The notes under the pieces were generated by a model, which worked only from the letters and a program-made list of their open reading frames with translations, was not told where the DNA came from and did no database searches. 64,000 nucleotides of DNA from an uncultured Marivita sp. (lineage in GTDB: Bacteria > Pseudomonadota > Alphaproteobacteria > Rhodobacterales > Rhodobacteraceae): NCBI RefSeq assembly GCF_947488135.1, contig NZ_CANKYW010000002.1:620001-684000 (forward strand). The letters are read 5' to 3'. The position numbers and the translations under genes were made by a program. Below are positions 1 to 64,000 of this stretch, piece by piece (the first letter of the stretch is position 1; every line of letters begins with the position of its first letter).

Positions 1-155
1 TCACCGATCACAATGTCAGAGAGACGCTCGAGATCGTGGATCGGGCATACATCCTGCACGACGGCAAGGTTCTGATGTCGGGATCGCCAGACGAAGTTGT
101 GCGCAACGAGAATGTCCGTCGCGTGTACCTGGGTGACAGTTTCCGCATCGGATAA
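1..155 (+). CDS. lptB: LptB, LPS export ABC transporter ATPase (C-terminal end only)
   Basis: The window opens inside this gene; about 50 C-terminal codons are visible, ending in TAA at 153-155. The readable protein begins TDHNVRETLEIVDRAY and ends RVYLGDSFRIG. The D-H-N-V-R-E-T stretch is the ABC H-loop region of LptB, and the RVYLG-D-F-R-I/L tail is characteristic of LptB rather than of other ABC ATPases. In the family it is the cytoplasmic ATPase of the LptB2FGC complex that drives lipopolysaccharide from the inner membrane to the Lpt bridge. The Walker A and B motifs lie outside the window. It is followed by hpf and ptsN, a neighbourhood common in proteobacteria, although rpoN, often found between them, is absent here. 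Confidence 0.9.
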   Translation, partial: TDHNVRETLEIVDRAYILHDGKVLMSGSPDEVVRNENVRRVYLGDSFRIG

Positions 156-313
156 ACTCTGCCGCTTTCGACGGAAACGATTGACACGCAGGCGTTGCAG
201 GATTGAAATGGTGCCATGGCGTTTGAAGACTCAGACCGTCAATTTCTGCTCTGCCCGCCACACCGGCTGGATAATGAAACACAACGGTCAGCACGCCATT
301 TTTCTTTTGTATT

Positions 314-346
314 CGAACCGCGCACCGGCCTCACCGGTGCCGTTCG
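314..346 (+). other. Hairpin in the hpf leader
   Basis: In the 224-bp gap between lptB and hpf, GCACCGG (322-328) pairs with CCGGTGC (334-340) around the loop CCTCA. An outer CGAAC (314-318) pairs with GTTCG (342-346). No T-run follows, so it is a poor intrinsic terminator. It ends 33 bases before the hpf start and could be a leader structure or mRNA 5' stabiliser. The rest of the gap shows nothing I recognise. Confidence 0.4.
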
Positions 347-379
347 GCTGCAAAGCTAAAACAATAAAAAGGATATCCT

Positions 380-943
380 ATGCGTTACCAGATAACCGGC
401 AAACAGATCGATGTTGGTGAAGCGCTCCAGACCCATGTCCAGACCGAACTTGAAACGATGCTTGGCAAATATGCCGGTCGTCCGACGGATGCGACGGTGA
501 TCTTTTCGAAAAGCGCACACGAATTCGTTTGTGAGACAGTGGTGCATCTGTCGACCGGTTTGAACGCAACTGCCAAGGCCCACGCTACGGAAATCTACGC
601 GGCGTTCGACGCCTGTTGCGAGAAGATGGACAAGCAGTTGCGCCGCTACAAACGGCGTCTCAAAGATCACCACAAGGACCGCACAGAACCTGTTGAACTC
701 TTTGGAGCATCCTCATATATCCTCGCCAGCGACGTAGATACGCAGGACGATGAGCCGGAGTCGCTTCAGCCCATTATCGTGGCCGAGATGGAGACCAAAA
801 TCCCGTCTTTGACCGTGGGCGAGGCGGTGATGCAAATGGAGTTAGCGGGGCTACCGGTACTGGTGTTCCGAAATGACAAAAAGGACGGTGTGAACGTCGT
901 GTATCGCCGGGAAGATGGAAACATCGGCTGGATTGATCCGTAA
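380..943 (+). CDS. hpf: Long-form ribosome hibernation promoting factor HPF/RaiA
   Basis: The 187-residue protein has the two parts of long HPF. The N-terminal ribosome-binding S30AE/YfiA domain is roughly residues 1-105, with the basic stretch KQLRRYKRRLKDHHKD near its end. The C-terminal dimerisation domain is roughly residues 130-187, with the conserved pattern SLTVGEAVMQMELAGLPVLVF followed by NVVYRREDGNIGWIDP. In the family, long HPF alone dimerises 70S ribosomes into inactive 100S particles in stationary phase. The ATG is preceded by AAGGATATCC at good spacing. It is followed after 42 bases by ptsN in the same direction. Confidence 0.95.
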   Translation: MRYQITGKQIDVGEALQTHVQTELETMLGKYAGRPTDATVIFSKSAHEFVCETVVHLSTGLNATAKAHATEIYAAFDACCEKMDKQLRRYKRRLKDHHKDRTEPVELFGASSYILASDVDTQDDEPESLQPIIVAEMETKIPSLTVGEAVMQMELAGLPVLVFRNDKKDGVNVVYRREDGNIGWIDP

Positions 944-985
944 CGTCAAGATACGCGCAACGTTCGTCCAATAAACGAGCAGCAC

Positions 986-1450
986 ATGAAATTTGCAGAT
1001 TTGTTGAACCAGAAGGCCGTCAAGGCCGTCACGAGCGCATCCAGCAAGAAACGTTTGATGCACGACATCGCTGACGTGGCCGAGTCTGCCTACGGCATAT
1101 CTGCACCGCGTGCCGTTGAAGCGTTGCTTGAACGCGAAAGCCTTGGCCCAACCGGTGTGGGCCATGGCGTTGCTCTGCCGCACGCCCGGCTTGATGGTGT
1201 CGAGTCAGTCGTCGGTGTCTTCATTCTTTTGGAAAAACCGATTGATTTCAAAGCTGTCGACCGGCAGCCAGTGGACGTTGTTTTCGCGTTGTTCGCCCCG
1301 GAGGATGCAGGGGTTGAACATCTCAAGGCGCTGGCGCTCGTGTCGCGGACGCTGCGCGATCAGAATTTCTGCGCGAAACTCCGGGCGAATCCTGATCCGG
1401 CGACCCTTCACACGATCATCACCGAAGTGGCAGGCGTTCAGGCAGCGTAA
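986..1450 (+). CDS. ptsN: PtsN, nitrogen-regulatory EIIA(Ntr) phosphotransferase component
   Basis: The 154-residue protein is a full-length EIIA domain (PTS fructose/mannitol type). The phosphorylated histidine is seen at about residue 66 in GHGVALPHARL, the family's active-site motif. Known family role: it receives phosphate from NPr in the EI(Ntr)-NPr-EIIA(Ntr) relay and regulates potassium handling, nitrogen metabolism and stress responses by protein contact rather than by sugar transport. The gene follows hpf by 42 bases and is probably cotranscribed with it. Its TAA is 10 bases from the stop of the convergent sulfotransferase gene. Confidence 0.95.
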   Translation: MKFADLLNQKAVKAVTSASSKKRLMHDIADVAESAYGISAPRAVEALLERESLGPTGVGHGVALPHARLDGVESVVGVFILLEKPIDFKAVDRQPVDVVFALFAPEDAGVEHLKALALVSRTLRDQNFCAKLRANPDPATLHTIITEVAGVQAA

Positions 1451-1460
1451 CGATTGATGC

Positions 1461-2900
1461 CTAGGCTGGATGTCGCGGATCGAAATCGGTGAATCCGAAC
1501 ATCATGTAATCTCTCGGATAGACCTCTCGGCAGAGCCGTTCGAGAGAGGCGTCGTAGATCGATGCGAGGCGGTCTTGCAATGGGTCTGCGCTCGCGGGAA
1601 GGTCCGGCATTTCGTCCAGCCCTATCCATCTTCCAAGCTGCTGAAGATCGGATGAAAGCGTGTCTTCCCTGAACAAGTGGTCTGGCAGGCAAAACTCGGA
1701 CATGCCTTGCAGGCACGCAACTTGACTGGCCCAATGGGTATCGACCCGGATACTGGTCTGACCGTTCAGATTTGATTTCAGGAAATGCAGGAATTTTTCG
1801 AAAGCCGCGCGGTGCGCGCGCAGATCGTAGCCCGGGTCCTCGGGTGCCTCGGGCAAATCGAAGTCATGAAAGCGCGCCAGCTGTTGTCGGATCTTGGTGA
1901 AACTTCCCGGGCCGGTGCCAAGGATCTTGTCGCAGAACGCAGCGTGCGCGCGCAAGAGCGGATGGCGCAAGACGGTGAAGCGTCGATGACCGGGGTGATC
2001 CTGCATCCAGCCGCGTAGGGTCTTCTGATTGAATTTGGAGATCAGATCGGCCCCGTTCCCTTCCACCAACGACATCCATCGCAGCACCTGATCTTCCAGT
2101 GCGGAGCGGATCGGCATGAACAGAAGCGGGAGGCTTTGACAGGCGACATAGGACGGGACGACCGGCCCGCGACGCGGCTCGAAATTCGGCGTCCGTGAAA
2201 GGTCGAACCGATCGAGGCTACGCAATGCAGCTTCCATCTGGTCGTAATTGACGACCTTCTCGGACAGGGCCTGCGGGTTTTGCGGCTTCAGATTGCTCTG
2301 GAAGGCATCAGGTTCAACCTCGGCACCGAGGAAGCGGGCGAGACCGCTCAGGACCTCGGTGTCATGCAGATCGTCGTAGCCGATATAGAACGCTGTTTGG
2401 CCGGTGACCTGAAGGGCGCGCATGATCTCCATCTGGAAGCTTTGCATGCTGCCGGTGTGACGCTCGAATTCGTGCAGATCGAAATGCGCCTTGGCGTCCT
2501 TGCGGTTCTGGACATTGGTGAGTTTCCACTGATCCGTTGCCCGCGCGATCTTGAGGCTGATGTAGCTGTCCAGCGGGTTGCGGGTGAGCACGATCTTCGC
2601 GCAACGTGGGTCCGACAGGATCGACGCCAGAATGCGGGGGTCGTGATCATGAAAATACCGGAATCCGCCAAGGCCGTCGGTCTCTTGACGAATGGCGCGA
2701 AGTAGGCGGTCCGGATTGTCCTCACGCTGGCGCTGGGTCACACCGAGAATATCGGTGCGGTTAGGATACCCGATGAAATTCGAGTTGAAGGCTTCGCCGT
2801 GGCTTGTGATGCCGTCGATCTGGTTAAGGTAGTCTTCCAGCAAATTGGACCCGGTCCGCATCTCGGCGAAAACGACGAAGAAATCGAAGGGTCCGGTCAC
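1461..2900 (-). CDS. Sulfotransferase with Stf0-like N-terminal half and Sulfotransfer_2-like C-terminal half
   Basis: Residues about 1-250 resemble a PAPS-dependent sulfotransferase of the Stf0/NodH type. The early motif AEMRTGSNLLEDYL matches the 5'-phosphosulfate loop, and KIVLTRNPLDSYISLKIA matches the 3'-phosphate-binding segment. The C-terminal half carries a second such segment (RRFTVLRHPLLRAHAAF), then an FCLPDHLFREDTLSSDLQQLG stretch and a YPRDYMMFGF tail, as in the Sulfotransfer_2 family. I see no second phosphosulfate loop, so this half may be non-catalytic. The 479-residue length is long for one sulfotransferase domain. The start is GTG, 3 bases after the GT14 stop, so translation is probably coupled. 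Last gene of the glycosyltransferase run; a carbohydrate acceptor is inferred from that context only. Confidence 0.8.
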   Translation of the reverse strand: MTGPFDFFVVFAEMRTGSNLLEDYLNQIDGITSHGEAFNSNFIGYPNRTDILGVTQRQREDNPDRLLRAIRQETDGLGGFRYFHDHDPRILASILSDPRCAKIVLTRNPLDSYISLKIARATDQWKLTNVQNRKDAKAHFDLHEFERHTGSMQSFQMEIMRALQVTGQTAFYIGYDDLHDTEVLSGLARFLGAEVEPDAFQSNLKPQNPQALSEKVVNYDQMEAALRSLDRFDLSRTPNFEPRRGPVVPSYVACQSLPLLFMPIRSALEDQVLRWMSLVEGNGADLISKFNQKTLRGWMQDHPGHRRFTVLRHPLLRAHAAFCDKILGTGPGSFTKIRQQLARFHDFDLPEAPEDPGYDLRAHRAAFEKFLHFLKSNLNGQTSIRVDTHWASQVACLQGMSEFCLPDHLFREDTLSSDLQQLGRWIGLDEMPDLPASADPLQDRLASIYDASLERLCREVYPRDYMMFGFTDFDPRHPA

Positions 2901-2903
2901 GGC

Positions 2904-4610
2904 TTACTTCTTCACGAGATAGGGCCGGGGGCGCGGCGCATCGCGGGATGGGCCCTGAGCAATGGGATCGGCCGGGAAATCACCCATCAGGTACGGGTGC
3001 ATGCCCTGGTTCTTGAGGTTCTGAAGGAACTGGCCAAAACCCGTCAGATCGACCATCAATGGGGCTTCGGTCAGGCGCCTGTTGGGTTGCACCCCGATTT
3101 CATCGACGATGACCTGGATGGCCTCCATCGGGCTCTCCATGAACTCCGCCATGGTCCAGATGCGTTTGCGGCACGTGGCGTATGGCGACCTGAGCGCATC
3201 CAGCATCTCGGTTTCGATCTTTTGCAGCTGCGCCGCCTCGCGCCTCAGATCGGTAAAACTTCGGTTTGATTGGAACAGCGGGATCGCCCAGGCGCCGCTG
3301 ATGACCGACATCTGAGCATTTGGGTCTTTTGCAATATCCCAGATCACGTGTCGGGTGCTGTTTGGGCCAAGCTGGAAGCACTGCCGTTCGCCACGGGTGT
3401 TCCAAAGCAGGTTGGTCAGAAACATCTTGGGATCGTAGTCTCGCAACACCGGGTTGTCCGACAACGCGCCGTTCATGAAGCTTTGGCCCTCTGCGAAATG
3501 CGCCCGATCCGGCGCGAACAGATGACCATGAACGCGCGCGCCTGTCACCTGCGCGAGCCACGGTTCGAAATCCGTGAAAAGCTCCGTGAAGCCTTGGAAC
3601 ACTGAATACTTGGCCGCGGTCACGCCGTTTTCCCAGTCTTCGTTGGGGAACCGGCTTTGCATGTAAAGCCCGGGACGCCCGCGCGTGCGGCGGTCCACAG
3701 CTTTGGCAAAAATGCGGTCGATCTTGCCCGGATTGGGCTCCTGCAAACTAAGCTCACCGGGTTTCGGGTTCAGAAAAGTCTCGTACAGCCGGTCCGCGTT
3801 GTGCCAGATTTTTCGGGCGACAAAGCAATCCGAGCGGCGCAGCAACTGAAGATGGTCGTCATAGAAAATGTGCGGTTTGCCTTGGAAGTCGAACTTGGAA
3901 AGCGTCAATGACCGACTGATGACGTTTGTGGAATACAGGCGGGTAAGGGTCTGGAAGTAGCTTTCGTCCGGGATCCAGACGTGACGGAAGTACTTGTCGT
4001 AGACCTTGCGTTTCGGGTCTTCGAGGATTGAGGACAATGTCTGACGTGTGAGGCACCACCATTGGCTACCCATGTGCGGCGTCAGGCCCTCTGGGATCTT
4101 GCGTTTGTAACCGACCTTACGCTGCAATTCGACGAAGCGGTCGAACAGATACCTGTTGCGCCGCCAAGAGAAAGGGAAGCGCAGCGTAAATCGTTCCTCG
4201 TCCAGTCCACCGATTGTCCAAGGCACATCGGCGGTGGTGGCGCTTTCGATATGGTCGGTGCGCGGGCGCGCCTTGAGGTAGTCGATCAACTCCTGCACCG
4301 GGCGCAGAGGGAGGCACGAGCCCGAGGTGAGGTAGACGTGGCTCACCTCTTCGAACTCGGCCAGCATCAGTTCGCTGGCATCTTGGCTTGCGGCGACAAG
4401 CCCCCACGTGCCCCAATCACAGCGATGTCTGCGCGAAAAGCGGATCAGGGGATCGTCGCTGAGACGTTCGGTGAAGATCTTGTAACGCTTGTTCGACACG
4501 ATCTGATCGACATGGATCACAACCGGACATCCAGCCTTTGTCCAGTGGCGCGCGACCTGTTCGGCGCGGTGCAGCGCCGTGTGGGCCAGCATGATGATCC
4601 CGATGCTCAT
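2904..4610 (-). CDS. GT14-type (core-2/I-branching) beta-1,6-N-acetylglucosaminyltransferase-like protein with a long C-terminal domain
   Basis: Residues about 1-260 match the Branch/GT14 fold. The start SIGIIMLAHTALHRAEQVA, the VIHVDQ element and the HVYLTSGSCLPLRP segment correspond to conserved GT14 blocks. A further region of about 300 residues follows, probably of the DUF5927/DUF5928 type that accompanies this domain in Rhodobacteraceae (from memory). No signal peptide or membrane helix is visible, so it is expected to act in the cytoplasm on a nucleotide-sugar donor. The ATG overlaps the upstream GT2 stop by 4 bases (ATGA), and the sulfotransferase follows 3 bases downstream. Donor and acceptor cannot be read from the sequence. 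Confidence 0.8.
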   Translation of the reverse strand: MSIGIIMLAHTALHRAEQVARHWTKAGCPVVIHVDQIVSNKRYKIFTERLSDDPLIRFSRRHRCDWGTWGLVAASQDASELMLAEFEEVSHVYLTSGSCLPLRPVQELIDYLKARPRTDHIESATTADVPWTIGGLDEERFTLRFPFSWRRNRYLFDRFVELQRKVGYKRKIPEGLTPHMGSQWWCLTRQTLSSILEDPKRKVYDKYFRHVWIPDESYFQTLTRLYSTNVISRSLTLSKFDFQGKPHIFYDDHLQLLRRSDCFVARKIWHNADRLYETFLNPKPGELSLQEPNPGKIDRIFAKAVDRRTRGRPGLYMQSRFPNEDWENGVTAAKYSVFQGFTELFTDFEPWLAQVTGARVHGHLFAPDRAHFAEGQSFMNGALSDNPVLRDYDPKMFLTNLLWNTRGERQCFQLGPNSTRHVIWDIAKDPNAQMSVISGAWAIPLFQSNRSFTDLRREAAQLQKIETEMLDALRSPYATCRKRIWTMAEFMESPMEAIQVIVDEIGVQPNRRLTEAPLMVDLTGFGQFLQNLKNQGMHPYLMGDFPADPIAQGPSRDAPRPRPYLVKK

Positions 4611-5617
4611 GCCCAGTTGCCCATGGACATCAGGCCGAGGATCTCAAGTTGGCGCCAGTTGATGTATTTTTCCGACCACTTGCACCAAAGCTCGGGATTG
4701 TCCTGAAGAGCAGAGGCGTAGGCGACGTATTCTTGGCTGCCGGCATAGTGTTCGCGGCGCTTCAGCTCTTCCATCGCCTTTTCATTGAACGTGCTGATGA
4801 ACTTGGTGTGCAACAGCGCGCCGGACGCTTTTTCTCCACCCCATTCGTCGTAGACGTAGTTGAGACCGCGCGGCAGAAGCATGTGGGTCGAGCTGGCGTA
4901 GGCGTAGCGGTGATGCCACTTCACCAGCGGGATCTTGTTCAGTGCAGGGGCCGCTTCGGGCCGGTCGGCGAAGAACACCCGCGCGCGTGGGCCGCCCTGG
5001 ATCCAGAGATTGCCCAAAAGGTGATTGCGCTTGAGCGTGTAATTCCCGGAGTCGAACCACGATGCAATTTCCAGCGGGTCCTGTCCGGCCTGATATGGCA
5101 CTGCGTCGATCCGGCCCTTGGGATACATATCCAGCAACATCGCGCTGAAGGATCGGATCGACGACGCGTCAAGCCAGTCCGTGAGCGCGGGCAAGGGACG
5201 CGAGTCGCAGAACGGGTAAACGAAGAATTCGTCGGGATCGACGGTGAGGCACCAGTGATCGTGGCCGTATTTGCGCAGAAGCCAGTTCATCCAGTCCATT
5301 CCGAACCGGGACCGTTTGTAGCTTTTGCGCGAATGCCAGACCGACACATCGGGTTGTTGCGCCAGCAGTTCGGCGGTGCCATCCGTACTGTCGTTGTCGA
5401 CGAAAAAGAAATGGGACACCCCCATCTCTCTGTAATACTTCAGGAAATAGGGAAGGCGAACACCCTCGTTTCGCAGGGTGCAGAACAGTAGAATGTCGGT
5501 CTTGCGGATGCGGTCGGTGCGATTTGAAACGGGTTTCAATTCGCGGCGTTTGCGGAACGCGCGAAGCCTCCAGCGTTTGCGCTGGAGTCGTAACCCATAT
5601 CGTTGCACCACTCCCAA
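4607..5617 (-). CDS. Glycosyltransferase family 2 (Glyco_tranf_2_4 type)
   Basis: The 336-residue protein has a GT-A core. ILLFCTLRNEGVRLPYFLKYY opens the domain, VDNDSTDGTAELL (about residues 73-85) is the nucleotide-sugar site, and VDPDEFF (about 126-132) is the metal-binding acidic motif. A basic N-terminal tail of about 35 residues precedes the domain. No membrane helix is apparent. The start is uncertain: the most upstream option is TTG at 5617, with GTG codons at 5611 and 5608, and no clean ribosome site distinguishes them. The 3' end overlaps the GT14 start by 4 bases, which argues for translational coupling. Sugar specificity cannot be inferred. Confidence 0.82.
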   Translation of the reverse strand: MGVVQRYGLRLQRKRWRLRAFRKRRELKPVSNRTDRIRKTDILLFCTLRNEGVRLPYFLKYYREMGVSHFFFVDNDSTDGTAELLAQQPDVSVWHSRKSYKRSRFGMDWMNWLLRKYGHDHWCLTVDPDEFFVYPFCDSRPLPALTDWLDASSIRSFSAMLLDMYPKGRIDAVPYQAGQDPLEIASWFDSGNYTLKRNHLLGNLWIQGGPRARVFFADRPEAAPALNKIPLVKWHHRYAYASSTHMLLPRGLNYVYDEWGGEKASGALLHTKFISTFNEKAMEELKRREHYAGSQEYVAYASALQDNPELWCKWSEKYINWRQLEILGLMSMGNWA

Positions 5618-5660
5618 GAGCCAGCTGCCTGTGTCTGTGGTCGCACGTGTCGCGTGGGTA

Positions 5661-6878
5661 TCAAAGAAGTGTAAACAGCTTGTTGAAGTGTGCCTGCCAC
5701 GTTGGAGCCGAAAACGACCCCGAGCCTATGTGTTCACCGCTTTGTTCCCAGCGTCTCTGCGCCAGTTGCTCGATCTTATTGCGCCAAACGTAGCAATCTG
5801 ATTCGTCTGCGTAAATAGGGTAATCGTCCAAGAGTTCCTTGAAGACCGGCAAGGGGTTGCAGATCAGCGGCACACCGAGCAGCGCGGCCTCCATCGCCGG
5901 GTATCCGAACCCTTCGGCCAAGCTTGGAAAGAGCAGTCCGCTGCTGCGCTGCAAAAGGGCCCACATCGCGGCGTCGTCAAGGTCGGGCAATTCGTGCACA
6001 TTGGGTGGCCTGCGGTCCAGCCGTTCGAAGACGTCTGCGTTGAGCCATCCGCGCCGCCCGCAAAGGATCAGGTGCGGGTCGTTCGGGCCCGAAAAGTCCG
6101 ACCAGAGATCAAGCAAGAAACCGATATTCTTTCGGGGCTCGATCGTGCCAATCGCAACGAAGTAGGGGCGGTCTTCCCAAGATCCGGAAGGCGCGGTTCC
6201 GATGCGCATGTCGGGCAATCCGGGCAGGAGATTGTGCACATTTTCTTGAGAAAGATGTGTTGCGCGGTCCAGGATCCGCGAACGGGTGTCCTGAGAATTG
6301 CAAAGAACCGTGTCCGCGTGACGATCCACGCGGGCAAAGAAGCGCTTGAAGGCAAGCCTGGATTTCTGCGTTTGCGTGTCAGGCCAGTCCAGCGGGATCG
6401 TATCATGCAGGTAGATGACGTTGCGCGCTGCGTTGCAGGCGCGCAAAGCGTGGATGATGCGATCATTGAAGTTTATTTGTCCGACATTGAAATACACCGC
6501 CCCGTCGGGAAGGTGACGTTTTAGCATCTTCGTCAAACGTGACGGAATGGCGCGATCCAGCGCAATTTTCCGTAAACCGCTTTCCGTTCGCCCTCGCGCC
6601 GCATCGGCCTTGCGAGACACCTTCGAGATCAGATCAGCGCTCTGCCAGATCGGCGTATCGCAGTGTGCGCGCAGGGCGGCGCAGCCGTCTTTATCGAGCA
6701 GCAGAAAGCCAAGCTTGGTCCGCACGAGCCCGAAGAGCGGCGCCGGGTCCTGGATCAGATGGTCGATATAGGCCCGTTCGATCCTGTCGATCCCGGTCGG
6801 ACGTTGCCGCGCGCGACTGACCGTTCTTGTGACATCCAAAAGATGCGCCGGGGCAGGGCTATTCGCGGTAGTCTGCAA
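5661..6878 (-). CDS. Glycosyltransferase family 4 (GT-B, family 1-like)
   Basis: The C-terminal Rossmann half carries the GT4 signature: FVAIGTIEPRKNIGFLLDLW, then LLFPSLAEGFGYPAMEAALLG with the E-x7-E pattern (EGFGYPAME), then a GVPLICNPLPVFKELL donor-site segment. The N-terminal half contains RPTGIDRIERAYIDHL, common in rhodobacterial homologues that begin near LLDVTR. There is no ATG in the first part of the frame. I chose TTG at 6878, preceded by GGTGG, giving 405 residues and a 20-base overlap with the end of galE; TTG at 6905 is the alternative. It is predicted cytosolic or membrane-peripheral and adds one sugar during surface-glycan assembly. Confidence 0.8.
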   Translation of the reverse strand: MQTTANSPAPAHLLDVTRTVSRARQRPTGIDRIERAYIDHLIQDPAPLFGLVRTKLGFLLLDKDGCAALRAHCDTPIWQSADLISKVSRKADAARGRTESGLRKIALDRAIPSRLTKMLKRHLPDGAVYFNVGQINFNDRIIHALRACNAARNVIYLHDTIPLDWPDTQTQKSRLAFKRFFARVDRHADTVLCNSQDTRSRILDRATHLSQENVHNLLPGLPDMRIGTAPSGSWEDRPYFVAIGTIEPRKNIGFLLDLWSDFSGPNDPHLILCGRRGWLNADVFERLDRRPPNVHELPDLDDAAMWALLQRSSGLLFPSLAEGFGYPAMEAALLGVPLICNPLPVFKELLDDYPIYADESDCYVWRNKIEQLAQRRWEQSGEHIGSGSFSAPTWQAHFNKLFTLL

Positions 6879-7839
6879 CTTGATGCCACCGCCATGCGTC
6901 CTCAATCATCTGGTGCATGGTTGATTGCCGCGGTTGCCAATTAAGCTCCTCCTCGGCCCGAGTGGAGCCGGAGACGAGTTTCACCGCATCTCCGGCCCGC
7001 CGGTCACCAAGGGTGGTCGGAACGTCGCGATTGGTAACGCGCCGAGCGGAGTCAATCACCTCGCGCACGGAAAATCCCGATCCCGTGCCAAGGTTGAACA
7101 CCTCATTACCCTTGCCCTCCATCAGCCAGCGGAGACCGAGAACATGCGCATCCACGAGGTCGGAAACATGCACGTAATCCCGAATACAGGTGCCGTCTTC
7201 GGTCGGATAATCCGTGCCGTAGATGGTCACACCATCCCGAATACCGGCCACGGCATCCAGGACGATCGGAATGAGATGCGTTTCCGGGCGATGGAATTCG
7301 CCAACCTCTGCCTCGGGGTCAGCCCCGGCGACGTTGAAGTAGCGAAAGATGACGTGTCGCAAGCCATGGGTCACGCCGAAATCGTGAAGGATACGCTCCA
7401 CCGTCAGTTTAGATGCCCCATACGCGTTGAGCGGTTCCTGCGGCGACGATTCATCCAGAACCACGTTGTCTTGGTCGCCGTACGTTGCGCAGGTCGACGA
7501 AAACACGAAATCAAGACAGCCATGTTCGACGGCCGCTTCGATGAGGTTGAGCGATCCCAACACGTTATTGCGCCAGTAAAGGCCGGGATTGCTCATCGCC
7601 TCATCGACGCGGCTTAATGCTGCGAAATGCAGGATGGCCTTGGGATCGTGTTCCTGAAAGACGCGTGCGATGCTGGATTTGTCGGTCAGATCGCCTTCGA
7701 CGTAAGGCCCGAAGCGCACGGCATCGCGCCACCCGGTCGAAAAATTGTCGAAGGTGATGGGGGTGAAACCGGCCCGCGCGAGCGCCTTACAGGCGTGCGA
7801 TCCGATATAGCCCGCGCCGCCCGTAACAAGAATGTCCAT
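6859..7839 (-). CDS. galE: UDP-glucose 4-epimerase GalE
   Basis: This is a full-length 326-residue short-chain dehydrogenase-type epimerase. The NAD-binding GGAGYIGSH lies at residues 7-15. The catalytic dyad is Y140 and K144 in NAYGASKLTVE, with SSTCATYG at about 114-121. The C-terminal part reads NLGTGSGFSVREVID, typical of GalE. It interconverts UDP-glucose and UDP-galactose in the cytoplasm. Its ATG lies 3 bases after the galU stop, so the pair probably form one translational unit supplying UDP-Glc and UDP-Gal to the glycosyltransferases downstream. A UDP-GlcNAc epimerase activity cannot be excluded from sequence alone. Confidence 0.93.
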   Translation of the reverse strand: MDILVTGGAGYIGSHACKALARAGFTPITFDNFSTGWRDAVRFGPYVEGDLTDKSSIARVFQEHDPKAILHFAALSRVDEAMSNPGLYWRNNVLGSLNLIEAAVEHGCLDFVFSSTCATYGDQDNVVLDESSPQEPLNAYGASKLTVERILHDFGVTHGLRHVIFRYFNVAGADPEAEVGEFHRPETHLIPIVLDAVAGIRDGVTIYGTDYPTEDGTCIRDYVHVSDLVDAHVLGLRWLMEGKGNEVFNLGTGSGFSVREVIDSARRVTNRDVPTTLGDRRAGDAVKLVSGSTRAEEELNWQPRQSTMHQMIEDAWRWHQVADYRE

Positions 7840-7842
7840 GCT

Positions 7843-8733
7843 TTACTCTGCCGCGTTGTCGATCTGCATCACTGAATCAAGGAAGCTGCGAAGGTCGTCC
7901 TTGAGATCGTCGCGCGCCAGGCCGAAGGCAACAGTCGCCTGCAAAAAGCCGGCTTTCGACCCGCAGTCGAACCGTTGGCCGTTGAACCGGTAGCCATAAA
8001 CCCCGGTCCCGTCGATTTCCTGCGCGATTGCGTCGGTCAGTTGAATCTCGCCCCCTGCACCGGTCTTGAGCTTGTTGAGGTTTTTCAGAACCTTTGGATC
8101 AAGGATGTAGCGGCCAATTACGGCGAGGTTCGATGGCGCGTCTTCGACCTTGGGTTTTTCGACCATGCCCTTGACCGAAACCATCGCACCCATGTCTTCC
8201 TTAACGTCAAGGATGCCGTAGCTCGACGTCTTGTTTTTCGGGACTTCCATCGCCGCAACCATGTTGCCACCGGTTTCCTCGTAGGCTTCGACCATCTGTT
8301 GCAGGCATGGCTTTTCGGCAGAGATCACGTCGTCGGGCAACATGACGGCGAAGGGTTCGTTCCCGATCAGACGGCGCGCGCACCAGACCGCGTGCCCCAG
8401 CCCCAGCGCTTTGTGCTGCCGCATATAGGCAATCGCACCGCTTTCCATGTTCGTCGATTTGAGATCTTCGAGAATGGCGGTTTTGCCCTTTTTACGCAGT
8501 TCTTGCTCGAGAATGGGTGACTCGTCGAAATAATCCTCGAGCGCGCTTTTCCCGCGCGAGGTGATGAAGATGAATTCCTTGATCCCGGCAGCTCGGGCTT
8601 CGTCGATGGCGTACTGCACCAACGGGCGATCCACGAGGGTCATGATCTCTTTCGGGACGGACTTCGTAGCAGGCAGAAAGCGTGTTCCAAGCCCGGCAAC
8701 CGGGAAGACGGCTTTTGTCACTTTTCTACGCAT
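7843..8733 (-). CDS. galU: UTP--glucose-1-phosphate uridylyltransferase GalU
   Basis: The 296-residue protein begins MRRKVTKAVFPVAGLGTRFL; the GLGTRFLPATKSVPKEIM block is the nucleotidyltransferase signature. Other conserved pieces are VDRPLVQYAIDEA, LGLGHAVWCAR and VEKPKVEDAPSNLAVIGRYIL. The ATG at 8733 is chosen over an upstream in-frame codon because it is preceded by AAGGAG with 7 bases of spacing. It makes UDP-glucose from UTP and glucose 1-phosphate. It is the first gene of the leftward glycan run (galU-galE-GT4-GT2-GT14-sulfotransferase), with a comparatively AT-rich 115-bp region upstream in which a promoter is likely but not clearly readable. Confidence 0.95.
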   Translation of the reverse strand: MRRKVTKAVFPVAGLGTRFLPATKSVPKEIMTLVDRPLVQYAIDEARAAGIKEFIFITSRGKSALEDYFDESPILEQELRKKGKTAILEDLKSTNMESGAIAYMRQHKALGLGHAVWCARRLIGNEPFAVMLPDDVISAEKPCLQQMVEAYEETGGNMVAAMEVPKNKTSSYGILDVKEDMGAMVSVKGMVEKPKVEDAPSNLAVIGRYILDPKVLKNLNKLKTGAGGEIQLTDAIAQEIDGTGVYGYRFNGQRFDCGSKAGFLQATVAFGLARDDLKDDLRSFLDSVMQIDNAAE

Positions 8734-8848
8734 CGGGCTGCTCCTTATGTGGTCGCGTCTTACTGCGCGTTTCCGTTTATGCCACAATATTTGCTTCAGG
8801 TGTATGACTTAACTGCGGAATTAATACGGTCTTTTGTCGGAATCCCGC

Positions 8849-10087
8849 TCATTGCCCAATCAATGATCCCTCTTTCGCGCGTATTCGGTCCAAGCGTTCC
8901 AGCGTTTTCCGGACGCGCTGTTCCAGCGTGCTTTTTTGGATCAATGGCTCATCACGATGTTCGCGACCGAAGATCCCACCGGTGTGCAGCCAATAGCCAT
9001 CACTGGTGAATTCGACACGGTGATAGCGGGGTGTCGGTCGGTAATCGAAGACAGTCACCCTGTGGCCCTGTCCGACCAGCGCCCTTGCTTTTTCCGGCGT
9101 GGTTTCGCGTCCGGTCCGCGACGAAATCAGATAGATGTCGTTATTCGGTGACTGGATATCGCGCGAAGAGAATGTGCTTCTCTGCGAAAACGTCGGCTCG
9201 GGAACGCCTGATCGTCCAGCCCCGTCTTCGTACCCATCCGTCAATTCCTGGATCAACCGATAGGCCCGATCCGGCGTAAGAGCCCCGCGCACCATATGAT
9301 TGATGATCCAGCTTCGCCGGTCCTTGAGAAACGCTGCGCGCGCGGCATATCTGTGGGCTATTTCACAATGTTTGCGGTGAAAAATCGCGGCGGAGGCTGC
9401 GATTTCAAAGACGCGGCGCGGGGTTCGTTCCTCGTCGCGATACCGGCTCGGCCCGCTGGCATGATGCACGACCGCTTGGGGGACATAGGCAGTCCGCCCG
9501 CCGCTTTTGGTTATGCGATAGCTCAGATCGGTTTCGTCGAGGTAAAACGCAAGCCGTTCATCAAATCCACCGTGCGAGACAATAACCTCCCGCCGGATCG
9601 CCATGTTCGTTCCGTGCAGTCTTGGGTGGCGGTCGCCGTCGGGGTCGATGATCACCCCTTTTAATTCGGCACCGTCCACCGGATAGGTTTGGCCCGCCGC
9701 CGAAACCCGCGCTGCGGCGTGTTGCACCGTGATCCCGTTGCGGCCAAGGGTTGTGCCTCCGGCCTGCGCGACAGAAGAGTTTTCAAACGCCGAAGAAAGA
9801 TGCCAAAGCCAGGTCGGCTCGGGCACGGCATCATCGTCGATGAACGCAATGATATCGCCAGCCGCGGCGTCGACGCCTTTGTTCCTGGCGGCAGAGATAT
9901 TCGCACGATCAGCGGTTAAGACGCGTTCGACCTTCATTTCCTGCGCAATCTGCGCGCCATCTGAACAGGCGACCACGACCACTTCAAAGCGGGTATAATC
10001 CAGTTGGCCGATGGCGCGCAGGCATTGCTTCAACCAGTCGGGCCTGTTCCAACTGACCACAACAACGCTGACCGCAGGCGACGCCAT
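8849..10087 (-). CDS. Glycosyltransferase family 2 with a C-terminal extension
   Basis: The 412-residue protein has a GT-A domain at roughly residues 5-260: VSVVVVSWNRPDWLKQCL, then SAARNKGVDAAAGDIIAFIDDDAVPE (DDD at about 84-86), then HGTNMAIRREV and FYLDETDLSYR, the usual acceptor-side acidic motif. The last ~90 residues (from about NNDIYLISSR, with KARALVGQGHRVTVF) look like the beginning of a GT-B domain. The ATG at 10087 is 8 bases after the cysQ stop. A longer reading would run into cysQ, so the short start is preferred. It probably shares a transcript with cysQ and belongs to the polysaccharide block. Confidence 0.8.
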   Translation of the reverse strand: MASPAVSVVVVSWNRPDWLKQCLRAIGQLDYTRFEVVVVACSDGAQIAQEMKVERVLTADRANISAARNKGVDAAAGDIIAFIDDDAVPEPTWLWHLSSAFENSSVAQAGGTTLGRNGITVQHAAARVSAAGQTYPVDGAELKGVIIDPDGDRHPRLHGTNMAIRREVIVSHGGFDERLAFYLDETDLSYRITKSGGRTAYVPQAVVHHASGPSRYRDEERTPRRVFEIAASAAIFHRKHCEIAHRYAARAAFLKDRRSWIINHMVRGALTPDRAYRLIQELTDGYEDGAGRSGVPEPTFSQRSTFSSRDIQSPNNDIYLISSRTGRETTPEKARALVGQGHRVTVFDYRPTPRYHRVEFTSDGYWLHTGGIFGREHRDEPLIQKSTLEQRVRKTLERLDRIRAKEGSLIGQ

Positions 10088-10095
10088 CGCGCGTC

Positions 10096-10899
10096 TCAGA
10101 CAGGCTGGAGGTCGATGCCCGGAGCGGTTGCGACGAAGAACGGGTTGGCGAAAGTCGGTTTTCCGTAGGTCAGTGTCTGCAAGTCGTCCAGCCGCAGGAC
10201 CTTGCCGCCTGCGCCATTGAGAACTGCGTGACCCGCTGCGGTGTCCCACTCCATCGTGCGACCCAGCCGCGGGTAAAAATCCGCCTCTCCGGTGGCGACG
10301 AGGCAGAATTTGAGTGAAGATCCCGCGCTTTTGCTGTCCTTGATGGAATACCTGTTGATGTAATCGTCGGTCGCCTGGTCACGGTGTGATTTCGACGCAA
10401 CCACCATCAGCGCGTCGGACTTCGGAACCGAAACGTGGATGAGTGTGACGGCGCCGATCGTGTTTTTGTCAAAGCTTCCGGTTTCTTCCACGCTTTGGCC
10501 GGATGCATCCGTGAAGAACAGCCGTTCCTTTGCTGGCGCGTAGACTACGCCGCGCGTCGGAACGCCGTCTTCGACCAGCGCGATATTCACTGTGAAGTCG
10601 CCGCGCCTGTGGATGAACTCCTTGGTGCCGTCCAGCGGATCGACGATCAAAAAGTCGCGGACTTGCAGATCGTGCGTGTCGGATTGTTCTTCCGTTACCA
10701 ATGCGATGTCGGGGAACGCGTCACGCAAACCCGCCGAGATCAGCGCATCCGCGGCCTCGTCCGCTTCCGTGACGGGACTGTCATCCGATTTCGAGCGCAC
10801 GTCGAAATCATCGGCGCGGTAGATTTCCATGATCTGGTGACCTGCCTCGAGCGCGAGACGGCGCATTTCGTGCATCAGTGCATCATAGTCCATGGCCAT
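10096..10899 (-). CDS. cysQ: CysQ, 3'(2'),5'-bisphosphate nucleotidase
   Basis: The 267-residue protein belongs to the FIG (inositol-phosphatase) superfamily. VTEE at about 68-71 and DPLDGTKEFI at 87-96 are the metal-binding motifs, and MEWDTAAGHAVL is the C-terminal one. The DPLDGTKEF form is typical of CysQ rather than of inositol monophosphatase. Known role: hydrolysis of 3'-phosphoadenosine 5'-phosphate (PAP), the product left by PAPS-dependent sulfotransferases and PAPS reductase. The ATG at 10899 is preceded by GAGGACAG; a second ATG at 10893 is possible. Its position at the head of a block that ends in a sulfotransferase fits PAP clearance. Confidence 0.9.
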   Translation of the reverse strand: MAMDYDALMHEMRRLALEAGHQIMEIYRADDFDVRSKSDDSPVTEADEAADALISAGLRDAFPDIALVTEEQSDTHDLQVRDFLIVDPLDGTKEFIHRRGDFTVNIALVEDGVPTRGVVYAPAKERLFFTDASGQSVEETGSFDKNTIGAVTLIHVSVPKSDALMVVASKSHRDQATDDYINRYSIKDSKSAGSSLKFCLVATGEADFYPRLGRTMEWDTAAGHAVLNGAGGKVLRLDDLQTLTYGKPTFANPFFVATAPGIDLQPV

Positions 10900-11017
10900 C
10901 TGTCCTCACGTCGATTGATTTGAAAGCGCGCCTCTCTTATCATTGTCTTAACAATTGTTCGCAACAACAGTCAGAAAAACTGACGGAAAAACGCGGACCG
11001 AGGCAGAGGCAGACCAC

Positions 11018-11848
11018 ATGTTTCAGAAAACGGCTCCGATGAACCGGACGGCTTCGGCCGTAAACATCGCCGAACTCATCTATCACAACACGGTCCGCGC
11101 CATTCGCAAAACGCATGGAAACGCGTTCATGTCGATCGCGGTCAGTGTCTTTCAGTCCCTTTTGTTCGTTCTGTTTTTCTACGTCATGTTCACGGTCATG
11201 GGGCTCAAGGGGTTGGCGCTTCGTGGCGATTTCGTGATTTTTCTGCTTACCGGGATCTTCATGTTCATGACCCACAACAAGGCTGTGGGCGCCGTCTTGG
11301 GAAGCGAAGGACCGGCCAGTCCGATGATGCAACACGCGCCGATGAACACGTTTATTTCCATCGTGTCCGGAATGCTGGCGACGCTGTACATTCAGACGTT
11401 GGCTGTCGCGTTCATCCTCTTCGTCTATGATGTCGCGATAAACCCTTACGTCCTCCGCGAGATCGTGGATCCCGTTCCGGTGATGGGCATGTTCCTGTTG
11501 TCATGGTTTTCGGGCGGGGCGGTCGGCCTTGTGTTTCTCGCGCTGAAGCCGTGGTTTCCGGGCCTGACCGGAACACTCTCGACCCTTTACAAGCGTGCGA
11601 ACATGATTGCGTCGGGCAAGATGTTCGTTGCGAACTCTCTCCCCTCGTTCATGATCTCGATGTTCGACTGGAACCCGCTCTTCCACACAATTGATCAGGC
11701 GCGGGGATTTGCATTCATCAACTATGTTCCGCGAAACACCAATTGGGAATACGTCGTGTATCTGTCGCTGACGCTCGTCATGATCGGGTTGATGGGGGAA
11801 TTCTATACCCGCAAGCACGCCTCTGCATCCTGGTCGGCGCGGCGTTGA
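11018..11848 (+). CDS. ABC-2 type transporter permease, KpsM/capsule-export-like
   Basis: The 276-residue protein has about six hydrophobic segments after a short cytoplasmic N-terminus: SIAVSVFQSLLFVLFFYVMF, FVIFLLTGIFMFM, a SGMLATLYIQTLAVAFILFVY segment, MGMFLLSWFSGGAVGLVF, a stretch around SLPSFMISMFDWNPLFHTID, and YVVYLSLTLVMIG near the end. SLPSFMISMFDWNPLFH resembles the ABC-2 export motif where the substrate leaves. In this family the permease pairs with a separate ATPase to export polysaccharide or lipid-linked glycan. I see no ATPase gene beside it. The start at 11018 has a GAGGC sequence upstream; ATG at 10955 or 11039 are alternatives. Divergent from cysQ, it ends next to the convergent alkB stop. 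Confidence 0.72.
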   Translation: MFQKTAPMNRTASAVNIAELIYHNTVRAIRKTHGNAFMSIAVSVFQSLLFVLFFYVMFTVMGLKGLALRGDFVIFLLTGIFMFMTHNKAVGAVLGSEGPASPMMQHAPMNTFISIVSGMLATLYIQTLAVAFILFVYDVAINPYVLREIVDPVPVMGMFLLSWFSGGAVGLVFLALKPWFPGLTGTLSTLYKRANMIASGKMFVANSLPSFMISMFDWNPLFHTIDQARGFAFINYVPRNTNWEYVVYLSLTLVMIGLMGEFYTRKHASASWSARR

Positions 11849-12451
11849 TCACGTCACGACACGCAGGGTCAGGTTGATCCGGCCCCCTTTTGGCAAGAGT
11901 GTCGAACTCTGCGGCCGCACCCGGTCGATCCCGTGATAGGCTCTCCGAGCCGTACCGGCCATAACCACGACATCCCCAGAACGCAGCCAGACCGACTCGG
12001 TCTTGCCGCCGCGTGTCTGGTTGCCCATGCGAAACAGCGCCTCATCGCCAAGCGATACCGACACAACGGGTTGCGACAGGTCCGCCTCGTCCTTGTCCTG
12101 ATGCATTCCCATCTTCGCTGCTTCATCATACCAATTGATCAAACAGCATTCCGGCAGCCGGGCATCTGGCACCAGATCCTGCCACATGGTCATAAGCGCA
12201 TCGGGAATCGGGGGCCATTCTTGTCCCGATGGATGTCGCGCTTCGTACCGGTATCCCTTTCGGTCGCTGATCCATCCGTACTGTCCAGCCGCGCTCATCC
12301 GTACTGACATCGGCGTCCCGCGTGGCGTCACCGGTTGGAAAAGGGGCGCTTGTTCAAGGCATTCCCGCAATCTCGCCACAAGTTGCTCCTGCGCCACCGA
12401 GGAGAAATAGCCGGGATGAATCTCGAAATCGCGGACGTGCAGAACAGTCAT
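11849..12451 (-). CDS. alkB: AlkB, Fe(II)/2-oxoglutarate-dependent DNA repair dioxygenase
   Basis: The 200-residue protein has the dioxygenase iron triad: H117 and D119 in MGMHQDKDE and H173 in RAYHGIDR. The 2-oxoglutarate-binding arginine is in RINLTLRVV at the C-terminus, and the nucleotide-lid stretch YGWISDRKGYRYE is also present. The family oxidatively removes methyl groups from 1-methyladenine and 3-methylcytosine. ATG at 12451 is chosen because the protein then starts at the conserved N-terminus; its ribosome site is weak. No ada gene is adjacent, so it is not in an ada-alkB adaptive operon. It is divergent from dnaK across a 208-bp gap. Confidence 0.9.
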   Translation of the reverse strand: MTVLHVRDFEIHPGYFSSVAQEQLVARLRECLEQAPLFQPVTPRGTPMSVRMSAAGQYGWISDRKGYRYEARHPSGQEWPPIPDALMTMWQDLVPDARLPECCLINWYDEAAKMGMHQDKDEADLSQPVVSVSLGDEALFRMGNQTRGGKTESVWLRSGDVVVMAGTARRAYHGIDRVRPQSSTLLPKGGRINLTLRVVT

Positions 12452-12520
12452 GTGGTAAGAATAATGCCGCAAAACCTGAAACACATACCGAATTTTCAGA
12501 AATTCACGTTAGCTGCGGCG

Positions 12521-12549
12521 CTTGCAGGCGTCTTGATGCCTCCTTATAT
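12521..12549 (+). promoter_or_regulatory. Putative RpoH (heat-shock) promoter of dnaK
   Basis: CTTG at 12521-12524, a 17-base gap, and CCTTATAT at 12542-12549 match the alphaproteobacterial RpoH-type pattern CTTG-N17/18-CYTATNT as I know it. It lies 111 bases before the dnaK ATG, in the only substantial non-coding gap upstream. Nothing else was recognised in the gap between alkB and dnaK. Confidence 0.45.
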
Positions 12550-12659
12550 ACCCACCGGACCCGCTGAACGGTAACGTCAGTGGAATGAAATGCGGGGCGG
12601 GATGCCGGAATGGGTCTTCGTCTCGTGACATCGCCTTAAGAAATGAAGGGATCGAAAAC

Positions 12660-14582
12660 ATGGCCAAAGTGATTGGTATTGACCTCGGTACAACCAACAG
12701 CTGCGTCGCGATCATGGATGGTTCGCAACCGCGCGTGATCGAAAACTCCGAAGGCGCACGGACGACCCCGTCCATCGTCGCTTTCACCGACGACGAGCGT
12801 CTGGTCGGCCAGCCGGCGAAACGCCAGGCGGTCACCAACCCCGAAAACACAATCTTCGGCGTCAAGCGCCTGATCGGTCGTCGGAATGACGACAGCGATC
12901 TCGCCAAGGACCGCAAGAACATGCCGTTCGAAGTGATCGACGGCGGCAATGGCGACGCATGGGTGCGCGCCAAGGGTGACAAGTACAGCCCCTCCCAGAT
13001 TTCCGCCTTCATCCTGCAAAAGATGAAGGAAACCGCTGAGAGCTATCTTGGCGAAGAGGTGACACAAGCTGTCATCACAGTACCCGCCTATTTCAATGAC
13101 GCCCAGCGTCAGGCGACCAAAGACGCCGGCAAGATCGCCGGCCTCGAAGTGCTGCGGATCATCAACGAACCGACGGCAGCCGCGCTCGCCTACGGGCTCG
13201 ACAAGAAAGAGTCCCGCACCATCGCGGTCTATGACCTTGGCGGCGGTACGTTTGACGTGACCATCCTCGAAATCGACGATGGTCTCTTCGAAGTGAAATC
13301 GACCAACGGCGACACGTTCCTGGGTGGTGAAGACTTTGACATGCGGATCGTCAACTACCTTGCCGACGAGTTCAAGAAAGAGAACGGCGTCGACCTGACC
13401 AAGGACAAGATGGCGCTTCAGCGTCTCAAGGAAGCGGCGGAAAAGGCCAAGATCGAGCTCAGCTCTTCGAGCCAGACCGAGATCAACCAGCCGTTCATCT
13501 CGATGGACAGCAAGACCGGTCAGCCGTTGCACATGGTGATGAAGCTGACCCGTGCCAAGCTGGAAAGCCTGGTTGGTGATCTGATCAAAGCATCGATGAA
13601 GCCGTGCCAGGCCGCTTTGAAAGATGCAGGTCTGTCCACCTCCGACATCGACGAAGTCGTGCTTGTCGGCGGTATGACCCGCATGCCCAAAGTGGTCGAG
13701 GAAGTGACCAAGTTCTTCGGCAAGGAGCCGCATAAAGGCGTGAACCCGGACGAGGTCGTGGCGCTGGGCGCGGCGATTCAGGCCGGCGTACTGCAAGGCG
13801 ACGTCAAAGACGTTGTCCTTCTCGACGTGACTCCTCTGTCGCTTGGTATCGAAACGCTGGGTGGCGTGTTTACCCGCCTGATCGACCGCAACACCACGAT
13901 CCCGACCAAGAAGTCGCAGATCTTCTCGACCGCCGAGGACAACCAGAACGCCGTGACGATCCGGGTGTTCCAGGGCGAGCGTGAGATGGCGGCGGACAAC
14001 AAGATGCTCGGCCAGTTCAATCTGGAAGACATCCCACCAGCGCCGCGCGGCATGCCGCAGATCGAGGTGACGTTCGACATCGACGCCAATGGTATCGTGT
14101 CCGTGTCCGCGAAAGACAAAGGCACTGGCAAAGAGCAGAACATCACCATTCAGGCGTCTGGTGGTCTGTCCGATGAGGACATCGAAAAGATGGTCCAGGA
14201 TGCGGAGCAGAACGCCGAAGCGGATAAGGAACGCCGCGAGATGGTCGAGGCCCGTAACCAGGCCGAAAGCCTCATCCACTCGACAGAGAAATCGGTGGAA
14301 GAGCACGGCGACAAGGTCGATCCGACGACTGTCGAAGCGATCGAACTTGCCATCGCGGCTCTGAAAGATGATCTGGAGGATGAAAAGTCTACCGCCGACA
14401 AGATCAAGTCGGGCATCCAGAACGTGACTGAGGCGGCGATGAAACTTGGCGAGGCGATCTACAAGGCGCAGCAGGAAGAAGGCGATGCCGAACCTTCCGC
14501 AGCGGACTCGCAGGGTGGCGACGATGATGACACCATCGTCGATGCCGATTTCGAAGATCTCGACGACAATAAGCGCGCCTAA
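12660..14582 (+). CDS. dnaK: DnaK, Hsp70 chaperone
   Basis: The 640-residue protein starts [14 protein letters not shown] and has the ATPase-domain signatures [11 protein letters not shown]-type (here [17 protein letters not shown]) and [12 protein letters not shown]. The substrate-binding domain follows, and the acidic tail [14 protein letters not shown] is typical of bacterial DnaK. The ATG at 12660 follows GAAGGGATC. It folds and refolds proteins in the cytoplasm with the co-chaperones DnaJ (encoded next) and GrpE (not in the window), and in proteobacteria also controls RpoH level. A heat-shock-type promoter is readable upstream. Confidence 0.98.
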
Positions 14583-14605
14583 CGCTTGTTGGGCGGAACC
14601 GAAAT

Positions 14606-14637
14606 GGGGCCGGACCGGACACCGGGCCGGCCTCTTT
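14606..14637 (+). terminator. Hairpin between dnaK and dnaJ, possible attenuator
   Basis: GGCCGG (14608-14613) can pair with CCGGCC (14627-14632), extended by one mismatch-containing step, followed by TCTTTC. The T-run is weak, so full termination is unlikely. It could lower dnaJ expression relative to dnaK or protect the 3' end of a processed dnaK message. Confidence 0.35.
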
Positions 14638-14659
14638 CGTTCCGGTGAAGGAGGGCATG

Positions 14660-15808
14660 ATGTCCAAACGTGACTACTACGATGTGCTCGGCCTCAAGAA
14701 AGGCGCCTCTGCTGACGAGATCAAGAAAGCCTACCGCACCAAGGCGAAAGAGCTGCATCCTGACCGCAACGCGGACAACCCACGGGCCGAAGAACAGTTC
14801 AAGGAAGCGAACGAGGCCTACGAGGTCCTGAAAGACGCGGACAAGAAGGCGGCGTATGATCGCTACGGCCACGCCGCATTCGAAGGCGGTATGGGCGGAG
14901 GCCGTCCTGGTGGCGGCTTCAGCGGCGGTCAGGGCGATTTCGCCAGCGCGTTCTCGGACGTGTTCGACGATCTTTTCGGCGACTTCATGGGCGGACAACG
15001 CGGCGGTGGACGGCAACGCGCCTCGCGTGGCGCTGACCTGCGCTACAATCTCCGTGTGACGCTGGAAGACGCCTATATGGGCATGCAGAAAACCATTCAG
15101 GTCCCGACATCCGTTCAATGCGGTTCGTGTTCGGGATCGGGTGCCGAAGGCGGGGCAGAGCCGACAACCTGTCCGACCTGTTCGGGCATGGGCAAGGTCC
15201 GTGCGACCCAAGGGTTTTTCACGGTCGAACGCACCTGTCCGACCTGTTCGGGGCTTGGCCAGACGATCAAGAACCCGTGCAAATCCTGCGGCGGGGCAGG
15301 GCGTGTCCAGAAAGAGCGCGCCTTGTCGGTGAACATTCCCAAGGGGGTGGAAACCGGAACGCGCATCCGTCTGGCTGGTGAGGGTGAAGCAGGCCTGCGC
15401 GGCGGGCCGCCGGGCGATCTCTACATCTTCATCGAGGTGGCCAAGCACGAGCTTTTCGAACGCGACGGCGTTCATCTGCATTGCCGGGTGCCGGTGTCGA
15501 TGATCGTTGCTGCCCTTGGTGGTAACATTGAGGTGCCCACCATCGACGGTGGGCGCAGCCGCGTCGCGATACCGAATGGCAGCCAGTCCGGCCGCCAGAT
15601 GCGCCTTCGTGGCAAGGGCATGCCCGCGCTGCGCGGCTCTGGGCAGGGCGATATGTTTATCGAGCTTGCGGTGGAAACGCCGGTGAACCTGACGTCGAAG
15701 CAGAAAGAACTCCTGCGCGAGTTCGAGGAATTGAGCGAAGACAACAACCCGGAATCGAAGAGCTTTTTCAAATCCGTAAAAGGCTTTTGGGATTCCATGA
15801 AAGGATAA
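14660..15808 (+). CDS. dnaJ: DnaJ, Hsp40 co-chaperone
   Basis: The 382-residue type I J-protein has the J domain with HPD in [12 protein letters not shown] Gly/Phe-rich linker follows, then four zinc-binding CxxCxGxG repeats ([32 protein letters not shown]) and the C-terminal substrate-binding domain. Two adjacent ATGs exist at 14657 and 14660. The second is chosen because GGAGGG sits immediately before the first and gives better spacing to the second. It stimulates DnaK ATPase and delivers clients. It lies 77 bases after dnaK and ends before a clear intrinsic terminator. Confidence 0.97.
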
Positions 15809-15813
15809 CGCCG

Positions 15814-15846
15814 ACGGCCCCCAATGTGGGGCCGTTAGCATTTTCT
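15814..15846 (+). terminator. Intrinsic terminator after dnaJ
   Basis: ACGGCCCC (15814-15821) pairs perfectly with GGGGCCGT (15828-15835) over a 6-base loop, followed by TAGCATTTTCTT. It closes the dnaK-dnaJ unit. Confidence 0.8.
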
Positions 15847-15873
15847 TAAACGTTCGTGTGCCACGGATTGCAC

Positions 15874-16653
15874 ATGCCGCGTCACACCAATTCAGCCCAA
15901 CTTGCTTTGTTTGAACCGTCTGCACGGGCGCTGCATGGTGCGCCAAAAACCGAAAAAGCGGCAAAAAAGCCAGAGAAGGTGCCGTCTTACCTCAAGGACC
16001 ACCGAAAACGCCTGCGCAGTCGTTTCCTTATCGGCGGAGCAGAGCCGTTTCCTGATTACGAGCTGCTCGAACTGATCCTGTTCCGGATGCATAGAAACGG
16101 CGACGTCAAACCCACTGCGCGCCTGCTCATCGACACTTTCGGCGATTTGAACAGCGTCCTCGCGGCGCCGATCGAGCGTCTCCAAGAGGTCAAGGGCATC
16201 GGCCCCGAAACCGCCTTCGATCTGAAACTTATCGAAGCTGTGTCGCACCGCATGACCCAGACCAAGGTTCTCAAGCGCGAAGTGATTTCAAGTTGGAATG
16301 CCTTACTCGAATATTGCCGCGCGTCCATGGCGCATCGCGATACCGAACAGTTCCGCATCTTCTTTCTCGACCGCAAGAACGTTCTTATTGCAGACGAAAT
16401 GCAAGCCAAAGGCACGGTGGACCATGTGCCTGTCTATCCCCGCGAAATCATCAAACGCGCCTTCGCGCTGAACGCCTCGGCGCTTATCCTTGTGCACAAC
16501 CATCCGTCCGGCGATCCGACCCCGTCGCAGGCCGACATCACCATGACGCAAGACATCGTCGCGGCATGTGACGCCGTGGGCATTGCCGTGCACGATCACC
16601 TGATCATCGGCAAATCGAGAGAGGTCAGCTTCAAATCAGAAGGGTATCTTTAG
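15874..16653 (+). CDS. radC: RadC family protein (MPN/JAB domain)
   Basis: The 259-residue protein has a helix-hairpin-helix-like stretch (LQEVKGIGPETAFDLKLIEAV) and the JAMM metal motif HNHPSGDPTPSQAD near residues 208-221, the RadC signature. The family was named for DNA repair, but its biochemical role is unsettled. An N-terminal tail of ~50 residues is rich in charged residues. The ATG at 15874 has only a weak ribosome site (ACGGA); an in-frame GTG lies at 15856. It is separated from dnaJ by the terminator and is convergent with the PstS/OmpA gene, with a 6-base gap between stops. Confidence 0.92.
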   Translation: MPRHTNSAQLALFEPSARALHGAPKTEKAAKKPEKVPSYLKDHRKRLRSRFLIGGAEPFPDYELLELILFRMHRNGDVKPTARLLIDTFGDLNSVLAAPIERLQEVKGIGPETAFDLKLIEAVSHRMTQTKVLKREVISSWNALLEYCRASMAHRDTEQFRIFFLDRKNVLIADEMQAKGTVDHVPVYPREIIKRAFALNASALILVHNHPSGDPTPSQADITMTQDIVAACDAVGIAVHDHLIIGKSREVSFKSEGYL

Positions 16654-16659
16654 GGCGGT

Positions 16660-18219
16660 CTAACGAACCCAGACTTCGACCCGACGATTGACCTGTCGAC
16701 CCCAGCTCGTGTCATCGCAGGCCATCGGCATGGCCTCTCCAAATGCATCCGTGGACAACCGGACCTGTGACAGGTTCGACGCCTCGACCGCAGTTTCTAT
16801 CGCAAGCTTGACGGCCTGGGCGCGCTGTTGTGCGATCCGGAGATTGCCCTCGGCCGGGCCTTCTCCGTCGGAGAATCCAACGAAAACAAGCTGGCGTCCG
16901 TCATAGATGCCCGCCTCGATCGCGTGCGCGAGCTGTTGCACGTTGGAGCGCGATTGCGCATCCAATCTTGCTGCACCCGCCTCAAAACGGAACGATGTCG
17001 ACAGGCGTCGCAGCGGCGACAACGTGTCGACCATGCGCTTCAATTCACTCAGACCTGCCTCGCCTTCTGCCACCGAGATTGCGTTGGCGAACCGGTCGCC
17101 CTGAGCGTTCAAGGCAATCTCTTCCGGCGCCTGGTCCATGAAACCCGCCCTTCGGGTGATAATCTGAGCGGGCGCCGTGCGCGTGTAGGCAAGAAACTCA
17201 CGCGCCAGTTTGGGAAGACGCCGCGCAGGGATGTAGAGAAACATCGGCGCAGTCAGCGGATAGTCCTCGGTCTTGATGTTCAGACGGTTGGCACGAAGTT
17301 GGAAACCGCACGGTCCTGTCAGCGCCAGAGGCTTGCTGTTGCCGATTTCGGAATAGCTCGCCACGCCGATGCCGAGTTGGTCCTCTGCCACGGCGCGTGC
17401 CAGGGCTGCATTCGTGGCGTGCCGTGTCACATCTTCGGACAGCACCATCCGCGCCGGTTTGAGGACGCGATCCTCGACGGCCTGCGCGATCCCCGATTGC
17501 GCGTCGCGCATGTGGACCGAAATCGGCGCGTCAGGTCCTCCCAAGGTGCGCCAATTGTCGATATTCCCGGAGAGGACCCGCGCCAGATCGGAAACGGAGA
17601 GGGCGGAAATGGGATTGGTCGGCGACACGATCACCGTCATCGCGTCAAGCGCGAGAACCCGGCTTCGGTTGACCTCGTCCAACTGCCCCAACCCAACTTC
17701 CGCAGCGAGCGTCAGCTCTCCGGGGCGGATTTCGCGCAACGCCATGACGAGGTCGGCTTCGTCCGCCAGCAGATCGGCAAAGCCTTCATCCGTGCTGGAC
17801 ACCCGAAACCGGAATCGACCGACCGTTTTTTCCTCTTCGACGTCTGAGAGCACGTATTCGAAGTGGGTTTCATCCTCGACGATCCGGTCGGCCTTCAACC
17901 CGTTTTGCAGTGCAAAGCCTTCGACCAAAGCGGGCATAAGGACTTTGCCCACTGTCGAGGAGCCCGAGATGGAGAGTTCTGCGACGAAATCGGTCAGCGA
18001 CGGACAGCCCGGCCCTTCACACAACACGCCGGACCCATCGACGGTGAGTTCGCCGTATTGCGTTTCGACGCGGTAGAATTCCCCGTCGAAGCCCAGCAAT
18101 GTCCCTGACAATTCGATGGCACCATCGCGCGACCGCAACGTCACGTCGTCGGCGATTGCCGACGCACTGGTCAGGCAAAGGAAAAGTGCGGCCCAAAGCG
18201 CCGCACAGAGATGTTTCAT
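16660..18219 (-). CDS. PstS-like substrate-binding domain fused to a C-terminal OmpA peptidoglycan-binding domain
   Basis: The 519-residue protein begins with a signal peptide (about residues 1-23, cleavage near SAIADD). A short domain with two cysteines (VLCEGPGCP) follows. Next comes a PBP-like phosphate-binding region starting LSISGSSTVGKVLMPALVEGF, the S-G-S-S-T motif that recalls PstS. About residues 400-519 form an OmpA-like domain: TSFRFEAGAARLDAQSRSN, VFVGFSDGEGPAEGN and WGRQVNRRVEVWVR. It should be periplasmic and bind peptidoglycan while holding a small anion or other ligand. No pst genes are adjacent, so transport is doubtful. It starts 24 bases after the upstream unknown gene, probably cotranscribed. 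Confidence 0.85.
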   Translation of the reverse strand: MKHLCAALWAALFLCLTSASAIADDVTLRSRDGAIELSGTLLGFDGEFYRVETQYGELTVDGSGVLCEGPGCPSLTDFVAELSISGSSTVGKVLMPALVEGFALQNGLKADRIVEDETHFEYVLSDVEEEKTVGRFRFRVSSTDEGFADLLADEADLVMALREIRPGELTLAAEVGLGQLDEVNRSRVLALDAMTVIVSPTNPISALSVSDLARVLSGNIDNWRTLGGPDAPISVHMRDAQSGIAQAVEDRVLKPARMVLSEDVTRHATNAALARAVAEDQLGIGVASYSEIGNSKPLALTGPCGFQLRANRLNIKTEDYPLTAPMFLYIPARRLPKLAREFLAYTRTAPAQIITRRAGFMDQAPEEIALNAQGDRFANAISVAEGEAGLSELKRMVDTLSPLRRLSTSFRFEAGAARLDAQSRSNVQQLAHAIEAGIYDGRQLVFVGFSDGEGPAEGNLRIAQQRAQAVKLAIETAVEASNLSQVRLSTDAFGEAMPMACDDTSWGRQVNRRVEVWVR

Positions 18220-18243
18220 GGATCGCGCCTTTGAACCGCCCTC

Positions 18244-19206
18244 TTATTTTGCGGCGATTGTCAGGTCTTCGACGATATTTTTCAACAGCAAGAAATCACC
18301 AACGGCATCGCAGCCGGGGACGTCGATCGTCAATTCCTTGGACATCAAGGCCGAGCCGTTGCGCAACTCGAGCGTTTGGGCTTCGACGCTGGTGTCACAA
18401 TTCGAGGCGAGGATTTCTGTCTCGACCGTCAGGGCAACCGTTCCCGAAGCTTCGGTCATGCCCGACGGGAACGTGTAGACCTCTGCCAGAAGAGCGTCCG
18501 GCGCATCCGCCGCGCCCAGTTTGGTCAGGAAACCGCCTTCGCCGGTAGCGGCACGTGTTGGATCCGCGATCGACCCCTGCCAGATATGGCCGTCGGTGAA
18601 GTATTCTGCGTCGAATTCGCGGGCGTGCAATTGAAGACCGGCATTCCCGCGCCATTGCAACGCGACGCGATCATAGAACGGAACCGACGTCACTTCTGCC
18701 GTCGCAACGGCACCCGCCCCATCCATGAAGGACGCGATAACCAAAGCGTTTTCGGTCAAGGCCGGGACATCGACGGTCAGCGATCCATCGGGCTGCATCA
18801 CCTCGGTGAACATCAAGCCGTTGTGGTGGAAGGTCACCCGGTCACTGCCGTGGCAGGGCGCGCTTAGCGTGACCGTCATCATCGCGCCTGCAATCGGTGT
18901 CGCGGTCATGTCGACTTCGCAGGCAAAGCCGGAGTCCTTTGGGGCTGTCGGAACCGTGATCTTCGGCTCCTCGACCGATGTGACCGCTGCACTGATCACC
19001 GATGACGGAAGGGATGCGGTGATCGGCATATCGGAAGGTACAATGTTGCGCGGTGCAGAGGACACGTCCTGAACGTCGGAGACGACAAGAGGAGCCTGCG
19101 CGCTTTCTGTGTCGGAAGACGTTGGCCAGTATTGCATCGCCGCCCCGATTGCGAGTGCGCTCACGACTGTCGCAGTGGCAATGCGGATAGAGGCTTTGCG
19201 GTCCAT
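18244..19206 (-). CDS. Unknown protein with N-terminal membrane anchor or uncleaved signal
   Basis: I do not recognise a domain family for this 320-residue protein. After a short basic start (MDRKASIRIA) it has one hydrophobic stretch (TATVVSALAIGAAM, about residues 9-22), then a Ser/Thr/Pro/Val-rich linker to about residue 80. A probably beta-rich extracytoplasmic domain follows with four cysteines (FACEVDM, APCHGSD, ASNCDTS, VPGCDAV). The ATG at 19206 is preceded by GGGAG with good spacing. It lies between secA and the PstS/OmpA fusion gene, on the same strand as both. Homologues in roseobacters are, as I recall, sometimes labelled translocase, probably from proximity to secA; nothing in the sequence supports that. 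Confidence 0.75.
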   Translation of the reverse strand: MDRKASIRIATATVVSALAIGAAMQYWPTSSDTESAQAPLVVSDVQDVSSAPRNIVPSDMPITASLPSSVISAAVTSVEEPKITVPTAPKDSGFACEVDMTATPIAGAMMTVTLSAPCHGSDRVTFHHNGLMFTEVMQPDGSLTVDVPALTENALVIASFMDGAGAVATAEVTSVPFYDRVALQWRGNAGLQLHAREFDAEYFTDGHIWQGSIADPTRAATGEGGFLTKLGAADAPDALLAEVYTFPSGMTEASGTVALTVETEILASNCDTSVEAQTLELRNGSALMSKELTIDVPGCDAVGDFLLLKNIVEDLTIAAK

Positions 19207-19313
19207 GACAGACTCCCGATACGTACGTTGCATCGTCTTGTCTGTCAGGAGATTTTGGTGCGCCTAGGGCGCAGTTTTGGTCACTTTACGTCGGCTTTGT
19301 GTCAAAGGCGCCC

Positions 19314-22025
19314 TCAGGCCAGGCGCCCATGACAATGCTTGAACTTCTTTCCCGATCCGCAGGGGCAGGGATCATTGCGTCCCGGGTTGCCCCACGTCGT
19401 CGGATCGGATTCGTCAAACCCGTCTACGGCGGCATCAGACACGGGCGCGGCGGAGCCGTCCTGCGGTTGTGCGGCCTCGGCAGCCTTTGCCATCGCCGCC
19501 TGTTGCGCTGCAAGCTGTTGCAGCATCGCTTTCTGCTCTTCCTCGGTCATCGGGCGCACTTGACCAAGCTGCTTGGTCACGTTTTCTCGAAGACTGTCGA
19601 GCATGGATTCGAACAACTGGAATGCCTCGGACTTGTATTCGTTAAGCGGATCGCGCTGCGCATATCCGCGGAACCCGACCACGGACCGCAGGTGCTCCAA
19701 CGTCAGAAGATGCTCGCGCCACTTGCTGTCGATGGTCTGCAACAACACTTGCTTTTCGATCTGGCGCATTGTGTCGGGGCCAAATGCCTCGGCCTTTTTC
19801 GCCATCATGTCGTCCGAGACCTCCTCGAGACGTTCGCGAATGACATCAGCATCGACGCCTTCTTCATCGCCCCATGCGACAACGGGCGCGTCGACACCGA
19901 CAAGCTCCTTGACCGCATCCTGTAGCCCTTGGGTATCCCACTGGTCAGCGTAAGTCTTTGGCGGCACATAAGTATCCACCAGATCATCGATGACCTGATG
20001 GCGCATGTCCTGCGCGATTTCCGACAGATCCTGCGCTTCCATGATTTCGCGACGCTGGCTGAAGATCACCTTCCGCTGGTCGTTCATCACGTCGTCGAAC
20101 TTCAGCAACTGCTTGCGGATATCGAAGTTGCGACCTTCGACCTTGGCCTGTGCACGTTCCAGCGACTTGTTCACCCACGGGTGAACGATCGCTTCGCCCT
20201 CTTGCATCCCCAAGGTGGACAGAACCTTGTCCAGACGTTCGGAGCCGAAGATGCGCATCAGGTCGTCATCAAGCGACAGGAAGAACGAGGACCGGCCCGG
20301 ATCGCCCTGACGCCCGGAGCGACCGCGCAGCTGGTTGTCGATGCGGCGGCTTTCGTGGCGCTCGGTGGCGAGAACAAAAAGACCACCTGCGTCCTTTACG
20401 GCTTTCTCGTCGTTGGCGTGCTCGGCTTCGATCTTCTGGCGGATCGCTTCCGGATCCGCTTCAGGATCGGCGGCAATCGCTTCCATGATCTTGAATTCGA
20501 CATTGCCGCCGAGTTTGATGTCCGTCCCACGCCCGGCCATATTGGTGGCAATCGTGATCGCGCCCAGCTTGCCGGCGTCAGCAACGATCTGCGCCTCTTG
20601 CTCGTGCTGGCGCGCGTTTAGAACGTTGTGCTTCAAACCTTCTTTTTCCAAAAGCTGGCTGAGCATCTCGGATTTCTCGATCGACGTGGTGCCGACCAGA
20701 ACGGGCTGGCCGTTGGCATGCGCTTTTTTGATCTCTTCGACGATCGCGTCGTATTTTTCCTGCGCCGTGCGGTAAACCCGGTCGTCTTCGTCGATCCGCG
20801 CGATTTCGCGGTTGGTCGGCACCTCGACGACGCCAAGCCCGTAGATCTCGGCGAATTCGTCGGCTTCGGTCACGGCTGTGCCGGTCATGCCGGACAGCTT
20901 TTCATAGAGCCGGAAATAATTCTGGAATGTTACGCTTGCGAGGGTCACGTTCTCGGGGCGAATTTCGCAGCCTTCCTTGGCTTCGATCGCCTGATGCAGA
21001 CCTTCGGACAAACGGCGGCCTGCCATCATGCGACCGGTAAATTCGTCGATCAGCACGACCTCACCGTCGCGCACGATGTAATCCTTGTCGCGCTGATAGA
21101 GCTTATGGGCGCGCAAACCCTGGTTCACATGGTGGATCAGCGTCGTGCTTTCGGGATCATACAGCGACTGCCCCTCGGGCAATTGGCCCAGTTCATGCAG
21201 CGTCTGTTCGAGGAATTCATTGCCCTCGTCCGTGAAGGACACGTTCCGCGTTTTTTCGTCGAGCGTGTAATGCTCTTCCGTCAGCGACGGGATCACCTTG
21301 TCGATGGCAACGTAAAGCTCACTGCGGTCCTGCGCCGGGCCGGAGATGATCAGCGGCGTCCGCGCTTCGTCGATCAGGATGGAGTCGACCTCATCCACGA
21401 TGGCGAAGAAGTGGTCGCGCTGGTACATCTGGTTCAGCTCGGACTTCATATTGTCGCGGAGGTAATCGAAGCCAAGCTCGTTGTTGGTGGCATAGGTGAT
21501 GTCGCAGGCATAGGCGGCCTGTTTTTCGGCATCGGGCTGGCGCGGATAGACCACACCGGTGGTCAGGCCAAGCGCGCTGTAGACCTTGCTCATCCATTCG
21601 CTGTCGCGCTTCGCAAGGTAGTCGTTCACCGTCACGATGTGCACGCCGCGCTCGGTCAGCGCGTTCAGATAGGCGGGGAAGGTGGCGACAAGCGTCTTGC
21701 CTTCGCCGGTCTTCATTTCCGAGATGTTGCCTTGGTGCAGGAATATCCCGCCCATAAGCTGCACGTCAAAGGCCCGCAGACCCAACGCGCGCTTGGCGGC
21801 CTCGCGGCAGTTTGCAAAGGCTTCGGGCAGAAGCGCATCAAGCGCCTCACCGTTAGAGTGTCGCGCCTTGAGCTCGGCCGTTTTCTCGATCAGCTGCGCA
21901 TCGTCCAGCTTTTCGAATTCCGCTTCCAGTGCGTTGATTTTTTCAACCAGCGGGCGGGTCGCCTTGACTTTGCGGTCGTTCGGCGTTCCGAACACCTTGC
22001 GCGCGACTTTACCTAATCCCAGCAT
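19314..22025 (-). CDS. secA: SecA, preprotein translocase ATPase
   Basis: The 903-residue protein has the complete SecA layout. The DEAD-type motor has [23 protein letters not shown] and [17 protein letters not shown]. The second motor domain has [11 protein letters not shown] and [15 protein letters not shown]. The helical scaffold follows, and the C-terminal zinc motif is [16 protein letters not shown]. It drives export of unfolded proteins through SecYEG and delivers to SecB. The start ATG at 22025 gives the conserved [14 protein letters not shown] beginning; an upstream in-frame extension is rejected. It is divergent from the parvulin gene across 174 bp. The secA promoter presumably lies in that gap, but no clear elements were read. 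Confidence 0.98.
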
Positions 22026-22199
22026 GCACTCACTTTCAGCTTTGACATCTTCGTGTGCGGCATCTGCTTGCCCGCCTCGCACACAGCCCATATGTCACAG
22101 GGGAACGACCGGCTTCACAGCGCCTTGTGGCGATGTAAGGTCAGGGAAATACACTGTCAATGTCGCCCCGCAATGCGGGCGGCTCTGGAAGGAACAAAC

Positions 22200-23051
22200 A
22201 TGACGAATCTTATCACGAAATTGTCTGCAAGCGCGTTCGCCCTGATGCTGGCCCTGCCGGTACAGGCGCAGGACACGCTTACGGCCGACAGTGTCGTGGC
22301 CACGGTCAACGGCACAGAGATCACGCTCGGTCACATGCTGATGGTGCGCGCCTCCCTGCCGGAGCAGTACCAGCAGCTTCCCGATGACGTTCTCTGGGAT
22401 GGCATCATGGACCAGATCGTTCAACAGACGGTCCTCGGCCAGGAAACGTCTGGCGAAGAAAGCCGTCGTGTGCAGATCGCACTCGAGAACGAGCGCCGCG
22501 CCCTGATGGCCGCGCAAGCGGTTGAGGACATCGTCGATGGCGCCGTGAACGAAGAGGCCGTGCAGGCGCTTTATGAAGAGACCTATCTTCAGGGGGAACC
22601 GACCGAGGAATTCAACGCATCGCATATCCTTGTCGAGACTGAAGAAGAAGCCGCTGCAATCGTCGAAGAGCTGAAGGGCGGCGCGGACTTCGCAGAAGTG
22701 GCCCGCGAGAAGTCGACGGGTCCGTCGGGTCCGAACGGCGGTCAGCTTGGATGGTTCGGCCCCGGCATGATGGTGCCTGAATTCGAGGCCGCCGTGGAAA
22801 CGCTCGAAGTCGGTGCGATCTCCGACCCGGTGCAGACACAGTTCGGCTGGCATGTCATCACGCTCAACGAAAAGCGTAATCAGGAAGCCCCCGAATTGGA
22901 GAGCGTCCGGCAAGAGCTTGAAAGCATCCTGAGCCAGAACGCCGTCACCCGTAAAATCGACGAACTGACCACCGCCGCAGACATCTCCCGTACGTCCGGC
23001 GAAGAGGTCGACACGTCGGTGCTCAGCAATCTGGATCTCCTGGAGGAATAA
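22200..23051 (+). CDS. Periplasmic parvulin-type peptidyl-prolyl isomerase
   Basis: The 283-residue protein has a cleavable signal peptide (about residues 1-24, ending ALPVQAQD). A SurA/PrsA-like N-terminal region follows (VVATVNGTEITLGHML), then one PpiC-type rotamase domain at about 140-235: FNASHILVETEEEAAAIVEEL, GGQLGWFGPGMMVPEFE and TQFGWHVITL. The family assists folding of exported proteins in the periplasm. The ATG at 22200 is preceded by GGAAGGA. It is divergent from secA, which makes functional sense for an export-and-folding pair, and is directly followed by argJ, whose ribosome site lies inside its last codons. Confidence 0.92.
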   Translation: MTNLITKLSASAFALMLALPVQAQDTLTADSVVATVNGTEITLGHMLMVRASLPEQYQQLPDDVLWDGIMDQIVQQTVLGQETSGEESRRVQIALENERRALMAAQAVEDIVDGAVNEEAVQALYEETYLQGEPTEEFNASHILVETEEEAAAIVEELKGGADFAEVAREKSTGPSGPNGGQLGWFGPGMMVPEFEAAVETLEVGAISDPVQTQFGWHVITLNEKRNQEAPELESVRQELESILSQNAVTRKIDELTTAADISRTSGEEVDTSVLSNLDLLEE

Positions 23052-23053
23052 TC

Positions 23054-24283
23054 TTGGCCAAGATCACATCGGTTTCGCCGCTAGCACCCGCCAGCTTCCC
23101 GGACCTGCCCGTCATCAAGGGCGCCCGCTTTGCAACCGCTGCTGCGGGGGTCAAATACGCGGGGCGAACCGATGTGATGCTGGCGATGCTCGATCCGGGA
23201 ACCTGCGTTGCGGGCGCCTTTACCAAGTCCGCAACGCGGTCTGCCAACGTGCTTGATTGCCAATCCAAGATCCGGCTTGAGGACGAGGCAGGCGCGGCGA
23301 TTATCGTCAATTCCGGCAACTCGAACGCCTTTACCGGACGCGCCGGCGACGAATCCGTGCAGGCCATCTGTGCCGAAGTCGGTCGGGTCGCGGGACTGCC
23401 CACCACCCGCGTATTCACAAGCTCCACCGGCGTGATCGGCGAACGGCTCCCGCATGACCGCATTCAGGCCAAAGTTCAGGAACTGTACGACACGCTCGAT
23501 GAGGGCGGTTTGGCTGCGGCGGCCAGGGCAATCATGACCACGGACACCTTTCCGAAAGGCTCGACCGTCACGGTCGATCTGCCCGACGGTCCGGTCAAGA
23601 TCGCTGGTATCGCCAAAGGGTCGGGCATGATCGCGCCCGATATGGCGACGATGCTGGTCTACATTTTTACCGACGCGAAGATCGCGCAGTCCGATCTTCA
23701 GAGCCTTGTCTCCGATATCAACGAAAAGACCTTCAACAGCATCACCGTGGACAGCGACACCTCCACCTCAGATACGTTGCTGGTTGTGGCCACAGGCGCG
23801 TCCGGTGTGTCGGTCCCTGCACACGACGCCGCCTTCCGCGACGGCTTGCATCACATCATGCAGGACCTCGCGCATCAGGTGGTGCGCGACGGCGAGGGTG
23901 CCACCAAGTTCGTGGAAATCACGGTCACCGGTGCGCTGAGCGATGCCGACGCAAAAACCCACGCCATGTCCATCGCGAACTCGCCGCTGGTCAAGACGGC
24001 CATTGCCGGTGAGGATCCGAATTGGGGCCGCGTCGTGATGGCTGTCGGCAAATCTGGCGCGCCTGCTGACCGGGATACGCTCAGCATTTCGTTCGGTGAT
24101 GTGAAAGTCGCGAACAAAGGCTGGGTCGATCCCGATTATCGGGAAGAGCAGGGCGCCGCGGTGATGAAACAGCAGGACATCTCTATGACCGTCGATCTAG
24201 GGATGGGGTCGGGCTCTAGCACCGTCTGGACCTGCGATCTGACACACGGCTACATCTCGATCAACGCCGACTACCGGTCTTGA
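23054..24283 (+). CDS. argJ: ArgJ, bifunctional ornithine/glutamate N-acetyltransferase
   Basis: The 409-residue protein is a full-length ArgJ. The self-cleavage site is seen in GSGMIAPDMATMLVYIFTD, where the Thr of ATML becomes the N-terminal nucleophile of the beta chain. Other family blocks are AIIVNSGNSNAFTGR, SSTGVIGERLP and EDPNWGRVVMAVGKSGA. It transfers acetyl from N-acetylornithine to glutamate in arginine synthesis; whether it also uses acetyl-CoA cannot be told. The start is TTG at 23054, 2 bases after the parvulin stop, supported by GGAGGA at 23042-23047. mutT follows after one base. Confidence 0.96.
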   Translation: MAKITSVSPLAPASFPDLPVIKGARFATAAAGVKYAGRTDVMLAMLDPGTCVAGAFTKSATRSANVLDCQSKIRLEDEAGAAIIVNSGNSNAFTGRAGDESVQAICAEVGRVAGLPTTRVFTSSTGVIGERLPHDRIQAKVQELYDTLDEGGLAAAARAIMTTDTFPKGSTVTVDLPDGPVKIAGIAKGSGMIAPDMATMLVYIFTDAKIAQSDLQSLVSDINEKTFNSITVDSDTSTSDTLLVVATGASGVSVPAHDAAFRDGLHHIMQDLAHQVVRDGEGATKFVEITVTGALSDADAKTHAMSIANSPLVKTAIAGEDPNWGRVVMAVGKSGAPADRDTLSISFGDVKVANKGWVDPDYREEQGAAVMKQQDISMTVDLGMGSGSSTVWTCDLTHGYISINADYRS

Positions 24284-24284
24284 C

Positions 24285-24683
24285 GTGAAGATTGTCCTGG
24301 TTTCTGCCGTCGCGCTCATCGATCCCGATGGGCGCATCCTTCTGGCACAACGCCCCGAAGGGAAGTCCATGGCGGGCCTATGGGAATTCCCCGGCGGCAA
24401 AGTGGAACCGTGCGAGACGCCCGAGCAGGCCCTGATCCGCGAATTGCACGAAGAACTTGGCATCGACACGTGGGAAAGCTGCCTGGCGCCGCTGACCTTC
24501 GCCTCGCACAGTTACGAGACGTTCCATCTTTTGATGCCGCTCTTTGCGTGCCGCAAATGGAAGGGCACTCCCGAATCGAAAGAGGGTCAGGCGTTGAAAT
24601 GGGTGCGGGCAAACCAACTCAGGGACTACCCGATGCCCCCGGCCGACATTCCGCTGATCCCGATCCTGCGGGACTGGCTTTAG
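24285..24683 (+). CDS. mutT: MutT-type Nudix hydrolase (8-oxo-dGTP diphosphatase)
   Basis: The 132-residue Nudix protein carries the box G-x5-E-x7-R-E-x2-E-E-x-G-I in GGKVEPCETPEQALIRELHE followed by ELGI. The flanking LLAQRPEGKSMAGLWEFPGG is typical of MutT. It is expected to remove oxidised 8-oxo-dGTP from the nucleotide pool. The start is GTG at 24285, one base after the argJ stop, so expression is likely coupled to argJ. Length matches the family, and no extra domain is present. Confidence 0.93.
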   Translation: MKIVLVSAVALIDPDGRILLAQRPEGKSMAGLWEFPGGKVEPCETPEQALIRELHEELGIDTWESCLAPLTFASHSYETFHLLMPLFACRKWKGTPESKEGQALKWVRANQLRDYPMPPADIPLIPILRDWL

Positions 24684-24789
24684 AAAAGCCGACTTTCGTA
24701 GGAAATCATGCGCTCTCGGATGATTTGCTCTGGCCAAGAATTTCCCAGCATTTTAACAGGTGCGTGTCAGGCCTTGGGGGAGATTTGAC

Positions 24790-24924
24790 GTGTTGAAAAC
24801 CATCATCATCGGAAGCTGCATGTCCGTTCAGGGCATTCTTGAAAAGACCCTGCCGGACGGGCGTATTTCCGTACGCGTCGGTAACAGGATCTTCACCGGA
24901 TTGCCGGTTCTCACAGCCGGCTGA
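24790..24924 (+). CDS. Small unannotated protein of 44 residues between mutT and infB
   Basis: A 44-codon frame starts GTG at 24790 (TTG also possible at 24793) and ends TGA at 24922-24924. It reads MLKTIIIGSCMSVQGILEK then a C-terminal half with RISVRVGNRIFTGLPVLTAG. It is preceded by GGGGGAG with 7 bases of spacing, one of the best ribosome sites in the window, and is followed 20 bases later by a strong bidirectional terminator. The composition (beta-strand-like alternation, one cysteine) is protein-like. I recall similar short proteins near this place in other roseobacters, but cannot verify that. Function unknown. It fills the only gap over 300 bases in the window. Confidence 0.7.
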   Translation: MLKTIIIGSCMSVQGILEKTLPDGRISVRVGNRIFTGLPVLTAG

Positions 24925-24943
24925 ATGCGGCGATCGGCAAAAG

Positions 24944-24973
24944 AAAAAGGGCAGCGGTGACGCTGCCCTTTTC
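24944..24973. terminator. Bidirectional intrinsic terminator between the small gene and infB
   Basis: AAGGGCAGCG (24947-24956) pairs perfectly with CGCTGCCCTT (24961-24970) over loop GTGA. An A-run stands before it and a T-run after it, so it should stop both the rightward argJ-mutT-small-gene transcript and the leftward rimP-infB transcript. Confidence 0.9.
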
Positions 24974-24992
24974 CGTTTTCGGAGATTGGATA

Positions 24993-27479
24993 TCAGTCCA
25001 GCGCGCGTTCGACTTCCTCGCGCTCGAAGATTTCGATCACATCGCCCTGGCGGATGTCCTCGTAGTTCTCGAAGGCCATACCGCATTCCTGACCGGACTG
25101 AACCTCAGAAACTTCATCCTTGAACCGCTTGAGGGTCTTCAGAGTGCCTTCGTGGATCACCACGTTGTCCCGCAGCAGGCGCACACCGGCGCTACGGCGG
25201 GCCACACCTTCGGTGACGAGACAACCCGCAACCTTGCCGACGTTGGACACCTTGAAGACGTCCTTGATCTCGGCGTACCCGATGAAGGTCTCCTTGATCT
25301 CGGCACTGAGCAGGCCGGATGCAGCCGCTTTCACGTCGTCCACGAGGTCATAGATCACGCTGTAATAGCGGATTTCCACGCCCTTCTGGTTCGCCGTATT
25401 GCGCGCAGACGCGTTGGCACGCACGTTGAAGCCGATCACTGGACATCCCGACGCTTCGGCAAGGCCGATATCGGTTTCGGTGATGGCACCCACGCCAGAG
25501 TGCAGAACGCGTACGCGCACCTCGTCGTTGCCGACCTTTTCCAGGGCCTGCACGATCGCTTCGGCGGAACCCTGAACGTCTGCTTTGACCAGCACAGGAA
25601 GCTCGGAGACGTTTTCGTCGTCCTTCGCCTTCTTCATCAGTTGCTCAAGCGTCGTCGCAGCGCCAGCCGCGGCACGCTTTTCTTTGGCGACATTGGCACG
25701 GTATTCCGCGATCTCGCGCGCCTGCGCTTCGGTCTCGGTCACGTTGAGAACGTCGCCCGCTTCGGGCGTGCCGTTCAGGCCAAGCACCTCGACAGGCACT
25801 GACGGTCCCGCTTCCTTGACGCGCTCGCCCTTGTCGTTGATCAGCGCACGCACTTTACCGTACTGCTCGCCCACGACGAAGATATCGCCCTGACGCAGCG
25901 TGCCGTTTTGAACGAGAACCGTCGCGACCGGACCGCGGCCCACGTCCAACTGCGCTTCGATCACGGCACCCTGGGCGGCCCGATCCGGGTTCGCCTTGAG
26001 TTCGAGGATCTCCGCCTGAAGCGCGATGGCTTCGAGCAATTCCGGCAAGCCTTGACCCGAGATGGCCGAGACTTCGACATCCTGCACATCGCCCGACATT
26101 TCTTCGACGATCACTTCGTGCTGAAGCAGGTCGGTCCGCACCTTGGTCGGGTTCGCATCCGGCTTGTCGATCTTGTTGATCGCCACGATCATCGGCACCT
26201 TGGCCGCTTTCGCGTGGTTGATCGCTTCGATGGTCTGCGGCATCACCGCGTCATCCGCAGCAACCACCAGGACAACGATATCCGTCACCTGGGCGCCACG
26301 AGACCGCATCGACGTAAACGCCGCGTGGCCCGGGGTATCGAGGAACGACAGGACAGCACCGTCCTTGGTCGTGACCTGATAGGCGCCGATATGCTGCGTG
26401 ATCCCGCCAGCTTCGCCAGACGTGACATTGGCATCGCGGATCGCGTCGAGAAGTGACGTCTTGCCGTGGTCGACGTGACCCATGATCGTGATGACCGGAG
26501 GACGTGGCTTCAGGTCTTCCGGATTGTCTTCGACCTCTTTGATGACGTCTTCCACATCCGCGTCGGAAACGCGGGTCACCTTGTGACCGAACTCTTCGAT
26601 GATGAGCTCTGCCGTGTCCTGATCGATGGTCTGGTTCTGCGTGGCCATGATGCCATTGTTCATCAACGCCTTCACAACGTCGCCGACCTTTTCGGTCATC
26701 CGATTTGCCAGCTCCGCAACCGTGATTGCCTCGGGCAGCTTGACCTCGCGCACAACCTTCTCGCGCGGCTGGCTGCCGCCCATGGCTTTCTGACGCGCAC
26801 GCTCCTGCTTGCGCTTCATAGCGGCCATGGATTTCTGACGTCCACCTTCGCCGCCCAGAGCCTGGTTCAACGTCAGCTTGCCGGAACGGCGTTCGGAATC
26901 GTCGCCCTTGCGACGACCGCGATCTTCGCGTTCGCGATCAACCTTGCGCGGTGCGGCTTGCGACGGCTTGGGCCCACCCGAAGGTTGACGCGCGGCCGGG
27001 GTTTCGACTGGTCCCGCAGCAGCCTGCTTGGCGGCTTCAGCCGCCTCACGTGCTTTGCGCTCTTCGTCCTCGGCTTTCTGGCGTGCGCGCTCTTCGGCCT
27101 CGCGCTGTTCGCGCTCCTTGGCCTCTTTTTCGGCGCGCATCCGCTCGCGTTCTTCCGCACGGGCCTTTTCTTCGGCTTCGCGCTGGGCGGCTTCTTCACC
27201 TTCGCGGGCCTTGGCGGCCTGGAGCGCTTTCAGACGGCGCTCCATCTCGGCATCGGAAATGCCTGCCGGCCGTTTGCTGCCTGCGGCAGCCACAGCGGCG
27301 CTTGCCGATCCATCCGATGTGGATTTGGACGCGCCGGGTTTCGGCACCACAACGCGCTTGCGCTTGGTCTCCACCACGACGTTTTTGGTACGCCCGTGGC
27401 TAAAGCTCTGCTTCACGTTCCCGGAACGGGGACCGCCGCCGCGCAAACCCAATGTCTTTTTGCCGTCGTTATCGCTCAT
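24993..27479 (-). CDS. infB: Translation initiation factor IF-2
   Basis: The 828-residue protein has a long charged, Ala/Glu/Arg-rich N-terminal region with coiled-coil character (about residues 75-160). The IF-2N domain lies around residue 255 ([14 protein letters not shown]). The GTPase domain has [15 protein letters not shown] near residue 335, DTPGHAAF and NKIDKP. Domains II to IV follow, including [12 protein letters not shown] and the tail [12 protein letters not shown]. It places initiator tRNA on the 30S subunit and promotes subunit joining. Its ATG overlaps the end of the YlxR-like gene by 4 bases. A bidirectional terminator lies 20 bases downstream, so rbfA is not part of this operon. 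Confidence 0.98.
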
Positions 27480-28123
27480 TTAGCTCTTTTTTCCTTCCCA
27501 GCGGCCCCTGCCGCTGTCTTTGCATCAGACGTTCCGATGCGAAAGCCCTTCAATCTTTGGGCTTCCTCTACAACACGTTGCGTGAGTCCGCCAGCGCCAA
27601 GCGCGGCATGTATCACAGTTTGTCGCCCGAAGGCCATTCCAAGCTCGTCTGCCGTAAGCCAACCAATGTAATGGCCGTAATGCGGCGTGCTGAGTTTCGA
27701 TTTTCCGCGGCTCGATCCGTCTTCCGCCTGCAAAAGCACTTCGGCGGTTTCCTTGGACAAGGCGTCCTTGACCTTTTCATAGCCCGAGACGGCCACACCG
27801 GATTTGCGGCTGAGACTTATCAGATCGACAACTCGGCGTGCAAGCTGCTGCTCGAGATCGCTGACCAGCGTTTCCGAAAGGCGCAACTGCGTTTTTGCCG
27901 CACGATGAAAGATGTTCTTTTTTATCGCGGTTTCAAGAGCAGCGCGTGTCGATGTCACCCAGATGCCCCGACCCGGCAGTTTGCCTGCAAGGTCGGGAAC
28001 AAGCTGGTTTTCGGGACCGATGACAAAGCGGATCAGTTCGGATTTCGGGCGCACCTCTCCGGTCGCAACACACTTGCGTTCCGGTCCGCTCTCCCGATCC
28101 TTGTCTTTTCCACCTCGTGCCAC
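27476..28123 (-). CDS. YlxR-type RNA-binding protein fused to an L7Ae-like domain
   Basis: The 215-residue protein has an N-terminal DUF448/YlxR domain (about residues 10-90) with [19 protein letters not shown] and [17 protein letters not shown] ribosomal L7Ae-like part follows at about 100-190 ([23 protein letters not shown]). The family binds RNA and sits almost always between nusA and infB. Two-domain versions are usual in alphaproteobacteria, while many other bacteria encode the YlxR part alone. The start at 28123 is 29 bases after the nusA stop. The C-terminus ends in a basic Ala/Gly/Lys tail. Role in ribosome or transcription control is inferred from position. Confidence 0.9.
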
Positions 28124-28152
28124 GTGTGTCGTCGTCCCTTGTTGTGCGCAGG

Positions 28153-29838
28153 TCAGGCCTGCTCTTCTTCCATACCTTCGAGATCGTCACCCTCGGCGTC
28201 TTCTTCCTCGAGCTCGGTCGGATCGACCCAGCCCAAAAGCACGCGCGCGGTCATCACCAGATGCTGCGCTTCTTCCAGAGACATATCGAAGGGCTCGAGC
28301 AGACCTTCGTCCTTGTGACGCTCGCCATCGACGGTCGTCCAGCCACCGGCCAGCTCCCAATCCGCACAGGTCGCGAAATCTTCGAGCGTCTTGACCCCGT
28401 CCTTGGCCAGCACTTCGATCATCTGCGGTGTCAGGCCTTCGAAATTGATCAGGCTGTCTTCCGCACCCAGAGCGCGGGCATTGTCGAGCGCCGCTTTCGC
28501 CTGTGCCTCGAGGTTCTCGCGGGCACGGGTCTGAAGCTCTTCTGCCGTCGCCTCGTCCACACCGTCGATCACCAGAAGCTCGTCGAGTTCGACATAGGCG
28601 ACCTCTTCCAGAGTGGTGAAGCCTTCGGCGACCAGAAGCTGGGCAAAGAACTCGTCGAGGTCCAGCGTGTCCATGAAGAGCTGCGTGCGTTCTTCAAACT
28701 CCTTCTGACGCCGCGCCGATTCTTCTTCCTCGGTCATGATGTCGATGTCGAGCCCGGTCAGTTGCGACGCCAGACGCACGTTCTGACCGCGGCGACCAAT
28801 CGCCAGCGACAGCTGTTCGTCGGGAACGACGACTTCGATGCGCTCGGCGTCTTCGTCCAGAACCACCTTGCTCACTTCGGCAGGTTGAAGCGCGTTCACC
28901 AGGAAGGTCGGCACATCCTCGTTCCACGGGATGATGTCGATCTTTTCGCCCTGAAGCTCGTTCACGACGGCCTGAACGCGGCTGCCGCGCATACCAACGC
29001 AGGCACCCACGGGATCAATCGACCCGTCATAAGAGATAACGGCGATCTTCGCGCGCGAGCCCGGATCACGGGCAACAGCCTTGATCTCGATGATGCCGTC
29101 ATAGATTTCCGGCACTTCCATCTTGAACAGCTCGGCCATGAATTCGGGCGCCGTCCGCGACAGGAAGATCTGCGGTCCACGCGTTTCGCGGCGCACATCC
29201 TTGATGTAGCAGCGGATGCGGTCGCCGTTGCGATAGCTTTCGCGGCCGATCTTCTCGTTGCGGCGCAGGATACCTTCGCCCCGGCCCACATCGACGATGA
29301 CGTTGCCGTATTCCTCGCGCTTGACCACGCCGTTGATGATGGTACCCGCGCGATCCTTGAACTCTTCGTACTGACGGTCGCGTTCGGCTTCGCGCACCTT
29401 TTGCAGGATCACCTGCTTGGCGGATTGCGCGGCGATACGGCCCATCTCGACCGGGGGCACTTCCTCGACAAACGTGTCGCCTACCTGCGCCGTGCCGGAG
29501 AATTCTGTGATCGGCGCGCCATCGCGCATCCAGACTGCGTTTTGCCCGGGCTTGGGTGCCATGAAATAGGGCTTTGCGCTCTCGGTGGTGAACTCCGCCT
29601 GGTAGTTCTCGAGCTCTTCATCCTCGACCACGGTGCGCACGCGCGTGAACTTGGCCCGTCCCGTCTTGCGGTCGATCGACACGCGGATGTCCATTTCGGA
29701 CCCGTAGCGCGACTTCGCTGCACGGGCGAGGCTTTCTTCCATCGCTTCGACGACCAACCCGGGGTCGATCATCTTTTCGCGCGCGACCGCTTCGGCGGTC
29801 TGCAACAGTTCCAACTGGTTGGCGGAGGTGATTGCCAT
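28153..29838 (-). CDS. nusA: Transcription termination/antitermination factor NusA
   Basis: The 561-residue protein has the N-terminal RNA-polymerase-binding domain (MAITSANQLELLQTAEAVA). S1 and KH domains follow, with SRTAPEFMAELFKMEVPEI and IGRRGQNVRLASQLTGLDID. The C-terminal helix-hairpin-helix part lies around FVTLEE-like repeats (AEGFTTLEEVAYVEL, VDEATAEELQTRA), and the tail is acidic. It modulates pausing, Rho-dependent and intrinsic termination. The ATG at 29838 is 7 bases after the rimP stop and gives the conserved beginning; GAGGAG lies 10 bases upstream, inside the rimP end. Confidence 0.97.
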   Translation of the reverse strand: MAITSANQLELLQTAEAVAREKMIDPGLVVEAMEESLARAAKSRYGSEMDIRVSIDRKTGRAKFTRVRTVVEDEELENYQAEFTTESAKPYFMAPKPGQNAVWMRDGAPITEFSGTAQVGDTFVEEVPPVEMGRIAAQSAKQVILQKVREAERDRQYEEFKDRAGTIINGVVKREEYGNVIVDVGRGEGILRRNEKIGRESYRNGDRIRCYIKDVRRETRGPQIFLSRTAPEFMAELFKMEVPEIYDGIIEIKAVARDPGSRAKIAVISYDGSIDPVGACVGMRGSRVQAVVNELQGEKIDIIPWNEDVPTFLVNALQPAEVSKVVLDEDAERIEVVVPDEQLSLAIGRRGQNVRLASQLTGLDIDIMTEEEESARRQKEFEERTQLFMDTLDLDEFFAQLLVAEGFTTLEEVAYVELDELLVIDGVDEATAEELQTRARENLEAQAKAALDNARALGAEDSLINFEGLTPQMIEVLAKDGVKTLEDFATCADWELAGGWTTVDGERHKDEGLLEPFDMSLEEAQHLVMTARVLLGWVDPTELEEEDAEGDDLEGMEEEQA

Positions 29839-29845
29839 CGGTCTC

Positions 29846-30415
29846 TTACTCCTCTTCGGGCCCTTCGGCCTCAATCACGTCGTCAAATTGTTTCTCGTCA
29901 AAGCCTTGGGCCTTGCGCGCCTTCAGCATTTCCTTGATCAGCTCGTCCGTCAGGACCAGCTTCGCGTCGGTCAGCCAGTCGAACTTGAGACCGACCGTGC
30001 CCTCATCGAGATTGATCAGCACTTCGTCGCCCTCGACCCCGGCCAGCACACCCTTGAAGCGCTTGCGCCCGTCGATCAGCTCGGATGTCTCGATCTTCGC
30101 CTCATAGCCTTCAAAGGTCTCGAAATCCTTGAGACGCGTCAAAGGCCGGTCGATCCCCGGCGAGGAGACTTCCAAAGTATACGTGTCGAGGATCGGATCT
30201 TCGACATCCAGTGTTGCGCTCACCGCCGTACTTATGGCGGCACATTCGTCCACTTCGATCCCGCCCTCGGGACGTTCGGCCATGATCTGCAAGGTGGCGG
30301 TCTTGCCGCTCATCAGACGGATGCGCACCAGTTCGAACCCCATGTCTTCGATGACAGGGGTGACGATCTCGGCCAGACGTCGGTCCATCGCGGCTTTTGC
30401 GATCAGGTCAGACAT
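29846..30415 (-). CDS. rimP: Ribosome maturation factor RimP
   Basis: The 189-residue protein has the RimP N-terminal domain ([21 protein letters not shown]), the middle block [29 protein letters not shown] with the invariant SSPGIDRPL, and the SH3-like C-terminal domain. It assists 30S subunit maturation. The ATG at 30415 ([14 protein letters not shown]) is chosen; GGAG lies about 12 bases upstream. First gene of the rimP-nusA-ylxR-infB transcript. Its promoter must lie between 30416 and the znu terminator at 30438, or read through from upstream; no element was clear. Confidence 0.95.
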
Positions 30416-30437
30416 TGTCGTGCAGTGCTCCAGACAC

Positions 30438-30461
30438 AAAAAAACGGGCGCGCGGCCCGTT
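30438..30461 (-). terminator. Intrinsic terminator after znuB
   Basis: Read on the minus strand, AACGGGC pairs with GCCCGTT over a 5-base loop and is followed by a run of T (A-run 30438-30444 on the plus strand). It lies 88 bases beyond the znuB stop and just before rimP, separating the zinc operon from the rimP operon. Confidence 0.85.
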
Positions 30462-30548
30462 GAAGAATTCGGTGGGTGCCGACCGAAGCCAACACGCCGC
30501 TGTTGAGGTGCATATACGGAGCGTTCCCCGAGTCTGCAAGGGGTTTCC

Positions 30549-31355
30549 TCAGGCCTGTTGTCGGGTCCGACGGATCAACCCGAATATCGTGCAGGCCAGA
30601 AAGATCGCAGCGGCCACCGAAACGATGGTCGGTCCGGTGGGCGTGTCCAAGTGCCACGAAGCGGCCAGCCCGCCCAACGCCGAGGTCACTCCGATCCCTC
30701 CCGCCAGGACCGCCATCTGTTCCGGCGTCTTCGCGAACACGCGCGCGGCGGCCGGTGGCACGATCAGCATCGCTCCGATCAGTAGAACGCCGACGACCTT
30801 GATCGACACCGCGACCACCACCGCCAGAGTCAAAGTCAGGATCAATTTCTCGCGCTGTGGATCAATGCCCGACGCGCGCGCCAGATCCTCGTTGAGCGTC
30901 GCAGTCAGCAAGGCGGACCAGCGCCATCCCAACAAGCCGACGACCGCCATGGCCCCGCCCCAGATAACCGCCAGGTCCATCCGGCTCACTGCCAGAATAT
31001 CGCCAAAGAGGAACGCCATCAGGTCGATGCGTACCCCGTCAAGGAAAGACACGGCCACAATCCCGATGGCCAGAGCGCTGTGCGCCAACACCCCGAGCAG
31101 CGTGTCCATCGCGACATTGCGCCCCGACAGGGACGCCACCAGAGACGCCATTGCCAGCGCGATCACCAAAGCCCCGAGAAAGACCGGAAGGCCTGCCGAA
31201 AGCGCCAGGGCAACACCCAGAATAGCCGCATGGGCCGTCGCGTCGCCGAAATAGGCAAGCCGTCGCCAAACCACGAAACACCCAAGCGGAGCTGCCGCCA
31301 AGGCAACGCCGACACCGGCAAGCGCTGCGCGCCAGATGAAACTGTCCAGAATCAT
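30549..31355 (-). CDS. znuB: ZnuB, zinc ABC transporter permease
   Basis: The 268-residue ABC-3 family permease has about eight membrane segments, for example [49 protein letters not shown] and [21 protein letters not shown]. The [18 protein letters not shown] segment is the conserved EAA-like ATPase contact region of this family. With ZnuA and ZnuC it imports zinc across the inner membrane. Its start overlaps the znuC stop by 4 bases. It is the last gene of zur-znuC-znuB and is followed by an intrinsic terminator. Confidence 0.93.
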
Positions 31356-32095
31356 TCAGCCGCCTCATGCGGGTGGTCATGTGCGTGATCATGCGAATGG
31401 TTGTGTTCGTGACGATAGAGCGCCAGCGCACCCTGGGTGCCTGTCCCGAACAGCGCGCGGTATTCCGGGGCGCTCGCCACATGCTCGGGCGCGCCTTCGC
31501 AACAGACATGCCCGTTCAGACAAATCACCCGGTCGCTTGCGGCCATTACAACATGCAGCTCGTGGCTCACCATGAGAACCGCGCAGCCGAGGTCTCCGCG
31601 CAAGTCCTCGATCAGTCGGTAAAAGGCGGCGGACCCGCTTTGGTCCAACCCTTGCGTGGCCTCGTCCAGCACCAGCACCTCCGGGTCGTTCAGGATCGCG
31701 CGCGCCAGAAGCACCCGCTGCATCTGCCCACCGGACAAATCCGCGACCTGACGATCTGCCAATGCCGCAACCCCGGTACGCTCGAGCGACTTGCGCGCGA
31801 GCGTCTTCGGCACCGCTTTCGGCAGGCTCAGGAACCGCAGGACGGGCAGGGGCAGGGTCGGGTCGATATGCAGCTTCTGCGGCACATACCCCACCCGCAG
31901 CCCCGGTCGCGCGATCACCTGTCCCTGCGTCGGCGTCACCGCGCCCAGAAGCGTCTTCAACAGGGTCGATTTTCCCGATCCGTTCGGACCCACGATCGTG
32001 ACGATTTCGCCGGGGCGGATGGTCAGGGACACATGAGACAGGATGGTCGCTCCGCCCAATCGAACGGTCACGTCGCGCGCTTCGATCAGGCTCAT
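31352..32095 (-). CDS. znuC: ZnuC, zinc ABC transporter ATPase
   Basis: The 247-residue ATPase has Walker A GPNGSGKSTLL, signature LSGGQMQRVLLARA, Walker B EVLVLDEATQGLD and H-loop MVSHELHVV. The C-terminal tail is histidine-rich (YRHEHNHSHDHAHDHPHE), a feature often seen in zinc transporter ATPases. The ATG at 32095 overlaps the zur stop by 4 bases. A much longer in-frame extension upstream lies inside zur and is rejected. It powers zinc uptake together with ZnuB. Confidence 0.95.
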   Translation of the reverse strand: MSLIEARDVTVRLGGATILSHVSLTIRPGEIVTIVGPNGSGKSTLLKTLLGAVTPTQGQVIARPGLRVGYVPQKLHIDPTLPLPVLRFLSLPKAVPKTLARKSLERTGVAALADRQVADLSGGQMQRVLLARAILNDPEVLVLDEATQGLDQSGSAAFYRLIEDLRGDLGCAVLMVSHELHVVMAASDRVICLNGHVCCEGAPEHVASAPEYRALFGTGTQGALALYRHEHNHSHDHAHDHPHEAAE

Positions 32096-32568
32096 GTCGC
32101 GGGCCCGGTCTGACAATTCGGGCATAACCCCTCGAATTCGATGGTGGTGCTTTCGATCGAAAAGCCGGTGTCGCGCGTACTCTCGTCGAGCGCGACACGC
32201 GCGCCCTGCGCTTCGGCCACCCCGTTGCAATCGCGACAGATCAAAAAGGCGGGCGCGTGGTCCTCACCCGGATGGATACAGGCTACAAAGGCATTCAGCT
32301 TTTCGATCTTGTGCGCGAAGCCGTGCTTCACGAGGAAATCGAGCGCGCGATAGGCCACTGGCGGCTGCGATCCCAGCCCTTCGCGGCGCAGCACATCAAG
32401 GATGTCGTAAGCCCCCATCGCCTGATGACCCCGCAACAGGATCTCGAGCACACGTCGCCGAACCGGCGTCAACTGAAGCCGGGCAGCGGCGCATTTTGCT
32501 TCCACCTCACGTACCACCTGCGTGATGCACATGCTGTGGTCATGTTTTGCGAATCCGACAGTGGGCAC
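32092..32568 (-). CDS. zur: Zur, zinc uptake regulator (Fur family)
   Basis: The 158-residue Fur-family protein has a winged-helix N-terminus (QLTPVRRRVLEILLRGHQAMGAYDIL). The C-terminal dimerisation domain has metal ligands in CIHPGEDHAPAFLICRDC and a second cysteine pair in LCPNCQ. The operon with znuCB identifies it as Zur rather than Fur. With zinc bound it should repress the znu genes. The start is GTG at 32568, supported by GGAG 6 bases upstream. The intergenic region to divergent znuA carries a likely operator at 32591-32610. Confidence 0.94.
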   Translation of the reverse strand: MPTVGFAKHDHSMCITQVVREVEAKCAAARLQLTPVRRRVLEILLRGHQAMGAYDILDVLRREGLGSQPPVAYRALDFLVKHGFAHKIEKLNAFVACIHPGEDHAPAFLICRDCNGVAEAQGARVALDESTRDTGFSIESTTIEFEGLCPNCQTGPAT

Positions 32569-32590
32569 GTCAATCTCCGTTTGACGAAAG

Positions 32591-32610
32591 TGTTATGATA
32601 TTACATTACA
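32591..32610. promoter_or_regulatory. Putative Zur operator between zur and znuA
   Basis: The 20-base AT-rich stretch beginning TGTTATGATA and ending TTACATTACA is an imperfect palindrome (14 of 20 positions symmetric). It resembles the alphaproteobacterial Zur box GTTATNNNATAAC. It lies in the 83-bp divergent gap, 23 bases from the zur GTG and 41 bases from the znuA ATG, so one operator could control both directions. A TTGACG on the plus strand at 32581-32586 may be the znuA -35. Confidence 0.65.
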
Positions 32611-32651
32611 CATGGCAAGTCTTAGAATCACCCAGTGTCAGGATACCAAAG

Positions 32652-33632
32652 ATGCTCCGCAGTATTTGCCTTGTCGCCTCCACCGCTGTTTTCACACAAT
32701 CCGCATGGGCGGATGTGCCGAAGGTCGTCACCGATATTGCTCCGATACATGGTCTGGCGTCGATGGTCATGGGCGATCTGGGCGCGCCGTCCATGATGAT
32801 CGAACCGGGTACCAGCCCACATTCGAACGCCATGCGCCCATCGGTCGCCGCTGCCTTGCAGGACGCGGATGTCGTGTTCTGGGTCGGCGAGGAACTGAGC
32901 CCCTGGCTCCACGACCCGATCGAGACGCTCGGGGAAACGGCGCAGCACGTCGCGCTTCTTGATCTCGACGCATCCCGCCGCCTTGCGTCCCGCGATATTG
33001 AATCCTTCTCTTCGCAGGAAGATGACCACGGTCACGACGATCACGGTCACGACGATCATGACCACGACAATCACGGGCATGACGACCACGCGGAAGAGGG
33101 GCACGACCACGATCATTCCGGCACCGATCCCCATGCCTGGCTCGATCCGCAGAACGCGCAAACCTGGGTGACCCACATCGCCGAGGTTCTTGCAGAGCGA
33201 GCTCCCGAGAACGCCGACACCTACAAGGCAAATGCGGCCTCTGCCGTCCAGCAAATCGAAACGGCTGTTGAAAATGCGCAGGAGCGGCTCTCTGCGTTTC
33301 AGGATCGTCCTTTCATCGTCTTCCACGACGCCTACCAGTATTTCGAGACACGCTTCGGCCTCAAAGCCTCCGGTGCGCTCTCCCTGAGCGATGCCGTGCC
33401 GCCAAGCCCGTCGCACGTGGCCGAGATCCAGACCAGGATCCGCGAGACCGGAATTGTTTGCGTCTTCTCCGAACCGCAATACAGCGACGGCCTCGTGCAG
33501 ACGGTGATTGACGGGACCGAAGCACGGTCTGTCGAACTCGATCCGCTGGGCGTTGCGCTGGAACCGGGCGCGTCGTTCTATCCAGACCTTATCAACGATA
33601 TGGCCACCCGGTTCGAGACCTGTCTTCAGTAG
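32652..33632 (+). CDS. znuA: ZnuA, periplasmic zinc-binding protein
   Basis: The 326-residue cluster-9 binding protein has a signal peptide (residues about 1-20, ending QSAWA). Zinc ligands are seen as H33 in APIHGLA, H57 in GTSPHSNAMRP and H161 in TDPHAWLDPQN. A flexible His/Asp-rich loop at about residues 123-156 contains 12 histidines, the mark of zinc-specific members, as opposed to manganese. It captures Zn in the periplasm for ZnuBC. The ATG at 32652 follows AGGATACC. It is divergent from zur around a shared Zur-like box. Its last codons overlap the convergent tamB stop by 7 bases. Confidence 0.95.
   Translation: MLRSICLVASTAVFTQSAWADVPKVVTDIAPIHGLASMVMGDLGAPSMMIEPGTSPHSNAMRPSVAAALQDADVVFWVGEELSPWLHDPIETLGETAQHVALLDLDASRRLASRDIESFSSQEDDHGHDDHGHDDHDHDNHGHDDHAEEGHDHDHSGTDPHAWLDPQNAQTWVTHIAEVLAERAPENADTYKANAASAVQQIETAVENAQERLSAFQDRPFIVFHDAYQYFETRFGLKASGALSLSDAVPPSPSHVAEIQTRIRETGIVCVFSEPQYSDGLVQTVIDGTEARSVELDPLGVALEPGASFYPDLINDMATRFETCLQ
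33024..33116 (+). repeat. Short tandem repeat coding for the ZnuA histidine loop
   Basis: Near-identical units of the type GGTCACGACGATCAC recur several times and encode His-Asp-rich steps of ZnuA. Such a region could vary in length between strains. It is within coding sequence and is not a CRISPR array. Confidence 0.7.
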
Positions 33633-36600
33633 TCGCGTTCAAAGAAAATTCCGAGCGACGAATTGCCAGTGTTGTCCACGCTTCCGCGGGCGGTGATGTC
33701 GGAGGTCACATCAAGGTTGAGATTGATCTCGGTCCGCCCGCCGCTTTCGACCACCACGTCGGAATAGACGTTGTTGGAAATGTACTTGCCCGCCCGTACG
33801 GCCGTCCCGCCATCATCGGTCTGACTTACATCAAGATCGTCGAGCCCGAACCCATCGCGTAGGCGGGACAAAATGCCAACGCCGCCGCGCCCGGCCAAGG
33901 TGGCGACCGCGTTGGCAAGCTCAAGCGCCTGCAAGGCCGACAGGTTCGACAGGTTGCGCCCGAAAAGAAGCTGCGCAAGCACCTCGTCCTCGGGCAGTTC
34001 CGGGGTCGAGGTGAAGGAGATGTCAGGCGACGACGCCGGCCCTTCGAGAATGATGCTCACGGTAATCCCGTTGGCATCGGTCGATGCAACGAAACGCAAA
34101 ATCGGATTGAAACTGCCGCTTAGCTGAATGCGTCCTTCGTCCAGGACGAAGCGTTGGTTCAGGATATCCAACCGCCCGCGCACAAGCTCGAACCCACCTT
34201 GCGGAATGATGTCCGACGTAGGCCCGGTCAAGCGCAAGGACCCGGCCAGTTCGGCATCCAGCCCGCGACCGCGCACGAACACCTGGCCCGGCGCCGTCAG
34301 TGACAGGTCAAGCCGGGTGCTCGACGGTCCGCGCTCTGCCGCGACCTCTTCTTCGGCGGAGCCATTGATCCCCGCCCGGTCAAGCGTGCGCATCACGGGT
34401 CGCGTCGCGCCCAGATGATCGATCGGTGGGATCTCTCCCAAGGCCGATACACCAGAAGAGGGCACCTGAATTTCGGTTTCGTTCAGCCTCAGATCCCCGC
34501 TGATCAGCAGATCGCGCCCGATCGGACCGTTCAGGGAAACGGTGCCGTCGATGCTTGTGTCATAGAGATCGACATCACGGATACCGAATTGCCGCAGCGT
34601 TGCGGTGATATTGGCGTCAAAGCCGCTCAAACCGAGCCGCCCGTTCACGTCCACGCTTCCGCCGTTATTGCCCTGCGCCGACAGCCCAAGCTGTGCCGCG
34701 CCATTTGCCATTTGGATCTGACCGGTGATGGGCGCGAGGATGATCCCGAGCGTTGGCGCGCTGAATTCCGCCCCTTGCGGGGTGACCGTGCCCGACAGGC
34801 TCTCCAGGCCAAGTGGCCCGGAAAGGGTGAGATCAAGATTGGCCTGACCGTTCAGGCGTCGCGGCGTGATGAAGACATTGGCAAGACCCAAGGGGGCAGA
34901 CCCGTCAATCGACAGGTTCGCAGTACCACCATTCGCAACGGTTCCATCAACGGCGAGAGTCGTCCCGCCTGGCCCGTCCAGATCGATATCGACGCCGTAG
35001 CCATCGCTGCGTTGCTGAACCGCCCCATCGACCACCAGCGCGCCCTGAAAATCCGGCGCGATCAACCCGACATTGGCAAGACGGGCCGAGATATCCAGAT
35101 TGCTCAACGGCCCGTTTACCTGTGCCGAAATCTCGGAATTCTGAACATCCGCAGACAGGGTGCCTAGCGTGCCATTCTCGCCACTGGCACCGAATTCGAA
35201 GCGCGTCACTCCGGCGAGCAACCGGTCGACCGTGGCATTGTTGATGCCAAGACCCGAGCCCTGCCCGGAGGCGCTCACATCGAACGTCCCGCTATCCTGA
35301 TAAGTGCCGCTCACATCGATGTTTGCACTGCCGCGCAACGGTTGTCCGGCCAGAGCGGACAAGGGCGCAAGGCTGTCCGCCACAAGCGAGACTGCAAATT
35401 CCGCATCTGGCGCGCTCAGAGCCTGCGAAACGGTCGCCGATCCTGTGGCGTTCAATGCGCCTGTATCCAGTCGGAACGCCTCGAGCGTCAGCCGTTCGCT
35501 TTCCTGCAACCAGTCAAATCGCCCAGTTATTGCCGGTGACGCGCCAATGGCTTGTGCCACCCGCGCGTCGGCAAGTCGCAAATTTGCCCCGTTCACGCGC
35601 AAATCGCCACCGACGGATACCAGCCCACCTCTCTCGCTCTGCGCAATCGCGCCGTCACCGGTGAGGGCGATCGTGGACGCAGACACTTGGGGAGATTGCA
35701 GATCGGTGACTTCGATCTCTGCATCCCACGACCCATCCAGGCCGCCGGTGGCGGTGATATCTACCACCCCGGCGTCAAGCTGCATCCCTCCCGCGAAAGG
35801 CAGGCGCACCGGCTGGGTCTGGTTCGACAGATCAGCCGTAATCTCCAAATTGCGCAACGTTGTCCCGGACAGGGAAACAGCGCCGTTGAACTGCGCGGCA
35901 CCATCGGCTTCACCGGGATAGACCCTTTCAAGATTGCTCACCCGACCATTGAACCGAAGCGCGGTGTCCTCGCTTGTGATCTTGCCTGCCGCCTGCACAT
36001 TCGCAGCCGGCGTCACCACACGCGCCTCGCGCAAGGTTGTGCCGGTCTCGTCGCGCCGCACGTCAAGCCGCGCAGACCCGACACCTTCCAAAAGGCGGTC
36101 CGCCACATCCTGACCCACCGACACATCCAGCGTTGTTCCGTCGATCACCAGATCCGCAATACCGGAGATCGGAGCGACCGTCCCATCGACCTGAACCTCG
36201 ATCCGACCGGCAAGCTCGCGTCCGGCCGCGCCCGAAAACCGCGCGATGTTTTCGGCCACGACGCGCAGGTCAAGCGACAGTGGCATGGTATCCTCGGCGG
36301 TCCAGGTAACCGTCCCGTTCAACCCGTAATCTTCGCCATTGGCCTCGAGACCGGTCACGCGGATCGGCTGTCCGCTCTGGTAGTCGACCCGCGCCGCACC
36401 CGACAAATCCTGCCCAACCGCATCTGCCAAGCCCTGATCCGCAAGCGCCAAATCCTCGGCGGCCCAGGTGATGTCCAAACCAAGCTGCCCATCCTCGGCA
36501 AAGCTCGCCTGATCGATTTCGCCCCGTCCGGTCAGGGTCAGCACGTCCAGGCGCGCCGCAGGGTTTTCGAACTCCGAGACACGCGCGTCAAAAGTCAGAT

Positions 36601-37705
36601 CGCCATTGAGCGCGGCATCGAACGTCACCTCGGCCACGCGTGTGTCACCGCCGCCGAAGGGAAGAACAACCGGTCCCCCATCCGGATTGGCGATCCGCCC
36701 TTCCGCGTCCAAGGTCTCGAGCCAGCCTGTTTCGGATACGACGGCGCTGCCGGTCAGCGACAGGGTATTGGCCGTCAAATCGAACTGCGGAAGCTCCGTG
36801 CGGCCGGACGCATCGCGGATGACCCGTGCCTGAAGCCCGATATCGGTGCCGAAGAAATCCCGTGTTTCCTCGGTCAGAAGCGGCGTCGGATCGCCGGAGA
36901 TATCGACGCGCACGTCCCAGCCGCCGGTTTCAGCGGGTGCCAGGATTTCAACCGTTCCGGTGATGCGCGGCTCGTCGTCTGTTGCCAGAGCGATATCGGC
37001 GGCGAAATCGTCGACCGCGCCCTCGCCCTGCACCGTCAACGCCAGAGACGGCGCGCCGGGAATGCCCAGCAAGGTACCGGCCAGACCGCCTGCATCTTCC
37101 TCGGCACTCAGATCGACGGACAGTTGCCGCGAAGACGGATCATAGCTCGCTGCAAGTGCGATCTGCGCCTCATCCCCGTCGGTGCGGTCGAGGTTCAGAT
37201 CAACCGTCGCGCCGCCATCGGCCAGATTTGCCGATCCGTTGACGGCAAATGTCGCGGCCTCACCCAAGAGCGGCGCGCCAAGCTCGACCGACCTGAGGGC
37301 GAATTCCGCAATCCGAATTTCCACCGGTAGGTCAGGAATGCTGAACGGTTCCGCCTCCGCGCTGGGTACCTCGGGTCCTGCGTCCGGGGCGCGTTCAACG
37401 ACGACTCGTTCGGCTGTGAACGATGTGACATCCACGATCCCCCGCAACAGCGCCGCGCGGTTCCAATCGAGCACGACGTTTTCTGCGCGGAACCATTCGC
37501 CGGTATCATCCGAAATCGACAGCACTTCAATCGACGCCTCGCTCGATAGCGCACCTTCGAACCCGCGGATACGTACATCGCGTCCAGCCCCGGAAAGGGC
37601 GTCCTGCAACAACCCAGCCAGATAGCCCGGATCGTCGTCGCCATCTTGGGCAAAGCTGACCACCGGCCACCACAGCACTAAGAGAAGAGTCGCAAGAAAG
37701 CGCAT
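33626..37705 (-). CDS. tamB: TamB, translocation and assembly module subunit (DUF490/AsmA-like)
   Basis: The 1359-residue protein has an N-terminal hydrophobic segment (MRFLATLLLVLWWPVVSFAQ) and a very long, repetitive beta-rich body. The C-terminal DUF490 domain contains RLDLSLTAPGQVFVRGRGLDAE, LARLDI-type strands, EDEVLAQLLFGRNLSNLSALQ and SDVVVESGG. In the family TamB spans the periplasm as a hydrophobic groove and, with TamA, takes part in outer-membrane protein insertion and phospholipid transport. The signal-like N-terminus could be an anchor or be cleaved. It starts 1 base after the tamA stop. Typical length, no disruption seen. Confidence 0.93.
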   Translation of the reverse strand: MRFLATLLLVLWWPVVSFAQDGDDDPGYLAGLLQDALSGAGRDVRIRGFEGALSSEASIEVLSISDDTGEWFRAENVVLDWNRAALLRGIVDVTSFTAERVVVERAPDAGPEVPSAEAEPFSIPDLPVEIRIAEFALRSVELGAPLLGEAATFAVNGSANLADGGATVDLNLDRTDGDEAQIALAASYDPSSRQLSVDLSAEEDAGGLAGTLLGIPGAPSLALTVQGEGAVDDFAADIALATDDEPRITGTVEILAPAETGGWDVRVDISGDPTPLLTEETRDFFGTDIGLQARVIRDASGRTELPQFDLTANTLSLTGSAVVSETGWLETLDAEGRIANPDGGPVVLPFGGGDTRVAEVTFDAALNGDLTFDARVSEFENPAARLDVLTLTGRGEIDQASFAEDGQLGLDITWAAEDLALADQGLADAVGQDLSGAARVDYQSGQPIRVTGLEANGEDYGLNGTVTWTAEDTMPLSLDLRVVAENIARFSGAAGRELAGRIEVQVDGTVAPISGIADLVIDGTTLDVSVGQDVADRLLEGVGSARLDVRRDETGTTLREARVVTPAANVQAAGKITSEDTALRFNGRVSNLERVYPGEADGAAQFNGAVSLSGTTLRNLEITADLSNQTQPVRLPFAGGMQLDAGVVDITATGGLDGSWDAEIEVTDLQSPQVSASTIALTGDGAIAQSERGGLVSVGGDLRVNGANLRLADARVAQAIGASPAITGRFDWLQESERLTLEAFRLDTGALNATGSATVSQALSAPDAEFAVSLVADSLAPLSALAGQPLRGSANIDVSGTYQDSGTFDVSASGQGSGLGINNATVDRLLAGVTRFEFGASGENGTLGTLSADVQNSEISAQVNGPLSNLDISARLANVGLIAPDFQGALVVDGAVQQRSDGYGVDIDLDGPGGTTLAVDGTVANGGTANLSIDGSAPLGLANVFITPRRLNGQANLDLTLSGPLGLESLSGTVTPQGAEFSAPTLGIILAPITGQIQMANGAAQLGLSAQGNNGGSVDVNGRLGLSGFDANITATLRQFGIRDVDLYDTSIDGTVSLNGPIGRDLLISGDLRLNETEIQVPSSGVSALGEIPPIDHLGATRPVMRTLDRAGINGSAEEEVAAERGPSSTRLDLSLTAPGQVFVRGRGLDAELAGSLRLTGPTSDIIPQGGFELVRGRLDILNQRFVLDEGRIQLSGSFNPILRFVASTDANGITVSIILEGPASSPDISFTSTPELPEDEVLAQLLFGRNLSNLSALQALELANAVATLAGRGGVGILSRLRDGFGLDDLDVSQTDDGGTAVRAGKYISNNVYSDVVVESGGRTEINLNLDVTSDITARGSVDNTGNSSLGIFFERDY

Positions 37706-37706
37706 A

Positions 37707-39497
37707 TCAGAAGGCCTGCCCAATACCGATGTAAAGCTCGTATGCCTGTCCGGCCTCGTCGCCGGTCACAGGTGTGGCGAGGTCGACCCGGATTGGGCCG
37801 ATCCCCGTGTTGTAGCGAAGTCCGACGCCGGCACCCGCGTGCCAATCGCTTTCACCGGCAAAGCCGCTTTCGTCGGTGATCATCCCGGCGTCGTAAAATC
37901 CGACCAGACCGATATTCTCGCGCACGCTGGCCCGCAATTCGGCCGAGATGCCGGCAAAACTCTGCCCGCCTGTGAATTCACCGTTGTCCAGTGTCACGCC
38001 GAGAGACTCGTAGGCCTGACCTCGCACGGTGCCGCCGCCGCCAGAATAGAACAGATAGTCTGGTACCGTGTCCTCAAGGCTCGGTCCCCAGATCGTCCCG
38101 ATCTGCGCGCGTCCGGCGAGAACGAAACGATCCTCGGCCCCGAACCCGAAATATGCGCGTGCATCCGATGTGAATCGCAACCCGCTTTCGGTATCGTCGA
38201 GCCCGAGGAACGGCGTTCCCGTGGCCGACAGGTAATACCCGCCCGTTGGGTTCAACGTACTGTCCCGCGTATCGTAGGTCGCGCCAAGATTGGCGGTCAA
38301 CAGTTGAAAATCACGCTCCCCAAAGGCGTCATCGGTGTCGATGTACCGGTACCCAAGCCCGAACGTGGCTGTTAACTGGTCTGAAAACCGATGTGTGAGC
38401 CCCGAGGAAATACTCGCCTGGTTGCTGCTATAACCGGGCTCGTTCAGTTGTTCGATTTCGGCGGTGAGGTAGAATTCGGTGTCCGGGGTAAAGGTCGCTG
38501 GCCGTCCGTAGGTCAGGATCAGCGAGTAATCCATTTCGTCCTCGTCGGTCCCGATCCCACCGATCTCACCCTCGATCCGCAGGCGCTCGGCACCCTGAAA
38601 CAGATTGCGATGCAGCCAGAACGCGCTGAGCTTGCCACCCTCTTGCGTCGAAATCTCGGCGCCAAAGCCGAAACGGCGCGGCTTTTGTTCCGCCACCTGC
38701 AAGGCGAGGTCCAGAGTGCCGTCTGCATTCGGATCCTCGGCTTCGGAAATGGCGACAGAGCTGAAAACGCCGGTCTGGCGCAGACGCCGTTCGGCTTCGG
38801 AGATCTCTTCGGGATCGAACACTCCGCCTTGCGGCAGCCCGGCGATTTCGCGGATCCGTGTCCGGCGCACGCGATCATTGCCGGTCACCACGATATCGCC
38901 GAAACGCAGGCGGGGGCCGGGTGCAAGATCAAGCCGCACATCCAGTTCACGATTGGGGTGATCCGCTGTGATCTGCTGTTCGTCTAGCCGCGCCTTGGCA
39001 TGACCGACATTCCGCCAGCCCGACACGCCCGCATCCACGGCTTCGCGGATCGGTGTCGTTCCAGCACGCGCGCCAGTCTGAAATGTCTCGGGAAGTTCCG
39101 TGCCCTCGGCCAAGGGCGCGATCTCTGCGCGACCAAAGCGAAACCGTGGGCCGGGGTCGATGTCGATCACGATATTGGCAATGCTGCCGGGTGCCTCGAA
39201 CGGAGAAATGCCAGCCGCCTCGCGCCCGTCGATCCGGATCGACACGACCGGGCTGAACCGCCCGCCATCGTAAAGCGCAGCGACGATCCGACTGTAATCC
39301 GCCTGCGCCGCCGCGATCAGAGCTTGCGGCGTTGCCTTTTCGCTGTCCTGCAACGCGAACAGCGACATGGCATCTTTCAATTCGCTGCGAAGGTCGTCGC
39401 TTCCGCCCGAGACATTGAGGTCGAGGTTCTGAGCCGCGCCGATCCCGGGTGCTGCCAGCAGAGACGCGCACAGGATCGTGCGTTTCAACCTGTTCAT
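37707..39497 (-). CDS. tamA: TamA, outer-membrane BamA/Omp85-family protein
   Basis: The 596-residue protein has a signal peptide (about residues 1-22, ending GIGAAQN). Periplasmic POTRA domains occupy about 45-270, with repeats such as GPRFRFGRAEIAPL and GPRLRFGDIVVTGNDRVRRTRIREIAGL. A 16-stranded Omp85 barrel follows, with the motif VRGQAYESLGV and the tail GIGPIRVDLATPVTGDEAGQAYELYIGIGQAF-type C-terminal strand ending in Phe. It works with TamB in outer-membrane assembly. It is first in the tamA-tamB pair. The ATG at 39497 has only a weak ribosome site (GAGG about 11 bases upstream). Confidence 0.93.
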   Translation of the reverse strand: MNRLKRTILCASLLAAPGIGAAQNLDLNVSGGSDDLRSELKDAMSLFALQDSEKATPQALIAAAQADYSRIVAALYDGGRFSPVVSIRIDGREAAGISPFEAPGSIANIVIDIDPGPRFRFGRAEIAPLAEGTELPETFQTGARAGTTPIREAVDAGVSGWRNVGHAKARLDEQQITADHPNRELDVRLDLAPGPRLRFGDIVVTGNDRVRRTRIREIAGLPQGGVFDPEEISEAERRLRQTGVFSSVAISEAEDPNADGTLDLALQVAEQKPRRFGFGAEISTQEGGKLSAFWLHRNLFQGAERLRIEGEIGGIGTDEDEMDYSLILTYGRPATFTPDTEFYLTAEIEQLNEPGYSSNQASISSGLTHRFSDQLTATFGLGYRYIDTDDAFGERDFQLLTANLGATYDTRDSTLNPTGGYYLSATGTPFLGLDDTESGLRFTSDARAYFGFGAEDRFVLAGRAQIGTIWGPSLEDTVPDYLFYSGGGGTVRGQAYESLGVTLDNGEFTGGQSFAGISAELRASVRENIGLVGFYDAGMITDESGFAGESDWHAGAGVGLRYNTGIGPIRVDLATPVTGDEAGQAYELYIGIGQAF

Positions 39498-39605
39498 TTG
39501 CCCTAAACCTCGTTTTTGGTTTTTTTAACCGTAACAGCCCAACGACTCCGCGTGCAAACGAGTTCCGAGGCGATCTCATCACATTTCGGACGACACAGCA
39601 GCGAT

Positions 39606-39645
39606 GCAACAAAAGGCACGCATGGCTTGGGGTCACCATGCGTGC
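39606..39645 (-). terminator. Intrinsic terminator downstream of the small secreted-protein gene
   Basis: GCACGCATGG (39616-39625) and CCATGCGTGC (39636-39645) form a perfect 10-bp stem. On the minus strand it is followed by CTTTTGTTGC. It lies about 50 bases beyond the stop of the gene at 39694-40203. The remainder of the 39498-39693 gap holds one further hairpin (39652-39678) and probably the tamA promoter. Confidence 0.7.
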
Positions 39646-39651
39646 GAGGTG

Positions 39652-39678
39652 CGGCGGACCAAGGACCAAGGTCCGCCG
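39652..39678 (-). other. Second hairpin in the same 3' region
   Basis: CGGCGGACC (39652-39660) pairs perfectly with GGTCCGCCG (39670-39678) over a 9-base loop that is itself A/G/C-rich and similar to the stem edge. It has no T-run. It stands directly between the upstream gene's stop and the terminator, so it is transcribed as a 3' UTR structure. Confidence 0.5.
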
Positions 39679-39693
39679 TGGTTCCAGCGCGGT

Positions 39694-40203
39694 TTAGTTG
39701 CGCGCCAGTGTGTATCCACGGTTCCGCAAGCAGGGCAGGGCGTAAGCGCGTGCGGTCCCGCCACGTGTTTCGACATTCATGCGGCATGCATTGGGCAGGG
39801 ACCGGGAACTGAAGTTGTTGCGCTGCAAACACCGGTCCAGAACAACGCGGTTCACGCGCCCGCCTTCGATCCGACGCACGCACTGGGCAGGCAGTGCCGT
39901 CGCACGATCGTGACGGCCGTAATTCCGCGGAACCACTTTGGGGACCGGCTTGTAGGACTTTTGATTGTAGTACTGCTGGTTGTAATACTGCTGTTTCGGT
40001 CGATGTTGCGTGATGACCTTTTTGCGGTCGTCGCGATCATCGTCCCGCGCGTTCTGGATCGCTTTGCCGATGATGAACACTGTCGCGGCACCGGCCAGCA
40101 ATCGGGCGATGTCCTCTTCCGATGCGGCGCGCGCGGGGGCGGCTGAGAATGCGGCGATCGTTGTGGATATGGCCAGAACGGCCGCGATGAATTTGCGTGA
40201 CAT
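39694..40203 (-). CDS. Small secreted protein of unknown function
   Basis: The 169-residue protein has a signal peptide (MSRKFIAAVLAISTTIAAFS, cleaved near APARAA). A short hydrophobic stretch follows (IARLLAGAATVFIIGKAIQ), then a low-complexity middle rich in Asp/Arg/Gln/Tyr (repeats of QQYYNQ). The C-terminal domain has four cysteines (AQCVRRIEG, LDRCLQRN, NACRMNVE, LPCLRNRGY), suggesting two disulfides. I do not recognise a family. The ATG at 40203 is preceded by AAAGGAAC. It is divergent from the gene at 40385 and ends before two hairpins, the second a good terminator. Confidence 0.8.
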   Translation of the reverse strand: MSRKFIAAVLAISTTIAAFSAAPARAASEEDIARLLAGAATVFIIGKAIQNARDDDRDDRKKVITQHRPKQQYYNQQYYNQKSYKPVPKVVPRNYGRHDRATALPAQCVRRIEGGRVNRVVLDRCLQRNNFSSRSLPNACRMNVETRGGTARAYALPCLRNRGYTLARN

Positions 40204-40384
40204 GGTTGGGGTTCCTTTCCCTGTCTGACGCCGGTGGGGCGATGTGATACGCAAGGACCATCTGGCCTTTGCTCGTATCTCCATCTCGGTTCGACTTCGG
40301 GAGTCAGACAATATCGCCCCCCGGTTATCCGATAGCGGCACCGCCGTTATTGAATTTCCCCCGACTTCGCCGCACGTTGAGCGC

Positions 40385-40669
40385 ATGAAACACATTCTTC
40401 CCATTCTGGTCGTTACGGCCCTGGCCATGCCCGCCACCGCGCAGGCCGCTTGCTACGCCGATTACAAGGCCAAGCAGGACGCGCCTCTGCGCCTGCATTA
40501 CGGCGTCGCCGAGATCTCGGATCCCTGCACGCCCGCCTCTGCGAGACAGCAGTTACAATCCCGGCTTGCACAGGCGGGCTGGACGCTGCTCAATGTGGTG
40601 TCGGTTTTTGATGAAACCGGGCTTGCGGAAAGGAAAGACAGTGCCGGACCTCACTTCCTCCGTTACTGA
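40385..40669 (+). CDS. Small secreted protein of unknown function
   Basis: The 94-residue protein has a clear signal peptide (MKHILPILVVTALAMPATAQA, cleaved before ACYADY). The mature part of about 73 residues has two cysteines (ACYADYK, DPCTPAS) and the stretch LAQAGWTLLNVVSVFDETGL. Similar short proteins occur, from memory, in other Rhodobacteraceae without a known function. The ribosome site is poor. Its 3' end overlaps the start of the membrane winged-helix gene by 29 bases, so the two are probably translated together. The 181-bp gap to the divergent gene at 40203 should hold both promoters; none was clearly read. Confidence 0.75.
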   Translation: MKHILPILVVTALAMPATAQAACYADYKAKQDAPLRLHYGVAEISDPCTPASARQQLQSRLAQAGWTLLNVVSVFDETGLAERKDSAGPHFLRY

Positions 40670-41345
40670 CGCGCGCCGCTCCGGCAGCCGCATCGTGGTC
40701 ATCGGTATCAGCGTGATCGTGGCGCTTCTGGTGCTGGCGGGTGTGTTTCTTGTCCTCACCCTGCCCGACGCAAATGCGTTCAACGCGCGGGTAGAGCGGA
40801 TTTTCGTCGAAAACGACGATCTCACCTCGCAGGCCGAGGTCAAGCTGCTCGAAATCCTCGCGCAGTCGGGCACCGCCTTTTCCGATACGCTGGCGGGGTA
40901 TCGGACGACCATCTTCGTGCTTCTGGTCTTTGCCACCGCCATGCTCGTAGCGGCGTTGGTATTTCTCGTGATGCTCGTGATCCTGAACCGGCGCATGGCG
41001 CAGATCGAACGCTCGGGCATTCAGGTCAATTCGCTGATCGTCAGCCGCGAGGAGAACACCGTCTACCTCAATACGATGGGGTTCAAACTGACTGATGCGA
41101 TGATCGAAACCATCTCGATTCTGGCCGAGGCCCGCCTTGACGACGAATTGCTGTCAGGCGCGCAGATCGAGGCGATCATCTCGGGCCGGTCCGAGGTCGA
41201 TTGCGACGAAGCGGCGGGCGCCACGCGGATCAAGCGGCTGCGCGACGGGCTGGGCAATCAGCTGGTCAGCGAACTGCTTATCAAGAACATCGCGCGTCGG
41301 GGATATATGCTCGCCATCGACAAGGACGTGATCGAGGTGCTCTGA
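40641..41345 (+). CDS. Membrane-anchored protein with C-terminal winged-helix-like domain
   Basis: The 234-residue protein starts at GTG 40641, preceded by AAAGGAAA, inside the end of the previous gene. Two transmembrane segments are visible at about residues 18-41 (IVVIGISVIVALLVLAGVFL) and 90-115 (IFVLLVFATAMLVAALVFLV), with a loop of about 48 residues between them. The C-terminal part, 116-234, is cytoplasmic by this topology. Its TRIKRLRDGLGNQLVSELLI followed by KNIARRGYMLAI resembles the recognition helix and wing of an OmpR/PhoB-type DNA-binding domain, a resemblance judged by eye. No receiver domain is present. A membrane-tethered regulator or signalling protein is inferred. Confidence 0.75.
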   Translation: MPDLTSSVTDARRSGSRIVVIGISVIVALLVLAGVFLVLTLPDANAFNARVERIFVENDDLTSQAEVKLLEILAQSGTAFSDTLAGYRTTIFVLLVFATAMLVAALVFLVMLVILNRRMAQIERSGIQVNSLIVSREENTVYLNTMGFKLTDAMIETISILAEARLDDELLSGAQIEAIISGRSEVDCDEAAGATRIKRLRDGLGNQLVSELLIKNIARRGYMLAIDKDVIEVL

Positions 41346-41362
41346 CCCGCTTTGGTCAGCGT

Positions 41363-42139
41363 CTACGCAGTATAGACAAGCTCGTCCGAAATCCGTCGGT
41401 GCAACGCCTGTCCAGCGCCCAGAACGCCATCCGTCTGCGGCATCCGATTGTTGAATCGCAGGTCCTCGCCGGATCGGTTAGACACCCTCGCTCCCGCTTC
41501 CGACAGGATCAGGGCACCCGCGGCGATGTCCCATTCCCAACTTGGCCGGAACGTCAACATCGCATCATAGCGCCCTTGTGCCACCAGACACAGCCGATAG
41601 GCGAGCGAGGGACGATGCGACCGGGCAAAACCGGGCACGGCATCGCGCCAATGAATCGGGTCCATGTTCGGCTTGGTGGCCAGAACCCGAGCATCATCAA
41701 TATCGGCAGTATCGGAAACATGGATCTGATCCCCATTGCAAAACGCGCCCTGCGTGATGCTTGCGGAATAAAGCAAATTCATTTCCGGAAGGTAAACGAC
41801 ACCCTGCGTGACGATGCCGTTTTCGACAACCGCCAGCGAATGCGCCCAGGTCGCCTCGCCTTTGACGAAACTGCGTGTGCCGTCGATGGGATCGACGATG
41901 AACACCCTCTCCGTGCCCAAGCGCGACGCATCGTCCTCGGTCTCTTCGCTCAGCCAGCCGTAATCGGGCCGCGACGCCGTCAGGCTTTCGCGCAGGGCGT
42001 TGTCCACGGCGTAATCCGCCTGCGTGACCGGCCCAGCGTCATCTGCCTTATGTTCGACATCCAGCCCCCGCGCCTTTTCGCGCAGCGCGATCTCTCCCGC
42101 CATACGGGCAGCGTCTATGAGGAGGTCAAGATCACTCAC
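41363..42139 (-). CDS. Inositol monophosphatase-family phosphatase (CysQ/SuhB/HisN-like)
   Basis: The 258-residue FIG-superfamily enzyme has motifs LSEETEDD (about residue 65), VDPIDGTRSFVKGE (about 83-96) and SWEWDIAAGALIL. The DPIDGTRSF form differs from the DPLDGTKEF of the CysQ at 10096 and leaves the substrate open: inositol phosphate, histidinol phosphate or PAP. The start is either GTG at 42139 (VSDLDLLIDAAR, chosen because it fits the family beginning) or TTG at 42145, which has better spacing from GAGGGG. It overlaps the end of pmbA and is probably translationally coupled to it. Stops near and convergent with the winged-helix gene. Confidence 0.85.
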   Translation of the reverse strand: MSDLDLLIDAARMAGEIALREKARGLDVEHKADDAGPVTQADYAVDNALRESLTASRPDYGWLSEETEDDASRLGTERVFIVDPIDGTRSFVKGEATWAHSLAVVENGIVTQGVVYLPEMNLLYSASITQGAFCNGDQIHVSDTADIDDARVLATKPNMDPIHWRDAVPGFARSHRPSLAYRLCLVAQGRYDAMLTFRPSWEWDIAAGALILSEAGARVSNRSGEDLRFNNRMPQTDGVLGAGQALHRRISDELVYTA

Positions 42140-43478
42140 CTGCAAGGGTCAGCCCCTCGACCAGAAGCGATGGCACGACCCGGCTCAGCCACGGACGCGC
42201 GTCATTCGCCGGAACGATGGTCTTGAGCATCTCGATCAGGTTGCCCGCAATCGTCACGCCGCTGACCGGATAGGCCACTTCGCCATTCTCGACCCAGAAT
42301 CCTGCCGCGCCCCGCGAATAGTCGCCCGTGTTGGGATTGATCGTCGATCCGATCATCGACGTCACGACAAGCCCGGTGCCCATGTCCGTGATCAAACCCG
42401 CGCGATCCTGTGCGCCTGGCGTCAGTGCCACGTTCGAGACACTGGGCGACGGCCCCCCGGTTGTCCCGCGCGCCGCGTTTCCGGTGGGGTCCAGCCCAAG
42501 TTTCCGCGCCGTCGCCAGATCGAGCGTCCACCCCGTCAGCACCCCGTCCTTGACGATATCGCGCTTCTCTGTCGCCAACCCTTCGGCATCGAACGGACGC
42601 GATCCCCCGACACGCACGCGATGCGGATCCTCGGTCAGGCTCAGCTCCGCTGGCAGAACCTCTTTGCCCAGCAGGTCCAGCGCCCAGGACGACCGCCGCG
42701 CAATCGCAGCGCCGTTGATCGCCATCAGCAAATGCCCGATCAGCGACGATGAAATCCGCTCGTCAAACAGCACCGGATAGGCGCCCGTTTTTGGCTTGCG
42801 CGGGTTCATCCGTTCCAGCGTGCGCTCGGCTGCGGTACGGCCGATCTCCTGCGCCGACCGCAGATCGGCCTGAAAAATGCGCTGATCGCCATCGTAATCG
42901 CGCTCCATCCCGGTTCCCGTGCCTGCAATTGCGACACAGGACACCGACCGTGACGTCCGCTGATAGCCACCGGAAAACCCGTTGCTGGCGGCAAGGTGGA
43001 TCGCCTGCGACCCATAGCCTGCCGAAGCGGACGACACCTGCGTGATCCCGTCCACCGCCAACGCCGCCGCCTCTGCATCCCGCGCATCCTGCTCCAGCGC
43101 GGCGGGCGACGGCTCGGGTGACGGGTCATACATCTCGAGCCAGTCGGACTCGCGGTTCCGGGCCAACTGATGAGGATCGGCCAGCCCGGTATAGGGATCC
43201 TCCGGGGCCTCCCGCGCCATCGCGACCGCGCGTTCCGCCATGATCGCGAGACTGTCCGCCCGCACGTCCGATGACGATACGTTGGCAACCCGCTTCCCCA
43301 CGAAGACCCGCAAACCGATATCGGTGCTTTCCGACCGTTCCGCCTGTTCCAGTACCCCGCCCCGCACGTCGATGGAGATGGAGTTGCCCTGCACCGCCAG
43401 CACATCGGCGGCATCGGCCCCGGCGGCGTGGGCGCGCTGCAACAGGCTTTGCGTCAGATCGTCAAGCGTGTCTGTCAT
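42132..43478 (-). CDS. pmbA: PmbA/TldE, metallopeptidase partner of TldD
   Basis: The 448-residue U62-family protein has N-terminal DVLAVQGNSISIDVRGGVLEQAE, middle ASNGFSGGYQRTSRS, and C-terminal TGGPSPSVSNVALTPGAQDR and NPNTGDYSRGAAGFWVENGE, all conserved in PmbA. It lacks the HExxxH motif of TldD, as expected for the TldE subunit. The TldD/TldE pair degrades unfolded peptides and processes some modified peptides. TldD itself is not in the window. It lies in the leftward run rbfA, DUF2233 gene, pmbA, phosphatase. Confidence 0.93.
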   Translation of the reverse strand: MTDTLDDLTQSLLQRAHAAGADAADVLAVQGNSISIDVRGGVLEQAERSESTDIGLRVFVGKRVANVSSSDVRADSLAIMAERAVAMAREAPEDPYTGLADPHQLARNRESDWLEMYDPSPEPSPAALEQDARDAEAAALAVDGITQVSSASAGYGSQAIHLAASNGFSGGYQRTSRSVSCVAIAGTGTGMERDYDGDQRIFQADLRSAQEIGRTAAERTLERMNPRKPKTGAYPVLFDERISSSLIGHLLMAINGAAIARRSSWALDLLGKEVLPAELSLTEDPHRVRVGGSRPFDAEGLATEKRDIVKDGVLTGWTLDLATARKLGLDPTGNAARGTTGGPSPSVSNVALTPGAQDRAGLITDMGTGLVVTSMIGSTINPNTGDYSRGAAGFWVENGEVAYPVSGVTIAGNLIEMLKTIVPANDARPWLSRVVPSLLVEGLTLAGE

Positions 43479-43541
43479 GGAGTCTCCGATGCCAAAATTC
43501 GTGTCGCAGAGAGGTAGAGCGGCGAACGCACCACCGCAACC

Positions 43542-44309
43542 CTACGGATCGCGCGGAGCCACGACGCCCACGATCGGCCCAAGCCAGCGCCCGAAATCCG
43601 ACCGGTTCAGCTGCGGCGCATGGATCCGCGACACACTGCCATCCAGGAAAAGCGCCTGCGGCAAGCCCAGATCGTCGCGGAAAATGCGACCGAATTGGTG
43701 GAAGGTGACCGGCTGATCCGAGATCACGAAGACCACCCGCGTGCCGTCCTCGGACGTGCCCACACCATTGCGGATATAGCGCGACGTGCTGTCGACCAGG
43801 AATCTCGGGTGCAGTTCCCCGTCGATCACCAGCATTGGCCCCGATTGCGTCGCAAACCGGCATTCCGGACGGGCGGCATCATAGGCAAGCGTTTCGATCA
43901 CGTCTGCCCGATCGTCGCGGATGCAGAAAATCCCGTTCGGCAACAGCCCGAAATTCCCTGGCCCGGCATTTGGGATCACGCGCATGATCTCTTCGCCGTC
44001 CTCGACATAGTGACCCACCGGCGCACGATCGCTGTGATACATCCCGCCGTTCATCGCGAAGACCAGCGTCTTGCCTTCTGCCGCCAGGGCCCCGTCGATG
44101 GCCGTGAACTGCCCGTATTTTTCTCCTGACGGCGCGTCGAGGAAAAGGCGCAGATCGGCTTCGCGAGGATCGACCTCGCAAGCGGTATAGGCCAGCCCGT
44201 CGAATTGGCGTTCCTCGCAGGTCACACTGGCCCGCGCCGAGAGCCCGGTCATCGCGACAAGCGCCAACGACGCCAAAACCGCCCTAGTTTTCGATATCAC
44301 GACGCACAT
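43542..44309 (-). CDS. Phosphodiester glycosidase family protein (DUF2233/NAGPA-like), exported
   Basis: The 255-residue protein has a signal peptide (about residues 5-29, ending GLSARA). The NAGPA-like body has GKTLVFAMNGGMYHSDRAPVG, GNFGLLPNGIFCI, ATQSGPMLVIDGEL, RNGVGTSEDGTRVVFVIS and ALFLDGSVSR; MNGGM and LDGS are the usual signature pieces. The family includes the enzyme that uncovers mannose-6-phosphate in lysosomal enzymes; bacterial substrates are mostly unknown, probably cell-envelope phosphodiester glycans. Several starts exist (TTG 44321, ATG 44309, GTG 44300), all overlapping the rbfA end; ATG is chosen. No strong ribosome site, so coupling to rbfA is likely. Confidence 0.85.
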   Translation of the reverse strand: MCVVISKTRAVLASLALVAMTGLSARASVTCEERQFDGLAYTACEVDPREADLRLFLDAPSGEKYGQFTAIDGALAAEGKTLVFAMNGGMYHSDRAPVGHYVEDGEEIMRVIPNAGPGNFGLLPNGIFCIRDDRADVIETLAYDAARPECRFATQSGPMLVIDGELHPRFLVDSTSRYIRNGVGTSEDGTRVVFVISDQPVTFHQFGRIFRDDLGLPQALFLDGSVSRIHAPQLNRSDFGRWLGPIVGVVAPRDP

Positions 44310-44679
44310 CGTCTTGTTCAAACATCCGGCGCGTATCGTCCATCCGGTCGAACGTGTCGTCCAGCTTGAACCGCAATTCGGGCGAGAACTTCAGCGTCAG
44401 ATTCTTCGACACCGCGCGACGCAATTCGCTGCGGTTGCGGTTGAGAAGCTCCAGCACATCCTCCTGGCCCTTGCCGCCCAACGGCACGACAAAGGCCGTG
44501 GCGACGCGCAGGTCAGGCGACACGCGCACTTCCCCCACGGTGATGGAGTAGCGGTTCAGATCGGGATCGTGAATGTCCCCCCGCGCCAGCACATCGGCCA
44601 GCGTCCGGCGGATCAATTCCCCCACGCGCAGCTGTCGCTGGCTGGGTCCCTCAGAGCTGTGAGATCGGTTTTTTGCCAT
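44284..44679 (-). CDS. rbfA: Ribosome-binding factor A
   Basis: The 131-residue protein is a complete RbfA: SQRQLRVGELIRRTLADVLARG, SPDLRVATAFVVPLG, LNRNRSELRRAVSKNLTLKFSP and ELRFKLDDTFDRMDDT. It binds the 30S subunit late in maturation and in cold adaptation. In many bacteria rbfA sits downstream of infB and before truB. Here it is 19 kb away from infB, divergent from dapB across an 84-bp gap, with the DUF2233 gene downstream. A larger reading through dapB is rejected. The ATG at 44679 begins MAKNRSHSSEGPSQRQLR, typical of alphaproteobacteria. Confidence 0.96.
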   Translation of the reverse strand: MAKNRSHSSEGPSQRQLRVGELIRRTLADVLARGDIHDPDLNRYSITVGEVRVSPDLRVATAFVVPLGGKGQEDVLELLNRNRSELRRAVSKNLTLKFSPELRFKLDDTFDRMDDTRRMFEQDDVRRDIEN

Positions 44680-44763
44680 ATTCGGCACATAAGCGGTCTG
44701 GCGGCCTTTGCCAAGCAGAGGGTCACCCGCTATTGAGGCGAAAATCCACCAGCGGAGACTGTC

Positions 44764-45582
44764 ATGAGCGAAGAGATCGGTGTCGTTGTCACGGGGGTGT
44801 CCGGGCGCATGGGGCAAATGCTGGTGGCCGAGATCGCCAAACATCCCCGGATGCACCTCGCCGGTGCGGTCGAGCGCGAAGGCCACGACTGGGTCGGTCA
44901 GGATGTCGGCACTGCGATGGGGGGTGCGGCGATGGGCGTGATCGTGGCCGATGATCCGCTGGATTGCTTCGCGCGTGCGCAGGCGGTGATCGACTTCACC
45001 GCGCCTGCTGCTACGGTCGCATTCGCCGAACTCGCGGCTCAGGCACGCGCGGTGCATGTGATCGGCACCACTGGCCTGTCCGACAATGACCTCACCAAGA
45101 TCAAGGCAGCCGCGCACCACGCCGTGATCGTGCGCGCAGGCAACATGAGCCTTGGCGTCAACCTGCTGACCGTGCTGACCCGCAAGGTCGCGGCGGCACT
45201 GGACGCCGATTACGATATTGAGGTGATCGAATACCACCACAACAAAAAGGTCGATGCGCCCTCCGGGACCGCTCTGATGTTGGGGGAGGCGGCGGCTGAG
45301 GGGCGCGGTGTTGACCTGCGCGAGGTGTCCGATCGGGGTCGCGACGGCATAACCGGCGCGCGCAAGCGTGGCGATATCGGCTTCAGCGCCATCCGGGGTG
45401 GCGATATCGTCGGCGAGCATGACGTGCTCTTTGCGGCAGAGGGCGAACGCATCACACTGCGCCACGTTGCCAGCGACCGTGCGGTCTTTGCCCGCGGCGC
45501 GCTCAAGGCGGCGCTTTGGGGGCAGGACAAGGCGCCGGGTGAGTACGATATGCTCGACGTTCTGGGCCTGTCCGAGGAATGA
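44764..45582 (+). CDS. dapB: DapB, 4-hydroxy-tetrahydrodipicolinate reductase
   Basis: The 272-residue protein has the dinucleotide-binding start [15 protein letters not shown]. The catalytic block [20 protein letters not shown] and the tail [22 protein letters not shown] are typical of DapB. It reduces hydroxy-tetrahydrodipicolinate with NAD(P)H on the diaminopimelate/lysine route. dapA, for the preceding step, is in this window too at 55010 but not adjacent. The ATG follows GCGGAGA. Divergent from rbfA. Confidence 0.97.
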
Positions 45583-45623
45583 TCGCGCCACGCACCTTGG
45601 GAACTCTTTGATCCAATCGTGCA

Positions 45624-45649
45624 TTTCTTGCGTATCTTAAAGCAAGAAA
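45624..45649 (+). other. Hairpin in the leader of the small secreted-protein gene
   Basis: TTTCTTGC (45624-45631) pairs perfectly with GCAAGAAA (45642-45649) over a 10-base loop, in the 88-bp gap after dapB. The following bases are CCTGCCCGGAGG, so it is not a usual terminator. It ends just before the ribosome site GGAGG of the next gene and could affect its translation. Confidence 0.45.
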
Positions 45650-45670
45650 CCTGCCCGGAGGACCAAAGAG

Positions 45671-46030
45671 ATGACACGTATCGCCCTGATCGCCGCTGTC
45701 GCTGCCGGTTTCGCGCTGCCGACGATGGCCGCCGCAGACCTCAAGCGCGTTGAAAGCAAGTCAGAATTTGTCCAGCTCGTACAGGGCAAAACTCTGTCTC
45801 GCCCGCTCGTACGTCTTCAGGTCAGCCCAAATGGTCAGATCTCGGGACGCGGCGCCACTTGGGATGTGACCGGTTCATGGACGTGGCAGGACGGCTTCTT
45901 TTGCCGCGATCTGAATTGGGGCGGCGATGATCTTGGCTATAATTGCCAGGCTGTTCTCGCAAACGGATCAGAGATGCGCTTTATCGCCGATCAAGGCGCG
46001 GGCGATGCCGCCGATTTTCGTATCCGCTGA
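45671..46030 (+). CDS. Small periplasmic protein of unknown function
   Basis: The 119-residue protein has a signal peptide (MTRIALIAAVAAGFALPTMA, cleaved near AAADLKR). The mature part of about 97 residues is probably a beta-sandwich, with PLVRLQVSPNGQISGRGATWDVTGSWTWQDGFFCRDLNWGG and one pair of cysteines (FFCRD, YNCQAV). I recall homologues in roseobacters mislabelled dihydrodipicolinate reductase because of the neighbour dapB; the sequence has no relation to that enzyme. The ribosome site GGAGGACC is good. It is convergent with the SDHAF4 gene, with 3 bases between stops. Confidence 0.8.
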   Translation: MTRIALIAAVAAGFALPTMAAADLKRVESKSEFVQLVQGKTLSRPLVRLQVSPNGQISGRGATWDVTGSWTWQDGFFCRDLNWGGDDLGYNCQAVLANGSEMRFIADQGAGDAADFRIR

Positions 46031-46033
46031 CGG

Positions 46034-46216
46034 TCAGAAGTCGATCGCGAGGCCGCCTTTTTCCCAGTCGCCATAGCGCACGGGCTCGGGTCCATCGCGG
46101 CCCCCCAACTCTTTGGGAAGCGGCTGTTCGGCAGCCGCTTTTTTGCGGCGCTCCTCCGCTTCGGCGAGGGCACGCTGGGCGGCGGGGGGCAAGTCTTTGG
46201 GTGTGTCAGAACTCAT
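46034..46216 (-). CDS. DUF1674 protein, succinate dehydrogenase assembly factor 4 homologue
   Basis: The 60-residue protein has a charged, Ala/Glu/Lys-rich helix in the first half. It ends with the conserved motif GGRDGPEPVRYGDWEKGG followed by LAIDF, the DUF1674/SDHAF4 signature (GPEPTRYGDWE..G...DF). In mitochondria SDHAF4 helps mature the flavinated SdhA subunit; a similar role in alphaproteobacteria is inferred. The ATG at 46216 is supported by GGAAGA 7 bases upstream. No sdh genes are present in the window. It is divergent from rsmB with a 79-bp gap. Confidence 0.88.
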   Translation of the reverse strand: MSSDTPKDLPPAAQRALAEAEERRKKAAAEQPLPKELGGRDGPEPVRYGDWEKGGLAIDF

Positions 46217-46295
46217 CGCGGTCTTCCATATCTGCTCTCTTTGATATACGCGCCTTCCGGTCCGGGACAACCCCGGCCCGTTACAGGATAGCCCC

Positions 46296-47576
46296 TTGCC
46301 CGCACCCGCATCGCCTCGCCTCGTCGCCTTGGACGGCCTTAGCCAGATCATCGGCGAAGGCCGCATGTTGTCCGAAGTCACAAGCGATCCGGTCTGGCAG
46401 GATTTGACCCCTCCCGAGCGCGCGACGGCGCAACGGCTCATCACCGAAACGCTCCGCTACCTGGGCCGCGCCGATCACCTGCTGACCCCGAACCTGCAAC
46501 GCCAGCCGCCACTGCGGGTGATGAACCTGCTGCGCATGGCGACGGTCGAACTGATGACCGGCGGCGCCGCGCATGGCGTGGTGAACGAAGCGGTGAAACT
46601 CGCCGGTCGGAACAAGAAGACCGCACCGATGAAGGGGCTGGTGAACGCAGTCCTTCGCAAGATCACCGCTTTGGATCAGGACGCGTGGGAAAAAGCCCCC
46701 GACACCATGCTGCCGAAATGGCTGCGCCCGAAACTCGCGAAAGCGTGGAGCAAGCCCGTCGTCGCACAGATCGAACGCGCTCATGCCGTGCCGCCACCCA
46801 TCGACCTGTCGGTGAAATCCGACCCGCAGGGCTGGGCGAAAAAGCTTGATGCAGAGCTGTTGCCGACGGGCTCACTTCGTCTGTCCGCGCGCGGTCAGCT
46901 TTCGGCATTGCCGGGGTTCGACACCGGCGATTGGTGGGTTCAGGACGCTGCAGCGGCGCTGCCTGTGCAACTGCTCGGCGATGTCACGGGCAAGCGCGTG
47001 CTCGACATCTGCGCCGCGCCGGGTGGCAAGACGATGCAGCTCGCGGCCAAAGGCGCCGACGTGACCGCGCTCGACATCTCCGAAACGCGCATAGCCCGAC
47101 TGACAGAAAACCTCGCGCGCACAAAGCTGACGGCGAAGACCGTGATCGCGGACGCCCTGACTTACGATGACGGTCTCTTCGATGCGATCCTGCTGGACGC
47201 GCCCTGTTCGGCCACCGGCACGATCCGGCGGCATCCTGACCTGCCCTACGTGAAATCGCAGACCGGGATCGACGATCTGGTCAAACTCCAGCGCGCGTTG
47301 CTGACCCGTACGGTTCAGCACCTCAAACCGTACGGCACGCTGGTCTACTGCACCTGTAGCCTGCTGCGCGAAGAAGGCGAGGATCAGGTCAAATGGCTCC
47401 TGTCCGAGACCGATGATCTTGAACTCCTGCCGCCAGACGCCCCCGGCCTCGACCCCGACTGGATCAGCCCCGAGGGCGGCGTTCGCCTGCGCCCGGACTA
47501 CTGGCCGGACAAAGGCGGGATGGACGGGTTTTACATGGCTGTGCTGCGCCGCAAGGGCAATCCATCGCCAGCATGA
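46296..47576 (+). CDS. rsmB: RsmB-type 16S rRNA m5C967 methyltransferase
   Basis: The 426-residue protein has an N-terminal NusB-like RNA-binding region (TSDPVWQDLTPPERATAQRLI) and a C-terminal SAM-dependent methyltransferase. The motifs are DICAAPGGKTMQLA, LDISETRIARL, the catalytic-cysteine loop LDAPCSATGTIRRHPDL and the second cysteine motif YCTCSLLREEGEDQV. The two-cysteine arrangement is diagnostic of RNA m5C methyltransferases. The start is TTG at 46296 with AGGAT upstream. It is followed by the heparinase-like gene in the same direction. Confidence 0.93.
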   Translation: MPAPASPRLVALDGLSQIIGEGRMLSEVTSDPVWQDLTPPERATAQRLITETLRYLGRADHLLTPNLQRQPPLRVMNLLRMATVELMTGGAAHGVVNEAVKLAGRNKKTAPMKGLVNAVLRKITALDQDAWEKAPDTMLPKWLRPKLAKAWSKPVVAQIERAHAVPPPIDLSVKSDPQGWAKKLDAELLPTGSLRLSARGQLSALPGFDTGDWWVQDAAAALPVQLLGDVTGKRVLDICAAPGGKTMQLAAKGADVTALDISETRIARLTENLARTKLTAKTVIADALTYDDGLFDAILLDAPCSATGTIRRHPDLPYVKSQTGIDDLVKLQRALLTRTVQHLKPYGTLVYCTCSLLREEGEDQVKWLLSETDDLELLPPDAPGLDPDWISPEGGVRLRPDYWPDKGGMDGFYMAVLRRKGNPSPA

Positions 47577-47661
47577 CAATTGAACCGTGACTCGATGCGA
47601 TCACGAAGGTATGATGTCGGCATAAGAACGCTTGCGCAAACGCAAGGCTGAGGCAGAGCTG

Positions 47662-49410
47662 ATGTTTCGACTGGACGCCGCAAAACGGGCGCAGACCCGG
47701 CTTTTGAACCGTGTTCACGCGCGTCTGTCTGCACGCGTCAAACCTGCCACCGCCTTTGTCGGACACCCCGAACCCCGCACTGTCGGCTCCTTCGCGCGGG
47801 GGCGGCAACTGACGGCGGGCAATCTGCTTTTCGCCGGCCATCTGGTCGAAGCCCCCGGGGCGAACCTGTGGGACATCACGCCGCCGGACGATGCGTTTCT
47901 CGAAGAAATCCACGGGTTTCACTGGCTCGACGACATGGCCAGCGTCGGCGATGCCACAACCCGAAAAACCGCGCAGGACTGGCTGTTCACCTGGATCGAG
48001 CGGTACGGCAACGGCTCGGGACCGGGCTGGACCCCTGAATTGGCCGGGCGGCGTGTCATCCGCTGGCTGCATCACGCGATCTTCGTGCTGAGCGGAGCGA
48101 CGCCCGAGCAATCCCGCGCGTTCTTCCGCTCCATCGCGCAGCAGACCATTTTCCTCAACCGCCGCTGGCACAGTTCGCCCCCCGGTCTGCCCCGGTTCGA
48201 GGCGCTGACCGGCCTGATCTCTGCCGGGCTGTCGCTGCAAGGCATGGAGGGTCAGGCCGCCCCGGCGATCAAGGCTCTGGGCCAGGAATGTGCCCGCCAG
48301 ATCGACGCGGCAGGCGGTATCCCGACGCGCAATCCCGAGGAACTGCTCGAAGTCTGTACGCTGCTCATCTGGGCGCGGGACGCCTTGCACGAAACCAGGC
48401 GGACCCCTGAACTCGCGCATATTCAGGCCATCGCCAAAATCGTGCCCACGCTGCGCGCTTTGCGACACGCCGATGGTGGTCTCGCGCGGTTTCATGGCGG
48501 CGGCCGGGGCGTCGAAGGACGGCTCGATACCGCTCTCGCAGCCGCTGGTGTCAAGGCGCAGGCGGCGCAGGATTTGGCGATGGGCTATGCCCGCCTGTCG
48601 GCCGGCCGCACCACCATGATCATCGACGCCGCCGCCCCGCCATCGGGCATGGCCAGCTTCAACGCCCATGCCTCCACCCTCGCGTTCGAGCTGACCTCGG
48701 GGCGGCGCCCGCTGATCGTGAACTGCGGATCGGGCGCGACATTCGGTGAGGATTGGCGCCGGGCAGGGCGGGCGACACCGTCCCATTCCACGCTCTGTCT
48801 CGATGGCTTCTCAAGCTCGCGCCTTGGCGCCACCTCGCGGATGGGCCCGATCGAACGCGAGTTGCTGGATGATGTGCCGAAAGGCGTGCCGGTCGAACTG
48901 TCCCGCGCGACGGACGGCGTTCGGTTCGAAGGCGGGCATGACGGCTATCTGCGCACGCATGGCCTGACCCATGCCCGCATCCTTGAGCTCACCTTTGACG
49001 GGCGCGGCATCGTGGGCGAAGACCTGTTGGTGTCGCTCGATGCCACCAGCAAAGCGCGCTTCGACCAAAAGATCGAAGCCACCCGCCTGTCGGGCATCCC
49101 CTTCGACATCCGCTTCCACCTGCATCCCGAGGTCGACACCGCCATCGACATGAATGGCAGCGCCGTCAGCATGGCGCTGCGCAGCGGCGAGATCTGGGTA
49201 TTCCGCTTTGAAGGCTATTGCGAATTAGCGCTGGAACCGTCGGTTTACCTCGAAAAAGGCCGTCTGCGTCCCCGCGCGACGAAACAGATCGTTTTATCTG
49301 CCCGCGCAATGGAGTATGCGACCCGCGTTCGCTGGTCGTTGGCCAAGGCTCAGGACACCGCCATCGCGGTGCGGGATCTTGTTCAGGACGATGCGACGCT
49401 GCTGAACTGA
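47662..49410 (+). CDS. Heparinase II/III family protein
   Basis: The 582-residue protein has an N-terminal alpha-toroid region (about residues 60-330; WLDDMASVGDATTRKTAQDWLF, RVIRWLHHAIFVLSG). The C-terminal heparinase_II_III beta region has FNAHASTLAFELTSGRRPLIVNCG, GGHDGYLRTHGLTHARIL and the DIRFHLHPEVDTAID block. No signal peptide is visible, unusual for a polysaccharide lyase acting outside the cell. Rhodobacteraceae often carry this gene between rsmB and purH. Substrate unknown; a lyase on an acidic or sulfated glycan, or a recycling role, is possible. The ATG at 47662 follows GAGGCAGAG; an in-frame TTG lies at 47632. Confidence 0.85.
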   Translation: MFRLDAAKRAQTRLLNRVHARLSARVKPATAFVGHPEPRTVGSFARGRQLTAGNLLFAGHLVEAPGANLWDITPPDDAFLEEIHGFHWLDDMASVGDATTRKTAQDWLFTWIERYGNGSGPGWTPELAGRRVIRWLHHAIFVLSGATPEQSRAFFRSIAQQTIFLNRRWHSSPPGLPRFEALTGLISAGLSLQGMEGQAAPAIKALGQECARQIDAAGGIPTRNPEELLEVCTLLIWARDALHETRRTPELAHIQAIAKIVPTLRALRHADGGLARFHGGGRGVEGRLDTALAAAGVKAQAAQDLAMGYARLSAGRTTMIIDAAAPPSGMASFNAHASTLAFELTSGRRPLIVNCGSGATFGEDWRRAGRATPSHSTLCLDGFSSSRLGATSRMGPIERELLDDVPKGVPVELSRATDGVRFEGGHDGYLRTHGLTHARILELTFDGRGIVGEDLLVSLDATSKARFDQKIEATRLSGIPFDIRFHLHPEVDTAIDMNGSAVSMALRSGEIWVFRFEGYCELALEPSVYLEKGRLRPRATKQIVLSARAMEYATRVRWSLAKAQDTAIAVRDLVQDDATLLN

Positions 49411-49431
49411 ACATCGGGATTCCTTGCTGCC

Positions 49432-51021
49432 ATGACCAATCTTGCCCCCCTCCGCCGTGCGCTCTTGTCCGTGTCAAACAAAACCGGACTCGTCGATCTT
49501 GCCAAGGCGCTGCACGCGCGGGATGTGGAGCTTCTGTCCACCGGCGGATCCGCCAAGACGCTGCGCGATGCCGGTATCCCGGTCAAGGACGTGGCCGAAG
49601 TGACGGGCTTTCCGGAAATGATGGACGGTCGGGTCAAGACGTTGCACCCGATGGTGCATGGTGGCTTGCTGGCGTTGCGCGACAACGACGACCACGTCGC
49701 GTCGATGTTTCAGCATGACATCAAGGCGATCGATCTGCTGGTGGTGAATCTTTATCCGTTTGAGGAAACCGTCGCCGAAGGTGCCGATTATGACACCTGC
49801 ATCGAAAATATCGACATCGGCGGTCCCGCGATGATCCGCGCGGCGGCCAAGAACCATGCCTTCGTCACCACGGTCGTGGATGTAGAGGATTACGACGCGC
49901 TGCTCAGCGAACTCGACGCGCATGACGGTCAGACCACGCTGGCGTTCCGCCAGCGCATGGCCCAAATCGCCTACGCGCGCACTGGGGCGTATGATGCGGC
50001 GGTCAGCACCTGGATGGCAGGCGCCATTGGCGAGGCGACCCCGCGCCGCCGGGTCTTTGCCGGAACTCTGGCGCAACCCTTGCGCTACGGTGAGAACCCG
50101 CATCAGGGTGCCGCCTTTTATCGCGATGGCAGCAACCGTCCGGGTGTCGCCATCGCCGAGCAATTGCAGGGCAAGGAACTCAGCTACAACAACATCAACG
50201 ACACTGATGCGGCCTTCGAGCTTGTGTCGGAATTTCTGCCGCGTGACGGCTTTGCCTGCGCGATCATCAAACACGCCAATCCTTGCGGTGTGGCCACGGG
50301 CCGGACCTTGAAAGAAGCCTACCAAAAAGCGTTCGACTGCGACCGCACTTCGGCCTTTGGCGGGATCGTGGCGCTGAACTCGACGCTCGACGGCGAAACG
50401 GCCGAGGCGATTTCCGAGATTTTCACCGAGGTCGTCATCGCCCCCGGCGCGCATCAGGATGCCAAGGATGTGTTTGCGGCCAAGAAGAACCTGCGCCTGC
50501 TGATGGCTCCGGGTCTGGCCAACACCGCTGAACCGGGTATCGCGTGGAAGCAGGTCTCCGGCGGTCTGCTTGTGCAGGATCGCGACAACGGGCGGATCGA
50601 CTTGGACGATCTCAAGGTCGTTACCAAGATCGCTCCGACCGATGACCAGATGCGCGACTTGCTGTTCGCGTGGACCGTCGCGAAGCACGTCAAATCCAAC
50701 GCCATCGTCTACGTCAAGGACGGCGCGACCGTGGGTGTCGGCGCGGGCCAGATGAGCCGCCTCGACAGCGCGCTTATCGCCGCCAAGAAAGCCGAACGCA
50801 TGGCTGAGGCGCTTGGCTTGCCCGAACCGTTGACCAAGGGAAGCGCCGTCGCCTCTGACGCCTTCTTCCCCTTCGCCGATGGCCTGATGGAAGCAGCGGC
50901 GGCGGGGGCGTCCTGTGTCATCCAACCGGGCGGGTCGATGCGCGACGATGAGGTTATCAAGGCCGCGGACGAGGCTGGTCTGGCGATGGTTCTCACAGGG
51001 ATGCGTCACTTCCGGCACTGA
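49432..51021 (+). CDS. purH: PurH, bifunctional AICAR formyltransferase/IMP cyclohydrolase
   Basis: The 529-residue protein has an N-terminal IMP cyclohydrolase (MGS-like) domain to about residue 190: [51 protein letters not shown] and [18 protein letters not shown]. The transformylase domain has [44 protein letters not shown] and [11 protein letters not shown]. It performs the last two steps of IMP synthesis. It ends at 51021, where a near-perfect palindrome begins on the last base of the stop codon. Confidence 0.98.
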
Positions 51022-51040
51022 TTTTACCGAACGGTAAAAT
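51021..51040. repeat. Perfect-arm palindrome between purH and lspA
   Basis: ATTTTACCG (51021-51029) and CGGTAAAAT (51032-51040) are exact inverted repeats separated by AA. The 2-base centre is too small for an efficient hairpin loop, so the effective stem is 8 bp or fewer with a GAAC loop, followed by TTC. It may be a weak terminator or a dimer-type operator (ACCGnnCGGT core as in some TetR-family sites) upstream of lspA. Confidence 0.5.
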
Positions 51041-51064
51041 TTCTGCCTATCGAAAGGAACGAAC

Positions 51065-51535
51065 ATGCGTCTGGTCGCTCTTGTTGCCGTGATCGTTTTC
51101 GTGATCGACCAGATCAGCAAGTGGCTGGTGGTTCACGTGATGGATCTCGCCCGCCTCGGGTCCATCGACGTGTTCCCGCCGTACCTCAACTTCCGCATGG
51201 CGTGGAACACCGGCATCAATTTCGGCCTGCTGTCCGGCAATGCCGACTGGACGCGCTGGGTGCTGATTTCGGTTGCGTTGGGTATCTGCCTTTTCGTGCT
51301 GGTCTGGATGCGGCGCGATCCGCCCGGGCGGACCGGGTTGATCTTTGCCGGGCTGCTCATCGGCGGCGCGCTGGGCAACGTGGTGGACCGGTTGCTCTAT
51401 GGCGCGGTGGCGGATTTCCTGAACATGTCCTGCTGCGGATTCGACAACCCCTATGCCTTCAACGTGGCTGATATCAGCGTGTTCATCGGGGCCATCGGGC
51501 TTGCGCTTTTCTCGGGCGGGAAAAACGCCTCGTGA
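51065..51535 (+). CDS. lspA: LspA, lipoprotein signal peptidase II
   Basis: The 156-residue aspartic membrane peptidase has four hydrophobic segments (LVALVAVIVFVID, WVLISVALGICLFVLVW, LIFAGLLIGGALGNVV, VFIGAIGLALF). The conserved catalytic aspartates are D117 in LYGAVADFLN and D136 in FNVADISVF, with the supporting GNVVDR. It cleaves prolipoprotein signal peptides at the lipobox. The following gene encodes a lipoprotein, a plausible substrate. The ribosome site is AAAGGAACGAAC. Probably heads lspA-DUF3035-M16-M16. Confidence 0.96.
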   Translation: MRLVALVAVIVFVIDQISKWLVVHVMDLARLGSIDVFPPYLNFRMAWNTGINFGLLSGNADWTRWVLISVALGICLFVLVWMRRDPPGRTGLIFAGLLIGGALGNVVDRLLYGAVADFLNMSCCGFDNPYAFNVADISVFIGAIGLALFSGGKNAS

Positions 51536-51594
51536 CGGGCGCGGCCGGATGGGTTAAAGCAGGGTTGAGGCGACCACGGAGACGGGCAGAATAC

Positions 51595-52119
51595 ATGCCG
51601 CGCATATTGATCATACTGGCACTTATGGCGCTGACCGCATGCGGGTCGCGTCAGGATACGGCGGATCGGGACACCAATTTGCGTCAATTGCGCAACCCCA
51701 GCGGTGCGCCGGAAGAGTTCTCGATCGTGCCGCCGAAACCGCTCGAAGTGCCCGAAACCCTCGCTCAGTTGCCTCAGCCGACCCCGGGTGGCAGCAACCG
51801 CACTGACCCGACGCCGTTGCAGGACGCCGTGGCCGCCCTTGGTGGCAACCCGTCGCGTCTCAATCCCGGAGGTGGGATCGGCGCCGGGGATCAGGCGCTG
51901 GTGGCGCGCGCGACGCGCTTTGGCATTCAGCCCGGCATCCGCCAGGAACTCGCCGCGGCCGACCAGGAATTCCGCGAGCGCAGGTCGCTGTTCAACTGGC
52001 GCCTCGTCCCGCAGGACACCTACAACCGGATTTACCGCAGCCAGACCCTCGACCCCTATGCGTCGCTCGAGGCCGCCCGCCGGGCCGGTGCCCTGACGCC
52101 GTCTGCGCCGCCGCAGTGA
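51595..52119 (+). CDS. DUF3035-type lipoprotein
   Basis: The 174-residue protein has a lipoprotein signal: MPRILIILALMALTAC with the lipobox LTAC and cysteine at residue 16, so the mature protein is membrane-anchored. The body is rich in Pro, Gly and Gln (PPKPLEVPETLAQLPQPTPGG) and ends with FNWRLVPQDTYNRIYRSQTLDPYASLEAARRAG, the DUF3035 type common in roseobacters. Function unknown; position before the M16 peptidases suggests an envelope role. The start at 51595 is weakly supported by GGGCAGA. Confidence 0.85.
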   Translation: MPRILIILALMALTACGSRQDTADRDTNLRQLRNPSGAPEEFSIVPPKPLEVPETLAQLPQPTPGGSNRTDPTPLQDAVAALGGNPSRLNPGGGIGAGDQALVARATRFGIQPGIRQELAAADQEFRERRSLFNWRLVPQDTYNRIYRSQTLDPYASLEAARRAGALTPSAPPQ

Positions 52120-52254
52120 TGCACGTGGTTGCCGCAGGGTAATCATCGACGGAACTGAACGGGTGGCGCGGGTACGGCCGCTCACGAAACTGTTGGCCGG
52201 GTTGAACTTGGCCCGCCGCATCGTACCTTACTTCAAAACCAAGGAGATTTGCCG

Positions 52255-53598
52255 ATGCGTCGCCTGATAGCCCTTGCCAGTACCTGTTTGCTCGCTGCTG
52301 TGCCATTGCGGGCGCAAACGATCGAAGATCAGGTCACCACCTTCCAGCTTGAGAACGGGATGGATGTTGTGGTGATCGAAGACCACCGCGCCCCTGCCGT
52401 GGTGCACATGGTCTGGTATCGGGCCGGATCCGCCGATGAACAGCCCGGTGTGTCGGGCGTGGCGCATTTCCTCGAACACTTGCTCTTTAAGGGCACCGAA
52501 AAACTTGCCCCCGGCGAGTTCAGCGAAATCGTCAAGGCCAATGGCGGCACCGACAATGCCTTCACCAGCTATGACTACACCGCCTATTTCCAGCGTGTCG
52601 CGGCGGATCGGCTTGGCCTGATGATGGAAATGGAAGCGGACCGGATGAAGAACGTCCAGCTTGACCGCGAGGACATCCTGACCGAACGCGACGTGATCAT
52701 CGAAGAACGCAACCAGCGGGTCGAGAACGATCCCGGATCGCTCTTCCGCGAACAGCGTATGGCGGCACAGTATTTGAACCATCCCTATGGCACGCCGATC
52801 ATCGGCTGGCGGCACGAGATGGTGAACCTCGATCTGGACGATGCGCTGGCCTATTACAAACAGTTCTATTCGCCCAATAACGCAGTTCTGGTCGTCGCCG
52901 GCGATGTGATGCCTGATGAAGTCCTTGCGTTGGCGCAGGAGCATTACGGCCCGATCCCGCGCAATGACGCTTTGCCGGAACGGGCGCGTCCATCAGAACC
53001 GCCGCAGATGGCCGAGCGTCGGATTTCTTTCGAAGACCCGCGCGTGGCGCAACCCTACGTGATGCGCACCTACCTTGCTCCGGAACGCGATCCGGGCGAC
53101 CAGCGCAAGGCGGCGGCGCTGACGCTGCTGGCCGAAGTGCTTGGCGGGTCGCAGACATCCGTGATGCCGCAAAAGCTCCAGTTCGAGGAGCGCCGCTCTG
53201 TCTATGCCAGCGCGTTCTACAGCGGGCTGTCGCTGGATGACACGACCTTCGGGGTCGTGAACGTGCCCGCCGAAGGCGTCACGCTCGAAGAGGCCGAAGC
53301 CGACATGGACCGTATTATCGCGGAGTTCATCGAAACCGGTGTCGATGCGGAACAGCTCGAACGGATCAAGTTTCAGCTGCGCGCGGCGCAGGTCTACGAG
53401 CTTGACAGTTCCGACTCGCTGGCCCGCCGCTATGGCGCGGCCCTGACCTCGGGGCTGACGATCGAGGACGTACATGCTTGGCCCGAAATCGTGCAATCCA
53501 TCACGCCGGAAGAAATCATCGCCGCGGCAGAAGACGTGTTTGACCGCGATAAGGCGGTGACCGGGTTCCTACGCACGGCACCGGAGGTAACGCAATGA
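52255..53598 (+). CDS. M16 family zinc metallopeptidase (catalytic subunit)
   Basis: The 447-residue protein has a signal peptide (about residues 1-20, cleaved near LRAQTIE). The inverted zinc motif HFLEH lies in GVSGVAHFLEHLLFKGTEK, and the downstream zinc glutamate lies about 75 residues later in the RDVIIEERNQR region. The second M16 domain contains ERRSVYASAFYSGLSLDDTTF. This is the active partner of a two-subunit M16B peptidase that should act in the periplasm. The ATG at 52255 is chosen because AGGAG lies 8 bases upstream; a TTG at 52249 is too close. It overlaps the next gene by 4 bases. Confidence 0.92.
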   Translation: MRRLIALASTCLLAAVPLRAQTIEDQVTTFQLENGMDVVVIEDHRAPAVVHMVWYRAGSADEQPGVSGVAHFLEHLLFKGTEKLAPGEFSEIVKANGGTDNAFTSYDYTAYFQRVAADRLGLMMEMEADRMKNVQLDREDILTERDVIIEERNQRVENDPGSLFREQRMAAQYLNHPYGTPIIGWRHEMVNLDLDDALAYYKQFYSPNNAVLVVAGDVMPDEVLALAQEHYGPIPRNDALPERARPSEPPQMAERRISFEDPRVAQPYVMRTYLAPERDPGDQRKAAALTLLAEVLGGSQTSVMPQKLQFEERRSVYASAFYSGLSLDDTTFGVVNVPAEGVTLEEAEADMDRIIAEFIETGVDAEQLERIKFQLRAAQVYELDSSDSLARRYGAALTSGLTIEDVHAWPEIVQSITPEEIIAAAEDVFDRDKAVTGFLRTAPEVTQ

Positions 53599-54899
53599 AG
53601 TTCTTTGGACCCCTGATCGCCTTCATGATGCTGGCCGCGCCACTGCGGGCGGAGATCGACATCGTCGAAGTGCAAAGCCCGGGCGGCATCAACGCTTGGC
53701 TGGTCGAGGAACAGTCGATCCCCTTCGTCGCGCTTGAGTTGCGCTTCAAGGGCGGTGCATCCCTGGATCAGCCCGGAAAGCGGGGCGCGACCTATCTGAT
53801 GACCGCTCTGCTGGAAGAAGGGGCAGGTGATCTTGATGCGCGCGCCTACGCCGAAGAGGTCGAGTCTCTGGCGGCGAGTTTCGACTTTGACGTGAGCGAC
53901 GATGCCGTTTCGGTTTCGGCGCGGTTTCTGACCGAGAACCAGGATGAAGCCTTGGCCCTCTTGCGTGATGCGCTGATCCAACCGCGGTTCGACCAGGACG
54001 CGATCGACCGCGTGCGCGCGCAGATCATCTCGGGCATCCGGTCCGATCTTCAGGACCCCGATACCATCGTCGGCCGCGAATTCGACCGCATGGTGTTCGG
54101 GGATCACCCTTACGGATCGGCCATCGAAGGCACCGAGGAAAGCGTGTCCGCGCTGACGCAAGAGGATTTGATTGCCGCGCATGAAGGCGCCTTGGCGCGG
54201 GATCGCGTTTACGTCAGCGCAGCCGGCGATATCTCGGCCGAGGAACTGGCCGCTTTGCTCGACGATCTGCTGGCTGGCTTGCCCGAAACCGGGACGCCAC
54301 AAGCCCCGGATATCGACGTGACGACCGAGGCGGGTGTGACCGTCGTTCCGTTCGACGTGCCGCAATCGGTGGCGATCTTCGGACATGAAGGCATCGCGCG
54401 GGACGATCCCGATTTCTTCGCGGCCTACGTGTTGAACGAAATCCTGGGCGGCGGTGGTTTTGAGGCGCGCCTCATGGAAGAGGTACGCGAGAAGCGTGGG
54501 CTGACCTATGGCGTCTACAGCTACCTCGTGCCCAAAGATCACGCGGCTTTGTATCTGGGCCGCGTGGCGAGTGCCAATGATCGCATAGCCGAAGCCATTG
54601 AGGTCATTCGGGACGAATGGACCAAGATGGCGGAAAACGGCGTTACGGAAGAGGAATTGGAGACCGCCAAGACCTATCTGACCGGGGCCTACCCGCTGCG
54701 GTTCGATGGCAACGGGCGGATTGCGAATATCCTTGTCGGTATGCAGATGGACGACCTGACACCCGAGTATGTCACGACCCGAAACGCCCAGATCGAAGCG
54801 ATCACGCTGGACGACATCAAGCGCGTCGCGGCGCGTATCCTCAAGCCCGACGCGTTGCGATTTGTGGTGGTTGGCCAGCCCGAGGGGCTTGAGTCCTGA
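53595..54899 (+). CDS. M16 family protein (non-catalytic partner subunit)
   Basis: The 434-residue protein has a signal peptide (about residues 1-20, MKFFGPLIAFMMLAAPLRAE). Two M16-type domains follow, but at the place of HxxEH it reads KRGATYLMTALLEEGAGD, so the zinc-binding residues are missing. The substrate-binding Arg/Tyr elements are present in EKRGLTYGVYSYL. This matches the known two-gene M16B arrangement, where one subunit carries the metal site and the other the R/Y pair. Start ATG overlaps the previous stop by 4 bases; coexpression is nearly certain. A perfect bidirectional terminator follows. Confidence 0.92.
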   Translation: MKFFGPLIAFMMLAAPLRAEIDIVEVQSPGGINAWLVEEQSIPFVALELRFKGGASLDQPGKRGATYLMTALLEEGAGDLDARAYAEEVESLAASFDFDVSDDAVSVSARFLTENQDEALALLRDALIQPRFDQDAIDRVRAQIISGIRSDLQDPDTIVGREFDRMVFGDHPYGSAIEGTEESVSALTQEDLIAAHEGALARDRVYVSAAGDISAEELAALLDDLLAGLPETGTPQAPDIDVTTEAGVTVVPFDVPQSVAIFGHEGIARDDPDFFAAYVLNEILGGGGFEARLMEEVREKRGLTYGVYSYLVPKDHAALYLGRVASANDRIAEAIEVIRDEWTKMAENGVTEEELETAKTYLTGAYPLRFDGNGRIANILVGMQMDDLTPEYVTTRNAQIEAITLDDIKRVAARILKPDALRFVVVGQPEGLES

Positions 54900-54915
54900 T
54901 ATTTGACCAAGTGGT

Positions 54916-54952
54916 AAAAAAGGGCCGCGCTGATCCAGCGCGGCCCTTTTTT
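54916..54952. terminator. Bidirectional intrinsic terminator between the M16 operon and dapA
   Basis: AAAAAAGGGCCGCGCTG (54916-54932) and its exact complement (54936-54952) form a 17-bp perfect stem over loop ATC, A-run before and T-run after. It should end both the rightward M16 operon and the leftward dapA transcript. It is the strongest terminator in the window. Confidence 0.92.
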
Positions 54953-54962
54953 GGTTGGGGCA

Positions 54963-54980
54963 AAATCCTTCGAAGGATTT
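54963..54980. repeat. Perfect palindrome with TTCGAA core
   Basis: AAATCCTTC followed by GAAGGATTT is an 18-base perfect palindrome, 10 bases after the strong terminator and 30 bases from the dapA stop. A second TTCGAA palindrome follows within 7 bases. Pattern resembles short interspersed palindromes common between roseobacter genes. Confidence 0.6.
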
Positions 54981-54986
54981 CACCAA

Positions 54987-55000
54987 ACTCTTCGAAGAGT
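54987..55000. repeat. Second perfect palindrome with TTCGAA core
   Basis: ACTCTTC followed by GAAGAGT is a 14-base perfect palindrome, paired with the one at 54963-54980 and sharing the CTTCGAAG core. It lies 10 bases from the dapA stop. Confidence 0.6.
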
Positions 55001-55009
55001 CTGTGCCGT

Positions 55010-55885
55010 CTAGTTCAAAAGCCCCGCATGGCGCAGACCGTTGTCGATCAGATCACGCGTGGGCTGCGAGACCGGGAACAGCGGTGCGCGCATTTCCTCG
55101 TCGCAGAGACCGAGACGGCTCATGGCGTATTTCGCGCCGCACAGACCCGGTTCCACGAAGATGCTGTGATGCAGCGGCATCAGCCGGTCCTGGATTTCCA
55201 GCGCGGTGATGTAATCGCCCGCCAGCGTCGCCTCTTGCATCTGCGAACAGAGCGCCGGCGCCACGTTGGCGGTGACCGAGATGCAGCCCACTCCGCCCTG
55301 TGCGTTGAAACCGTGCGCCGTGGCGTCCTCGCCGGAAATCTGGATGAACTCCCGACCACAGGTCAGGCGCTGGGCGCAGACGCGGGCCAGATCGCCGGTG
55401 GCGTCCTTGACGCCAATGATGCGGGGCAGTTTCGCCAGTTCACCCATCGTAGCGGGCAGCATGTCGACGACCGACCGACCCGGAATGTTGTAGATGATGA
55501 TCGGAAGCTCGCAGGCATCGTGCAGCATCGTGAAATGCCGGATCAGCCCGTCTTGCGTCGGCTTGTTGTAATACGGCGTCACCACAAGCCCCGCCTGAGC
55601 ACCGGCCTTTTCGGCGTGCTGAAGAAAACGGATGGCTTCGTCGGTGTTGTTCGACCCGGCCCCGGCAATGATCGGGATACGCCCGTCAGCGGCCTTGACG
55701 ACGAAGGACACGACCTCTTCATGCTCTTCATGGCTGAGTGTCGGGCTTTCGCCGGTGGTGCCCACAGGAACAAGGCCGTGGCTGCCCTGATCGACATGCC
55801 AATCCACCAGACGTTTGAGCGTGTCGAAATCCACCGCACCGTTCTTGAACGGTGTGACCAGTGCAGGCATCGACCCTTTGAACAT
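55010..55885 (-). CDS. dapA: DapA, 4-hydroxy-tetrahydrodipicolinate synthase
   Basis: The 291-residue TIM-barrel lyase has [18 protein letters not shown], the [21 protein letters not shown] signature and the block [19 protein letters not shown] with the conserved tyrosine. The Schiff-base lysine lies in [15 protein letters not shown]. It condenses pyruvate with aspartate semialdehyde in the diaminopimelate/lysine pathway. The ATG at 55885 is supported by AAGGAG 8 bases upstream; a longer in-frame reading is rejected. It is divergent from slt across about 120 bp. Confidence 0.97.
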
Positions 55886-55944
55886 CGTCACGCTCCTTAT
55901 CGTTGGTGGCAGAACCGCCATTGTGCCCGTCCCGCGAATGTGAG

Positions 55945-55972
55945 TTGAAGGTCGCGGGGTGTGGGTTATCCT
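55945..55972 (+). promoter_or_regulatory. Possible sigma-70-type promoter of slt
   Basis: TTGAAG (55945-55950) and TATCCT (55967-55972) are separated by 16 bases in the divergent gap between dapA and slt. It lies about 35 bases before the slt start. The matches to consensus are moderate. Confidence 0.35.
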
Positions 55973-56006
55973 TTAGCGAGCCGTCTATCCTGTTTCAGTG
56001 GAGAAA

Positions 56007-57980
56007 ATGCAAGTCATGTTTCGGCGTATCGCGATCCTGGCCGTGGCAGTGCTCATCCTGCCGTTGGCTGCCTTGGCGCAGGGCAGTGCGCGTCCGCTCG
56101 AACGGGCGATGGACCTGATGCGGGACGGAAACTGGGCCGCCGCGCAGATCGAGGCGCGGGGCGACGGGCAGGCGGCGCTGGACGTGATCCTGTGGCATTA
56201 CCTTAGGGCGGGGCTCGGATCGCCGCGCGAGGTGCAGGATTTCCTGACCCGCAATCCGGACTGGCCCGGCTTGCCCTACCTCAAGGAAAAGAGCGAGGCC
56301 GCAATGACTTCGGCCCCGGCCGAGGCGATCCGCACGTTCTACGCGGGCTACGTTCCGGAGACCGGTGCAGGCGCGCTGTCCCTCGCACGCGCCTTGCTGA
56401 CGGCGGATGATCGACCCGCCGCGAATGACGTTATCCTGACTGCGTGGAAAACGCTGCACCTGACGTCCGAGGAGCACGCGGCGTTTTTGTCGTCCTACGG
56501 TGATTTGCTGGCGGCGCATCATACCACGCGGTTGGATACGATGCTGTGGGAAGGGCGCGAGATCAACGCGCGTGCCATGCTGCCGCTTGTCGATGATGGC
56601 TGGCGCAAGCTCGCGCAGGCGCGGATCGCCTTGCGCACGGATGCGCCGGGGGTCGATGCGTTGATCGAAGCGATCCCCGCCAATCTGAGCGCCGATGCCG
56701 GGCTGGCCTATGAACGGTTCAACTGGCGTGCCCGCAAGGGGCGGATCGATGACGCGGTAGAACTGTTGCTGGCCCGTTCCAAATCGCGCGAATCGCTGGG
56801 GCGCCCGGATATCTGGGCGCGGCAGCGGGACGATATCGTGCGCCGCCTGATGCGCGAGGGCCGTCACCAGGTGGCTTATGACGTGGCGTCGACACACTGG
56901 CTGACCGAAGGGTCATCCTTCGCCGATCTCGAATGGCTCTCTGGGTATCTATCACTGCGCTTTCTCGATGCGCCGGAACGCGCTGTAGGTCACTTCCAGG
57001 CGATGCGCGGGGGGGTGGAGACTCCGATATCTCTGGGTCGCGCAGGATATTGGTTAGGCCGGGCGCAGGAGGCTGCGGGCAATGCCGACGCGGCGGCGCG
57101 CGCCTATACGTTCGGGGCGCAATACCAGACGTCGTTCTACGGACTTCTTGCGGCCGAGGCGGGCGGGTTGCCCGCCGATCCGCTGCTTGCGGGGACCGAA
57201 CCCTTCCCCGATTGGCGGGATGCGCCGTTCACGGACTCATCGGTCTTTACCGCGGCGATCCTGCTCTTGGATGCCGAGGAAAAGGTGTTGGCCGAACGGT
57301 TCTTGACGCATCTGGCGGAATCGCTGGATCGCACGCAGATCGGGCAGATGGGCCAGATGCTTGACGATCTCGGCTTGCCGCATGTGCAGGTCATGCTTGG
57401 CAAGCGCGCGGCGCAATACGGACACGAGGTGCACGCGCCGTATTATCCGCTGCACGCGCTGGCCGATCTCGCTCATCCGGTGCCGACAGAACTGGTGCTG
57501 GCAATCGCACGGCGCGAATCCGAATTCGAACCCAACGTCGTGTCGCCTGTGGGGGCGCTTGGGCTGATGCAGGTGATGCCCGGCACCGCCCGTGAAGTGG
57601 CGGGATGGCTGGACGTGGAGTTCTCGGAAGCCAAGGTTTTGGCCGATCCGGTCTACAACGCGGTTCTGGGCGCCACGTATCTGGACCGCCTCGCACGGCA
57701 ATTCGACGGCAATGCAGTCATGATCGCGGCAGGCTACAACGCGGGACCAAGCCGCCCGATCCGGTGGATGGAAGAACGCGGCGATCCACGACGCGGTGAG
57801 ATGGACGTGATCGACTGGATCGAACACATCCCCTTCACGGAAACCCGGAACTACGTGATGCGGGTGACTGAAAGCCTGCCGATCTACCGGGCGAGGTTGG
57901 GGCGCGACCCGCACCCGGTGCCGTTTTCGGAAGAGCTGAAGGGCTCAACCCTTTTGCCGCTGACGCCAGAGGGTGAATAG
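56007..57980 (+). CDS. slt: Soluble lytic murein transglycosylase (Slt)
   Basis: The 657-residue protein has a signal peptide (FRRIAILAVAVLILPLAALA) and a long superhelical U-domain rich in helical repeats. The C-terminal SLT domain spans about residues 490-640: LAIARRESEFEPNVVSPVGA (catalytic Glu in RESEF), ALGLMQVMPGTAREVAGW and IAAGYNAGPSRPIRWM. It cleaves peptidoglycan to anhydromuropeptides in the periplasm. Starts at ATG 56007 or ATG 56016 are both possible; the GTGGAG site is not ideally spaced to either. Its last 36 bases overlap the 3' end of the convergent DMT transporter gene. Confidence 0.94.
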   Translation: MQVMFRRIAILAVAVLILPLAALAQGSARPLERAMDLMRDGNWAAAQIEARGDGQAALDVILWHYLRAGLGSPREVQDFLTRNPDWPGLPYLKEKSEAAMTSAPAEAIRTFYAGYVPETGAGALSLARALLTADDRPAANDVILTAWKTLHLTSEEHAAFLSSYGDLLAAHHTTRLDTMLWEGREINARAMLPLVDDGWRKLAQARIALRTDAPGVDALIEAIPANLSADAGLAYERFNWRARKGRIDDAVELLLARSKSRESLGRPDIWARQRDDIVRRLMREGRHQVAYDVASTHWLTEGSSFADLEWLSGYLSLRFLDAPERAVGHFQAMRGGVETPISLGRAGYWLGRAQEAAGNADAAARAYTFGAQYQTSFYGLLAAEAGGLPADPLLAGTEPFPDWRDAPFTDSSVFTAAILLLDAEEKVLAERFLTHLAESLDRTQIGQMGQMLDDLGLPHVQVMLGKRAAQYGHEVHAPYYPLHALADLAHPVPTELVLAIARRESEFEPNVVSPVGALGLMQVMPGTAREVAGWLDVEFSEAKVLADPVYNAVLGATYLDRLARQFDGNAVMIAAGYNAGPSRPIRWMEERGDPRRGEMDVIDWIEHIPFTETRNYVMRVTESLPIYRARLGRDPHPVPFSEELKGSTLLPLTPEGE

Positions 57981-58811
57981 ACCGGCTCCGACGATCAGGC
58001 TTGCGCCGAAGACCACGTTGGCGCGGATCGCCTCTCCGAAGGCCAGCACTCCGAGGCTCGCCGCGAAGGGCAGTTGCAGGTAGGCAAAGGGCTGAACCGC
58101 GCTGGCCTCGGCCACATCGTAGCACTTGATCAGCAGATAATGCCCGGTCGCCCCCGTCACGCAAAGCAGCGCCATCAGGGCCCAATCGGATGCAATCATC
58201 GGTTCCCAGAACCAGATGCCGATGGTCGTCATGAATACGGCACCCACGGTGCCGGTCCAGAAAAAGCTGGTCGCGGCGCTGTCCTTGCGGGCGGCGTAGC
58301 GTGTGAGCAGGCCGTAAAGCGCGAACATAAAGGCCGCGATCGTGGGAATGATGGCGAGCGGAGAGAAGACGCCGAAACCCGGTTGCAGGATGATCAGGAT
58401 GCCGATGAAGCCGACGCCGATCGCCGTCCAGCGCCGCCAGCCCACCTGCTCGCCAAGGATCGGACCGGAAAGCGCGGCGATGAGCAGCGGGTAGCAGGCG
58501 AAGATCGCGTGGCTTTCGACAAGGCCAAGATAGGTGAAGGCGAGGACCATTACACAAATCTCGGCGGCCAGAAGCAGCCCGCGAAAGCCCTGTAGCCAAG
58601 GCTGGGTCGTGGCCGCAGCAGCGCGCAGGCCACCGGCGCGGCGGCTTGCCACGAACATGACGAAGGTGGCGAAGAACCAGTAGCGGATCATCACCACCAT
58701 CAACACGTTGTATTCGCTTGCCAGGTGCTGCGAGAGGCCGTCCTGCATGGCGAAAACGAAGGTGGTCGCGACCATGAGCCAGACGCCCAGACGGTTGTTG
58801 GTCTCGGTCAT
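57945..58811 (-). CDS. EamA/DMT-family membrane transporter
   Basis: The 288-residue protein has about ten hydrophobic helices in two EamA halves: GVWLMVATTFVFAMQDGLSQ begins the first, and GFIGILIILQPGFGVFSPLA marks the junction into the second. The drug/metabolite transporter superfamily exports amino acids, nucleosides or other small molecules; the substrate cannot be predicted. The ATG at 58811 is preceded by TGGAAAG and overlaps the mnmD stop by 4 bases. An extension upstream would lie within mnmD and is rejected. 36 bases at the 3' end are shared with convergent slt. Confidence 0.88.
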   Translation of the reverse strand: MTETNNRLGVWLMVATTFVFAMQDGLSQHLASEYNVLMVVMIRYWFFATFVMFVASRRAGGLRAAAATTQPWLQGFRGLLLAAEICVMVLAFTYLGLVESHAIFACYPLLIAALSGPILGEQVGWRRWTAIGVGFIGILIILQPGFGVFSPLAIIPTIAAFMFALYGLLTRYAARKDSAATSFFWTGTVGAVFMTTIGIWFWEPMIASDWALMALLCVTGATGHYLLIKCYDVAEASAVQPFAYLQLPFAASLGVLAFGEAIRANVVFGASLIVGAGLFTLWRQRQKG

Positions 58812-59482
58812 GTGGCTTTCCAGGCGATGGTCATGTGGCGTTTGCGACCGAAACCGGGCACGCGGGTGGTGATCAGTCCCGCCGCATCCAGTGCGCGGCG
58901 GACATGGCCTGCGGCAGTATAGGTCGCTGCGGTACCGTTTGGTGCGGTGTGCCGGGCCACTTGCGTCAGAAGCGCGGGTTCCCAGAGTTCGGGGTTCTTG
59001 GCGGGTGAAAAGCCGTCGAGGAACCAGGCATCCACTGGTGGTGTGAGCGTCTTCAGGGTCTCGCGCGCATCGCCTTCGACAAGCGTGAAATGAAGGTCCG
59101 GCAGGGTGATCTGCCGCGCCCCGTTTTGCCAGCACGGGGCCAATTCCTTTGCAATGCCCGCCAGTTCAGGAAACGCCTGTTGCGCGCGGATCATGTCGTC
59201 TGCCGTCATCGGGAAGGCTTCGAAACTGGTGAAATGGAGCGTTCCGGTCTGACCGCTCGACCGCCAGAGATCGAGAGCCGCCAAAAGGTTCAGCCCGGTG
59301 CCGAAGCCAAGCTCGGCGATGTGGAATCCGTCCCTGAACCGCGCGGGCAGATCGTTGCCCGACAGAAACACATGCCGCGTTTCCGCATGCCCGTTGTCGA
59401 GCGAAAAATAGGGATCGTCGAACCGGCGGGAGACAGGAACATCCCCGTCGCGCCAGTCGAGCGGTTCCGTCTGGAGTTCCAT
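58808..59482 (-). CDS. mnmD: MnmD, tRNA 5-aminomethyl-2-thiouridine methyltransferase (stand-alone)
   Basis: The 224-residue protein matches the methyltransferase half of E. coli MnmC: VPVSRRFDDPYFSLDNGHAE, FHIAELGFGTGLNLLAALD (SAM-binding), FTSFEAFPMT, and VDAWFLDGFSPAKNPELW, the catalytic-loop signature. It methylates nm5s2U to mnm5s2U at tRNA wobble position 34. The oxidase half that is fused in E. coli is encoded by the divergent gene at 59530. The ATG at 59482 gives the usual MELQTEPLDWRDGDVPV beginning; longer readings are rejected. Coupled to the DMT gene by a 4-base overlap. Confidence 0.93.
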   Translation of the reverse strand: MELQTEPLDWRDGDVPVSRRFDDPYFSLDNGHAETRHVFLSGNDLPARFRDGFHIAELGFGTGLNLLAALDLWRSSGQTGTLHFTSFEAFPMTADDMIRAQQAFPELAGIAKELAPCWQNGARQITLPDLHFTLVEGDARETLKTLTPPVDAWFLDGFSPAKNPELWEPALLTQVARHTAPNGTAATYTAAGHVRRALDAAGLITTRVPGFGRKRHMTIAWKAT

Positions 59483-59529
59483 GATGACATACCTTAGCGA
59501 CAGCGCGACCTTGGCGAGGAGAGACTGGA

Positions 59530-60570
59530 ATGGCAATGCCCGAAGTGACAGTGCGCGGGGCCGGAATATTCGGGCTGAGCATCGCGTGGATGTTGGCGCG
59601 GCGCGGCGCGCATGTGCAGGTCGTCGATCCCCTTGGAGCCGGGTCTGGATCGAGCGGCGGTCTGGTCGGCGCACTGGCGCCGCATGTGCCGGAGAATTGG
59701 AACGACAAGAAGGCGTTTCAGTTGGAGAGTCTGCTGATGGCCGAAGCCTTCTGGGCCGAGGTGCACGATGCGGGCGGTGTTGATCCCGGCTATGCGCGCA
59801 CCGGGCGTTTGCAGCCGATTGCGGATGATGCTGCCCTAAGCCTCGCGGAAGAGAGGACCCAAGGCGCGCGTGACCTGTGGCAGGGACGCGCCGTGTGGGA
59901 GGTGTTCCGTTCCGATGAGGCCAGACCCTTCGCGCCGGTGTCGCCGACGGGGTTCCTGATCCGCGACACGCTGACCGGGCGGATGCACCCGCGTCAGGCC
60001 TGCGCCGCGCTGGTAGCGGCATTGCTGGCGCGCGGTGTCGAAGTGGTGGCCGATGCCCCGGATCGCGGTCCGGTGATCTGGGCCACCGGCTGGCGCGGGT
60101 TGTTGGACTTGTCCGAGCAGCTTGGCAAATCGGTCGGTGCCGGGATCAAGGGGCAGTCGGCGGCCCTGGCCCATGATGCCGGTCCGGTGCCGCAGGTCTT
60201 CGTGGACGGTTTGCACATCATCCCTCACGCCAACGGAACGGTTGCCATCGGGTCCACCAGTGAACGGGAATTCGACACGCCCGATGGTCTGGACGCGCAA
60301 TGCGACGAGCTGATCGCCCGCGCCATCGCGGCGATGCCGGTTCTCGCCGATGCGCCAGTTGTGGACCGCTGGGCCGGAGTGCGGCCAAGGGCGCGGTCAC
60401 GGGCACCGATGCTGGGAGCATGGCCGGGGCGCGCGGGGCATTTCATCGCCAATGGCGGGTTCAAGATCGGCTTCGGCATGGCCCCCAAAGTGGCGCAGGT
60501 CATGGCTGACCTTGTGCTGGACGATGTCGATAGGATCCCCGAGGGATTTCGCGTCGAGGCGTCTATGTGA
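59530..60570 (+). CDS. FAD-dependent oxidoreductase, MnmC(o)-type
   Basis: The 346-residue DAO-family flavoprotein begins VTVRGAGIFGLSIAWMLARRGAHVQVVD (FAD-binding GxGxxG). It continues GSSGGLVGALAPHVPENWNDKKAFQL, a stretch resembling the FAD half of MnmC, and ends with RWAGVRPRARSRAPMLG and FIANGGFKIGFGMAPKVA. Divergence from mnmD with a 47-bp gap supports a role in tRNA cmnm5U processing, but a glycine/amino acid oxidase role cannot be excluded. The ATG at 59530 is preceded by GGAGAG; ATG 59536 is an alternative. Its end overlaps the convergent MocR gene by 8 bases. Confidence 0.82.
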   Translation: MAMPEVTVRGAGIFGLSIAWMLARRGAHVQVVDPLGAGSGSSGGLVGALAPHVPENWNDKKAFQLESLLMAEAFWAEVHDAGGVDPGYARTGRLQPIADDAALSLAEERTQGARDLWQGRAVWEVFRSDEARPFAPVSPTGFLIRDTLTGRMHPRQACAALVAALLARGVEVVADAPDRGPVIWATGWRGLLDLSEQLGKSVGAGIKGQSAALAHDAGPVPQVFVDGLHIIPHANGTVAIGSTSEREFDTPDGLDAQCDELIARAIAAMPVLADAPVVDRWAGVRPRARSRAPMLGAWPGRAGHFIANGGFKIGFGMAPKVAQVMADLVLDDVDRIPEGFRVEASM

Positions 60571-62032
60571 CAGGGGTGGCGTCGATGGCCTTGGCGATCT
60601 CGGCGACGCCGGGATCAATCCGCGCCTGCGCGATGGAGCTATAGGCGAGACGGTAGTAATTCCGGGGCGGATCGTTCTCGGCAAAGAAAGCGGTACCGGG
60701 TTCGATGAGGACACCGGAGGCGCGCAGGCGCCTGGCAAGGTCTTCGCTGTCCACGTGGTCCGGCGCGCGCATCCAGAAGCTTGATCCGCCATAGCTGCCT
60801 TTCCCGGCAATCGTCAGGCCATGTTTGCGGATCGCGTGCTCCATAATTACGCGGCGATCGTTCAGCGCCTTGCCGGTGCGCCGGATCAGGCTGTCGTAGT
60901 GGCCGAGGCTCAGGAAATAGGCGGTGGTCCGTTGGGTCAGCCCCGGCGGATGGCGCAGCATCGACGCCCTGAGCGCGCGGGCCTCCCGGATGAAGGGGGC
61001 GGAACCGACGAGGTAGCCTAGGCGCAGCCCGGGAAAAAGCGACTTGGAAAAACTGCCGACATAGATCACCCGCCCGTCCCTATCGAGGCTCTTGAGCGCG
61101 GGCATCGGTGGTTTGAGATAGGCCATTTCGAATTCGTAATCGTCTTCCACGATCAACGCATCGAGCGCACGCGCGCGCGCCAAAAGACTCTGTCTTCGGG
61201 CCAGAGGCATCGTGTAGGAGGTGGGGCATTGGTGGCTGGGCGTGGTGAAGATGACGTCCGAGTTTTCCGGGATGTCTTCAGGCGGCAATCCATCCTCATC
61301 GACATCGACTGCGTTCAGATGACAACGCGAATGGGTGAGGATATCGCGCAAGGCCGGGTAACACGGGTTTTCGATCACCGCACGGCGGCGTTGGGTGAGT
61401 AAAACCTGGGTGGTCATCCAGAGCGCGTTCTGCGCGCCCATGGTGATGAGCACCTCATCGGGGGTCGCTGTGATGCCGCGCCGGGGCAAGGTGTGGCGCA
61501 GGATGAATTCGACCAGTTGCGGGTCGTCCTGATCGTAATAGTCACGAGTGAGCGCCGCAAAATCCCGCGCGCCAAGCGCCTGGACCGCGCAAAGCCGCCA
61601 ATTCGCGTGATCGAAGAGTTGCGGATCCGTTTGGCCGTAAAGGAACGGGTAGCGATACTGCGCCCAATCCTGTGGTTTGACGGGTGTCGCACCACCGGTG
61701 AATTTCTGGCCAAGCGCGCGGGACCAATCGACCGCGTCCTCGCGTGCCGGAGGCGCATCGAAACGCGGTGGCTCCGGGGCATCGTCGGACACGTAATAGC
61801 CCGAGCGCCCGCGCGACGAGAGGTAATCATTCGCCAGCAGTTCGGTATAGGCAAGCGTGACGGTGATGCGGCTGACGCCAAGGTGTTGGGCGAGCTTACG
61901 GCTCGATGGCAGCTTTTCACCGCGCCGAAACCGGCCCGACAGGATGCCTTCGGCCACCATCTGCTGAATCCGCGATTGCAGCGTGCCTTTGGTATCGGGT
62001 TTGAGGAAAAAGGTTTCGACCGGGATTGCCAT
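60563..62032 (-). CDS. MocR-type regulator (GntR DNA-binding plus aminotransferase domain)
   Basis: The 489-residue protein has an N-terminal GntR winged helix (LSGRFRRGEKLPSSRKLAQHLG then VSRITVTLAYTELLANDYL). A fold-type I aminotransferase domain follows, with the PLP-lysine motif VGSFSKSLFPGLRLGYLVGS. Members such as PdxR, TauR and GabR sense an amino compound through PLP and bind direct repeats. ATG at 62032 is chosen over TTG at 62038. Upstream, two copies of a TGG-x-CTTA element spaced 22 bp apart are candidate autoregulatory sites. The target pathway is not obvious: its neighbours are tRNA modification genes and an orphan binding protein. Confidence 0.9.
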   Translation of the reverse strand: MAIPVETFFLKPDTKGTLQSRIQQMVAEGILSGRFRRGEKLPSSRKLAQHLGVSRITVTLAYTELLANDYLSSRGRSGYYVSDDAPEPPRFDAPPAREDAVDWSRALGQKFTGGATPVKPQDWAQYRYPFLYGQTDPQLFDHANWRLCAVQALGARDFAALTRDYYDQDDPQLVEFILRHTLPRRGITATPDEVLITMGAQNALWMTTQVLLTQRRRAVIENPCYPALRDILTHSRCHLNAVDVDEDGLPPEDIPENSDVIFTTPSHQCPTSYTMPLARRQSLLARARALDALIVEDDYEFEMAYLKPPMPALKSLDRDGRVIYVGSFSKSLFPGLRLGYLVGSAPFIREARALRASMLRHPPGLTQRTTAYFLSLGHYDSLIRRTGKALNDRRVIMEHAIRKHGLTIAGKGSYGGSSFWMRAPDHVDSEDLARRLRASGVLIEPGTAFFAENDPPRNYYRLAYSSIAQARIDPGVAEIAKAIDATPVT

Positions 62033-62046
62033 GGGCAAAGCCTAGA

Positions 62047-62077
62047 TTGGACTTATCTCCTTGGCAATCTGGTCTTA
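62047..62077. promoter_or_regulatory. Direct repeat, candidate MocR-family operator
   Basis: TTGGACTTA (62047-62055) and CTGGTCTTA (62069-62077) are direct repeats 22 bp apart, about two helical turns, lying 15-45 bases upstream of the MocR-type gene. MocR regulators characteristically bind two spaced direct repeats of this size. Confidence 0.45.
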
Positions 62078-62121
62078 AGCGTCCGTTCTGACCCATGCCC
62101 CAGAATTTTATGGGCGGGGTC

Positions 62122-62145
62122 AAGAAACTTCGTACGAAGTTTCTT
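62122..62145. repeat. Perfect 24-base palindrome
   Basis: AAGAAACTTCGT is followed directly by its exact reverse complement ACGAAGTTTCTT. It lies in the 193-bp gap between the binding-protein stop (62226) and the MocR start. As RNA it would form a hairpin of about 10 bp with a TTT tail in the plus direction, and AA-rich 5' side giving a T-run on the minus strand, so it may also serve as the leftward terminator of the binding-protein gene. The rest of the gap shows only the direct repeats. Confidence 0.65.
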
Positions 62146-62225
62146 TCACGCGGTGCTTACTATCGCGTTAAGCCGACACGGGCGAGGCCAGAATTTCCCG
62201 TCCATGCCGGCCAAGTCTTATGGCG

Positions 62226-63701
62226 TCACTCGGTCCACCGCACCCCGGTCAGGTCCGTTGCCTGTGTCGGGGCGTTCTGCCACAATCCCTCGATGCGCGC
62301 ATCGACCACGGTCGGGAAGGCGAGCTGGAACAGGTAGCCATTGACGTAATCGTCCGCGATCATGGTCTGGGCCTGTGCCAGCATCTCGGAGCGCGTTGCG
62401 GGATCACTGGTCTGGCCAAGCGTCGTCATCAACTCCTGAAACTCCGGGTTGTCGTACTGGAAATAATAATCGGGGCGGGCGTAGATGCCGATGTCTAAGG
62501 GTTCGGTGTGGCTGACGATGGTCAGTCCGAAATCCTTGCCGCGGAACACCTCTTCGAGCCATTGTGCCCATTCGAGATTGGTGATCTCGGTCTGGATGCC
62601 CACCGCCCGCAATTGCGAGGCGATGATCTCACCGCCCCGGCGCGCGTAGGACGGCGGCGGCAGTTTGAGCGTGGTGGTGAAGCCGTCGGCAAATCCCGCC
62701 TCTGCCAGCAGCGCCTTGGCCTGTTCGGGGTCGTAGGCGGATTGCGCTGTCAGGTCGACGTAATCCGGGTTGTGCGGTGCAAAATGTGTGCCGATGGGTG
62801 TTCCAAGGCCGAACATCGCACCGTCGATGATAGACTGGCGGTCGATGGCGTGGGACACGGCCTGCCGCACCTTCGGATTGTCGAAGGGGGGCTGTTTGTT
62901 GTTCATCGCGAGGATCGTTTCGCCTTCGGTCGAGCCGACAAGGACCTGGAAGCGCGGATCGGCTTCGAATTGCGGCAGGTTTTCAGGTGCGGGGAAGCCC
63001 GCAAAGGCGTCGATGTCCTGCGCCATCATCGCGGCAAAGGCGGCTGTGGGATCGGAGATGAACTTGAACGTCGCTGCCTCGAGCGCCGGTGCCTCGCCCC
63101 AGTAGTCTGGATTGCGCACCAGCTCGATCCTGTCGCCTTGCACCCATTCCTCGAAGGCGAACGGGCCGGTGCCAATTGGGGTCTGCTTGATCTCGTCGAT
63201 GCTTTCCGGCGCCACGATGACCGCGTCGCCCCAAGCCATGTTGAACAGGAAGTTGCCGTCCGGGGCCTTGAGTGTGACCTCGACCGTTTGTGGGTCGATG
63301 ACCGTGACCTCCTCAATGCCTTCGAACAGAGCCTTTTGCGCGTTCGCGCTGTCATCTGCGCGGGCGCGGTCGAGGGTGAACTTGACGTCCTCGGCATCCA
63401 TCGTGGTGCCGTCATGGAAGGTCACACCGTCGCGCAGGGTGAAGGTATAGGTGGTGCCGTCCTCGCTGATCTCCCAGTTTTCCGCCAGACCGGCCACGAC
63501 CGAGCCGTCCGACGTGAAGCGTGTCAGCCCTTCGAACACGTTGGAATAGAGCACCGAATCAATCGCCCCGGCAGCGGCGCTTGTCGGATCGAGATGCGGT
63601 GGTTCGAGTTGCAGCGCGATGGTCAGGTCGGTCTGCTGCGCCAGCGCGGGTGTTGTCAGCAGAGCGGCCAAGGCGGCCCCGCGCAGGAAATGAGTCGTCA
63701 T
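62226..63701 (-). CDS. ABC transporter substrate-binding protein, family 5 (peptide/nickel/opine type)
   Basis: The 491-residue SBP_bac_5 protein has a signal peptide (about residues 1-20, ending TPALAQQ). Family blocks are LTIALQLEPPHLDPTSAAAG, VYSNVFEGLTRF-like, AENWEISEDGTTYTFTLRDGVTFHDG and IGTGPFAFEEWVQGDRIELVRNPDYW. It would bind a peptide-like or other solute in the periplasm. No permease or ATPase genes stand next to it; those are either elsewhere or the gene is an orphan. The ATG at 63701 is supported by GGAGGG 5-6 bases upstream. Divergent from panC. Confidence 0.93.
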   Translation of the reverse strand: MTTHFLRGAALAALLTTPALAQQTDLTIALQLEPPHLDPTSAAAGAIDSVLYSNVFEGLTRFTSDGSVVAGLAENWEISEDGTTYTFTLRDGVTFHDGTTMDAEDVKFTLDRARADDSANAQKALFEGIEEVTVIDPQTVEVTLKAPDGNFLFNMAWGDAVIVAPESIDEIKQTPIGTGPFAFEEWVQGDRIELVRNPDYWGEAPALEAATFKFISDPTAAFAAMMAQDIDAFAGFPAPENLPQFEADPRFQVLVGSTEGETILAMNNKQPPFDNPKVRQAVSHAIDRQSIIDGAMFGLGTPIGTHFAPHNPDYVDLTAQSAYDPEQAKALLAEAGFADGFTTTLKLPPPSYARRGGEIIASQLRAVGIQTEITNLEWAQWLEEVFRGKDFGLTIVSHTEPLDIGIYARPDYYFQYDNPEFQELMTTLGQTSDPATRSEMLAQAQTMIADDYVNGYLFQLAFPTVVDARIEGLWQNAPTQATDLTGVRWTE

Positions 63702-63910
63702 GATATCCCTCCGATTGTTGCGATCACTGTCGTGGGGAATCGCCTTTCGATCAAGCATGTGCTGCAATTTGCGCGGTGCGGCGCGCGCGCCGGTCTGGTA
63801 GAGGCACGGCCAGTTCGACCTGACAGGAGCCGCCGGATGAGCGCCACCGTCTCCACATGCGCCAAATTGCCCGTTGAAATCCGCGCGCACGGGTTCTCGG
63901 AGCCGAAACC

Positions 63911-64000
63911 GTGATTGACCCGATCATCCGGGACCGCGCGGCGCTGCGCGCGATGGTCACGCCTTGGAAACGCGCGGGGGAAACTATCGGTGTTGTGCCC
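63911..64000 (+). CDS. panC: PanC, pantoate--beta-alanine ligase (N-terminal start only)
   Basis: Thirty codons are visible before the window ends: GTG start, then IDPIIRDRAALRAMVTPWKR followed by AGETIGVVP. This matches the usual PanC beginning, in which VVPTMGALHEGHL should come next. The GTG is supported by CGGAG 8 bases upstream. PanC joins pantoate and beta-alanine to give pantothenate. The 209-bp gap to the divergent binding-protein gene shows no other convincing feature; a 25-codon frame ending on the panC start is too weak to call. Confidence 0.85.
   Translation, partial: MIDPIIRDRAALRAMVTPWKRAGETIGVVP

Follow-up and report, generated by a model that had tools for sequence, protein, structure and literature searches.

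An eight-gene block on the minus strand of an uncultured Marivita sp. (positions 1461-10899 of a 64,000-nucleotide stretch, hereafter the window) probably encodes the enzymes that assemble and sulfate the chain of an ABC-transporter-dependent (group 2/3-like) capsule, as a gene set common in Rhodobacteraceae. The analysis shows gene content, motifs, gene order and co-occurrence; a sulfated, polymeric product and its export by the KpsM-type permease encoded beside the block are inferred.

Content and conservation of the block

The earlier note had placed eight genes on one strand; all eight are at their place, and family profiles agree with the gene calls (Table 1). Its description of the junctions as mostly 3-bp gaps or 4-bp overlaps holds for three of seven: sulfotransferase/GT14 and galE/galU are separated by 3 bp, and GT14 and GT2 overlap by 4 bp. 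The other four depart from it, with gaps of 43 bp, about 8 bp (taking GT2a from the ATG at 10087) and 61-115 bp, depending on the galU start chosen, and a GT4/galE overlap that hinges on the start codon. Family profiles gave no match to Wzx or Wzy among the eight genes, and no initiating transferase lies inside the block. A promoter scan returned two matches against 3.2 expected, and no tRNA was found in the window.

Table 1. Genes of the block and related features (window positions unless a locus is named).
Feature	Position	Strand	Evidence and remarks
Two-domain sulfotransferase	1461..2900	-	PF03567 over cut-off, residues 300-470; PF00685 just below cut-off, residues 11-215
GT14 glycosyltransferase (residues 1-about 290) + DUF5927 (Pfam 266-567)	2904..4610	-	PF02485 4.5e-16; PF19349 1.2e-153
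GT2 glycosyltransferase (GT2b)	4607..5617	-	PF13704; in 80/80 loci
GT4 glycosyltransferase, start uncertain	5661..6905	-	PF00534 9.7e-12; 42/60 loci over 21 kb
galE, UDP-glucose 4-epimerase	6859..7839	-	TIGR01179 410 bits, cut-off 262
galU, UTP-glucose-1-phosphate uridylyltransferase	7843..8787	-	TIGR01099 345 bits, cut-off 327; internal ATG 8733
GT2 glycosyltransferase (GT2a)	8849..10087	-	PF13641 4.7e-20; ORF open to 10249, ATG at 10087 fits operon
cysQ, 3'(2'),5'-bisphosphate nucleotidase	10096..10899	-	TIGR01331 261 bits, cut-off 229
Divergent intergenic region cysQ/kpsM	10900..11017	.	One weak sigma-70-like match 10915-10943 (+), not above chance
KpsM-type ABC permease, divergent from cysQ	11018..11848	+	VexB NCBIfam 1.6e-6, below cut-off; ORF open from 10955, ATG at 11018
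Orphan KpsT ATPase	L067:11310-11969		PDB 8tsi_A 3e-39
Orphan KpsE co-polymerase, paired with KpsT	L067:9698-11362		PDB 8tsh_E 5e-24; below TIGR01010 cut-off
Sugar-1-phosphate transferase (Bac_transf)	L053:16098-16787		About 3 kb upstream of window

The GT14 and sulfotransferase genes occurred together in 56 of the 61 Rhodobacteraceae genomes searched, and the other five were without both. In all 56 block genomes the two share a contig and are at most 234 bp apart, with the sulfotransferase gene directly behind GT14; a check on linkage in relatives had been proposed earlier, and to GT14 the sulfotransferase is linked throughout. It was found in 78 of 80 named loci. Among the 60 loci over 21 kb, we counted kpsM in 59, cysQ in 59, galU in 56, galE in 48, GT2b in 60 and the sulfotransferase in 58, while no GT4 was found in some relatives. 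Because the same gene order recurs in relatives, the block goes beyond chance, and we regard it as a locus conserved within the Rhodobacteraceae. Its carriers include Marivita geojedonensis DPG-138 (L078) and Marivita hallyeonensis DSM 29431 (L079). The block loci retrieved for G026 and G053 have neither cysQ nor kpsM, and a stop was reported within the matched stretch of GT14 in G004 and G051 and of the sulfotransferase in G001 and G041. Among the matches listed from open-licence papers, none concerned the block, DUF5927 or a sulfated capsule in Rhodobacteraceae.

The predicted sulfotransferase and the GT14-DUF5927 protein

By sequence, the N-domain of the sulfotransferase is Stf0/NodH-like with intact PAPS-type motifs. 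R15-T-G-S18, E36, R107 and S115 are invariant in 66/66 sequences, comprising that of the window and 65 of the 75 sulfotransferases from the 80 loci, after near-duplicates, a truncated sequence and one other had been set aside. In a sequence search of the PDB, its only solved relative at E up to 1 was the LPS sulfotransferase NodH (1.8e-9, residues 7-152). The predicted model (mean pLDDT 88.8, pTM 0.57) aligned with Stf0 at Z 12.6 (rmsd 3.8, 193 aligned), tied with 4gox at Z 12.0, in comparisons that spanned residues 4-242 and scarcely touched the C-domain. The latter, compared with Sulfotransfer_2 neighbours (hhalign 95.7%), is a predicted degenerate relative of Sulfotransfer_2.

Judging from its domains, a Sat-CysC fusion (PF01747 + PF01583; ATP-sulfurylase and APS kinase), encoded on contig C6 and not in the block, can serve as the PAPS source. 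APS kinase was strong in 53 of the 56 block genomes, and pieces of the Sat part were found in two more; in G043 (98% complete), which has the block, no Sat-CysC or APS kinase of the expected type was found. The link between CysQ and the sulfotransferase is weaker than had been claimed, with cysQ kept at two loci (L128 and L135, both from uncultured Roseobacter) that are missing the sulfotransferase.

The GT14 domain scores 59.6 bits against the Branch profile PF02485 (cut-off 23.4), and its model resembles core-2 GnT (3otk; Z 20.3, rmsd 3.4, 244 aligned) and human xylosyltransferase 1 (Z 17.9, rmsd 3.6, 244 aligned). D215-E216 of its PDE motif are invariant in 19/19 and in 62/62 sequences, the latter alignment holding the window's protein and 61 of 80, and the motif's Glu may correspond to the core-2 catalytic Glu. 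At a distance of 18 kb from the first lies a second GT14 gene, with DUF5928, whose neighbour is a Sulfotransfer_2 gene.

The model of the full GT14-DUF5927 protein (mean pLDDT 73.3, pTM 0.49) falls mostly under 50 in pLDDT at residues 235-321, and ten-residue blocks from 331 to 540 range from 66 to 92. The matches listed in the PDB fold search and in the VIA comparison all fell on the GT14 domain, so both are silent on the fold of DUF5927. Among 15 hhalign comparisons with DUF5927, the best was with the sulfotransferase N-domain (P 0.0029), and the order of predicted elements in this pair scored 96.4 against 62.9 +/- 7.3 for shuffles, a value reached by 0/60; with the C-domain there was no signal (24/60 shuffles). 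The shuffle test alone is not proof, because pairs with the GT14 domain (above shuffle means, reached by 1 and 2 of 60 shuffles) and the C-domain/N-domain pair (82.1, 0/60) also score high. Whole-protein comparisons gave P 0.062 and 0.011, and DUF5928 against the N-domain P 0.02. With the Pfam threshold relaxed to E 10, neither DUF5927 nor DUF5928 matched a sulfotransferase family, and DUF5927 matched nothing beyond itself and a chance-level NRho. PAPS residues are not visible at the DUF5927 places aligned to the sulfotransferase, in an alignment that is itself weak. A resemblance of DUF5927 to a sulfotransferase fold without PAPS residues is thus suggestive only. A bolder idea, possible but doubtful, is that DUF5927, carried on GT14, is a sulfotransferase-fold domain whose PAPS site was lost and which, with the sulfotransferase's degenerate second domain, forms a pair for branching and sulfation. 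The dead domains would keep the acceptor chain in place, restricting sulfation to fresh branches, and GT14-DUF5928/Sulfotransfer_2 would be a paralogous pair built in the same way.

A proposed scattered exporter and the alternatives

The earlier note proposed that a glycan is built, branched and sulfated here, and saw no polymerase, flippase or chain-length gene. Assembly stands, sulfation is probable, and a lack of export genes nearby is not supported: a divergent KpsM-type permease gene adjoins cysQ, and other Kps homologues are encoded elsewhere in the genome. With a 12-sequence profile, the best PDB match of the permease was KpsM of KpsMT-KpsE (8tsh_C, 2e-16), ahead of TarG (1.8e-5) and of two transport permeases, 6oih and 6m96 (about 1e-4); Pfam gave it no match, ABC2_membrane included. 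Wherever both were found (69/69 loci), cysQ and a gene for a KpsM-like permease form a divergent pair. A KpsM orthologue is present in 55 of the 56 block genomes; in 48 of these it lies 4.0-7.3 kb from GT14 on one contig, and in seven the two are on different contigs.

The KpsT-KpsE pair lies elsewhere on the chromosome than the block. The best PDB relatives of KpsM, KpsT and KpsE are the matching subunits of one cryo-EM complex, 8tsh/8tsi, entry codes given for the KpsMT-KpsE capsule exporter (PMC11041684). KpsE was found in 55/56 block genomes (two as fragments), and no KpsM was found in the 7.4-11 kb stretches with KpsT-KpsE from 19/19 further genomes. In one genome the parts are linked: G020, from a deep branch of the family, has KpsT-KpsE about 2.7 kb past the sulfotransferase match. 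A KpsC-OPX-KpsS cluster (PF05159 in two genes, PF02563 + SLBB_2) is in L056, away from the block. The KpsC/KpsS domain (PF05159) occurs in 56/56 block genomes and also in 4 of 40 genomes outside Rhodobacteraceae; the figure of 9.6e-6 for its occurrence with the block ignores shared ancestry and is not counted as proof. G024 (82% complete) carries KpsC/KpsS in the absence of the block; the Kps genes may therefore act for a different glycan. The Marivita genome also has a second KpsM-E-T set, which, with the sugar-1-phosphate transferase upstream of the window, means that other routes exist in it. ABC-dependent pathways, as described in PMC12220298, make the chain in the cytoplasm and do without Wzx/Wzy. 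Given this, together with KpsM and the Kps homologues, the product is more probably a capsule-type polymer than an oligosaccharide by itself, which had earlier been considered alongside a lipid head group and a modification of another glycan.

If the sulfated glycan instead modified LPS or were an O-antigen, KpsM would be a Wzm-like permease. We consider this unlikely: it fits an N-domain whose only solved relative by sequence at E up to 1 is an LPS sulfotransferase and a block without an initiating transferase, but the KpsM profile favours the capsule permease over TarG and 6oih/6m96, the orphan KpsT adjoins KpsE, a capsule-type co-polymerase, in 19/19 further genomes, and every block genome carries the KpsC/KpsS domain. 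Export by Wzx/Wzy, started by the upstream sugar-1-phosphate transferase and with KpsM a coincidental neighbour, could draw on that Bac_transf gene and on a second OPX gene on contig C8. The lack of any Wzx or Wzy match among the eight genes, and a permease that keeps both its divergent place beside cysQ and its company with the block in all but one genome, make it very unlikely.

A further reading, compatible with either of these, accepts the glycan but has the sulfotransferase-like protein take a small molecule or a lipid as its substrate, or fill some other role, with cysQ belonging to general sulfur metabolism. The two loci that keep cysQ without the sulfotransferase, the missing Sat-CysC of G043 and the other sulfotransferase gene of this genome, Sulfotransfer_2, would all agree with it; set against the invariant PAPS-type motifs and the fixed place of the sulfotransferase gene directly behind GT14, it appears unlikely.

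Proposed pathway and known systems

For the sulfated capsule, the families suggest the following route. GalU and GalE would supply UDP-Glc and UDP-Gal. In the cytoplasm, the two GT2 enzymes, GT4 and GT14 would assemble a branched chain, its primer most likely being Kdo-phosphatidylglycerol made by the KpsS/KpsC homologues encoded elsewhere. As a late tailoring step, the Stf0/NodH-like sulfotransferase would transfer sulfate to the chain from PAPS, which Sat-CysC on its other contig may provide and whose by-product PAP CysQ may clear. Family matches, co-occurrence and the one linked genome point to export by the divergent KpsM with the orphan KpsT, KpsE and the OPX protein.

Members of the Rhodobacteraceae are common marine bacteria. 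If the proposal is true, a single old locus for a sulfated surface glycan is common to most of them, with consequences for how the cells attach, for the adsorption of phages and for the stock of sulfated polysaccharides in the sea. The scattering of the exporter genes may explain why a search for compact capsule clusters would miss the locus. DUF5927, a domain of unknown function whose name occurs in no paper of the open-licence literature searched, would gain a likely cellular setting.

Rhodobacter capsulatus is presumably a relative of this bacterium. Its capsule genes rcc01081-01086 are described as missing from strain 37b4 and are listed with wzc/wzb/wza (PMC10218006). We considered the block as a gene transfer agent receptor locus and rejected this: by their descriptions, these genes and the tailspike TspA (PMC13420450) concern a different cluster. 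A screen with phage MD18 in Phaeobacter (PMC7643831) was likewise set aside; it points to the type IV pilus, and its passages make no mention of glycosyltransferase, capsule, polysaccharide or sulfate. Excerpts of papers on R. sphaeroides CenKR (PMC9275681) and Nautella (PMC3230580) held nothing bearing on the block.

The locus may be a variant of known sulfated ABC-exported capsules with its genes scattered, DUF5927 being a possible extra novelty. The subunits of the KpsMT-KpsE exporter as described (PMC11041684) are the best PDB matches, whereas the Marivita genes are split, with KpsM beside the block and KpsT-KpsE elsewhere. The Stf0 (Mycobacterium) and NodH LPS sulfotransferases share fold and PAPS-type motifs with the N-domain; the Marivita protein differs in the degenerate sulfotransferase domain fused behind it. 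For Cobetia marina KMM 1449, a sulfated capsule structure is reported with its gene cluster, which in that description has in common with Marivita an ABC exporter (kpsETMD in Cobetia), kpsSC, several glycosyltransferases, a sulfotransferase and cysQ (PMC11766843). The Cobetia genes, about 70 in all and including cysNC and cysD, form a single cluster, and neither GT14-DUF5927 nor a two-domain sulfotransferase is seen in the description (PMC11766843). In Marivita, by contrast, the block, KpsTE, KpsC-OPX-KpsS and Sat-CysC are spread over four places and are conserved across the family. The sulfated capsule of Vibrio sp. KMM 8419 likewise involves an ABC transporter, UDP-Glc supply, glycosyltransferases, PAPS genes and sulfotransferases, reported from a strain-variable 80-gene cluster on one chromosome (PMC11641403), whereas the Marivita block is compact and mostly fixed in place. 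Unlike in both clusters, PAPS synthesis genes lie outside the Marivita block, which thus would work like the Cobetia and Vibrio clusters rather than being one of them.

Content and conservation of the block

The genome is 4.47 Mb in size, with Marivita as its nearest named relatives and the block on contig C2. On sequence comparison, the best account of the block is that it would serve as the assembly-and-sulfation locus of a surface glycan exported by an ABC transporter. The genes hpf and ptsN adjoin it in convergent orientation. The permease that diverges from the block was assigned using a profile of 12 orthologues, whose top match in the PDB was KpsM from a capsule exporter (8tsh_C; 2e-16); at E up to 1 it found just three others, TarG and two transport permeases (1.8e-5 to 1.4e-4). 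A Pfam scan of the single permease protein gave no match, and its NCBIfam match, VexB, fell under the cut-off.

Features of the block and of related loci in the same genome
Feature	Position	Strand or setting	Remarks
Block: cysQ, GT2 (GT2a), galU, galE, GT4, GT2 (PF13704; GT2b), GT14-DUF5927, sulfotransferase	10899 to 1461	minus	listed in gene order
Permease (KpsM-type)	ATG at 11018	divergent from block	missing from the earlier note
Orphan KpsT-KpsE pair	L067	away from block, same genome	
KpsC-OPX-KpsS cluster	L056	away from block, same genome	
Second KpsM-KpsE-KpsT set	L066:8807-11540, contig C14		ABC2_membrane and ABC_tran matched; gene names by reading
Paralogous GT14 with DUF5928 and convergent canonical Sulfotransfer_2 gene	L053:2307-4844	~15-18 kb before window start	~18 kb from block GT14

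Gene order was compared in 80 named loci, those ranking best among at least 577 relatives; 60 of the 80 were longer than 21 kb. Among these 60, the outer genes were found in nearly all (kpsM 59, cysQ 59, GT14 60, sulfotransferase 58), followed by the sugar-nucleotide genes (galU 56, galE 48), the transferases (GT2a 45, GT4 42, GT2b 60) and the flanking ptsN (54), hpf (54) and dnaK (52). More than one GT2b-type match was present in 21/80 loci. By these counts the outer genes of the block are almost constant, and it is the middle transferases that vary. Wherever both were found, cysQ and kpsM were divergent (69/69 loci). One exception, L142, lacks both, and among 20 loci from other genera the two were present in 18 and absent from G026 and G053. 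Two loci, L128 and L135 (11698-12202 in each), are missing only the sulfotransferase, with ptsN following the GT14 gene 43 bp on and cysQ kept. These loci speak for sulfation as a late tailoring step, and their retention of cysQ speaks against cysQ serving the block sulfotransferase alone.

We surveyed 101 genomes: our own, 60 further family genomes and 40 others of the class; because relatives share ancestry, the counts are not independent events. GT14-DUF5927 and the sulfotransferase were both present in 56/61 family genomes, always on the same contig and at most 234 bp apart. Neither was found in G024, G030, G033, G045 or G049, two of which are less than 90% complete. The 40 genomes outside the family gave one weak match to each (GT14-DUF5927 in G098; sulfotransferase in G063). 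Among 385 genomes drawn over the class, DUF5927 occurred in five, our own among them and all of this family, whose share of the 385 was not given. A stop was reported inside the matched stretch of GT14 in G004 and G051, and of the sulfotransferase in G001 and G041.

The sulfotransferase, its donor and the GT14 enzyme

The block sulfotransferase is 479 residues long. In its N-terminal domain (N-domain), R15-T16-G17-S18, E36, R107 and S115 are invariant in all 66 aligned sequences; we take these to be the residues that in Stf0-type enzymes form the 5'-phosphosulfate loop and serve as the base and the 3'-phosphate site. Residues 2-242 of the structural model (mean pLDDT 88.8, pTM 0.57) match sulfotransferases, Stf0 first (Z 12.6, rmsd 3.8, 193 residues), with which 4gox ties (Z 12.0). 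The top Foldseek match is an Alicyclobacillus sulfotransferase (5e-5), and a sequence search of the PDB at E up to 1 gave a single match, the LPS sulfotransferase NodH. The C-terminal domain (C-domain) is related to stand-alone Sulfotransfer_2 proteins (hhalign 95.7%, 9e-9); it has no first motif, and in the second motif the serine is not conserved.

PAPS can be supplied by a 617-aa ATP-sulfurylase/APS-kinase fusion on contig C6. A strong APS kinase match was present in 53/56 block genomes, and G035 and G048 hold pieces of the Sat part running off the contig. In G043, which has the block and KpsC/KpsS, neither Sat-CysC nor a strong APS kinase match was found.

Over 244 aligned residues in each case, residues 1-290 of the GT14 enzyme match a core-2 GlcNAc-transferase (Z 20.3, rmsd 3.4) and human xylosyltransferase 1 (Z 17.9, rmsd 3.6), and such modelled fold matches cannot indicate sugar specificity. 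The C-terminal part is DUF5927, for which the open-licence literature searched gave no described function. Reading the models by hand, we found its predicted elements in N-domain order, one four-residue helix excepted, with the first nine similarly spaced. The element-order score was 96.4, reached by 0/60 shuffles (62.9 ± 7.3), as compared with 75.6 and 72.2 for two GT14-domain pairs (1/60 and 2/60 shuffles), 82.1 for the sulfotransferase N- and C-domains (0/60) and 61.9 for DUF5927 with the C-domain (24/60). Profile comparison with the N-domain, in matching register, was the best of 15 made with DUF5927 (P 0.0029), and Pfam scans of DUF5927 at E up to 10 returned no sulfotransferase. We regard this likeness as a lead. 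The paralogous GT14-DUF5928 was recovered in 20/20 further fetched loci, with a sulfotransferase inside the same 7 kb in 16/20.

A proposed dispersed exporter

The best PDB matches of the orphan KpsT and KpsE were the KpsT (3e-39) and KpsE (5e-24) chains from the same exporter study as 8tsh_C, and the available part of PMC11041684 confirms these entry codes. KpsM orthologues were present in 55/56 block genomes, 48 on the GT14 contig at 4.0-7.3 kb and seven on a different contig; in the remaining genome, G044, GT14 is cut at the contig start. KpsE was likewise found in 55/56 (fragments in G003 and G010; none in G013). A KpsC/KpsS domain was present in 56/56 block genomes, in two of the five block-less family genomes (full set in G024, weak match in G033) and in 4/40 genomes outside the family.

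Within 7.4 to 11 kb around the core KpsE of 19 other genomes, KpsT preceded KpsE in 19/19, and two KpsM queries (E 1e-6) found no KpsM. It is in G020 that the block and the KpsT-KpsE exporter are most directly linked; this genome is among the family's most divergent (GT14 identity 41%). There KpsT-KpsE lies ~2.7 kb past the sulfotransferase match on the same contig, which places KpsM, block and KpsT-KpsE in a single stretch.

Several neighboring genes were also noted. The G020 extension (L051:12798-18812) holds KpsE and KpsT together with a gene of the phosphoglucomutase/phosphomannomutase family and an additional epimerase-like gene. The gene adjoining orphan KpsT (L067:12153-13490) has a start resembling a sulfotransferase phosphosulfate loop and no Pfam match. 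Read without profile tests, the surroundings of the second KpsM-KpsE-KpsT set include apparent plasmid replication/partition, dTDP-sugar and glycosyltransferase genes.

Comparison with known capsule systems

The nearly fixed outer and varying middle genes of the block resemble the division of capsule loci into constant and variable parts. As far as the available parts of the sources describe them, Cobetia marina and Vibrio sp. KMM 8419 have sulfated capsules similar in build to the system proposed here from genes alone. Unlike these, the proposed Marivita system is dispersed over the genome and conserved family-wide, and it includes a two-domain sulfotransferase as well as a GT14 enzyme. The principle was already known; the novelty lies in the occurrence of the locus across the family and in the splitting of its proposed exporter.
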